This document shows, in pieces, positions 1 through 36,031 of a stretch of 36,031 nt of DNA. The translations under genes were made by a program, and so were the position numbers. The DNA is taken from positions 1-36,031 of the forward strand of contig VGBT01000025.1 of assembly GCA_016870395.1 (NCBI GenBank), given 5' to 3'. The notes under the pieces are model-generated. The model saw only the letters and a list, made by a program, of their open reading frames with translations, had not been told where the DNA came from and made no database searches. Within the stretch, counting starts at the first letter, position 1. Every line of letters starts with the position of its first letter. Source of the DNA: Actinomycetota bacterium. Its GTDB lineage: Bacteria > Actinomycetota > Acidimicrobiia > IMCC26256 > JAENVU01.

Positions 1-200
1 GCGCCGACTTCCCGGAAGCAGAGCTCGAAGGGCGGGCCGTCGACAATGACGCAGGGATCGGTTTCGGGTGTTCGTCCCAGCGAGGCGAGACGCGCGATCT
101 CGACCTCGTCGTATCCGCGGATCTCGGAGTCGTCGAGCGCGGCTGACCAGAACCGGGCCTGCGCGGCCGCGTGCCGACAGTCGATAACCAACTGCTTCAT
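1..200 (-). CDS. VOC-family (glyoxalase-like) protein, N-terminal part
   Basis: The gene starts at the ATG at 198-200 on the minus strand and runs off the left edge after 66 codons. It begins MKQLVIDCRHAAAQARFW and continues with YDEVEIARLASLGRTPETDP, which is the usual start of the small actinobacterial glyoxalase-like (Glyoxalase_6, VOC superfamily) proteins. These are single-domain, cytoplasmic, metal-dependent or binding proteins, and the substrate cannot be inferred from the N-terminus. The C-terminal half, with the second beta-alpha-beta-beta-beta motif, lies outside the window. The gene is on the far side of the att-like tRNA fragment at 481-529, so it is probably cargo of, or the last gene of, an integrated element. 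No clear Shine-Dalgarno sequence is visible. The family call rests on remembered family pattern only. Confidence 0.65.
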   Translation of the reverse strand, partial: MKQLVIDCRHAAAQARFWSAALDDSEIRGYDEVEIARLASLGRTPETDPCVIVDGPPFELCFREVG

Positions 201-357
201 CGTTGCCAGGGCGACATCATCCTCGGTCTTTCGGCGACGGACCAAATGCTGCGACGACCAGATCGTCTCGGTGCCTCGGCATACCCCCGAACCCCGGGGG
301 CAGCTCCGCACTGCTCGCTCGCTGTTGGTCAGGCTGCGTCGTAGGGCCTGCACTCAG

Positions 358-412
358 GCGTGACCCAAGCGTGACCTTACGGAGCATCATTCGGGGTCAC
401 GGACGGTCACGC
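358..412. repeat. Four GCGTGACC / GGTCACGC sites in inverted pairs
   Basis: GCGTGACC occurs at 358-365 and again at 369-376, 11 bp apart. Its reverse complement occurs at 395-402 (GGTCACGG, one mismatch) and at 405-412 (GGTCACGC), 10 bp apart. The arrangement is two direct copies facing two inverted copies, each pair spaced by about one helical turn. It ends 68 bp before the tRNA-Gly fragment. Sites of this form beside a tRNA core are typical of arm-type sites bound by tyrosine recombinases. A regulator operator is the other reading. Nothing else is recognisable between 201 and 480. Confidence 0.5.
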
Positions 413-480
413 GACGCCACACGACGCAAGCCCTGACCTGCTCGAATGCGCAGAACCGCAGGTGAGGCACGCGCCGTCCG

Positions 481-529
481 TGAGCCTTCCAAGCTGGTCA
501 TGCGGGTTCGATTCCCGTCACCCGCTCCA
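481..529 (+). other. 3' fragment of tRNA-Gly(TCC): attachment-site-like remnant
   Basis: From about 483 to 529 the sequence matches the 3' half of an actinobacterial tRNA-Gly. It has an anticodon loop with TCC at 488-490, a perfect 5-bp T-arm (502-506 with 514-518, loop 507-513), the acceptor strand CACCCGC at 519-525, discriminator T and an encoded CCA at 527-529. The 5' half does not fit: there is no D-arm with GG, and the outer anticodon stem is mismatched (482/496). A weak GCAGGTG at 458-464 could pair with the acceptor strand, but the space between is too short for a normal D-arm. The fragment is therefore either an att remnant left by integration into the 3' half of the tRNA gene, or a decayed tRNA. 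No function as a tRNA is expected. Confidence 0.65.
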
Positions 530-748
530 CTCAATCGCACCTGGTGAGCATGAAGTCGAGGTCGCCGGGCCCGGCAGACGTGCCGACATTCGCGCCACGA
601 TTCATCCGCGTGGCCCCGGCCTCCCAAGTGCTGACATCCGGGAGCGGAACCGATGCGCTCGGCCCGATCCCGGCCCGGGCCGTTTCTCCTGAATCCGACA
701 CGGCCCAACCCCCGAGACCCACCGGACCCCCCAGCACCGCCGAGATCC

Positions 749-1624
749 ATGGCAGACGACTCGGTCGGCACCGCGCCGCAACACGAGACCGCCAGCGCCG
801 GCGGCACCCACACGGAAGCGTTCCCCTGGTCGATCGTCGACGCCGCGCACCGCCGCACCGCGACGACTTCGGCGCCGAGTTCCTTGTCGAGGTCAGCCTC
901 AGCCCGGTGCGCAGCAACGGCGACCTCTTCGTGGTCGCGGTCGTCCGCGACGTCACGGAGCGGGTCGAGGCGGAGCGCCACCTGCACGAGAGCGAGCTCG
1001 CGCTCCAACAGGCGGAACGAGCCCTCGCCGTGGCCGGCGACCGGGAGCAAATCGCGCGCGACCTCCACGACACGGTGATCAAACGGGTCTTCGCGGCCGG
1101 GCTCAGCCTCCAGGGCGCAGCGGCCCGTGCCGACGACGCGACAAGGGCCAGGGTCGAAGCCGTCACCGCCGAGCTGACGGGACGATCCGCGACCTGCGCA
1201 CCGCGATCTTCTCGCTCCAGACCGTCGACCGGTCGCTCAGCGGGTTTCGAGGCCGGCTGCTCGACGTGGTGACCGAGCAGGGCCAGGCGCTCGGGTTCGA
1301 GCCGCGCCTGCAGTTCGAAGGCCCATCGAGGCGATCGACCCGTCCATCGCCGACCAGATGATCCCCGCGCTCCGCGAAGCACTCGCGAACATCGCTCGCC
1401 ATGCGCGTGCCCGCAACGCGCAGGCGTCGATCGAGGCGGCCGACGAGGTGACCCTCACCGGGATCGACGACGGTGTCGGCGCACCCGACGAGGTGATCGG
1501 TCGGCGTGGCACGAAGAACATGGACGAGCGCGCCGTGAGCCTCGGGGATACCCGCACGCTCGGCAACCTCGACTCGGGCTGTGCCCGGCTCGGGTGGCGC
1601 GTCCCCGCGTCACCGCGCGGCTGA
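749..1624 (+). pseudogene. Degraded sensor histidine kinase (PAS + HisKA_3 + HATPase)
   Basis: This is a two-component sensor kinase of the NarL/DevS type, broken by frameshifts. The ATG at 749 gives MADDSVGTAP. After a shift near 830-870, frame 1 encodes the end of a PAS domain (FLVEVSLSPVRSNGDLFVV, RDVTERVEAERHL) and the phospho-acceptor box RDLHDTVIKRVFAAGLSLQ. A second shift near 1176-1182 leads to TIRDLRTAIFSLQ, and a third near 1323-1324 leads to the ATPase part (ALREALANIARHA, GIDDGVGAP) and the TGA at 1622-1624. Each step fits the loss of one base. The front of the PAS domain is missing altogether, so this looks like real decay, although assembly errors cannot be excluded. The end overlaps the convergent MFS pseudogene by 15 bp. 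No recognisable gene lies between 530 and 748. Confidence 0.75.
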
Positions 1625-2865
1625 GCCAACCATCGCAGGTCGGGGCGACTCGGCTGCGAAGCGCGCGTGCTCTCGCAGCGGGTGCTCCTCGAGCCGGCGG
1701 GCGGCGACCAGTGACGCCAGCGCGAACGAGATCGCGACGAGGAACACCGCGGGAAGCGCGCTCGCGACGCTCGCCGCCGTGGCCCCGTGGTCCGGGAGCC
1801 CGGCGGCGAGGACGGCGCCGAACAGCCGCGTGCCGATCGTGCCGCTGAGCGAGGCGAGCAGCACCGCGCCGACCGTCATGAACACACCACCTGCGATCGG
1901 CCACGCGCGGTAGCGGCCGGTCGTCTCGACCCTGCGACCCGCGAGCAGGGTCGCGAGCGCGGTCGTCGTCATGAACGGGATCAGCAGCAGCCCCGAGACC
2001 GTGGGGCTCACCCCCGCCACCTCCTGGAGGAACACCGACAGGAGGAAGATCCTGCAGTAGAAGAGCAGCCCGCTCAAGAGGTTCAATGCGTCGGAGACGC
2101 GCACCACCGGGTTCGCGAAGAGGCACAAGGGCACGAACGGCTCCGGGGCCCGCCGCTCGCGCCGGACGAAGCCCAGGACCGGTGCGACCGCGGCACCGAC
2201 CAGTCCGACCACCTCGGGCGAGCGCGACGCGAGCGTCTTGCCGCCCTCGGTCACGACGACCACGAGGCTCGCCAGCGCGCCGGTGAGCAACGCCGAGCCA
2301 GGTAGTCGATCGCATGGGCCGCCCGCCGGTACGGCACCTGCAGGTTCACCCCGACCACGACCATGACCAACGCCGCGAGCGGAAAGTTCACGAAGAACGC
2401 CCAACGCCAGCTCAGGTGGTCGAAGAACAGGCCACCCAGCAGCTGACCGGCGATCCCGCCGACGGCGAAGACCACACCCTGTTAGCCCAGCCACCGGCCG
2501 AGCTGGCGCGGCGGCACGAGCTGACCCACGATCGCCATCGCGAGCGCGCCGAGCCCGCCCGCACCGACGCCCTGGAGCGCCCGGGCCACCACCAGCTGGC
2601 CGAGCGACTGCGACAGCCCGCACAGGGCGGATCCCAGCGCGAAGATCGCCACGGCAGCGAGGAACACACGCTTGCGGCCATGGAGGTCGCCGAGCTTCCC
2701 GTACAGCGGCATCGTGGAGATCTGCGCGAGCAGGTACGCGGTGACGACCCAGGTGATGCCGCTCACGCCACCCAGGTCGCGCACGATCGACGGCATCGCC
2801 GTGGCCACGATCGTGCCGTCGACGGTGGTCAGCAGCATCCCGAGCTGGAGACCCAGGAAGATCAC
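1610..2865 (-). pseudogene. Degraded DHA2-type MFS drug/solute exporter
   Basis: The N-terminal part (GTG at 2863-2865) encodes MIFLGLQLGMLLTTVDGTIV and LVVARALQGVGAGG, the first helix and motif C region of 14-TM EmrB/QacA-type exporters. An in-frame TAA at 2482-2484 interrupts W-L-G-stop-Q-G-V, where Tyr is expected. A one-base loss near 2299-2303 shifts the frame after HAIDYL. The reading continues through PVVRVSDALNLLSGLLFYC and VAGVSPTVSGLLLIP. About 70 residues appear to be missing between LLASLSGTIGT and RLFGAVLAAG, so several C-terminal helices are lost. The total of 419 codons is short for the family (usually about 480-550). A longer N-terminus from 2896 would need another frameshift. 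The combination of stop, shift and deletion marks it as non-functional. Confidence 0.8.
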
Positions 2866-2938
2866 GACGAGGCGACGGGGAGAGACGATGGGTCACGGTA
2901 CATTTCGCAACCGTGCCGGGCCCGTCGTGGACGACCGG

Positions 2939-2944
2939 TACACT
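2939..2944 (+). promoter_or_regulatory. -10 box ahead of tRNA-Arg/tRNA-His
   Basis: TACACT lies 19 bp before the mature 5' end of tRNA-Arg. The same hexamer stands ahead of tmRNA at 31936. No convincing -35 element is visible. tRNA-His begins 31 bp after tRNA-Arg, so both are probably transcribed together. Confidence 0.35.
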
Positions 2945-2963
2945 AACGGGGCCCGATGGGCGA

Positions 2964-3037
2964 GCGCCCGTAGCTCAGCTGGACAGAGCGGCTGCCTTCT
3001 AAGCAGCGGGTCGGGGGTTCGAGTCCCTCCGGGCGCG
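2964..3037 (+). tRNA. tRNA-Arg(TCT)
   Basis: This is a complete cloverleaf. The acceptor arm pairs GCGCCCG (2964-2970) with CGGGCGC (3030-3036), the D-arm reads TAGCTCAGCTGGACAGAGC, and the anticodon stem is 2991-2995/3003-3007 with anticodon TCT at 2998-3000. The T-arm is 3013-3017/3025-3029 with loop TTCGAGT, and the discriminator is G at 3037. CCA is not encoded. It reads AGA codons, which are rare at this base composition. Confidence 0.95.
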
Positions 3038-3068
3038 CGGGCACGGCTCGACGCCGTGGCCCTCCTTG

Positions 3069-3145
3069 GTGGCCGTAGCTCAGTTGGCTAGAGCGCCGGG
3101 TTGTGGTCCCGGAGGTCGGGGGTTCGAAACCCCTCGGTCACCCCA
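3069..3145 (+). tRNA. tRNA-His(GTG)
   Basis: This is a complete cloverleaf with GTGGCCG (3069-3075) pairing CGGTCAC (3135-3141), anticodon loop TTGTGGT with anticodon GTG, and T-loop TTCGAAA. The discriminator C (3142) and the preceding G at 3068 form the G-1:C73 pair that identifies tRNA-His. CCA is encoded at 3143-3145. Confidence 0.95.
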
Positions 3146-3151
3146 CGCGTC

Positions 3152-4075
3152 TCAGCTCCGGGCTGGGGCGCGCCCGGGCAACGCCGCCCGGAGGGCGTCC
3201 TCCACGGTCCGCTGTGCGAAGTCGTAGCCCGTCGCGACCAGCCTCGCCGGAAGCACGCGCTGTCCTTGCAGGAGCAGGTGCTCCACCAGCTCGGAACCGT
3301 AGAGGGCCCGCAACGCGACCACGGGTGTGGGCAGCACCGTCGGGCGATGCAGCACCCGACCCAACGCCTTGGTGACGTCGCGGTTCGTCACCGGCTCCGG
3401 GCCGGTCGCGTTCAGCGGGCCGTGCAGCCCTGGCGTCGCGATCGCGTGGAGGATCGCCCCGACCTCGTCGTCGAGGGCGACCCAGCTCATGTACTGGTCA
3501 CCGCGGCCGATCCGGCCGCCGAGACCCAGGCGGAACGGCAGGAGCATCCTCGCCAGCGCGCCGCCGTGGGCCGCGAGCACGATCCCGGTACGCAGGTGCA
3601 CGGTGCGGATCCCCGCCTCCTCGGCCGGCGCGGTAGCGGCCTCCCACTGCCGACACACGTCGGCCGCGAAGTCGGGCGCCGTCGGTGGTGGGCTCTCCTC
3701 CGTGCACTCCTCGCTCCCCCGCGCCCCGTACCAGCCGACGGCAGATCCCGACACCAGCACCCCGGGCGGCGCGGCCAGGCCTGCCAGAGCGCGCGCGAGG
3801 AGATCGGTGCCCCGGGTGCGGCTCTCGAGGATCAGGCGCTTTCGCTCGGGCGTCCAGCGCGCCTCGCCGATGCCGGCGCCGGCGAGGTGCACCACCGCGT
3901 CGCAACCCTCGAGGGCGGCAGCGTCGATCGAGCCGGCCTCGGGATCCCAACGGGCGGTGGCGGGGCTGCCGTCGTCGCCGCGCACGAGACACACGACCTC
4001 GTCGCCGCGACGCCCCAGCGCGGCGACGAGCGCCGTGCCCACCAGGCCGCTCGATCCGGTCACCGCGATGCGCAC
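3152..4075 (-). CDS. TIGR01777-family epimerase-like NAD-dependent oxidoreductase
   Basis: The protein has 307 aa and starts at the GTG at 4073-4075, preceded by GGGAGG six bases upstream. A longer reading from 4114 exists but has no ribosome-binding site. It begins VRIAVTGSSGLVGTALV, the GxxGxxG dinucleotide-binding loop of an extended/atypical SDR fold. VVHLAGAGIGEARWT and SGSAVGWYG are hallmarks of the YfcH/SDR39U1 group. The C-terminus (LLLQGQRVLPARL, then a short helix) is the DUF1731-like tail of that family. Members are soluble, and their substrate is generally unknown; a nucleotide-sugar or flavin-related role has been suggested for relatives but is not shown. The gene stands alone between tRNA-His (6 bp from its stop) and tRNA-Lys. 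Confidence 0.88.
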   Translation of the reverse strand: MRIAVTGSSGLVGTALVAALGRRGDEVVCLVRGDDGSPATARWDPEAGSIDAAALEGCDAVVHLAGAGIGEARWTPERKRLILESRTRGTDLLARALAGLAAPPGVLVSGSAVGWYGARGSEECTEESPPPTAPDFAADVCRQWEAATAPAEEAGIRTVHLRTGIVLAAHGGALARMLLPFRLGLGGRIGRGDQYMSWVALDDEVGAILHAIATPGLHGPLNATGPEPVTNRDVTKALGRVLHRPTVLPTPVVALRALYGSELVEHLLLQGQRVLPARLVATGYDFAQRTVEDALRAALPGRAPARS

Positions 4076-4154
4076 CTCGGACCTCCCGTCGACGGTCGCT
4101 CCACGGTAGGACAACGGTGGGAACCCGCCGGACTCGGTTCGCTAGTCTCTTCCC

Positions 4155-4228
4155 GCGCCGCTAGCTCAACTGGTTAGAGCAACAGACTCTTAATCTGTAG
4201 GTTCAGGGTTCGAGTCCCTGGCGGCGTA
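4155..4228 (+). tRNA. tRNA-Lys(CTT)
   Basis: The acceptor pairs GCGCCGC (4155-4161) with GCGGCGT (4221-4227) and includes a terminal G-T pair. The D-arm reads TAGCTCAACTGGTTAGAGC, the anticodon loop is CTCTTAA (anticodon CTT), the T-arm is 4204-4208/4216-4220, and the discriminator is A. CCA is not encoded. TAGTCT at 4143-4148 is a possible -10 box just upstream. Confidence 0.95.
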
Positions 4229-4312
4229 CTCAGCCAGCCAGCTGCGCTTCCCCCGCCCCTTCCCCCTCCGTCCGGCCGGCTCTTGGCCGCCAGTACGCGT
4301 GAGGGGTACGGA

Positions 4313-5223
4313 GTGCCACAAGAACCAGCAGTCAGAACCTTGTCCGAGCTCAACGCGCCCTGTTCGGGAGTGTTCCGGGCCGAGCACGCCACCGCACGCG
4401 GAGTGACGAGCAAGCAGCTCGCACGCCTCAGCGCCCAGGGCGTGGTCGAGCGGGTCCATCCGTCCACGTACCGGATGACCGCTGTCGCTCCATCCGGTAC
4501 GCAGCGGCTGCGCGCCGCACTGCTGTGGGCGGGGCGGCGGGCCGCGACGGCCGGTCGGTCAGCGACATCGCGATACCGCCTTGAAGGCGTGCACGCGAGA
4601 CAACCGGAGATCGTCCTTCCCGACGACGTGCGCAATCGGACGTCAGGGATCATCGTTTCGCACGCGGACCCAGCCTGCCAGATGTTTCGGACCGTCGGCG
4701 AACCCAGACCACGGGCATCGAGGCGACGCTGCTACGGCTCGCGCGCCTTCTCGACGAAGAATCCTTCGAGATCGCGTGCGAGGACGCCCGCCGACGCCAG
4801 CTCACCTCGCTACCAGCACTGCGCGCGTCCCTTGGGCGCTTCGGTTGGCTTGGCCGGCCGGGCGTGGCGAGGCTCCGCACATTGATCCGAGAGCTCGACG
4901 CGACCTGACCCTTGGATTCGACCCTCGAGGTCAAGACTCGGCGCCTGCTCGTCGCCCACGGACTGGCCGGCTTCACCCGTGAGCTCCCGCTCGACTGGAA
5001 CGGCCGAACCGACCGATACGACTTCGCCTTCGCGGGCCAGCGCACGATGCTCGAGACCAACGGATGCCGATGGCACCACGACCCCACCGATGACGAGCGC
5101 GACCAGGCCAAGCGGAGCGTGCCCGCGCGGCACGGCTTCCGGCTCGTCTTCGCCACCCGGGAGACGGTCACCCGCCGGCCCGGCGCCCTCATTGCGGAGC
5201 TGCGCGCCGCGCTCGCTGCGTAG
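4313..5223 (+). pseudogene. Broken AbiEi-type/DUF559 protein
   Basis: The GTG at 4313 with GAGGGG upstream starts an AbiEi-antitoxin-like N-terminus: GVFRAEHATARGVTSKQLARL is a winged-helix segment, followed by GVVERVHPSTYRM. Near 4660-4680 the frame slips by one lost base and continues TTGIEATLLRLARLLDEESF. A TGA at 4906-4908 interrupts the linker (ELDAT-stop-PLDSTLEVKTRRLL). After it comes an intact DUF559/VSR-like nuclease fold with RYDFAFAGQRTMLETNGCRW and a final alpha helix, to the TAG at 5221-5223. Such fusions are common in actinobacteria and are thought to be regulator or nuclease proteins of unclear role. The total of 911 bp equals a 304-codon gene minus one base. A truncated N-terminal product or a C-terminal product from the TTG at 4912 is possible but not supported by any ribosome-binding site. 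Confidence 0.78.
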
Positions 5224-5304
5224 CCGCGGCAAGCGTTCCAGGCTGAGGCCACCTCCGAATACCACGCTTCGTGAGATTTTGGGCGAACCATTTTGAAGTT
5301 TGAC

Positions 5305-5349
5305 CACTCCTCGTGACGATACCTCCTCTGATCCGATACGAGAGGAGTG
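5305..5349 (+). promoter_or_regulatory. Two alternative anti-Shine-Dalgarno segments before the glycosidase gene
   Basis: The ribosome-binding site at 5341-5349 (AGAGGAGTG) is complementary to two upstream stretches. CACTCCTC at 5305-5312 pairs perfectly with 5342-5349, and CTCCTCT at 5323-5329 pairs perfectly with 5341-5347 across an 11-nt loop. The two pairings exclude each other and both would hide the start site at 5354. A TTGACC at 5300-5305 could be a -35 box. If transcription starts only about 30 bases after it, neither helix would form, so the RNA switch is an inference. Confidence 0.35.
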
Positions 5350-5353
5350 CCCG

Positions 5354-6478
5354 ATGCGCGGTCGAAGGCGGAGTTTCCAAGCGGCGGTGCTCGGGACGCT
5401 CGCAGTCCTCGTGCTCGGGGCCTGCGGCGTGGCCGTCGCGCCCCCGGCCAGCCCCACCTTCGTGGGCTCGCTCGCCGGCCGCACCGGGGTCAACCCCGGC
5501 TCGGCGATCCTCTGGATGAACGACGCCGACCGCAACCGCGAGCTCGACCAGATCGCCGCGACCGGCGCAGGCTGGATCTCGGTCGACTTCGACTGGAACT
5601 CGATCCAGGCATGGAGTGCATCCGACTGGCGCTGGGACGTGGCGACCGACAAGCTCGTTCGGGGCGCGAAGGCACGCGGCCTCAAGGTGCTCGCCATGCT
5701 GGCCTACAGCCCGACCTGGGCCCGCCGGCCCGCGTGTGCGAACACGAGCCATTGCCTCCCCGCGAACCCCGATGACTTCGCCCGCTTCGCCGGTGCCGCG
5801 GCTGCGAGGTACGGCAGCAACAGCAACATCGCCGACCTGCGCGGCACGGTCGTCGCGTATCAGCTGTGGAACGAGCCGAACCACTACCCATTCGTGCAGC
5901 CGACGGTCGACGTAGCCGGCTACACCGCGATGCTCGTACGCGCCTACCCGGCGATCAAGGCCGCCGACCCGACGGCGACGGTGCTCACCGGAGCGACCTC
6001 GCCAGCCGGTGACGACCCGAGTGGTCGCGACATGGCACCGGCGACCTTCCTCGAAGGCATCTACGCACACGGTGGCGGGGGATCCTTCGACGCCGCGGCC
6101 CACCACCCCTACTCGTTCCCGTACAGCCCGCTCGTCGAGGCGCACTGGAACTCGTTCCAGCAGACCAAGACCATGTACGACGTGATGGTCCGCAACGGCG
6201 ACGGCGGGAAGAAGATCTGGGGTACCGAGTCCGGCGCACCAACCGGCACCGACCCCGGCCGGTCGGTCAGCGAGGAGACTCAAAGCCAGTTCGTCGCCGA
6301 CTACTTCCGAGGCTGGCACCACGACTACGCCGAGTTCAGCGGACCGCTGTTCTGGTTCCAGCTACGAGACAACGACACCAATCTCGCGTTCTACGAGGAC
6401 AACTTCGGACTCCTCCGGCGCGACTGGACGAAGAAGCTCGCCTACGACGAGTTCACCCGGCAGATCGCGAACACCTAG
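5354..6478 (+). CDS. Secreted lipoprotein glycoside hydrolase (GH39/GH5-like, PslG-type)
   Basis: The protein has 374 aa. The ATG at 5354 follows GAGAGGAG by six bases. Residues 1-23 form a signal peptide (basic MRGRRRS, then a hydrophobic stretch) ending in the lipobox V-L-G-A-C, so Cys24 is the likely lipid anchor. The mature part is a (beta/alpha)8 glycosidase: GWISVDFDWNSIQ on an early strand, YQLWNEPNHY with the acid/base Glu174, and KKIWGTESGAP with the likely nucleophile Glu292 near the end. This spacing of two Glu residues fits clan GH-A, and the overall pattern resembles cellulase-like and PslG-like exopolysaccharide hydrolases. It probably acts on an extracellular polysaccharide. 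The substrate is unknown. No polysaccharide synthesis genes lie nearby. Confidence 0.82.
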   Translation: MRGRRRSFQAAVLGTLAVLVLGACGVAVAPPASPTFVGSLAGRTGVNPGSAILWMNDADRNRELDQIAATGAGWISVDFDWNSIQAWSASDWRWDVATDKLVRGAKARGLKVLAMLAYSPTWARRPACANTSHCLPANPDDFARFAGAAAARYGSNSNIADLRGTVVAYQLWNEPNHYPFVQPTVDVAGYTAMLVRAYPAIKAADPTATVLTGATSPAGDDPSGRDMAPATFLEGIYAHGGGGSFDAAAHHPYSFPYSPLVEAHWNSFQQTKTMYDVMVRNGDGGKKIWGTESGAPTGTDPGRSVSEETQSQFVADYFRGWHHDYAEFSGPLFWFQLRDNDTNLAFYEDNFGLLRRDWTKKLAYDEFTRQIANT

Positions 6479-6490
6479 CCTCCGCGGGTC

Positions 6491-7264
6491 GTGGCCCCCG
6501 TCGACCCGCTCCAGTCGTTCCGTCTCGACGGCAAGGTCGCGATCGTGACCGGAGCGTCGTCCGGCCTCGGCGAGCGCTTCGCCCGCGTGCTCGATGCCGC
6601 CGGCGCGAACGTGGTGCTCACGGCCCGGCGCGCCGAGCGACTCGAGGCCCTCGCCCGTGACCTGCGCGACCCGCTCGCGGTCGCTTGCGACCTCACCGAC
6701 GACGCTCACCGCTCGGAGCTCGTGCCCAGGGTGGTCGAGCACTTCGGCCACGTCGACGTGCTCGTGAACAACGCCGGCTCCAGCGAGCCGATGCGCGCGC
6801 TCGACGAGCCGCTCGACCACTTCCGCGCCACGATCGAGACCAACCTCGTCGCGTCTTTCGCCGTGGCGCAGGACGTCGCCCGGGCGTTGGTCGACGCCGA
6901 CCGACCCGGCGTGATCGTGAACGTCGCGTCCATCTACGGGGTCACCGGTGTCGGTCGTGTCCCCGAGGCCGGCTACGCCGCGTCGAAGGGCGGGATCGTG
7001 AGCCTCACCCGCGAGCTCGCCGCGCAGTGGTCACGCAAGCGGATCCGGGTCAACGCCCTAGCTCCGGGGTACTTCCCCTCGGAGATGACCGCGGACCTCT
7101 TCGCCGACCCGCGCCTCGTCGACTGGGTGCAGGAGAAGACGCCGCTCTCCCGCGCCGGTGAGCCTCATGAGCTCGACGGCGCACTCCTGTTCCTCGCGAG
7201 CGACGCCAGCAGCTACGTGACGGGCCAGGTGCTCTGCGTGGACGGCGGCTGGACCGCCATCTAG
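6491..7264 (+). CDS. SDR-family NAD(P)-dependent dehydrogenase
   Basis: This is a classical short-chain dehydrogenase of 257 aa with a GTG start. The cofactor loop TGASSGLG is near residue 20, NNAG near residue 95, the catalytic Ser in VIVNVASIYG, the Tyr and Lys in YAASKGG, and the C-terminal ASSYVTGQVLCVDGGW is the standard end of FabG-like members. The exact substrate (3-oxoacyl, steroid or sugar) is not readable. It starts 12 bp after the glycosidase stop, probably in the same transcript, and has only a weak ribosome-binding site. The convergent thiolase and DUF35 pair next door suggests a lipid or acyl-CoA substrate, as an inference from context. Confidence 0.9.
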   Translation: MAPVDPLQSFRLDGKVAIVTGASSGLGERFARVLDAAGANVVLTARRAERLEALARDLRDPLAVACDLTDDAHRSELVPRVVEHFGHVDVLVNNAGSSEPMRALDEPLDHFRATIETNLVASFAVAQDVARALVDADRPGVIVNVASIYGVTGVGRVPEAGYAASKGGIVSLTRELAAQWSRKRIRVNALAPGYFPSEMTADLFADPRLVDWVQEKTPLSRAGEPHELDGALLFLASDASSYVTGQVLCVDGGWTAI

Positions 7265-7270
7265 CCCGCT

Positions 7271-7358
7271 CTTGCGACTCCGTCGCAGGCCGCTCGGGCC
7301 CCGGCTCGGGCGGCGCACGATACGTGCGCCGCTGATCCTCGCCTTCGGCTGAGGCGAG
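7271..7358. terminator. Three hairpins between convergent genes
   Basis: Three inverted repeats lie in the 97-bp gap between the SDR and thiolase stops. They are 7271-7289 (8-bp stem with one wobble, 3-nt loop), 7310-7332 (GCGGCGCACG with its complement, a 10-bp stem and 3-nt loop) and 7338-7358 (CTCGCCT/AGGCGAG, 7-nt loop). None has a T tract. They probably serve as bidirectional terminators for both genes. Confidence 0.6.
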
Positions 7359-7361
7359 ACC

Positions 7362-8564
7362 TCAGACCGTGGCCTTCTCGAGAACGTGCACGACGCAGGC
7401 CGAGCCCAGGCCGATCACGTGCGTGAGCCCGACCCTGGCACCGTCGATCTGACGGTCACCGGCTTCGCCCCGCAGGTGCGTCGCGACCTCGTAGAGGTTG
7501 GCGACCCCGGTCGCCCCGAGCGGATGGCCTTTCGAGATGAGGCCGCCACTCACGTTCACCGGGATCCTCCCGTCGCGCCACGGCCCGCGCTCGTCGATGA
7601 ACTTGCCGGCTTCACCCGGCGCGCACAACCCCAAGTTGTCGTAGTGGAGCAGCTCCGCGGTCGCGAAGCAGTCGTGCAGCTCAACGAGGTCGAGATCCTG
7701 CGGGTCGACGCCGCTTGCCTCGTACGCCTTCGCGGCCGCGTCGCGCGTCAAGGTGTTCACGTCGGGTTGGACCTGATCGGCCTCGGTCCACGGGTCCGAC
7801 GTCATCACCGACGCGCTGATCCGCACCGCGCGGGCGCGCTGTTCGCTCGAGAGCGTCTTCAGCTTGTCCTCGCTGACGAGCACGATCGCGGAACCACCGT
7901 CACCCGTCGGGCAGCACATGAGCAACGTGTTGGGATACGCCATCATCTCGGCGTTCATCACCTCGTGGAGGCTGAACCGCTTCTGGTACTGGGCAAGCGG
8001 GTTGAGCGTGGAGTGCGCGTGGTTCTTCTCGGCGACCTTCGCGAACTGCTCGAAGCCGACACCGTCGTTCCGCCCCGCGTATTCCATGCCAGCCTGTGCG
8101 AACACCCCTGGCATCAGGGTCGTGCCCAGCCGGCCCTCCACGCTCATGACCGCGCCGTAGCGGCCCGATGGCTCGTACACGTTGCGATCCGAACGGGCGG
8201 ACGCGCCAAGAAGGCCCATCTTGCCCATCTTCTCGAACCCCGCGGCGAGGCCCATCTCCGCCTCGCCGGATGCGATCGCCATGTACACGCAGCGCAGGGC
8301 GGTCGCCCCGGTCGCACACGCGTTGGTCACGTTGTACACGGGGATCCCGGTCTGACCGATCTGCTTTTGGAGCCGCTGGCCCACCCCGCTGGACGCCTCG
8401 GCGAGGTTGCCAGCCCCGAGCACGTCCATGTCGTAGATCGTCACGCCGGCGTCGGCCATCGCGGCCATCGCGGCTTGCGCGCCGAGGTCGATCAAGTCCT
8501 TGTCGGGATAGCGCCGGAACGGCGTCATCGCCGCACCCAGGATCCACACGTCACGCTCGGCCAC
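7362..8564 (-). CDS. Thiolase-family protein (SCP-x / non-decarboxylating lipid-type thiolase)
   Basis: The protein has 400 aa. The GTG at 8562-8564 lies one base after the DUF35 stop, and AAGGAGG inside the end of that gene is the ribosome-binding site. The active-site Cys is C83 in VTNACATGATALR. The HDCF segment (ELHDCFATAELLHY) and the SKGHPLGATG histidine loop near the C-terminus complete the catalytic set. The sequence belongs to the SCP2/lipid-transfer-protein-like thiolases found with DUF35 proteins in actinobacteria, where they cleave 3-oxoacyl-CoA in side-chain or branched-lipid degradation. The translational coupling to the DUF35 gene supports a two-protein enzyme. The natural acyl chain cannot be read from sequence. 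Confidence 0.9.
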   Translation of the reverse strand: MAERDVWILGAAMTPFRRYPDKDLIDLGAQAAMAAMADAGVTIYDMDVLGAGNLAEASSGVGQRLQKQIGQTGIPVYNVTNACATGATALRCVYMAIASGEAEMGLAAGFEKMGKMGLLGASARSDRNVYEPSGRYGAVMSVEGRLGTTLMPGVFAQAGMEYAGRNDGVGFEQFAKVAEKNHAHSTLNPLAQYQKRFSLHEVMNAEMMAYPNTLLMCCPTGDGGSAIVLVSEDKLKTLSSEQRARAVRISASVMTSDPWTEADQVQPDVNTLTRDAAAKAYEASGVDPQDLDLVELHDCFATAELLHYDNLGLCAPGEAGKFIDERGPWRDGRIPVNVSGGLISKGHPLGATGVANLYEVATHLRGEAGDRQIDGARVGLTHVIGLGSACVVHVLEKATV

Positions 8565-8565
8565 C

Positions 8566-8973
8566 TCACGCCTCCTTGATCGGCTCGTAGGCGAAGGCCA
8601 CCGCCTCGGTGCCTTCGTCGTCGGTGCCCGCGACGTAGGTCGTGAGCGACACCCTCAAACCGGCGCGCACGTTCTCGGGGTCGGGCTCGACGTTCACGAG
8701 GTTCGCCTTCACCACCCCACCGCCGTCGACGTCGATCACCGCCGACACGTAGGGCGTCGGGACTCCGGGCGCCGCGCGATAAACGATCGTGAAGGTTCGC
8801 ACCATGCCGGTGTCGGCGAGGCGCCGGCGCCGGAAGCCCGGCTTGCCGGACTTGGCGTCCGCGTTGCGGCGGTCGAAGTACAGCGCGCCGGTCTCCACGG
8901 ACTCGTTGGCGACGAGATGAGGGGGACCGTCGTCGAGCACCAAATAGTCGACGATCGGGATCTGCTTGCCCAT
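8566..8973 (-). CDS. DUF35 OB-fold protein lacking the zinc-ribbon cysteines
   Basis: The protein has 135 aa. The ATG at 8971-8973 is preceded by GAGGAG, and upstream in-frame codons lack any such site. The segment RTFTIVYRAAPGVPTPYVSAVID and the following VKANLVNVEP are the OB-fold core of DUF35 (Zn-ribbon/OB-fold acyl-CoA-associated) proteins, which partner thiolases. Members normally carry a four-cysteine rubredoxin-like zinc ribbon before the OB fold. Here the corresponding stretch (HLVANESVETGALYFDRR through PGFRRRRLADTG) has no Cys, and the whole protein contains none. It probably supports or channels substrate for the coupled thiolase downstream but cannot bind zinc in the usual way. 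Confidence 0.82.
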   Translation of the reverse strand: MGKQIPIVDYLVLDDGPPHLVANESVETGALYFDRRNADAKSGKPGFRRRRLADTGMVRTFTIVYRAAPGVPTPYVSAVIDVDGGGVVKANLVNVEPDPENVRAGLRVSLTTYVAGTDDEGTEAVAFAYEPIKEA

Positions 8974-9014
8974 GGGCGCTCCTCGACTGCGCCGGCGATT
9001 GCCGGTCGACGGGG

Positions 9015-9045
9015 ACCGTACCGTGACCTCCCACCCCCGGCTCAA
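9015..9045 (-). promoter_or_regulatory. Possible promoter of the DUF35-thiolase pair
   Basis: On the minus strand TTGAGC (9045-9040) is followed after 19 bp by TACGGT (9020-9015), about 40 bp before the DUF35 ATG. The spacing is longer than ideal, so this is tentative. Confidence 0.25.
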
Positions 9046-9063
9046 GCCGACGGCGCGAATGCC

Positions 9064-9135
9064 GACAATCCAGCCGTGACAGCCACGGCCGACGGGCGCG
9101 ACAATCCAGCCGTGACAGCCACGGCCGACGGGCGC
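9064..9135 (+). repeat. Perfect 36-bp tandem duplication spanning the start codon
   Basis: Positions 9064-9099 and 9100-9135 are identical. The unit is 12 codons long in the reading frame of the GGDEF-EAL gene (D-N-P-A-V-T-A-T-A-D-G-R), and each copy contains one of the two plausible GTG starts (9076 and 9112). A near-match to the end of the unit (GCCGACGGCGCG) at 9046-9057 may be the sequence from which it slipped. Confidence 0.9.
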
Positions 9136-12129
9136 TCAGACCCGGCTGGCGCCGAGCTGGCGGAGGTCATCCTCGAAAACCTGGCCGACGGCATCGTCGT
9201 CCTGAGCTCCGAAGGCCGGATCGAGCACGCGACCGCCGGGCTCGAACGGATGCTCGGCGCGCCGGCCGGCGCACTCGACGGGCTCGACTGCGCGGAGCTG
9301 CTCCACCCGGCAGATCGCGACGCCGCGCTGGCGGACATCGAGCATTCGATCGCTCGCGGCAACCAGTCACCGGGCCCGGTGAGCTTCCGGCTCGCCCACC
9401 ATGACGGGTCCTGGGTGACGACCGAGATCGAAGCTGCACCCGGACTGCTCGACGGCGGGCGCATGATCGTCACCGTTCGCGACGTGAGCAAGTGGGTCGC
9501 GGCCGAACTGAAGCTCGAACAGGCGAAGAGCCTTCGCGAGCTCGTGGGGGCGATTGCGGCGCGCTTCGTCGACGTCACCCCCGACGCCGTGGACGACCTC
9601 GTCGACGCGGCTCTTGCCGATCTCGGACGCTTCACCGGCGTCGACCGGAGCTATGTGTTCCGCTACGCGCCGGACCTCCTGACGATGGACAACACCCACG
9701 AGTGGTGTGCTCCGGGCATCGAGCCGGCGATCTCCAAGCTGCAGGGGCTGCCCTCGGAGAAGATCCCTGCCTTCCACGCCAGCATCGGGCGCGGAGCCAG
9801 CGTGAAGATCCCTCGGGTGGCCGAACTCCCGGCCATGTGGGCCCGAGAGCGCGTGATCTTCGAGGACCAGGACATTCAGGCGCTGGTTGCAGTGCCGATG
9901 ACCCGCGCCGGCACTCTCGTCGGCTTCCTCGGCTGCGACAGCGTGCGCCGCGAGCGAATCTGGGACGAGGACTTCGTCGGCCTGCTTCGGGTCGCGGCCG
10001 ACGTGATCGGCTCCGCGCTCGCGCGACGCGACGCTCAGCTCGATGCCGCCCTTCGCGAGAAGCGGCTCAGGGCGTTGGTCGCGAACTCCGGCGACCTCAT
10101 CGTGGTGCTCGACCGCACCGGCAGCTTCGTCATGCCGCCACTCGGTCGAAACATCCTCAGCCTCGCGGGGGACGACCTGCCAGGTAAGTCCGCGCTCGAC
10201 CTCATCCACCCCGATGATCTCGAGAAGGCCATCGAGGCGCTCGGCTTTCTCGTCGAGAGGCCCGGCACCCGAGGCACGCTCGAGCTTCGTCTCGTCAACG
10301 CGACCGGCGAGCACGTTCCCGTGGAGGTCGTCGGCGTCAACGCGCTCGAGAACCCTGTGATCGATGCGATCGTGCTCAACGTGCGCGACGTCCGCGACCG
10401 TGTGCGCACGGAACGCGAGCTGCGCGACAGCGAGGAGCGGCTTCGCACCCTGGTGATGAGCATCCCGGGAGCGGTGTTCCAATGTGAGGTGGAGCCGCCC
10501 TATCGCGACGTGTTCGTGAGCGACGCGATCTACGACCTCACCGGGTTCGCTGCCGAGGAGTTCCTCTCGCATCAGGTGCTCTTCGAGCAGCTGATCCTGC
10601 CGAAGCATCGGGCCCGCACCGACCGCGAGCTCGAGGCCGCGATACGCACCCGACGTCCGTACGAGATCGAGTACCCGATCCGGCATCGCAGCGGCCAGGT
10701 GCGGTGGCTTGCCGAACAGGGACAGATTTCGTTCGACGCCGAGGGCACACCGCGCTTCCTCGAGGGAGTGATCCTCGACGTCTCGGCACGCAAGACGCTG
10801 GAGGAACAGCTCGCGCACGATGCAGCGCACGATCCACTCACCGACCTTCCCAACCGGGTTCGCCTGCTGGAACACCTCAACGAGCAGCTGGCCGAGGCAT
10901 CGCGACGCCCGTACACGGTTGCCGTCCTGTTCCTCGACCTCGACCGGTTCAAGCTCGTGAACGACGCGCTGGGCCACCGCGCCGGCGACGAGCTTCTGGT
11001 CGCGTTCGCACGACGCCTGAGCGGCGTGTTGCGCGCCGGTGACCTCGCGACCCGAAGCGGTGGAGACGAGTTCGTGGTCGTGTGCTCGGACATCCGCAGT
11101 CCGGTCGAAGCCGAGCACGTCGCCGAGCGGATCCGACGCATGCTCCGCTTGCCGTTCGACCTCCACGGCCGGGAGGTCTTCGTCACCGCGAGCACCGGGA
11201 TCGCGATTGCCGACGGCTGCGCCAACGCCACCGACCTGCTGCGCGACGCCGACGCGGCCGCCTACCGGGCCAAGGAGCGCGGCCGGAACCGGTACGAGGT
11301 CTTCGACACCGCGTTGCGCGCCGCGACAGCCGCAGCGCTCGAGACGGAGACCGCCCTGCATCGCGCGGTCAAGGAAGACCAGCTCATCCTCCACTACCAA
11401 CCCGTGATCGCCTTCGCCAGCGGCCGCGTCGTCGGCTTCGAGGGCCTGCTCCGCTGGCAACACCCCGAGCGGGGGCTGCTCACGCCCGACGCCTTCATCG
11501 ACGCGGCCGAGGCGTCCGGACTCATCGTGCCCATCGGGCACCAGGTCATCAACCTCGCGTGCCAGACGCTGGCCGGCCTGCGAGACGACCAGCTCGGGCT
11601 GGCGGTGAACCTCTCGCCGCGCGAGCTCGCCCAGCCCGACCTCGTCGACCGCGTGCGCGCGGCCATGCGCGATTGGGGCATCGATCCGTCACGGCTCTGC
11701 CTCGAGATCACGGAAGGGGCGCTCTTCGAAGACGCCGGCGCCGCGCTCGACACGCTCGACGCCCTCAAGGACGCCGGAGTTCGACTCGCGATCGACGACT
11801 TCGGCACGGGCTACTCGTCGCTCAGCTACCTGAGCAGGATGCCGGTGGACGTGGTGAAGATCGACCGCTCGTTCGTCGCCGAGCTGAAAAGCGACGGCTC
11901 CGGCGACACGATCGTCGCCGGCGTCGCCTCCTTGGCGCGGGGACTGGGACTCGACGTGGTCGCCGAGGGCATCGAGCACCGCGACCAGGCCGACCTCGTG
12001 CGTCGCCTCTTGTGCACCCACGGGCAGGGCTACGTGTGGTCCCGTCCAGTGCCACTCGACGAGGCCGTCAGCTTCGCGAGCCGAACTCCACTGCTCGGCC
12101 GGGCCCTCGATGCAATCGCGCGACACTGA
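9076..12129 (+). CDS. PAS-GAF-PAS-PAS-GGDEF-EAL cyclic-di-GMP signalling protein
   Basis: The protein has 1017 aa if the GTG at 9076 is used, or 1005 aa from the GTG at 9112. The frame stays open upstream but would overlap the divergent DUF35 gene. No membrane segment is visible, so it is a cytoplasmic sensor. The order is PAS (about 25-140), GAF (about 155-315), PAS (about 330-450), PAS_3 (about 455-575), GGDEF (about 580-745) and EAL (about 755-1000). The cyclase motif GGDEF is at 662-666, with the inhibitory RxxD (R-A-G-D) five residues before it. The phosphodiesterase half has E-G-L in place of E-A-L at 789-791 but keeps LEITE, IDDFGTGYSSL, VVKIDRSFV and VVAEGIE. Both activities are plausible. 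tRNA-Leu begins six bases after the stop. Confidence 0.93.
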   Translation: MTATADGRDNPAVTATADGRSDPAGAELAEVILENLADGIVVLSSEGRIEHATAGLERMLGAPAGALDGLDCAELLHPADRDAALADIEHSIARGNQSPGPVSFRLAHHDGSWVTTEIEAAPGLLDGGRMIVTVRDVSKWVAAELKLEQAKSLRELVGAIAARFVDVTPDAVDDLVDAALADLGRFTGVDRSYVFRYAPDLLTMDNTHEWCAPGIEPAISKLQGLPSEKIPAFHASIGRGASVKIPRVAELPAMWARERVIFEDQDIQALVAVPMTRAGTLVGFLGCDSVRRERIWDEDFVGLLRVAADVIGSALARRDAQLDAALREKRLRALVANSGDLIVVLDRTGSFVMPPLGRNILSLAGDDLPGKSALDLIHPDDLEKAIEALGFLVERPGTRGTLELRLVNATGEHVPVEVVGVNALENPVIDAIVLNVRDVRDRVRTERELRDSEERLRTLVMSIPGAVFQCEVEPPYRDVFVSDAIYDLTGFAAEEFLSHQVLFEQLILPKHRARTDRELEAAIRTRRPYEIEYPIRHRSGQVRWLAEQGQISFDAEGTPRFLEGVILDVSARKTLEEQLAHDAAHDPLTDLPNRVRLLEHLNEQLAEASRRPYTVAVLFLDLDRFKLVNDALGHRAGDELLVAFARRLSGVLRAGDLATRSGGDEFVVVCSDIRSPVEAEHVAERIRRMLRLPFDLHGREVFVTASTGIAIADGCANATDLLRDADAAAYRAKERGRNRYEVFDTALRAATAAALETETALHRAVKEDQLILHYQPVIAFASGRVVGFEGLLRWQHPERGLLTPDAFIDAAEASGLIVPIGHQVINLACQTLAGLRDDQLGLAVNLSPRELAQPDLVDRVRAAMRDWGIDPSRLCLEITEGALFEDAGAALDTLDALKDAGVRLAIDDFGTGYSSLSYLSRMPVDVVKIDRSFVAELKSDGSGDTIVAGVASLARGLGLDVVAEGIEHRDQADLVRRLLCTHGQGYVWSRPVPLDEAVSFASRTPLLGRALDAIARH

Positions 12130-12135
12130 TCGAAC

Positions 12136-12219
12136 GCGAGCGTGGCGGAACCGGCAGACGCGCCAGGTTTAGGTCCTGGTGTCCGACAGGACGTGGGGGT
12201 TCGACTCCCCCCGCTCGCA
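12136..12219 (+). tRNA. tRNA-Leu(TAG)
   Basis: This is a class II tRNA of 84 nt. The acceptor pairs GCGAGCG (12136-12142) with CGCTCGC (12212-12218). The anticodon stem CCAGG/CCTGG encloses TTTAGGT (anticodon TAG at 12170-12172). A long variable arm (TGTCCGACAGGACGT) precedes the T-arm with loop TTCGACT. The discriminator is A, and CCA is not encoded. Confidence 0.95.
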
Positions 12220-12244
12220 CTATCGCCCGTCCTCGCGCCTTCGG

Positions 12245-12607
12245 CTACTTCCGGCGTTTGCCCTTGCCCTTCGGTCTCGCCTTGCCCTTGCGCCGGAAGA
12301 GGCCCTTGCCCTGCTTGCCATCGAGCTCGGCCAGGATCTCCGGTGCAGCGGCGTTCACGATCTCTTCGGCCTCGTCGAGCAACGCAGCGACGTCCTCGCC
12401 CTCGGGTTCCTGCTCGGGCGGCTCCGCCGAGTGCGCAAGGCTCCCGTAGTGCCACCCCGCGTCGAAGCGTCGAAGCGTGAACCCGGCGCAGTCCTCCGGG
12501 CAGCGCCACGGCGCCTCGGGGGCCAGGTCGAGCCGGCACTTCCGCACGATCTCCCCGCTCGGATAGGTCCGGGACTCGTAGTGGCGGCAGTCGACCCTCA
12601 TCGGCAT
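12245..12607 (-). CDS. Small Cys-containing protein with basic tail, unknown function
   Basis: The protein has 120 aa from the ATG at 12605-12607; a second ATG two codons later is equally possible. The N-terminal third contains CRHYESRTYPSGE, a lone Cys (RKCRLDLAPEAPWRC) and CPEDCAGF, which gives five cysteines in a spacing that could bind a metal. The middle is acidic (EQEPEGEDVAALLDEAEEI) and the last 25 residues are almost all Lys, Arg and Gly. Similar small proteins are widespread in actinobacteria without an assigned role, to my recollection. The Lys-rich tail suggests nucleic-acid contact, which is inference. It is convergent with tRNA-Leu and divergent from the next GGDEF gene. Confidence 0.72.
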   Translation of the reverse strand: MPMRVDCRHYESRTYPSGEIVRKCRLDLAPEAPWRCPEDCAGFTLRRFDAGWHYGSLAHSAEPPEQEPEGEDVAALLDEAEEIVNAAAPEILAELDGKQGKGLFRRKGKARPKGKGKRRK

Positions 12608-12723
12608 GGCGCGATCTTCGCAGACCGACACCCGGGAGATCGCTCGGACCCCCTCAAAGCCTGGCGGCTCAGCGCCGATAGAGGGGTGGGCAGCCGGAAG
12701 ACGGGCCTGTACGAGGGGCGGCG

Positions 12724-15108
12724 ATGGCAGCGAGCGAACAGGACCGATACCTCGCCCTGACCGAGCATGCTCCCGTCGGCCTCTTCGAGATGGACGCCGA
12801 GCTCCAGTGCGTCCTCGTCAACCAGCGGTTCTGCGCGATGACCGGGCTGACGCCAGAAGCCGCCATGGGTGACGGCTGGGGTGCGGCGCTGCACCCCGAC
12901 GACGTCGAGGCGATCGCGGTGGAGTTCTCGCGCGCGATGCAGGCGGGTGACGACTACCGGATCGAGCATCGCTGGGTCCGCCCCGACGGCACGGTGACCT
13001 GGTGCCTCGCGGTCGGCAAGGCACGACGCGACGCGGCTGGTCAGGTGACCGGCTTCCTCGCCGTCGTCACGGACGTCACCGCCGAGCACCACACCGAGGC
13101 TCGACTCGCCGCGCTGCTCGAGGCATCCTCGGACGCGATCTTCATCATCGACACCGACACGACGATCCGGTACGTGAGCCCCGAGATGACCCGTCGCTAC
13201 GGATGGGTAGCCGACGAGCTGATCGGAACGCCCGGCATCGACCTGCTCCATCCCGACGACCTGGGCGCCGCGGCCGAGGCGATGGAGCGCCTGCTGGCCG
13301 GTGGTCCCGGGGCGCAGCTCCGAGTCGAGTACCGCAGCCGCCACCGCGACGGCCATTTCGTCCCCGTGGAGGCGGTCGTGACGAACTGCCTCGACAACGA
13401 GGCGATCGGTGGCCTCGTGCTCAACGCGCGCGACGTCACCGACCGACTTCGCAGCGAGCAGCTCTTGACTGAGGCCCAAGAGCACTACCGGCGCAGCGTC
13501 GAGACCGCCGACAAGGGCATCTGGACCATCGACCCGGACAACCGGACCACCTTCGTGAACCGGCGGACGGCCGAGATGCTGGGGTACTCGGTCGACGAGA
13601 TGCTCGGCGCGTCGCTCTTCGCCTTCATGGACGACGAAGGACGGACGATCTGGTGCGAGAACCTTGAACGGCGCCGCACCGGGATCTCCGAGCATCACGA
13701 CTTCAAGTTCCGTCACCGCGACGGGCACGCCATCTGGACTCGCCTGAGCACGTCGCCGATCCTCGGTGACGACGGCAGCTACGAGGGAGCGACCGCGCTG
13801 GTCACCGACGTCACCGCACAGCGCGAGATCGAGGAGCAGCTCAGGTACAACGAGGCCCGGCTCACCGCGCTCTTCGAGGCGTCCTCGGACATCATGGCGG
13901 TGCTCGAACCGAGCGGCGAGTGGCACGCCAGTCCCGCCGGAACCCGCATCCTCGGCTACCCGATGGGCTTCGACCCGCCCGGCGGGATCTTGTCACTCGT
14001 CCACCCCGACGACCTGGAGCTCGCCGCCACTGCCATCCAGGAGATGTTCGAGGATTGCCGCTCGGGCCACGAGCCGCTACGGGTCCGAATCCGACACCTT
14101 GACGGGCACTACCGGTGGTTCGACTGCACCGCCAAGAACCAGCTCGACGACCCGAACGTCAAGGGCATCGTGATCATCGCCCGCGACGTGACCCTGCAGA
14201 AGGAGGCGCAGGACGCGCAGCGTACGGCCGAGAGCCGTTTCCGCAGCGCGTTCGAGCGAGGACCGCTCGGCATCGCTCTCATCGGGCTCGACGGCCGATT
14301 CATGGACGTCAACCCCGCGTTCTGCAAGACCGTCGGACGATCGCGCGACGAGCTGATCGGCACCGAAAGCGTTCTGCTGGTCCAGGACGAGGACCGCGAG
14401 CGCATCGTGGGAGAGGGTCGCGACCGAGTACTCGGCGATGTCGCGGAAGTCCGCCCCGTTTGGATGCGCCGGCCCGACGGCACGATCGTCTGGATCCTCG
14501 CCGACGTCGCCCTCGTCCCCGGCGCGACGGGTGAGCCCGACTGCATCATCGCGCTGATGGCCGACGTCACCGAGCGCAAGCGGCTCGAGGAGCGACTCGA
14601 GTTCCAGGCGTTCCACGACCCGCTCACCAAGCTCCCGAACCGCGCCCTGCTCCAAGACCTCATGGAGCAGGCCTGGGAGCGGCGCACCTCGACTGGGACC
14701 CTCGCACTGCTCTTCGTGGATCTCGACCGTTTCAAGCTCGTCAACGACACGCTCGGCCACGACGCGGGCGACGAGGTGCTCCTGCTCGCGGCACGCCGAC
14801 TCGCGGGGAGCATGCGCACCGGCGACACGGTCGCACGTCTCGGAGGCGACGAGTTCGTCGTCATCTGCGAAGCCATCTGTGGACGCGACGAAGCGGTCAC
14901 GATCGCGAACCGCATCCGCGAGTCGTTGGCCCGCACATACCGGCTCAGCGCGGGGACGGCGCAGGTGGCGGCATCGGTCGGCGTGGCGATCGACACGGAC
15001 CACGTGACGGTCGACGACCTCCTGCGCGATGCCGACGTTGCCGCGTACCGTGCCAAGGAGCTCGGGCGAGATCGGGTCGAGGTCTTCAACCGCGTCGTCG
15101 GCCTCTGA
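12724..15108 (+). CDS. Five-PAS GGDEF diguanylate cyclase
   Basis: The protein has 794 aa. The ATG at 12724 has GAGGGG upstream. Five PAS/PAC units follow one another (about 5-120, 125-245, 255-375, 380-495 and 505-620). Several have the typical LHPDD or VHPDD turn and RDVT/TDVT exits to the linking helix. The C-terminal GGDEF domain (about 625-790) begins FHDPLTKLPNRALL, has the GGDEF motif at 707-711 and an R-T-G-D inhibitory site five residues before it, so it should make cyclic-di-GMP under product control. No EAL domain and no membrane segment are present. None of the PAS domains shows an obvious heme- or flavin-binding signature. It is close to the GGDEF-EAL gene and shares its GGDEF and PAS style, which suggests common ancestry. 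Confidence 0.93.
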   Translation: MAASEQDRYLALTEHAPVGLFEMDAELQCVLVNQRFCAMTGLTPEAAMGDGWGAALHPDDVEAIAVEFSRAMQAGDDYRIEHRWVRPDGTVTWCLAVGKARRDAAGQVTGFLAVVTDVTAEHHTEARLAALLEASSDAIFIIDTDTTIRYVSPEMTRRYGWVADELIGTPGIDLLHPDDLGAAAEAMERLLAGGPGAQLRVEYRSRHRDGHFVPVEAVVTNCLDNEAIGGLVLNARDVTDRLRSEQLLTEAQEHYRRSVETADKGIWTIDPDNRTTFVNRRTAEMLGYSVDEMLGASLFAFMDDEGRTIWCENLERRRTGISEHHDFKFRHRDGHAIWTRLSTSPILGDDGSYEGATALVTDVTAQREIEEQLRYNEARLTALFEASSDIMAVLEPSGEWHASPAGTRILGYPMGFDPPGGILSLVHPDDLELAATAIQEMFEDCRSGHEPLRVRIRHLDGHYRWFDCTAKNQLDDPNVKGIVIIARDVTLQKEAQDAQRTAESRFRSAFERGPLGIALIGLDGRFMDVNPAFCKTVGRSRDELIGTESVLLVQDEDRERIVGEGRDRVLGDVAEVRPVWMRRPDGTIVWILADVALVPGATGEPDCIIALMADVTERKRLEERLEFQAFHDPLTKLPNRALLQDLMEQAWERRTSTGTLALLFVDLDRFKLVNDTLGHDAGDEVLLLAARRLAGSMRTGDTVARLGGDEFVVICEAICGRDEAVTIANRIRESLARTYRLSAGTAQVAASVGVAIDTDHVTVDDLLRDADVAAYRAKELGRDRVEVFNRVVGL

Positions 15109-15123
15109 GCATTCTGGACGAGA

Positions 15124-15681
15124 TCAGCCGAGCCAGTCGGGGGCACGCTCCAGGAGCGAGCGACTCACGGCGAGGCAGCGGTCGAGGACCTCGCACGGAA
15201 CCTCCTCACCGTCACGGATGCGCAGCAGCGACACCCGCTGGTGCGCGACGACCCGCAGGCTGGTCTCGGGGGCGTCGGTGACCGAGGGGTAGGAGTCGAT
15301 CGCGCTCACCTCCAACGGCAGGTCCGGGCCGCCGATCGCGGCCAGGTCGGTCGCCAGCACCAGGAGGTCCGGCGCGTGGGGCAGCGGTGGCAGGGCCCAG
15401 GTGAAGCTGAGCGGGAGGAAGTACTCGTCGGGTGGGTCCTCGATGCCGTCCCCCGCGATCACGGCATCCTCGAAGCCGAGCAACACCCGCGGCTCCACCT
15501 CGAGCGAGAGGTAGAGGTCGACGGGACCCTCGCAGCCCTCCTCCGGGTGCAGGTCAACCTCCCAGTTCTGACGCAGCGAGTAGCTCTCCACGAAGTGCCG
15601 CTCGTCGTGCACGTGGAAGCCATGCTCGACCGCGTGGTCCTTCAAGTCGGCGACAAAGCCTGCGAGGTCGATGACCGCCAT
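15124..15681 (-). CDS. Conserved protein of unknown function
   Basis: The protein has 185 aa from the ATG at 15679-15681, with GAGGCG just upstream. It is acidic, soluble and has no signal peptide or membrane segment. Features include an N-terminal helix (IDLAGFVADLKDHAVEHGF), a beta-rich middle (NWEVDLHPEEGCEGPVDLYL, SLEVEPRVLLGFED), and a C-terminal segment (RVSLLRIRDGEEVPCEVLD) followed by a helix. I do not recognise a catalytic motif or family. It is the last gene of the long minus-strand run, 7 bp after the esterase stop, and converges with the diguanylate cyclase stop (15 bp apart, no terminator visible). Confidence 0.75.
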   Translation of the reverse strand: MAVIDLAGFVADLKDHAVEHGFHVHDERHFVESYSLRQNWEVDLHPEEGCEGPVDLYLSLEVEPRVLLGFEDAVIAGDGIEDPPDEYFLPLSFTWALPPLPHAPDLLVLATDLAAIGGPDLPLEVSAIDSYPSVTDAPETSLRVVAHQRVSLLRIRDGEEVPCEVLDRCLAVSRSLLERAPDWLG

Positions 15682-15688
15682 CGACGCC

Positions 15689-16618
15689 TCAGCCCGCCGC
15701 GAGCGCGACTCGCAGCGCCGAGACTGCGTCATCGAGCGCGACCTTGCTGACGTCGATCATGTCCTGCATCCCGAAGAACCCATGGAAGACCCCCGAGTAG
15801 TCACGCGCCTCCACCGGCGTCCCGGCCGCGCGCAGCGCGTCCGCGTAAGCGATTCCCTGGTCGCGCAACGGGTCGTACTCCGCGGTGATGACCATCGCGG
15901 GAGCCAATCCCGCGAGCTCACCCCGGAGCGGCGAGACGCGCGGATCCGCGGCGTCGGCCGGGGTGGAGAGATAGTGCCCGTAGAACCAACGCATCGCGTC
16001 GGCGGTGAGGTAGTAGCCGGTGCCGTTCTCGACCATCGACCGGCTCTCGAACTCGTAATCGGTGACGGGGTACACGAGCAGCTGGAACCGCAAGCTCGGA
16101 CCACCTCCGTCGCGCGCGAGCTGTGCGACGACCGCGGACAGGTTCCCCCCGGCACTGTCACCGGCCACCGCGAGGCGCGTGGCGTCGGCGCCGAGCTCGG
16201 ATGCATGCTCGTGCACCCAGCACAGCGCGGCGTACGCGTCGTCGACAGCCGCGGGGAACCGGTGCTCGGGGGCCATCCGATACTCGACCGACACGACGAC
16301 CGCGTCGGCACCGTCGGCGAGCACCCGGCAGATCCCGTCGTGGGTCTCGAGCGAGCCCAGGACCCAGCCGCCACCGTGGTAGTAGACGATCACGGGCTTC
16401 GCGCTGCTGCCGGCCGGCCGGTAGCAGCGCACGCGGATCTCCTTGGCCGGGCCGGGGATCACACGGTCTTCGACGTTCGCGACGGCCACCGAGCCCGGGA
16501 GCGCCATCGCGTCCATGAGGTTGCGGATGGCCTGGGGATCCGTCTCCGGCGTCAACTCACCGAGCCCGGCCGCGTCGATCATCTCGATGACGACGGCTGC
16601 CTGCGGGTCCAACGGCAT
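15689..16618 (-). CDS. HSL-family alpha/beta hydrolase (GDXG esterase)
   Basis: The protein has 309 aa from the ATG at 16616-16618, one base after the rdgB stop. The oxyanion-hole motif is YYHGGGWVLGS, the nucleophile elbow is AVAGDSAGGNLS (Ser near residue 155), the acid is in ITAEYDPLRDQG, and the His is in DYSGVFHGFF. This is the complete set for the hormone-sensitive-lipase family, the carboxylesterases that act on short acyl esters or lactones. The N-terminal cap helix region (about 1-60) is typical. There is no signal peptide, so it acts in the cytoplasm. Coupling to rdgB is probably a matter of operon packing rather than shared function. Confidence 0.92.
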   Translation of the reverse strand: MPLDPQAAVVIEMIDAAGLGELTPETDPQAIRNLMDAMALPGSVAVANVEDRVIPGPAKEIRVRCYRPAGSSAKPVIVYYHGGGWVLGSLETHDGICRVLADGADAVVVSVEYRMAPEHRFPAAVDDAYAALCWVHEHASELGADATRLAVAGDSAGGNLSAVVAQLARDGGGPSLRFQLLVYPVTDYEFESRSMVENGTGYYLTADAMRWFYGHYLSTPADAADPRVSPLRGELAGLAPAMVITAEYDPLRDQGIAYADALRAAGTPVEARDYSGVFHGFFGMQDMIDVSKVALDDAVSALRVALAAG

Positions 16619-16619
16619 C

Positions 16620-17237
16620 TCAGCGCTCCTCGTTCGTCGGCCAACCAGACTCGCGCAACCGGGCGGCCAGGTCCCGAAGCGCCCTCCCGCGGTGCGAGAT
16701 CGCATCCTTCTCGCCCGGCGCCATCTCGGCAAAGGTGCGTCCACCGCCCTCGGGGACGAAGACGGGGTCGTACCCGAACCCGTTGCCGCCCCGCGGCGCG
16801 TCGGCGATGACGCCCTCGACCTGGCCCTGTGCGATCACTTCGGATCCGTCGGGACTCGAGAGGACGACCACGGTGACGAAGCGAGCAGTGCGCGGCCTGT
16901 CGGGTCGGACCGCGAGGTCTCGCAGCAGCCTGACGACGTTGTCCTCGTAGGTCGCGTTGTCACCCGCGTACCGTGCGCTGCGCACACCGGGTGCGCCATC
17001 GAGTGCGTCGACCTCGAGCCCCGTGTCGTCGGCCAGGGTGGGCATGCCCGTGGCCGCGCCGAGCGCCTTCGCCTTGAGCCGGGCGTTATCCAGGAGGGTC
17101 GCTCCGGTCTCCTCCACCTCCGCGACCTCACCCGGTCGGGGCACGAGCTCGAGATCGAGACCCGCCGTCGCGAGAACGGCCCTCAGCTCGCGCGCCTTGT
17201 CGGGATTGGCAGTCGCGAGCACGACACGGTACGTCAC
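16620..17237 (-). CDS. rdgB: RdgB/HAM1 dITP/XTP pyrophosphatase
   Basis: The protein has 205 aa. The GTG start at 17235-17237 overlaps the rph stop in a GTGA. It hydrolyses non-canonical purine triphosphates (dITP, ITP, XTP) to monophosphates and so keeps them out of DNA and RNA. Family motifs in order are [15 protein letters not shown] (substrate loop), [12 protein letters not shown] (catalytic acidic patch), [21 protein letters not shown] and the C-terminal [10 protein letters not shown]. Length is normal. The same neighbour order (rph then rdgB) is found in mycobacteria (Rv1340-Rv1341). Confidence 0.96.
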
Positions 17238-17977
17238 CGGCCGCGCGCGGGTGGCGGGACCGCGATCATCTCGCGCTGCAAATCGAAGATCTCCCCGATC
17301 CCGAGCTCCGCGAGCCGAAGCAGCTCGTCGAGCTCCGAACGGCTGAACGCCATGCCTTCCGCGGTGCCTTGCACCTCGATGAACTTGCCGGCGCCGGTCA
17401 TGACGACGTTCATGTCGACCTCCGCGCCGGCGTCCTCGGCGTAGTCGAGGTCGAGGCTCGGGAGCGCGCCCACCACGCCCACCGAGACCGCGGCGCACAG
17501 ATCGGTGATGGGATGCGCGGCGAGGGTGCCCGCCGCCACGAGGCGGGAGCACGCGTCGTGCAGCGCGAGGAACCCGCCGCAGATCGCGGCGGTGCGTGTG
17601 CCACCGTCGGCTTGCAGCGCGTCGCAGTCCACGACGATCTGGTGCTCCCCCAGCACCACGAGATCAGTCACGGCACGCAACGACCGGCCGATCAGGCGCT
17701 GGATCTCCTGGGTCCGACCGCTCTGCTTGCCCCGCGCCGCCTCCCGGTCGACCCGCTCGGCGGTCGAACCAGGCAGCATCGAGTACTCGGCGGTCACCCA
17801 GCCCTGGCCCTTGCCGCGCAGCCACGGTGGCACCCGCTCCTCCACGGACGCGGTGCACAGCACCCGGGTCCGGCCCATCTCGACGAGCACCGAGCCCATC
17901 GCGAGCTCGGTGAAGTCACGGGTGAACGCGACCCGGCGCAGCTCGTCGGGCTCGCGCCCGTCCTTGCGGATCCCCAT
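17234..17977 (-). CDS. rph: Ribonuclease PH
   Basis: The protein has 247 aa from the ATG at 17975-17977, preceded by GGGGAGAGGG. It is the phosphorolytic 3'-5' exoribonuclease that trims tRNA precursors. It starts [11 protein letters not shown], has the phosphate-binding [17 protein letters not shown], the [15 protein letters not shown] core and [17 protein letters not shown], which cover the full hexameric RNase PH fold. It is separated by 63 bp from the MBL-fold gene upstream and overlaps rdgB by four bases. Three of the window's tRNAs lack an encoded CCA, so 3' trimming is relevant to them. Confidence 0.97.
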
Positions 17978-18040
17978 TGCGTGCCCTCTCCCCGACGTGT
18001 CGTCTTCCGATGTGTCCCCCCGGCCGGCCGCCGGCGCCTC

Positions 18041-18769
18041 CTAGACCTCAAGAGTGAGGTGTGGCACCGCGATCGCGACCGGGGCGCCGAACGCCTCCGA
18101 TCCTTCCGCAGCGGAGCGCTCAGGGTCGACCTCGGGCCACAGATGCGTGAGCACGAGCCGCTCGGCGGCCGCGGCCCAAGCGGCCTCCCCGGCCTCGCGC
18201 GCCGAGAGGTGGATCGGCGTCGGCCGGTGCTCGTGGAGGTACGACGCCTCGGAGAGCACCAGGTTCGCGGCGGGGGTGAACGCCGAGACCGACCAGTCGG
18301 GACCGGTGTCGGAGGTGTAGACGAGTCGACGACCGCCGGCCGTGGCCTCCACCGCGAAGGTGGGCGGGGGGTGGTCCGTGCGTGAGAAGCACAGGTCGAC
18401 GGCACCGATCGCGACGGCGTCGCCGTCGTAAACGTCGGTCCACTCGAAGGTCTGGCCCCAGCTGCTCACCAGCGCGCCGAGCCGGTGGCGCGCCCGCTCC
18501 GGCGCGAACACGGGCATGCTGTCCTGGACACGGCCGTACCGCATCATCACGTGCAGCCCGTACAGGTCGACACAGTGGTCGGGGTGCTCGTGGGTGATCA
18601 CCACCGCGCTCAGGGCGCCGGGATCGACGTGCTCTTGCAGCGTGGCAAATGAGCCGTTGCCGCAGTCGAGCCAGATCGCGGTGTCGCCCTCGCGCAGCAG
18701 GTACCCGCTGCACGGGCCACTCCGGGCCGAGGCATACGAGCCCGACGCGCCGAGGACGGTCAGCTCCAT
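18041..18769 (-). CDS. MBL-fold metallohydrolase, Rv1339-like (possible cyclic-nucleotide phosphodiesterase)
   Basis: The protein has 242 aa from the ATG at 18767-18769, overlapping the murI end by 10 bp. It begins MELTVLGASGSYASARSGPC with a Cys-containing early loop. The metal site is VITHEHPDHCVDL (HxHxDH), followed by SRTDHPPPTFAV, VYTSDTGPDW (bridging Asp) and LTHLWPEVDP (last His). This is an RNase Z/PDE-II-like metallo-beta-lactamase fold. In M. tuberculosis the gene in the same position, Rv1339, has been reported as an atypical cAMP phosphodiesterase. The position and motifs match, so the same role is likely but not shown here. No signal peptide. Confidence 0.85.
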   Translation of the reverse strand: MELTVLGASGSYASARSGPCSGYLLREGDTAIWLDCGNGSFATLQEHVDPGALSAVVITHEHPDHCVDLYGLHVMMRYGRVQDSMPVFAPERARHRLGALVSSWGQTFEWTDVYDGDAVAIGAVDLCFSRTDHPPPTFAVEATAGGRRLVYTSDTGPDWSVSAFTPAANLVLSEASYLHEHRPTPIHLSAREAGEAAWAAAAERLVLTHLWPEVDPERSAAEGSEAFGAPVAIAVPHLTLEV

Positions 18770-19587
18770 CGCCACTCCCCGACCGTGCCGACCTCGGGTC
18801 CGAGGAACCGGGTACCCAGGCGGCGGAAGGTGGCGACGTCGCCCGAGGTGAGGAACTCGTGCGTGGGCGCGCCCTCGTCGACGCCGGCGACGTCGCCGAG
18901 CTCGGCGCGCACCTCGAACGCAGTCTCGTCGGCGCTGGAGACGAGCACGACGTCGCGCCCCATCACGTCGGCGATGGTCCGAGCCAGCAACGGGTAGTGG
19001 GTACAGCCGAGGATCAGAGTGTCGACGTCGGCCGCGCGCACCGGGGCCAACAGGCGCTCCGCGAGCACGTGGACCTGGTCCGACTCGGTGTCGCCGGCTT
19101 CGACGAACTCGACGAAGCCCGGGCACGCGGCACACTCCAGCTCGATGTCGAGCTCGCGGGCCGCCTGCTGGTACGCGCCGGAGGCGATGGTCCCGACCGT
19201 GCCGATCACCCCGACCCGGCCGGTGCGCGTCGCGCTCGCCGCAGCTCGTACGCCGGGCTCGACGACACCGACGACGGGGACCTCGTAGCGCTCCCGCAGC
19301 GCGGGCAGCGCAGCCGAGGCCGCGCTGTTGCACGCGACCACGAGCATCTTCACGCCGCGATCGGCGAGCAGGTCGCCGATCTCCAGTGCGTGCTTGCACA
19401 CCTCGTCGGCCGGCTTGGGCCCGTAGGGGAACCGACCCGTGTCGCCGAAGTAGACGGTCGGCTCGTGAGGGAGCAAGTCGATGAGCGCCCGGAGCACCGT
19501 GAGCCCACCCAGGCCCGAGTCGAACACGCCGATCGGCCGCCGCGCTTCGACCGACGCGGCGTGGCTGGCGGGACCGGCAGGCTCCAT
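18760..19587 (-). CDS. murI: Glutamate racemase
   Basis: The protein has 275 aa from the ATG at 19585-19587, 10 bp after the tsaC stop. It makes D-glutamate for peptidoglycan. Motifs are PIGVFDSGLGGLTV at the N-terminus, VYFGDTGRFPYGPK, the first catalytic Cys in VVACNSAASAAL, and the second in TLILGCTHYPLL. The first 15 residues are extra and poorly conserved. The intact catalytic pair and normal length indicate a functional enzyme. Confidence 0.97.
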   Translation of the reverse strand: MEPAGPASHAASVEARRPIGVFDSGLGGLTVLRALIDLLPHEPTVYFGDTGRFPYGPKPADEVCKHALEIGDLLADRGVKMLVVACNSAASAALPALRERYEVPVVGVVEPGVRAAASATRTGRVGVIGTVGTIASGAYQQAARELDIELECAACPGFVEFVEAGDTESDQVHVLAERLLAPVRAADVDTLILGCTHYPLLARTIADVMGRDVVLVSSADETAFEVRAELGDVAGVDEGAPTHEFLTSGDVATFRRLGTRFLGPEVGTVGEWRWS

Positions 19588-19597
19588 CGAGGTCACG

Positions 19598-20644
19598 CTA
19601 CCGGCGGGCGCCGGCTCGCCGGAGCCGGTCCGCCACCGCGGCGCCGATGCCGTGCCCTGCCGGCGGGACCGCCAGCACCACATCGAGACCGAGATCGTCG
19701 GCCCGTCGCAGCGCGACGTACAGGACCCGGGCGTACTCCTCGACGCTCGTCGGCGTGGCCAACGTCACGATCACCTCACCACCCCCCTCCCGGTTTGTGT
19801 GCGAGAAAGCGGTATCCGCTCCTCGACGCACAATCTCGGGGGGGTAGGAACGGAGGTCCGAGGCGAGGGCGAGGACGCCGACGCGACGACCGTGGGCGCG
19901 CAGCTGCTCGGCGCGGTCCGCCAGCCCGGCGGCGCGCGTGGTCTCGACCCGGGCACGTGGCGCGTAGTGCGCCTCCAGGGTGCCGGGCGCGCGGGTCGCC
20001 CCACCAACCGGCAAATCGTGGCCGACCAGCTCGGCCAGCCGCTCGCGGGTCAAACCGCCCTCCCGCAGGATGCGCGGCTCGGCACCCGAGCAGTCCACGA
20101 TCGTGGACTCCACCCCCACCCGGCAGGCGCCGCCGTCGAGCACAAGGTCGACGTCGTCGCCCAGCTCGGTGCGTACGGCCCCGGCGGTCGTGGGACTGAC
20201 ACGCCCGAACCGGTTCGCGGACGGTGCCGCGATCCCGGAACCGAACGCGTCGAGCAGCTCGAGCGCGAGCGGGTGCGCGGGCACCCGGAGCCCGACCGTG
20301 TCGAGGCCCCCGGTGGCCTCGTCCGGCACCGAAGGGGCGCGCCGGAGCACGAGAGTGAGAGGACCGGGCCAGCACGCCGTCGCCAAAAAGCGAGCCAGCT
20401 CGGGTACGTCGATCGCCCAGCCATACAGCTGCTCCACCCGGGCCAGGTGCACGATGACGGGGTGCTCGGCAGGCCGTCCCTTCACCGCGTAGAGCCGGCG
20501 GAGCGCAGCCGGGTTGGTCGCATCCGCCCCGAGGCCGTAGACGGTCTCGGTCGGGAACGCCACGAGCCCCCCGGCGCGCAGGATCTCGACCGCGCGCTCG
20601 TCGTCGGCGGCGTGCTCGAGCCTCGGACGATCGGCGCGGGTCAC
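19598..20644 (-). CDS. tsaC: L-threonylcarbamoyladenylate synthase, long (Sua5) form
   Basis: The protein has 348 aa from the GTG at 20642-20644, which overlaps the cysM stop in a GTGA. It makes threonylcarbamoyl-AMP for the t6A modification of ANN-decoding tRNAs. The YrdC domain (about 10-210) shows GLVAFPTETVYGLGADA, YAVKGRPAEHPVIVHL, WPGPLTLVLRR, APSANRFGRVSPT and VGVESTIVDC. The conserved linker (TRAPGTLEAHYAP) leads into a C-terminal Sua5 domain (about 240-348). The two-domain length distinguishes it from short TsaC. Its place between cysM and murI differs from mycobacteria, where a rhomboid-like gene sits there. Confidence 0.94.
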   Translation of the reverse strand: MTRADRPRLEHAADDERAVEILRAGGLVAFPTETVYGLGADATNPAALRRLYAVKGRPAEHPVIVHLARVEQLYGWAIDVPELARFLATACWPGPLTLVLRRAPSVPDEATGGLDTVGLRVPAHPLALELLDAFGSGIAAPSANRFGRVSPTTAGAVRTELGDDVDLVLDGGACRVGVESTIVDCSGAEPRILREGGLTRERLAELVGHDLPVGGATRAPGTLEAHYAPRARVETTRAAGLADRAEQLRAHGRRVGVLALASDLRSYPPEIVRRGADTAFSHTNREGGGEVIVTLATPTSVEEYARVLYVALRRADDLGLDVVLAVPPAGHGIGAAVADRLRRAGARR

Positions 20645-21576
20645 CAGTAGTTGATGCGGGAGGCGCGCTCCTCGACGACGTCGAGGTCGTCGGTCCAGGC
20701 GCCGGACGACAGGTACTTCCAACCGCCGTCGGGAAGCAGCGTGACGATCGTGCCGGAATCCATCCGAGCCGCGGCCTTGGCCGCGCCCGCGACGGCAGCA
20801 CCCGACGAGATCCCCGCGAACACGCCGCACTCGTCGAGCAGCCGACGGGTCCACTCGATCGAGTCCCGGTTACGCACGATGATCTTGCGGTCGAGGACCT
20901 CGGGGCTGAAGATCGGCGGAACGAACCCGTCCTCCAGGTTGCGCAGGCCCTGCACAAGCTCACCCGCGGGCGGCTCCACCGCGACCACCTGCACCCCGGG
21001 CTTGCGCTCCTTGAGGTAGCGCCCCACCCCCATCAGCGTGCCGCTGGTCCCCAGGCCCGCGACGAACACGTCGACCTCGGGACAGTCGCGCCAGATCTCG
21101 GGTCCGGTGCCCTCGTAGTGCGCGAGCGGGTTCGCCGGGTTCCCGTACTGATAGAGAAACACGTAGCTCGGCTCCGCGGCCGCGATCTCCTGAGCCCGCC
21201 GGATCGCTCCGTTGCTGCCCTCCCCACCCGGGCTGAGTGTGACCTCGGCACCGAAGATCTCGAGCAGCTGGCGGCGCTCGACGCTCACGTTCTCCGGCAT
21301 CACGACGCGCAGGCCGTAGCCTCGCAGGCGCGCGACGAGCGCGAGACCGATCCCGGTGTTGCCCGACGAGGGCTCGAGGATCGAGTCGCCGGGCTTCAGC
21401 GTGCCGTCCTTCTCGGCCAGCTCCACCATCTTGAGCGCGATGCGGTCCTTCGCGCTCCCGCCGGGGTTCTGTCCCTCGAGCTTCGCGTAGATGCGCACGC
21501 CGGGGTTCGGGCTGAGGGCGTGGATCCCCACGAGCGGGGTGTCGCCGATGAACTCGAGGATCGACTCGTACCTCAT
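20641..21576 (-). CDS. cysM: Cysteine synthase CysM, CysO-dependent type
   Basis: The protein has 311 aa from the ATG at 21574-21576. It is a PLP enzyme: the Schiff-base lysine is K43 in QNPGGSAKDRIAL, the substrate loop is EPSSGNTGIGLALV, and the phosphate loop is GLGTSGTLMGVG. The C-terminus has LLPDGGWKYLSSGAW, typical of the M. tuberculosis CysM group, which uses O-phosphoserine and the thiocarboxylated carrier CysO instead of free sulfide. cysO lies 13 bp upstream and mec upstream of that, which supports this specificity. A stop-start overlap couples it to tsaC downstream. Confidence 0.95.
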   Translation of the reverse strand: MRYESILEFIGDTPLVGIHALSPNPGVRIYAKLEGQNPGGSAKDRIALKMVELAEKDGTLKPGDSILEPSSGNTGIGLALVARLRGYGLRVVMPENVSVERRQLLEIFGAEVTLSPGGEGSNGAIRRAQEIAAAEPSYVFLYQYGNPANPLAHYEGTGPEIWRDCPEVDVFVAGLGTSGTLMGVGRYLKERKPGVQVVAVEPPAGELVQGLRNLEDGFVPPIFSPEVLDRKIIVRNRDSIEWTRRLLDECGVFAGISSGAAVAGAAKAAARMDSGTIVTLLPDGGWKYLSSGAWTDDLDVVEERASRINYW

Positions 21577-21589
21577 GGCGCGGCCACCG

Positions 21590-21865
21590 CTAGCCGCCGG
21601 CAACGGCAGGAAGGATGGAGACGACGTCGCCCTCGTCGACCTTCGTGTCGAGCGCGTCGAGGTACCGGATGTCGTCGTCGTTGAGGTAGACGTTGACGAA
21701 CTTGTGCAGCGCACCGCCGGCGTCGACGAGCTGACCCGACAGACCGGGGAAGCGCTCGGTGAGGTCCGAGAACACCGCGCCGACGGTGTCGCCCTCGGCG
21801 GTCACCGACGGGGCGCCGTCGGCGTGGGGGCGCAGAAGCGTGGGGAGACGGATCTCGACGGCCAT
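21590..21865 (-). CDS. cysO: CysO sulfur carrier protein (ThiS/MoaD-like)
   Basis: The protein has 91 aa from the ATG at 21863-21865 (a GTG one codon earlier is possible). It is a small ubiquitin-fold protein ending in A-G-G, the C-terminal di-glycine that is activated and thiocarboxylated. Features are IRLPTLLRPHADG at the N-terminus and FVNVYLNDDDIRYLDAL before the last strand (VDEGDVVSILPAVAGG). It carries sulfur to CysM and then holds the new cysteine until Mec removes it. No dedicated E1-like MoeZ/MoeB gene is present in the window, so activation must come from elsewhere. Confidence 0.95.
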   Translation of the reverse strand: MAVEIRLPTLLRPHADGAPSVTAEGDTVGAVFSDLTERFPGLSGQLVDAGGALHKFVNVYLNDDDIRYLDALDTKVDEGDVVSILPAVAGG

Positions 21866-21913
21866 CACGTCAGGCTACAACTCCGACCTCGAAGGTCGGC
21901 ATTCCCCGGTCGT

Positions 21914-22354
21914 CTATCCCGCCTCCAGCACCACCTGGCACTCGGCGATCGCGCCGTCGCGGATCCGGAACGCCCGCAGCGTCGGCGCCTCGTCCCGCAG
22001 CGAGACGATCACGTAGACCCACATCGGGTCGACGGCTTGACGCACGTCGGTCGGCGACGGGTACGCGTCCGTGTGGGTGTGGGAGTGCCAGACGCCGACG
22101 ATCTCGTGTCCGCGCGCCTCGGCCTCACGCGACGCCCGGAGGAAGTCCTTACCGTCGACGGTGTAGGTGCGCGACGACGCGTCGGCGTTGCGGGCCGGGT
22201 ACACGCCGCTGACCGCGCCGGTGGCCTCACCCCCGGCGACCGGGCCGACGAGCAGTCCGCATGCCTCGTCGGGCAGGCCGTGGTAGCAGTGCCCCACGAC
22301 GCGCTGGTACTGAGAGGCGGTCAGCCGCAGCAGCGGCAGGGCGAACCCGCTCAT
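21914..22354 (-). CDS. mec: Mec-type JAMM/MPN peptidase (CysO-cysteine hydrolase)
   Basis: The protein has 146 aa from the ATG at 22352-22354. It is a JAB1/MPN zinc peptidase: the JAMM motif EIVGVWHSHTHTDAYPSPTD supplies HSH, the Ser and the Asp ligand, and the Glu lies upstream in the DEACGLLVG segment. In M. tuberculosis, Mec+ cuts cysteine off the CysO-cysteine adduct and regenerates the di-glycine end. The gene precedes cysO by 48 bp, as in Rv1334-Rv1335. It follows the coxL-like gene by 70 bp. Confidence 0.93.
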   Translation of the reverse strand: MSGFALPLLRLTASQYQRVVGHCYHGLPDEACGLLVGPVAGGEATGAVSGVYPARNADASSRTYTVDGKDFLRASREAEARGHEIVGVWHSHTHTDAYPSPTDVRQAVDPMWVYVIVSLRDEAPTLRAFRIRDGAIAECQVVLEAG

Positions 22355-22424
22355 CACTCGTCGTTTTCGGAACGATGCAGTCCGCATGGCGAGCCGATTC
22401 GTGCCGAGAACGCGGGCAGCGCGC

Positions 22425-24722
22425 TCATGAGGTCTTGGCGTCCTGGATGGCGCGCCAGACGCGCTCGGCCGTGAGCGGCATGTCGATGTGGCGCACGCCG
22501 AGATGCGACACCGCGTCGACGACCGCGTTCTGCAACGACGGCGTGGAGCCGATCGTCCCGGACTCGCCGATGCCCTTGGCGCCCAGCGGATTGAGTGGCG
22601 TGGGGGTCTGCGTGTTGCTCGCCTCGAAGCTCGGGAGCTCGGCGGCGCTCGGCATCGCGTAGTCCATGAGGTTCGCGGTGAGCGGGTTGCCGTCGTCGTC
22701 GTAGAGGAACCTCTCCCACAGCGCCTGCGCGGCACCCTGCGCGATGCCACCGTGCTGCTGGCCGGCCACCAGCAGCGGGTTGAGGATCCGGCCGCAGTCG
22801 TCGACCGCGACGTGGCGCAGGTGCTCCACCCGCCCGGTCTCCGTGTCGACCTCCACGACCGCCACATGCGCGCCGAACGGGTAGCTGGCCTCACCCTGGT
22901 TGAAGTCGAGCGCGTGCGCGAGCGCGGGCTCCATCCCCTCGGGCAGGCGAGCCGGGTCCTTCGCCGCGACGGCGAGCTCTCCCCACGACAGCGCGCCCGC
23001 GGGGACGCCGGCGACGCCGAGACGACCGTCGTCGTGCACGACGATGTCGTCGACGTTGGCCTCGAGCAGGTGCGCGGTGAGGGCCTTGGCCTTCGCGAGC
23101 ACCTCCTCGCTCGCCTTGTACAGCGCGCTCCCGCCGATCTGCAGGGAGCGTGAGCCCATCGTGCCGGTGCCGCGAGGTACGAGCGTGGTGTCGGCCTGGA
23201 CGAGCGTGACCTTCTCCATCGGGATGCCGAGGAGCTCCTGCACGATCATCGAAAACGCCGTCTCGTGGCCCTGGCCGTGCGCGGAAGTGCCCACGGTCGC
23301 GGTGACCGACCCGTCGTCGTGCACCTCGATCGCCCCGTACTCCTGGAACAGTCCGCCCGCAGTGACCTCGACGTAGGCGGCCACGCCGATGCCGAGCTGC
23401 TTCACGTCGCCCCGGGCGCGGCGAGCGGCCTGCTCGGCGCGCAGCTCCTCGTAGCCCGCGACCCGGCAGGCCTCGTCGAGCGCCCTGGCGTACTCACCGA
23501 CGTCGTAGTTCGAGCCTGTGACGGTGGTGAGCGGGAACGCCTCGGGCGGGAGGAAGTTGCGTCTGCGAATCTCCACCGGGTCGATGCCCATCTCCTCGGC
23601 CGCCATATCGAGGATGCGCTCGAGCATCGCCGTCGCCTCGGGTCGGCCGGCGCCACGGTACGCGGCCGTCGCGGTGGTGTTGGTCGCCGCGCTCCAGGCG
23701 TTGCACTCCACCTTCGGGATCACGTAGGTGCCCTGGGCCATCGTGCGCGTGAGGAACGGGAGGAACGCGCCGACCGACGGGTACGCGCCGCCGTCGCAGT
23801 AGATCTTGGCCCGCAGGCCGACGATCGTGCCGTCGGCGCGAAGGCCCATCTCGACGTGCTGGACCTGAGCCCGGCCCTGAGTCATCGCGACCATGTTCTC
23901 CGAGCGCGTCTCGGTCCACTTGACCGGCCGCCCGAGCTCAAGAGCGATCTTCGCGGTCACGGCGTACTCGACGTACATCCCGGCCTTCGCCCCGAAGCCG
24001 CCGCCGACCGCGGGCGCCACCACGCGCAACTGATCGTCGGTCAGGCCCACGGCCGCGGCAATGGGGCCGACGATCCCGTGCGCGGCCTGGGTCGGTACGT
24101 GGCACAGGAGGCCGCCCGCGTCGGTGGGCTCGACGACAATCCCATTGCACTCCATGGGCACCGCGGCGAGGCGCTGGTTCACGAACCGGCCGGCGACCAC
24201 GACGTCGGCGCCCTCGAGCACCGTCGCGTCCTCGCCGAACTCGAACGCCATGGCGAGGTTGCTCCCGTGCTCGGGGTGCAGCACCACGGCGCCGTCGACG
24301 AGGGCGGCCTCAGGGTCGACGACTGCCGGCAGCGGGTCATAGTCGACGATCACCTGCTCGGCCGCGTCGACCGCCTGTGCGCGCGTCTCCGCAACGACCA
24401 CCGCGACGGCGTCGCCGACGAACCGAACGCGATCGGTCGCGAGCGGGGGACGGGCGAAGGTCGCCGGCAGCATGATGAACCCCTGGATCGGGTCGAGCTT
24501 GAGGTCGGCCGCCGTGTAAACCGCGACGACTCCGGGCATCGCGACCGCCTCGGAGACGTCGATCGACTCGACGGTGGCGTGCGCGATGGTCGAGCGCACG
24601 AACACGACGTGCAGGAGGGCTTCGACGGCGAGGTCGTCGAAGTAGCGGGCTCGGCCCTCGAGGATCGCGGGGTCCTCCCGGCGCAGGACGGCGTTGCCGA
24701 GGATCGATCCGGATGTGGCCAT
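22425..24722 (-). CDS. Xanthine-dehydrogenase/CoxL-family molybdopterin subunit
   Basis: The protein has 765 aa. The ATG at 24720-24722 has AAGGAGC upstream. It is the large, molybdenum-cofactor-binding subunit of a hydroxylase: GSILGNAVLRREDPAILEG at the N-terminus, VVAPAVGGGFGAKAG, AAYRGAGRPEA at 354-364, LVPRGTGTMGSRSLQIGG and the active-site Glu in AKGIGESGTIGS. The AYRGAGR active-site loop is the form II (BMS) type rather than the AYxCSFR of true aerobic CO dehydrogenase, so oxidation of another aldehyde or heterocycle is more likely than CO. The FAD (CoxM) and iron-sulfur (CoxS) subunit genes are not adjacent in this window. Partner subunits must come from elsewhere. Confidence 0.93.
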   Translation of the reverse strand: MATSGSILGNAVLRREDPAILEGRARYFDDLAVEALLHVVFVRSTIAHATVESIDVSEAVAMPGVVAVYTAADLKLDPIQGFIMLPATFARPPLATDRVRFVGDAVAVVVAETRAQAVDAAEQVIVDYDPLPAVVDPEAALVDGAVVLHPEHGSNLAMAFEFGEDATVLEGADVVVAGRFVNQRLAAVPMECNGIVVEPTDAGGLLCHVPTQAAHGIVGPIAAAVGLTDDQLRVVAPAVGGGFGAKAGMYVEYAVTAKIALELGRPVKWTETRSENMVAMTQGRAQVQHVEMGLRADGTIVGLRAKIYCDGGAYPSVGAFLPFLTRTMAQGTYVIPKVECNAWSAATNTTATAAYRGAGRPEATAMLERILDMAAEEMGIDPVEIRRRNFLPPEAFPLTTVTGSNYDVGEYARALDEACRVAGYEELRAEQAARRARGDVKQLGIGVAAYVEVTAGGLFQEYGAIEVHDDGSVTATVGTSAHGQGHETAFSMIVQELLGIPMEKVTLVQADTTLVPRGTGTMGSRSLQIGGSALYKASEEVLAKAKALTAHLLEANVDDIVVHDDGRLGVAGVPAGALSWGELAVAAKDPARLPEGMEPALAHALDFNQGEASYPFGAHVAVVEVDTETGRVEHLRHVAVDDCGRILNPLLVAGQQHGGIAQGAAQALWERFLYDDDGNPLTANLMDYAMPSAAELPSFEASNTQTPTPLNPLGAKGIGESGTIGSTPSLQNAVVDAVSHLGVRHIDMPLTAERVWRAIQDAKTS

Positions 24723-24793
24723 GGGTGCTCCTTGTCCCGACGCGGCGAGTCGCGGCCGTGCCACGGTGTGTCGCGGCCGAGGCTCGCCGCAAT

Positions 24794-25399
24794 CTAACCG
24801 GGTGCCGCGACCCGTTCGGGTGGCCCGAGGAGCGTCGTGTCGGGGCCGGGCCCGGCCATGAAGCGGCGGACGTCCTCACCGATCACCCGCCGGCCCTCGT
24901 CGGAGTCGTAGAAGCGGTGGTCGAGGTCGGCGCGGGTCGCGAAGCCGAGCCGCGCGACCCCGTCGACCTCGTCGTCCACCTCGTAGTCGCCGGCCTCGCC
25001 GCCGGTGATCAGCGCTTCGACGACCACGCACTGGCGGTAGTCCGCGAGCCCTTCGTGGTGGGCCAGCGCGAGCGGCCTGTGCCGGTACAGCCAGTGCTCG
25101 ACGAACCCGGCATGGTCGAGGTCGGGGTGGCGACGCATCAGCGCGGTCATCGTCACCGCGCAGGCCTCGGTCGCGGTCCGCGGCGCGTGCTCCTCCACCC
25201 GCCAGGCCCGGACCCGCGAGCCCAGGCTCCGGAGCGCGGCCGGGGCCACGGGGTCCTCGCCCCGCAGCAGGACACCGAATGGCCTGCCGGCGCCGTAGCG
25301 ACCCTGGTCGTCGAGCGCCCTCTGCACGGTGAGGCCGTCGCCCCGGAGCTCGGCGAGCGCCTGCCCGTCGGGGTCCCAGATCGCGGCCAGCCAGGTCAC
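24794..25399 (-). CDS. EthD-domain protein
   Basis: The protein has 201 aa from the GTG at 25397-25399. No Shine-Dalgarno sequence is visible. A TACGAT box ends 7 bp before the start, which suggests a leaderless mRNA. The middle (TALMRRHPDLDHAGFVEHW, then RHRPLALAHHEGLADYRQ) is an EthD-type dimeric alpha/beta-barrel domain, with FATRADLDHRFYDSDEGR completing the fold. An N-terminal repeat-like half (about 1-85) looks like a degenerate second barrel. EthD relatives occur in ether and aromatic degradation clusters, and most have no demonstrated catalysis. The next gene across the divergent promoter is a BKACE enzyme, so a degradative role is plausible. Confidence 0.82.
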   Translation of the reverse strand: MTWLAAIWDPDGQALAELRGDGLTVQRALDDQGRYGAGRPFGVLLRGEDPVAPAALRSLGSRVRAWRVEEHAPRTATEACAVTMTALMRRHPDLDHAGFVEHWLYRHRPLALAHHEGLADYRQCVVVEALITGGEAGDYEVDDEVDGVARLGFATRADLDHRFYDSDEGRRVIGEDVRRFMAGPGPDTTLLGPPERVAAPG

Positions 25400-25406
25400 G
25401 CCGGGG

Positions 25407-25416
25407 ATCGTAGGCT
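25407..25416. promoter_or_regulatory. Overlapping divergent -10 boxes (bidirectional promoter)
   Basis: The ten bases 25407-25416 read ATCGTAGGCT. The plus strand gives TAGGCT (25411-25416), ending 6 bp before the BKACE ATG. The minus strand gives TACGAT (25412-25407), ending 7 bp before the EthD GTG. The two boxes share the same TA pair. Only 23 bp separate the two start codons and neither gene has a Shine-Dalgarno sequence, so both are probably transcribed leaderless from one bidirectional promoter. Confidence 0.5.
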
Positions 25417-25422
25417 CCGAGC

Positions 25423-26301
25423 ATGACCAGCGGGCCGGTGATCGTCGAGGCGGCGCTGAACGGGATCACGCACCCGGGTCACAACCCGCGGGTGCCGGTC
25501 GGTCCCGACGAGCTCACCGTCGCGGCGATCGACTGCGTCGACGCCGGCGCGACCGTCGTGCACACCCACGCGCACAACCTGGGTGCTCCCGCCGACGGGC
25601 TGACCGACGCCTACGCCGAGTGCTACCGGGCGGTGCTCGCCGAGCGCCCCGGGACGATCCTCTACCCGACGACCGGCCTCGGGGCGAGCGCCGCCGACCG
25701 GTACGCACACGTGGCCCGGCTCGCGAGCGAAGGTCTCGTCCGGGCCGCCTTCGTGGACCCCGGCTCGGTGAACCTCGGCGGCGCCGGACCCGACGGCCTG
25801 CCCCCGCCGATCGAGTACGTGTACGCGAACACGTTCGCGGACACCCGCTACGCGTTCGACCTCTGCGTGGCACACGGGCTCGCGCCGAGCGTGGCGGTGT
25901 TCGAGCCCGGGTTCCTGCAGGTCGTGCTCGCGTACCGCGAGGCAGGGGCGCTCCCGGCGGGGACGCTGGTCAAGCTGTACTTCGCGGCCGGCGGGTACCT
26001 CACCCCCGGCCGGCCCCTCTGGGGGGTGCCACCGATCGCCGAAGGGCTCGACCTGTACCTCGCGATGCTCGAGGGGACCGGGATCCCGTGGGCGATCGCC
26101 GTCGTCGGCGCGGCGGCGCTCGACTACCCGATCACGCGCGCGGCGCTCGAGCGCGGCGGGCACCTGCGGATCGGCCTCGAGGACGAGCCGGAAGGTCCGG
26201 CCAACGACGAGATCGTGCGTCGCGCAGCGGACCTGTGCGCGACGGTAGGCCGGCCGATCGCCACACTTCCCGAGACCGAGCGGATCCTCGGCCTGCCCTG
26301 A
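25423..26301 (+). CDS. BKACE (DUF849) beta-keto acid cleavage enzyme
   Basis: The protein has 292 aa from the ATG at 25423. It is a zinc-dependent TIM-barrel enzyme that splits a beta-keto acid with acetyl-CoA. VIVEAALNGITHPGHNP is the usual first strand and substrate loop. The zinc ligands are H47 and H49 in ATVVHTHAHN and a Glu in HLRIGLEDEPEG (near 253). LYPTTGLGAS and AFVDPGSVNLGG fit the family. The substrate depends on a few pocket residues and cannot be named. It ends 13 bp from the convergent methyltransferase stop. Neighbouring EthD, FAH and methyltransferase genes suggest degradation of a ring or keto acid compound. Confidence 0.9.
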   Translation: MTSGPVIVEAALNGITHPGHNPRVPVGPDELTVAAIDCVDAGATVVHTHAHNLGAPADGLTDAYAECYRAVLAERPGTILYPTTGLGASAADRYAHVARLASEGLVRAAFVDPGSVNLGGAGPDGLPPPIEYVYANTFADTRYAFDLCVAHGLAPSVAVFEPGFLQVVLAYREAGALPAGTLVKLYFAAGGYLTPGRPLWGVPPIAEGLDLYLAMLEGTGIPWAIAVVGAAALDYPITRAALERGGHLRIGLEDEPEGPANDEIVRRAADLCATVGRPIATLPETERILGLP

Positions 26302-26314
26302 CAGCCGCACGCGC

Positions 26315-27400
26315 TCAGGCGCGGACGAGCTCCAGCACGTCCCGGGTGACCACGCTGACCACGCGCTCGACCCGCAGGCCCGCGCGCGCGGCGAGCTGCT
26401 CGTACTCCACCCGCGTGCGTTCGCGGCCCCGACCGGTGAGGACGAGCATCATCAGGTCGGCATAGCGCGCCGGGTGCAGCACGTCGGACGTCGGCAGGAT
26501 GGCCTCGAGGAGCAGCAGCCGTGCATCGGTCGCCATCGCGTCACGCGTCGCGCGGAGGATGCGCACACACGCGTCGTCGTCCCAGTCGTGGACGATCGAC
26601 TGCATGACGTAGCAGTCGCAACCGCCCGGCACCGTGGCGAAGAAGTCGCCGCCGACCACCTCGACCCGATCGGCGACGCCGTGGTCACGGAGCACCGGTG
26701 GCGCGTTGAGCACCACGCGAGGGAGGTCGAAGAGGACGCCGTCGAGATGCGGGTGGGCGGCAAGCACGGTCGCGAGGAGCGCACCGGTTCCGCCCCCGAC
26801 GTCGCAGATTTGCCGGATGCCGGAGAAGTCGTAGCCCGCGGCGAACATCGGGGCCGTGAACCGAGACGCCCCCGCCATCGCCGCGTCGAACAGGCCGCCG
26901 AGCTCGGGGCGATCCTCCATGAGCTCGAAGAACGACGTCCCGAACGCGGCCTCCGTCCCCGACCGCCCTGTGCGCACGGCTCCCGGGAGCTCGTTCCAGA
27001 TCGATCCCGTCCAGTCGGCGCCCATGAACCGGGCCCAGTCCCGCAGCGAGTCGGGATGGTCGCGGCGCAGGTGGTCGGACGCAGCGTTGTTCGCCCACCG
27101 ATCCCCTCGCGCCCGGCGGAAGTAGCCGAGCGAGACCAGGAGCCCGAGGAGCCGTGCGAGCCCGTCGGGGTCAGCGGGCACTCGCGCCACGAGCTCGGCG
27201 GTGCTGCACGGACCGTCGGCGAGCGCATCCGCCACGCCCAGCTCGGCGGCGGTGCCGAGCGCCTTGGTCTCGATCAACCCGAACGTCCCCTCCAGCACCC
27301 GGACCGACGGCGGGACGATGCCGCGGTAGACGCGGGCCAGCCGGTCGCGCAGCGCGAGCAGCGCGCTCACCGCCGCCGCGGGCGGCATGCGCCGCCTCAT
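26315..27400 (-). CDS. SAM-dependent O-methyltransferase (Methyltransf_2 type)
   Basis: The protein has 361 aa. The ATG at 27398-27400 overlaps the FAH-family stop in an ATGA; a second ATG four codons on is an alternative. The N-terminal part is a dimerisation winged helix (ETKALGTAAELGVADALADG, then LLGLLVSLGYFRRARGDRW). The catalytic domain shows ICDVGGGTGALLATVL (SAM loop), DGVLFDLPRVV, RVEVVGGDFFATVPGG and SIVHDWDDDACVRIL with the catalytic His. This is the acetylserotonin/plant-type small-molecule O-methyltransferase family, often seen in polyketide tailoring. The acceptor is unknown. Confidence 0.92.
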   Translation of the reverse strand: MRRRMPPAAAVSALLALRDRLARVYRGIVPPSVRVLEGTFGLIETKALGTAAELGVADALADGPCSTAELVARVPADPDGLARLLGLLVSLGYFRRARGDRWANNAASDHLRRDHPDSLRDWARFMGADWTGSIWNELPGAVRTGRSGTEAAFGTSFFELMEDRPELGGLFDAAMAGASRFTAPMFAAGYDFSGIRQICDVGGGTGALLATVLAAHPHLDGVLFDLPRVVLNAPPVLRDHGVADRVEVVGGDFFATVPGGCDCYVMQSIVHDWDDDACVRILRATRDAMATDARLLLLEAILPTSDVLHPARYADLMMLVLTGRGRERTRVEYEQLAARAGLRVERVVSVVTRDVLELVRA

Positions 27401-28191
27401 GGCGCGACGACGCGGTGCTCGATCGCGCCGATCCCGTCGATCTCGACGCGCACGAGATCGCCGGGTGCCAGGTATCGCGGTGGGTCCATCGCGTGCCCGA
27501 CGCCCGGCGGCGTACCGGTGAACAGCAGGTCGCCGGGCTCCAGCGTGATCGCCTCGGTCGTGAACGCGATGAGGCGCGCCACGGAGAAGAGCATGTTCGC
27601 GGTCGTGTCGTCCTGGCGGACCTCGCCGTTGACCAGCCCGCGGATGCGCAGGTCCTGCGGGTCGGGGATCTCGTCGGCCGTGACGATCCACGGCCCGGTC
27701 GGTGCGAACGTGTCGAGTGACTTGCCGCGCACCCACTGCGTGTCACCGAACTGAAGGTCGCGCGCCGACACGTCGTCGCCACACGCGTACCCGAGCACGT
27801 GGTCAAGGGCCCGCTCTTCCGCGACACCCTTGGCGGTGCGCCCGATCACGACCACCAGCTCGGCCTCGTAGTCGAGCGCGGACGTGATCGACGGCAGCAC
27901 CACGTCGTCACGCGGCCCGACGACCGCATTGGCCCATTTCGCGAACAGCTGGGGTCGGTCGGGCACCACGGAGCCCGTCTCCCTCGCATGCTCGGCGTAG
28001 TTGCGCCCGACGCACACGACCTTGCCCGGCCTCGGGACGGGAGCCACGAGCTCGAGCTCCTCTAGTGCGCCGAGGCGGGAACCGGCATCGAGTGCAAAGA
28101 GATCGGCACCGGCATCGCGCACCTTGCCCCCGTCGTCGACGACGCCGTGACGCAGGCTCCCGTCCTCCGTGCGGTAGCAGACGATCTTCAC
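27397..28191 (-). CDS. Fumarylacetoacetate hydrolase-family protein
   Basis: The protein has 264 aa. The GTG at 28189-28191 has AAGAGG upstream. It begins VKIVCYRTEDGSLRHGVV, and the catalytic core starts VCVGRNYAEHARETG. Metal ligands lie in ALDYEAELVVVIG (two Glu) and GDDVSARDLQFGD (Asp). GKSLDTFAPTGPW and LLFTGTPPGVGHAMDPP are family hallmarks. Members hydrolyse or decarboxylate 2-keto acids such as 2-hydroxyhepta-2,4-dienedioate or acylpyruvates, in the cytoplasm with Mg or Mn. It is coupled by a four-base overlap to the O-methyltransferase. The exact reaction is open. Confidence 0.93.
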   Translation of the reverse strand: MKIVCYRTEDGSLRHGVVDDGGKVRDAGADLFALDAGSRLGALEELELVAPVPRPGKVVCVGRNYAEHARETGSVVPDRPQLFAKWANAVVGPRDDVVLPSITSALDYEAELVVVIGRTAKGVAEERALDHVLGYACGDDVSARDLQFGDTQWVRGKSLDTFAPTGPWIVTADEIPDPQDLRIRGLVNGEVRQDDTTANMLFSVARLIAFTTEAITLEPGDLLFTGTPPGVGHAMDPPRYLAPGDLVRVEIDGIGAIEHRVVAP

Positions 28192-28232
28192 CAAACCTCT
28201 TCGTGAACGTCGTTGGTACGCGGCTCGGCACG

Positions 28233-30188
28233 CTATCGAAGGCTCACCGCCTTCGCCGACGCCGGCTGCTCGCCGACAACCGTGAGGCCGAGCTGGCCGA
28301 GCATCCAACCGCTCACGTAGCGGGCGCCATAGCCACGGAAGTGCACTCCGTCCGGCCGCAGAGGCTCGCCGTCGACGAGGGTGCGGCAGCTCTCGAAGTC
28401 CGTGGGACATACGAAGCGCGCGAGGTCCACGAGTCCGACCGCAGGATGAGCACTCACGTACTCGTACACGGCCGTGTTGGTGCAGTCCGTCGACTCGGCA
28501 CTGCGACGTTGGTCCTCGAGCGGACCCCAGTAGCGCGAGTAGGGCGCGGTCACGAGCACCACGCGCGCGCCCTTGGCTCCGAGCTGCGCGACTGCGCCGT
28601 CGAGTCCCCGCCGGTACCAGGGAGCGAAGCCGGCCTGACACGGCTGCAGCCAGATCCCGTCGTAGAGATAGGCAGTCACGCCGGCATCCCCCACCAACAA
28701 CAGCACCGTGTCGGGACGGAAGGTGGCGACGTCGTGACGCCAGCCGTCTGTGCAGTGGATCGTCTGGTGGCCCGCGTCGCGATCACCGAATCGCGCTTGA
28801 TCGGCATCGGGAAACGTGCACGAGAACCGACCGCGGTTGAGCACCACCGAGGGAGGACTTGTCACGAGCTGTGCCAGTCCCTCGCCGGCGAGCATGTTCG
28901 CGACCGAGTTTCCGGCGACCATCACGCGCTGTGCGTTGCGCTGAGACGCTAGCCGGGCGGCCCGCCTCGGAGCGACGATGCCTTGCTGCAGGGCGGTCGT
29001 CGGCGGCGCATACCGCAACGTCGTCGCGATGCAGAGCACGACGAGGGCGGCGGCGGAGGCGGGAGTCAACCACCGAAGCGTCGAAGCCGAGAACGCACCG
29101 TACCGAATCGGGCGCTCGACGAACCGATACGAGAGCGCCGCGAGCGAGAGCGTCACTGCGAGGCGGACGGCGAGCAGGGGTCACCCATCGAGCCCGACAC
29201 GCTTCTCGTCGAGGTACACGTAGAGCGGCCAGTGGTACAGGTACGCGCCGTAGCTGATGAGCCCGAGCCCGACGAGCGGACGGAGCTCGAAGGCGCGGGC
29301 GAGGGGCCCGCGTACCGGGTGCGCTGCCGACGCGACCACGGCAGCACCGGCGAGGCCACAGAGGAGAAGCCCGCCTTGGTAGAGCAGCGGGCCGCTCAAC
29401 CGGGTCCACGCGACGGCAAGGGCCGCGACGGCGACGAATGCGACCATCTCGAGTCGCCTACGGCCACCCCGGGTCCGAACCGGACCACGCCAGGCGAGCC
29501 ATGCAGCGAGCGACGCGCCGAACAGGATCGCCGGCGCTCGGGTGTCGGTGCCGTAGTAGACGCGGTTCGCCTCGCCGATGCCGAGCGCGAGGATCGCGCA
29601 GCTGCCAGCCAGCCCCAGGGAGAGCGCGAGCATGCGCCGGGCAGTCGAGGATCCGTCTGCGCGCGAAGCCGAGCGGCGTCGGCCCCAGGCAAGGACGGCG
29701 CCGAAGACCAGCGGCCACACCAGGTAGAACTGCTCCTCGATCGCGAGGCTCCAGGTGTGCTGGAGCGGCGAGGGGACGAGGAACAGCTCCCAGTAGCTCG
29801 ACCCGCCGAAGACCGCGCGCCAGTTCGCCACGTAGCCGAGCGTGGCGAGTGCCTCCCCCCTGATCCGCTCGAGCTCCGCGGGTTCGGCAACGAGCACCGC
29901 GTACAACGCGACGCCCGCGAGCATCAGGAAGAGGGCAGGCAGCAGCCTCCTGGCGCGCCGCGCCCAGAAGCCGGCGAACGAGATGCGGTCGGTGGCACGG
30001 CTCTCGGTCAGCAGGAGCGCCGTGATCAGGAAGCCCGAGAGCACGAAGAACAGATCGACGCCGAGGAACCCACCCTCGAGCCGCCCGCCATGGAACACGA
30101 GCACCGCGGCAACGGCCGCGCCACGGACGCCGTCCAAAGCGCGGATGCGCGCGACAGGATGCCCCTCGGCACGGCTCCCCCCAGCCAT
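28233..30188 (-). pseudogene. OafA-type acyltransferase-3/SGNH protein, interrupted by a stop
   Basis: The ATG at 30186-30188 starts an acyltransferase-3 membrane domain: RIRALDGVRGAAVAAVLVFH, GGFLGVDLFFVLSGFLIT and WSLAIEEQFYLVWPL, with about ten membrane helices. After VYLDEKRVGLDG a TGA at 29181-29183 stands where Trp is usual. The same frame then continues LLAVRLAVTLSLAALSYRFV and a periplasmic SGNH domain (VMVAGNSVANMLAGEG near its start, DGVHFRGYGARY at the end). The two halves together match the 650-residue O-acetyltransferase that modifies surface polysaccharide. Without the stop it would be intact. It could be a real nonsense mutation, a sequencing error, or a readthrough case. A separate SGNH protein from the GTG at 29156 has no ribosome-binding site. 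Confidence 0.82.
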
Positions 30189-30220
30189 GGCCCATGGTCC
30201 CACAAGAGCCCTGTCGCCGG

Positions 30221-30226
30221 TACCCT
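30221..30226 (+). promoter_or_regulatory. -10 box of smpB, probably leaderless
   Basis: TACCCT ends 8 bp before the smpB ATG, and no Shine-Dalgarno sequence lies between. This TANNNT-to-start spacing is typical of leaderless actinobacterial transcripts. No clear -35 element is present. Confidence 0.35.
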
Positions 30227-30234
30227 CGCTGCCG

Positions 30235-30702
30235 ATGTCCCGCCGTGGCGACCAGCTCGTGATCTCGAACCGCAAGGCCCGCCACGACTACCACGTGCTC
30301 GACGTGTGGGAGTGCGGGATCGTGCTCCAGGGCGCCGAGGTGAAGTCGCTACGGGAGGGCAAGGGCAACCTCCAGGACGCCTACGCGCGCGTCGAGGACG
30401 GCGAGGTCTGGATGCACGGCATGCACATCTCCCCGTATGCCTTCAGCCGCGGGGAGCTCGACCCGGTCCGCAAGCGCAAGCTCCTGCTGCACCACCGCGA
30501 GATCGAGGACGTGCGTCAGCGAACGCAGGAGAAGGGCTTGACGCTCGTCCCGCTGCGCGTCTACTTCAAGGACGGGCGGGCCAAGGTGGAGCTGGCCCTG
30601 TGTCGGGGCAAGAAGCTCTACGACAAGCGCCAGACCCTCGCCGAGCGCGACGCGAAGCGCGAGGTGGAGCGAGCACTGAAGTCCCGAGGCCGCGCGGACT
30701 GA
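30235..30702 (+). CDS. smpB: SsrA-binding protein SmpB
   Basis: The protein has 155 aa from the ATG at 30235. It binds tmRNA and brings it to stalled ribosomes. Motifs are VISNRKARHDYHVLDVWECG, VLQGAEVKSLREGKGNLQDA (OB-fold strands that contact the tRNA-like domain), GMHISPYAFS, KRKLLLHHREI, and the C-terminal basic tail LCRGKKLYDKRQTLAERD that enters the mRNA channel. The length is standard. It ends 2 bp from the convergent site-2 protease gene, and ssrA lies 1.3 kb further on, on the same strand. Confidence 0.98.
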   Translation: MSRRGDQLVISNRKARHDYHVLDVWECGIVLQGAEVKSLREGKGNLQDAYARVEDGEVWMHGMHISPYAFSRGELDPVRKRKLLLHHREIEDVRQRTQEKGLTLVPLRVYFKDGRAKVELALCRGKKLYDKRQTLAERDAKREVERALKSRGRAD

Positions 30703-30704
30703 CC

Positions 30705-31838
30705 TCAGACCCGGTTCTCGGACTCCCGGGACGCCGGCCCTCTGTTCATCCCGCCTATTTGGGTGGCGCGCTGGATGTCGGTGAGGGTGAGGATGCCGAC
30801 GAGGTCTCCCGCCTCCAAAACGAGGACGACGGGGAGCAGTCCCTGGCCCACGCGCTCGACGACGTCGAGGATCCGCTCGTCGAGTCGGGCCGTTGCCACC
30901 ATCGAGAGCGGAACGGCGACGTCCGACACCCGAGTGCGTGCGCGCAGGTCTGCCGCGACGCGGCTCAGCGCGTCGAGGGTGACCACCCCGCCGATGCTGC
31001 CGTCCCAGAGCTGGACGGGCAGCACCCGGTGCCGAGGGGGGACGAGCTGCGCGTCGTGTGCGAAGGCGTCGACGGTCTGCCATCCCCGCACGGTCTGCGG
31101 GTCGGGCGTCATGGCCTCGCGGACGCGCCGGTCGCCGAGCGCGCCGACCGTCAGTGCATACCGGCGCTCGGCTCCGGCCGCGTTGAACACGAACCAGCCG
31201 ATGAGCGCGGTCCACAGCGAGAGAAACGGGATCGCGAGGAACGTGCCAACGACGCCACCTGCGATCAGCGCGACGCCGACGACCTGCCCGGCGCGGGTCG
31301 CCGCGACGTCGGCGCGGGTGCGGTCGCCGTGGAGCCTCCAGAGCAGCGCCGCGAGGATGCGACCGCCGTCGAGCGGCGCGGCGGGGATCAGGTTGAAGAC
31401 CGCTAACACGCCGTTTACCAACGCGAGCCACGCGAACGCCGACAACACGAGCGTGGAGGCACCCAGCGCACCCAGCGCGGCGAACACACCGAGGAACGCG
31501 GCGCCGAGCGAGAGGCTCATCGCCGGGCCGGCGGCGGCGATGCGCAACGCCGCACCCGCGTTCGGCATCTGGCCACCGAGCTGGGCGACCCCACCGAGGA
31601 GCCAGAGCGTGATGCCCTGCACCTTCATGCCGTTGCGCCGTGCGATCACCGAGTGGGCGATCTCGTGGGCCAGCAGCGACGCGAAGAACACCACGACCGT
31701 GGCGATCGCAACGGCCCACAGCCACGGATCGCCCTGACCGCCGGTCAGCCCGAGCGCGAGCAGACCCATGATGACCAGCAGGGACCAGTGGAACCCCACC
31801 TGGATGCCGGCAACCCGGCCCAACCGGATCGATCGCAT
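30705..31838 (-). CDS. Site-2 protease-family membrane peptidase with CBS domains
   Basis: The protein has 377 aa. The ATG at 31836-31838 follows GGGAGG by six bases. The first membrane segment is GFHWSLLVIMGLLALGL. The zinc motif is LLAHEIAHSVIARRNG (HExxH at 58-62). The third ligand lies in NLIPAAPLDGGRILAALLW (about 165-180). The protein crosses the membrane about six times. Residues from about 245 form a pair of CBS domains (REAMTPDPQTVRGWQTVDAF, then LVGILTLTDIQRA). CBS-containing S2P members are thought to cleave membrane-bound regulators or sense nucleotides; the target here is unknown. It is divergent from tmRNA with 140 bp between. Confidence 0.93.
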   Translation of the reverse strand: MRSIRLGRVAGIQVGFHWSLLVIMGLLALGLTGGQGDPWLWAVAIATVVVFFASLLAHEIAHSVIARRNGMKVQGITLWLLGGVAQLGGQMPNAGAALRIAAAGPAMSLSLGAAFLGVFAALGALGASTLVLSAFAWLALVNGVLAVFNLIPAAPLDGGRILAALLWRLHGDRTRADVAATRAGQVVGVALIAGGVVGTFLAIPFLSLWTALIGWFVFNAAGAERRYALTVGALGDRRVREAMTPDPQTVRGWQTVDAFAHDAQLVPPRHRVLPVQLWDGSIGGVVTLDALSRVAADLRARTRVSDVAVPLSMVATARLDERILDVVERVGQGLLPVVLVLEAGDLVGILTLTDIQRATQIGGMNRGPASRESENRV

Positions 31839-31935
31839 GTGCACCTCCCGGGCGCTCACCCGGGGCAACGCCCGCACATGCCGGCGCGTTCCCACCCCTG
31901 GGATCTCGCCGGGAATGCCCGTGGCCCCCGGGGCG

Positions 31936-31972
31936 TACACTGTGCCAGTCGCCCCTCGCACCGGGGCGGCAC
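31936..31972 (+). promoter_or_regulatory. -10 box and leader hairpin of the tmRNA precursor
   Basis: TACACT at 31936-31941 is the likely -10 box; no good -35 is visible. It is followed at 31942-31972 by a bulged inverted repeat: GTGC at 31942-31945 pairs with GCAC (31969-31972) and CGCCCC (31950-31955) pairs with GGGGCG (31963-31968). The hairpin ends 6 bp before the mature 5' end, so it would be removed with the leader by RNase P. Confidence 0.4.
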
Positions 31973-31978
31973 TGACAA

Positions 31979-32332
31979 GGGGGTGCGTGGCTTCGATTCT
32001 GGGGATCGAAGTGGGTGAAGCGAGCCGACGTCGCCGGATCGTCGCGAAAGAGCCGGCACACTGAACACTTGCCGAGGACAACCTCGCACTCGCCGCCTAG
32101 GAATAGGTAGCGCGTCTTACCCGGCCCAGCCGCTCGGCCGGAACCGGGACGTCATAAAGAGCGGCTCACCGCCGGGACGGGCCCCGTGGCCCGGCGGGAC
32201 ATCGCAGCGGGGCTGGGACCCACGCAGGCCGCCGGTGGGCGGCGCGGGTCCGAGACCAACCCATCGGCTGCGCTCGGAGAAGCCCCACCAAGGACTCGGA
32301 AGACGGGGGTTCGACTCCCCCCACCTCCACCA
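31979..32332 (+). ncRNA. ssrA: Transfer-messenger RNA (tmRNA)
   Basis: The RNA is 354 nt including an encoded CCA. The tRNA-like ends pair GGGGGTG (31979-31985) with CACCTCC (32322-32328). The third pair is G-U, the identity element for alanyl-tRNA synthetase. The T-arm is 32305-32309/32317-32321 with loop TTCGACT, the discriminator is A and CCA is at 32330-32332. The 5' part (GTGGCTTCGATTCTGGGGAT) matches the conserved tmRNA start. The tag reading frame is at 32071-32100. GC-rich complementary stretches after the tag fit the usual pseudoknots. It rescues stalled ribosomes together with SmpB, encoded 1.3 kb upstream. Confidence 0.95.
32071..32100 (+). other. tmRNA tag-peptide reading frame
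   Basis: From the GCC at 32071 the frame reads A-E-D-N-L-A-L-A-A and ends with TAG at 32098-32100. The A-L-A-A end is the usual degradation signal seen by ClpXP-type proteases. The resume codon is inferred: Ala codons are normal, and the frame is closed upstream by a TGA at 32062-32064. If ACA at 32065 were used, the tag would be two residues longer. Confidence 0.75.
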
Positions 32333-32342
32333 CCGTCCGGCT

Positions 32343-32359
32343 CCGGTCCCGAGGGCCGG
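32343..32359 (+). terminator. Possible terminator of ssrA
   Basis: CCGGTCC (32343-32349) and GGGCCGG (32353-32359) form a 7-bp stem with one G-T pair and a three-base loop, 10 bp after the tmRNA CCA. No T tract follows. Confidence 0.4.
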
Positions 32360-32462
32360 TCCGGTCGTCACCGCTCGGCACGATCGACGCGCTCGGTGGC
32401 CACGACGTCGCGGGGCGGGTGTTTGCCGCGACCGCGGGCCGACTTGGACGGTCTCGTCCCCT

Positions 32463-32491
32463 TTGCGTCGCGGCGGGCCCGCGTCTAGCCT
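32463..32491 (+). promoter_or_regulatory. Promoter of the large secreted protein gene
   Basis: TTGCGT (32463-32468) is followed after exactly 17 bp by TAGCCT (32486-32491), a good match to a housekeeping actinobacterial promoter. Transcription would start near 32498 and leave an untranslated leader of about 180 nt before the ATG at 32680. Confidence 0.45.
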
Positions 32492-32497
32492 TTCCCG

Positions 32498-32679
32498 GGC
32501 ACATTGGCGGAGCGGGCAGCGCTGGGACGCGACAACTCCGACGACGCGACCGCGCGGACGTCGGGCGGCACCTCGAACACGGTCCGGGATGCGGGCCGGG
32601 GTGTCGGCACAGATGGCCACCGAGCGTGGCCGGACCCCCGGCACGACCGTTCCCGCCACCGAGAAGGACGGGGACAACG
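32498..32679 (+). promoter_or_regulatory. Structured 5' leader of the large secreted protein gene
   Basis: The 347 bp between tmRNA and the ATG at 32680 hold no gene. Within the presumed leader, GCCGGGG (32595-32601) pairs with CCCCGGC (32636-32642), and inside that GGCCAC (32615-32620) pairs with GTGGCC (32626-32631) over a 5-nt loop. I do not recognise a known riboswitch class. AAGGAC at 32664-32669 is the likely ribosome-binding site and lies downstream of the paired elements. GC-rich DNA forms such stems easily, so the function is open. Confidence 0.35.
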
Positions 32680-35600
32680 ATGGCGGGACGTGGGCGGAGC
32701 ACGGCGATGCGGGCGGTCACGCTCCTCGGGCTGACGGGGATCGTGGCGGCGGGGATGCTGGCGACCGCACCGGCCGCGCACGCGGTGCAGCCCTCCCCCG
32801 GGCACACGAAGCTGCCACCGGAGACGCCGCGCACGAACGTCCCACGGATCACCACCGGCGAGATCACCGACCTCGAGTACATCGGCAACCGCGTGTTCAT
32901 CGCGGGCACCTTCACCTCGATCCGGAACAACACGACCAACAACACGACGACGGTCAACCAGCCCCGGCTCGCGTCCTACAACATCGACACCGGCCTGATC
33001 GACACGGGCTTCCGGCCCGTGTTCGGCAGCGGCATCACCGAGATCGAGGCCACCCCCGACGGGACCAAGCTCTTCGTCGTCGGCCGGTTCAACACCGTCA
33101 ACGGCGTGACCAAGCGCAAGATCGCCTCCATCAACCCCGTCACGGGAGCGACGATCACCGGGTTCACGGCCAACGCGAACGCGGCCGCGACCTCGGTCGA
33201 GGCGACGAACACCACCGTGTACGTCGGTGGGCAGTTCACGACCGTCAACAACGTCACGCGGGTCGGCCTCGCCGCGGTCAACGCCAACACCGGGGCGCTC
33301 GTCAACGGCTTCGTGAACAACCTCTCGGGCGGCATCGGGGTCGACGGGGCCCTGAGCGTGCAGGCCCTGGCACTGACCCACGACGACTCGAAGCTGCTCG
33401 TGGTGCACACCGGCCGCCAGATCGCGGGCCAGGACCGCTACGGGATGGGCCTCATCGACACGCAGACCAACCAGCTGCTCCCCTGGCGCAGCCGGCTCTG
33501 GGATGACAACCTGCAGTTCGTCGGTGGCGTCAACCGCATCTACGCGGGCGCGATCGCGCCGAACGACCAGTACTTCGTGGTCGGTAGCGGCTCGGGCGGC
33601 GACCGGCCGCCGATCAGCGACACCGCCGTGGCCTACCCGATCGCCGGCGGCGACTTCGTGGAGCCGCTGTGGATCTCGCGCAACTTCGACAGCGTGTACT
33701 CGATCGCGATCAGCGAGCAGGCCGTGTTCCTGGGCGGCCACATGAACTACATGGAGTCGCCGACCGCGCCCGATCCGTGGCCGGGCCTCACCACGACCGG
33801 GTATGGCCGCGGCCAGGGCCTCGGCGGCTACGGCCTCGGCGACGACATCGTGATCCGCGACCACATCGGCGCGGTCAGCCCGGCCGACGGCAAGGCGCTG
33901 CCCTGGGACCCGAGCTCGAACTCGTTCGAGGGCAACAAGGCGATGCTGGTGACCCCGCGGGGTCTGTTCGCCGGCGGCGACGCCACCACCCAGGGCGGCC
34001 AGAACGTCGGACGCGTGGCGTTCTACGACTTCAACAGCGTTCCCGCGCCCAACCAGAACGAGACCACGATCGACACCCCGATCAAGGGCCGGGTGGAGCC
34101 GCCCGACGAGGAGTTCGTCGTGGAGGGCACGGCGACGGCCACGAGCGGCGTCCGCCGGGTCCGGCTCGAGGTGCTCGACCGCGACACCAACCGGTACCTC
34201 CAGGACGACCTGGTCACCTGGGGGAGCTCGAACACGATCGAGACGACCCTCACCACACCCAACGCCACCTCCACCGGCTGGTCGCAGGCGCTGACGATCT
34301 CGGGGAACCGCAGGCTCCAGCTCCAGGCCCGCGCCTTCGGGCTCAACGGCACCAGCGACAACACCAAGGCCATCACCAAGATCGAGACGTTCGGCCTCCT
34401 CGACGACACGCCGACAACGACGATCTCGGGCCCCTCGGGCAGTGTGATCCCCACGACGACGTTCACGATGACCGGCAGTGCCCAGGACGACGTCGGCGTC
34501 GACTCGATCCGGTTCTCGTTCCGGGACGAGCAGAACCGCTACCTCCAGGACGACGGCACGGTCGACGCGATCTACAACACGTTCGCCGGTCTGCCCGACG
34601 TCGTCGGGTCACCGAACACGACGTGGTCCTACGAGGTCACGGTGCCCTACGAGGGTGAGTGGACGGTGCAGGCGATCGCCGTCGACACCGCGGGGCAGCC
34701 CGACATCCGCAGCGCGGACCGGAGCTGGCTCGTGAGCTCCACTGCGGTCGCGCCCAACGTGGCGATCACCGCACCGGCGGTGATGAACCCGCCGACCGCC
34801 GCGTTCCCGCTGACGCTGGCGCCGGGCTCGTCGATCACGTTCGCGGGGTCGGCCTCCGACGACCAGAGCCTCAACCGGGTCGAGATCCGGCTGCGCAACA
34901 CCGCCACCCGCGAGAACCTGGGCGCCGACGGGACCTGGGGCGAGGACGTGATCCGCGGCTGGCACCGCATCACGCCGTTCAACGTGGGCGGGACGTCCTA
35001 CAACTGGTCGTACACGACGCCGTTCACCACGGTGCCGGGCCCCTACGAGTTCGAGGTGCGCGCCACTGACAACCTCGACCTCACGACCTCGACGACGAAC
35101 CGGGGGCTCCTGACGATCAACGTCCAGGTGCCCGGCGACGCGTACCCGGACGGGCTGCTCGACGTGACCGGAACCCTCACCGGGCTCACGAGCCGGCACC
35201 TCGACCTGACCGGCCGTGCCACCGACGACATCGGCGTCTCCGCGGTGCGGCTGACGATCCGGGACCGCACGACGAGCCGGTACCTCCAGCCCGACGGCAC
35301 GATGCTGTCGCAGTTCGCCTACCTGGACGCTACGCTGTCCAGCCCGGGCGCGCTGAGCACCAACTTCGCCCGCTCCGTCGACCTCCCGGTGAACGGCGAC
35401 TACGACGTCACCGCGTTCGCGTTCGACACGTCGAACCAGCAGGACCCGTCGACGACGGGCGCGACCGCGCGGTACCAGGTCTTCCCCGGGGACCTGCCTC
35501 CCACCGTCACCGAGAACCTGCTCGCCCCGACCGAGGGCAACGTGTTCACCGACGGCCGGATCTTCGTGAGCGGCCGGGTCGAAGACGACGTGCAGATCGC

Positions 35601-36031
35601 GCGGGCCGAGGTGGCGATCCGCGACGCCTTCGGGCGCTACATGGCGTCCGACGGCACGTTCACCAGCACCACGCTCTCGTGGCGCAACGCGTTCCTCAAC
35701 AGCCCCGGCTCGCCCGGGTCGAACTTCTCGTACACGACGCCGGTGATCCCGGCCGGGGGCTACACCGTGCTCGTCCGCGGCGTGGACCAGAACGGCCAGG
35801 GGACGCCCGTGCCGAGCCAGCGCGGCGTCACGGTGACCACACCGGTGAACGCCCCGCCGGTCGCGAGCTACACGATGAGCTGCAACCAGAACGTGTGCAC
35901 GTTCGACGGCCGCTCGTCGACCGACGAGAACCCGACCACCTTGACGTACTCCTGGACGTTCGGGACCCTGACCAACACCGGTCCGCTGCCGACCCGGACG
36001 TTCACGGGCGCGGGCACCTACACGGGCATCC
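32680..36031 (+). CDS. Large secreted multi-domain protein (propeller-like, five repeat modules, PKD), 3' end missing
   Basis: An open frame of 1117 codons starts at the ATG at 32680 and runs off the window. Residues 1-35 are a signal peptide (RGRST, then a hydrophobic core, cleavage after A-A-H-A). Residues about 60-440 contain repeats such as FVVGRFNTVNG, TVYVGGQFTTVNN, VFLGGHMNYM and LFAGGDATTQGG, each followed by V/IA..N..TG segments, as in delta-60/beta-propeller domains. From about 450 to 1050 come five Ig-like modules of 115-125 residues, each with a core like IRDRTTSRYLQPDGT. The Arg of this signature is at 505, 620, about 743, 867 and 986. At 1057 a PKD-like domain begins (PPVASYTMSCNQNVCTFDG). 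It is probably a cell-surface adhesin or carbohydrate-contact protein. No catalytic motif is seen in the part present. Confidence 0.9.
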   Translation, partial: MAGRGRSTAMRAVTLLGLTGIVAAGMLATAPAAHAVQPSPGHTKLPPETPRTNVPRITTGEITDLEYIGNRVFIAGTFTSIRNNTTNNTTTVNQPRLASYNIDTGLIDTGFRPVFGSGITEIEATPDGTKLFVVGRFNTVNGVTKRKIASINPVTGATITGFTANANAAATSVEATNTTVYVGGQFTTVNNVTRVGLAAVNANTGALVNGFVNNLSGGIGVDGALSVQALALTHDDSKLLVVHTGRQIAGQDRYGMGLIDTQTNQLLPWRSRLWDDNLQFVGGVNRIYAGAIAPNDQYFVVGSGSGGDRPPISDTAVAYPIAGGDFVEPLWISRNFDSVYSIAISEQAVFLGGHMNYMESPTAPDPWPGLTTTGYGRGQGLGGYGLGDDIVIRDHIGAVSPADGKALPWDPSSNSFEGNKAMLVTPRGLFAGGDATTQGGQNVGRVAFYDFNSVPAPNQNETTIDTPIKGRVEPPDEEFVVEGTATATSGVRRVRLEVLDRDTNRYLQDDLVTWGSSNTIETTLTTPNATSTGWSQALTISGNRRLQLQARAFGLNGTSDNTKAITKIETFGLLDDTPTTTISGPSGSVIPTTTFTMTGSAQDDVGVDSIRFSFRDEQNRYLQDDGTVDAIYNTFAGLPDVVGSPNTTWSYEVTVPYEGEWTVQAIAVDTAGQPDIRSADRSWLVSSTAVAPNVAITAPAVMNPPTAAFPLTLAPGSSITFAGSASDDQSLNRVEIRLRNTATRENLGADGTWGEDVIRGWHRITPFNVGGTSYNWSYTTPFTTVPGPYEFEVRATDNLDLTTSTTNRGLLTINVQVPGDAYPDGLLDVTGTLTGLTSRHLDLTGRATDDIGVSAVRLTIRDRTTSRYLQPDGTMLSQFAYLDATLSSPGALSTNFARSVDLPVNGDYDVTAFAFDTSNQQDPSTTGATARYQVFPGDLPPTVTENLLAPTEGNVFTDGRIFVSGRVEDDVQIARAEVAIRDAFGRYMASDGTFTSTTLSWRNAFLNSPGSPGSNFSYTTPVIPAGGYTVLVRGVDQNGQGTPVPSQRGVTVTTPVNAPPVASYTMSCNQNVCTFDGRSSTDENPTTLTYSWTFGTLTNTGPLPTRTFTGAGTYTGI

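Follow-up and report, generated by a model that had tools for sequence, protein, structure and literature searches.

In bacterial surface proteins, the number of Ig-like repeats usually varies. One described type of such repeats is Big_7 (PF17957), whose Pfam model has 70 positions, and the nearest solved relative, by sequence, of the modules studied here is 9kvu, an Ig domain of the enzyme CelAly; both represent a compact form of about 70 to 95 residues that has no hairpin insertion (this is our reading and not a formal criterion). Propellers of the DUF5122 (PF17164) type occur at the N termini of extracellular proteins with PKD tails that are encoded in polysaccharide loci (L122, L130, and others), and there the propeller is followed by malectin, a carbohydrate-binding domain, or by other C-terminal parts. 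A further system to be compared is RbmA of Vibrio cholerae, a biofilm matrix protein that has two FnIII domains and binds VPS (PMC5605196).

The window analyzed here is the entire contig C25 of genome G000 (36031 bases), and it ends within a gene for a protein in which a propeller, five Ig-like modules, and a PKD domain follow each other (Table 1). The reading frame is open from position 32419 on the plus strand and runs off the contig end at 36030; ATG codons at 32680 and 32707 are the likely starts. The cutoff of the PKD_4 model was passed despite the cut by the contig end. A sequence-only reading of this DNA had described a secreted protein with Ig-like repeats that are preceded by a propeller and followed by PKD, and all of this was supported. 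In searches of the literature on Big_7, DUF5122, and the delta-60 repeat, combined with exopolysaccharide, this protein family was not the subject of any study. Bacterial Ig-like domains as such are already known; for the family and its fixed five-copy array, the literature searched contains no description.

Table 1. Coordinates of the gene and of the features of the protein encoded at the end of the window
Feature	Positions	Strand	Basis or remark
Gene, secreted propeller/Ig/PKD protein, 3' end missing	32680..36030	+	Frame reading; orthologues
Signal peptide MRAVTLLGLTGIVAAGMLATAPAAHA	32707..32784	+	Read from sequence; hydrophobic N termini match in relatives
Beta-propeller, DUF5122-like, about 7 blades in model, best-conserved part of protein	32830..34035	+	
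Ig-like module 1	34060..34398	+	Limits by alignment
Inserted hairpin, module 1, RYLQDDLVTW	34192..34221	+	
Ig-like module 2, modeled alone, pLDDT 97.5	34408..34743	+	Limits by alignment
Inserted hairpin, module 2, RYLQDDGTV	34537..34563	+	
Ig-like module 3, longest, degenerate signature ENLGADGTW	34750..35130	+	Limits by alignment
Inserted hairpin, module 3, ENLGADGTW	34912..34938	+	
Ig-like module 4	35146..35490	+	Limits by alignment
Inserted hairpin, module 4, RYLQPDGTM	35278..35304	+	
Ig-like module 5, last	35497..35844	+	Limits by alignment
Inserted hairpin, module 5, RYMASDGTF	35635..35661	+	
First PKD domain, cut by contig end	35848..36030	+	PF18911 28.2 bits, cutoff 27

The five-fold repeat is real. 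The modules, which together span positions 34060 to 35844, have lengths of 112 to 127 amino acids and have diverged to a mutual identity of 15 to 29%. When they were compared with each other by using phmmer, E values went down to 3e-11, far past the shuffled controls, and only a few pairs (e.g., copies 1 and 3) gave no direct significance. A profile made from 23 modules of other proteins with the Y-W-N-G-x-x-W type of hairpin, none from the family itself, found each of the five copies with E values of 7e-7 to 4e-11, and the best value in 1000 shuffles was 0.08. Both comparisons confirm the five-fold module that had been proposed. The motifs start at residues 500, 615, 740, 862, and 981 of P0001, which gives intervals of 115, 125, 122, and 119; of the spacing given before (115, about 123, about 124, and 119), the outer two values are right and the middle two have to be corrected. 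An R-Y-L-Q-x-D-G-T turn or a degenerate form of it had been assigned to every copy. This holds for copies 2 to 5, but copy 1 reads D-D-L-V-T and the G of D-G-T is absent.

The window protein as a whole matched Big_7 with 37 bits (cutoff, 24.1) in three stretches. When each copy was searched alone, only copy 5 passed, with 24.3 bits; copies 3 and 2 narrowly missed the cutoff with 21.1 and 20.8 bits, respectively, copy 1 reached 12.7 bits, and copy 4 gave no match, so that copies 1 and 4 are far below the cutoff or without a match. The cutoff of 25 for InlK_D3 (PF18981) was missed as well, with 21.1 and 20.8. Since the hairpin that contains the signature is an insertion relative to Big_7, no model names the signature, and the hairpin in these Ig-like modules is captured by no Pfam model. 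To that extent, the statement of the sequence-only reading that no named family has this signature stands, but the protein itself does pass a named family.

Prediction of the structure of copy 2 alone with AlphaFold gave a mean pLDDT of 97.5 and the strand order of an Ig/E-set domain. According to DSSP, Y45-L46 and V52-D53 form short strands that flank the Q-D-D-G-T turn, and this hairpin is located between the long strand 31-40 and a strand starting at residue 70. In a model of the propeller plus the five modules (mean pLDDT, 87.8), the hairpin was present in all five copies. Foldseek searches with a single module returned Ig-like domains, among them the C-terminal domain of sulfite oxidase (TM score of 0.62), GbpA (0.61), and RbmA (0.44 to 0.45). 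The best of these, the Mo-co dimerization domain of sulfite oxidase, has about 15% identity, is an enzyme dimerization domain, and has the E-set fold alone in common with the module. The match to RbmA (E of about 2e-4) is at the level of the fold, with a TM score below 0.5; an analogy as a matrix scaffold is possible, but RbmA has no propeller, and the PDB sequence search gave no match to it. A PDB search with the sequence profile of the full-length family gave no useful match, and the alignment to 9kvu does not include the hairpin region. Foldseek matches of the full model (complement, mastigoneme, and integrin) were at the level of repeats, with TM scores of 0.1 to 0.2, and were set aside as evidence. 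The modules resemble Big_7 in the strand order and in a match that extends across the whole module, but with 112 to 127 residues they exceed the compact form, and about 20 residues after strand C are extra. They are almost certainly bacterial Ig-like domains (E-set, Big_7 type) with a hairpin of that length inserted after strand C.

What, then, is the R-Y-L-Q-x-D-G-T signature? In the module model, it is the turn of the inserted hairpin. A search of the phylum with the module profile gave matches in 82 of 296 genomes, many of them partial, and recovered modules from unrelated proteins (L141 to L159), most of which have Y-W-N-G-x-x-W aligned at the very place of the hairpin. These modules have the length, the strands, the hairpin site, and the N-G or D-G turn in common with the window copies; they differ in that they usually occur once or twice per protein and in other architectures and have an aromatic Y-W...W instead of Y-L-Q... 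The two kinds are connected by intermediate forms such as W-W-R-A-D-G-T-W and W-L-Q-A-D-G-T-W, the latter in L141. Among 62 family proteins, the leading R was kept in 40% (copy 1), 74% (copy 2), 0% (copy 3, with E in 97%), 94% (copy 4), and 16% (copy 5), and the leucine/methionine, the D/N-G turn, the T/S, and the following hydrophobic residue were better kept; parts of the turn were lost in copies 1 and 5. Within each copy, the conservation of the hairpin columns was 0.72 to 0.87, compared with 0.61 to 0.69 for the rest of the module. Since Y-W-N-G-x-x-W occupies the same site in unrelated modules whose profile finds all five copies, and since the R is poorly conserved whereas the hydrophobic residues, the D/N-G turn, and T/S mostly persist, the signature is best understood as the form that a structural hairpin takes in this family, which suggests that it serves the fold. 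This pattern of R retention gives no support to a binding pocket at R-Y-L-Q, as had been considered before, but it is no disproof either. Because Big_7 misses many such modules, a dedicated domain model for annotation could be made from the R-Y-L-Q-x-D-G-T and the Y-W-N-G-x-x-W hairpins.

A scan of named genomes, with preselection on propeller peptides, yielded 79 loci; because of this preselection, variants of the array on other heads could be missed. At these loci, 60 frames contained exactly five modules; three others contained four, and all three ran into the end of their stretch. The pitch of the modules in the 60 frames was nearly constant (119/114/131/118). In a tree of 333 modules, each copy position formed a single clade (62 of 62 in every case; support, 0.93 to 0.99), and therefore the five copies predate the spread of the family; no expansion, shrinkage, or homogenization of the array was seen. 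The five Ig-like copies are fixed in number and order and are not interchangeable, and they define a conserved actinobacterial family whose members consist of a signal peptide, a seven-bladed DUF5122-like propeller, and the five modules, after which the protein ends or a run of PKD domains follows. Carriers are Nocardioides, Pimelobacter, Marmoricola, Kribbella, Micromonospora, Catellatospora, Humibacillus, and several metagenome-assembled genomes (MAGs). With exactly five distinct, ordered copies in each of the 60 complete arrays found, across several families of Actinomycetota, this array is well suited to questions about the function of fixed copies.

Conservation is highest in the propeller: 118 of its 406 columns were at least 95% conserved, compared with 12 to 26 columns in each module of 112 to 127 residues. 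The conserved stretches include GSGGDRPPINDT, HTGRQI, and GGHF.W.ESPT..PWPG. In the model, a four-strand pattern is repeated to give about seven blades, a count that was read from the list of strands. The window protein scored 14.1 against DUF5122 (cutoff, 27), and a full-length orthologue (L071) and a relative (L117) passed with 28.3 and 28.4, respectively. Two of the relatives scanned that have the propeller without the array have malectin and PKD where the Ig array sits. The DUF5122 proteins of the L122/L130 type have a homologous propeller, but they are only 26 to 30% identical and their malectin or other C-terminal parts replace the five-Ig array.

Neighboring genes were called with a codon-position gene caller, and genes for Wzz, Wzy (Wzy_C), an Alg14-like protein, or a sugar transferase (Bac_transf) within about 6 kb were taken as polysaccharide neighbors, with the same queries for all sets. 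Such neighbors were found at 13 of the 60 five-module loci (Fisher, 1e-4) and at 11 of 19 loci encoding the propeller without the array (Fisher, 2e-8), versus none of 54 random 16-kb windows, with queries that were derived from these same loci, random windows that came from four genomes, and confirmation by Pfam for several, not all, of the neighbors. Of the 13 five-module loci with such neighbors, nine belong to a single Nocardioides/Pimelobacter clade, which leaves about four independent events. In this clade, the gene lies between genes for a Wzz-like protein (called by its similarity to the Pfam-confirmed Wzz of L058), an Alg14-like protein (36.5 bits), and a sugar transferase (Bac_transf, 216.6 bits). 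Wzz and a weak match to Wzy_C adjoin the five-module gene of a Pseudonocardiales MAG, and a glycosyltransferase, a polysaccharide pyruvyl transferase, and a weak Wzy_C match adjoin that of N. aequoreus. A few Micromonospora loci had only GT2/FkbM-type genes nearby, and no core polysaccharide genes were found around the window gene, its paralogue on contig C77, or the five-module loci of Kribbella and Catellatospora. An association specific to the five-Ig family was rejected, since the relatives without the array showed it more often. Thus, the link to polysaccharides belongs to the propeller class and is partial for the five-Ig family. For the surface glycan idea of the sequence-only reading, this means that an association of the whole protein with a glycan gains indirect support from the neighbors of relatives, whereas its placement at an R-Y-L-Q pocket does not. 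For a class that had been without annotation (a propeller combined with PKD, malectin, or Ig), the neighborhoods also provide a role that can be tested, in the extracellular polysaccharide of such genera as Nocardioides, Kribbella, and Catellatospora.

The best overall explanation, to which we give slightly better than even chances, is that the five fixed Big_7-type Ig domains are part of an exported scaffold protein that is associated with exopolysaccharide, its head being the propeller and its stalk the Ig and PKD domains. The protein would be exported and act within the layer of extracellular polysaccharide, the propeller would be a ligand-binding head that probably contacts the cell's own exopolysaccharide, and the five Ig modules, plus the PKD domains where present, would form a spacer of set length, with hairpins that may make each module, or the contact between successive modules, more rigid. 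The polysaccharide part of this proposal is tentative, with chances that fall a little short of even. Doubtful at present is the broader view that these proteins are an undescribed actinobacterial exopolysaccharide-associated class in which a propeller head is combined with interchangeable stalks (malectin plus PKD or the five-Ig array), with copies that are individually specialized and set a fixed distance from the polymer to the contact made by the tail.

If the protein were a fibrillar adhesin, the Ig/PKD stalk would present the propeller tip to other cells or surfaces rather than to its own cell's exopolysaccharide in particular. The architecture of a secreted protein with a repeat-rich stalk and a propeller head would suit this, as would a copy number that is fixed as for a stalk of set length; however, neither a membrane or transmembrane anchor nor a cell wall sorting signal was seen at the C termini read, and the polysaccharide gene neighborhoods point to matrix assembly, which makes an adhesin unlikely. 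An enzyme or assembly factor for exopolysaccharide, with a propeller for cutting, trimming, or tethering the polymer and with accessory Ig modules, would be in line with the conserved propeller stretches and with the Wzz/Wzy neighbors of relatives, but it is very improbable, given that Pfam, NCBIfam, and PDB sequence profiles recognized no catalytic family and the fold search yielded repeat-level matches only. Least probable is the earlier suggestion that the R-Y-L-Q-x-D-G-T turns do the binding themselves and give the array a five-valent surface, lectin-like or adhesive: the higher conservation of the hairpin columns within copies and the presence of carbohydrate-related Ig-like domains (e.g., RbmA and a porphyran-binding module) among the fold matches speak for it, but both the R at the start and the Q differ from copy to copy and among orthologues, the common pattern is that of a tight hairpin (hydrophobic, D/N-G, T/S, hydrophobic or aromatic) that is also present in the unrelated Y-W-N-G-x-x-W modules, and the propeller is better conserved than the modules.

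The sequence-only reading had also considered that more copies may follow beyond the contig end. This is contradicted by the five copies in all 60 full arrays and by an orthologue in G054 (frame of 1694 amino acids, 70% identical), which continues with seven PKD domains and then a stop without an anchor. Contig C77 of the same genome as the window encodes a complete paralogue with five modules and no PKD (1043 amino acids, 46% identical). On its minus strand, C77 also has a frame of 503 amino acids that aligns without gaps to residues 111 to 613 of the G054 tail (63%), and the last residues of the window protein align to about residues 1 to 64 of that tail. Joining the two contigs by overlap was not possible, as they share no bases. 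Because both align to successive parts of the G054 tail, the rest of the window gene very likely lies on C77, beyond a gap of some 46 residues, and would encode six more predicted PKD domains there; the paralogue would then very likely be convergent to it, about 2 kb past this putative continuation.

In a midpoint-rooted tree of full-length proteins, the window protein and the G054 protein formed a pair with a support of 1.0, which grouped with Catellatospora and the Pseudonocardiales MAG (0.993) inside the sequences of Actinomycetes, and the C77 paralogue fell with G056 and HRbin12. Plasmid records gave weak propeller matches only, and the distribution of the family in a search at the class level was patchy. 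It is plausible that the lineage of the window acquired the long form by horizontal transfer. The family is widespread in soil and water bacteria.

A second contig of the same genome (C77) carries a complete paralogue of the surface protein, immediately following a GGDEF-like frame, and, on the opposite strand, a PKD tail, very probably the end that the window gene lacks. Between the two lie a YjbR/MmcQ-like gene and a DUF222/HNH-like gene, both named by sequence reading.

Two or three five-module paralogues were found in several genomes, often in tandem (L062, L100, L219 [G523:C79], L093 and L110); the Marmoricola locus (L100) has three consecutive copies. At L054 (G005:C15), module 2 joins module 5 directly and stops break up the match; this is apparently a damaged or internally deleted copy, either genuinely so or through an error of assembly.

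The surface-protein gene lies directly downstream of a tmRNA gene (tag AEDNLALAA), and in G006 (L050) a smpB-like gene lies near the five-module gene, a parallel to this arrangement. In the window, genes for an acyltransferase-3 and an SGNH hydrolase are also neighbors of the surface-protein gene; pairs of this type acylate surface glycans. Two large cyclic-di-GMP proteins with PAS domains, one GGDEF-EAL and one GGDEF, are encoded ~17 to 24 kb away from the surface-protein gene.

A domain of ~200 residues with the pattern ISFVAA.S..GNRTAHTV.VP...GD.LVL, over which there was no Pfam match, alternates with PKD at the N terminus of Kribbella and Nocardioides members and reappears at the C terminus of related propeller proteins. 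Wzy/Wzz genes adjoin 11 of the 19 loci with a DUF5122-type propeller and no five-Ig array (L117 to L136), and this set includes one gammaproteobacterial MAG.

Coordinates of the features described
Feature	Location	Strand
Paralogue, 1043 aa	L004:541-3669 (G000:C77)	opposite to PKD tail
PKD tail	L004:7309-5798 (G000:C77)	opposite to paralogue
Copy with modules 2 and 5 joined	L054:1032-2474 (G005:C15)	
tmRNA gene	window 31979-32332	
Acyltransferase-3 and SGNH-hydrolase genes	window 28233-30275	-
Cyclic-di-GMP proteins	window 8917-15108	
ISFVAA-type domain, ~200 residues	L060 protein, residues ~40-260 and ~340-560; also L063; L097, C terminus
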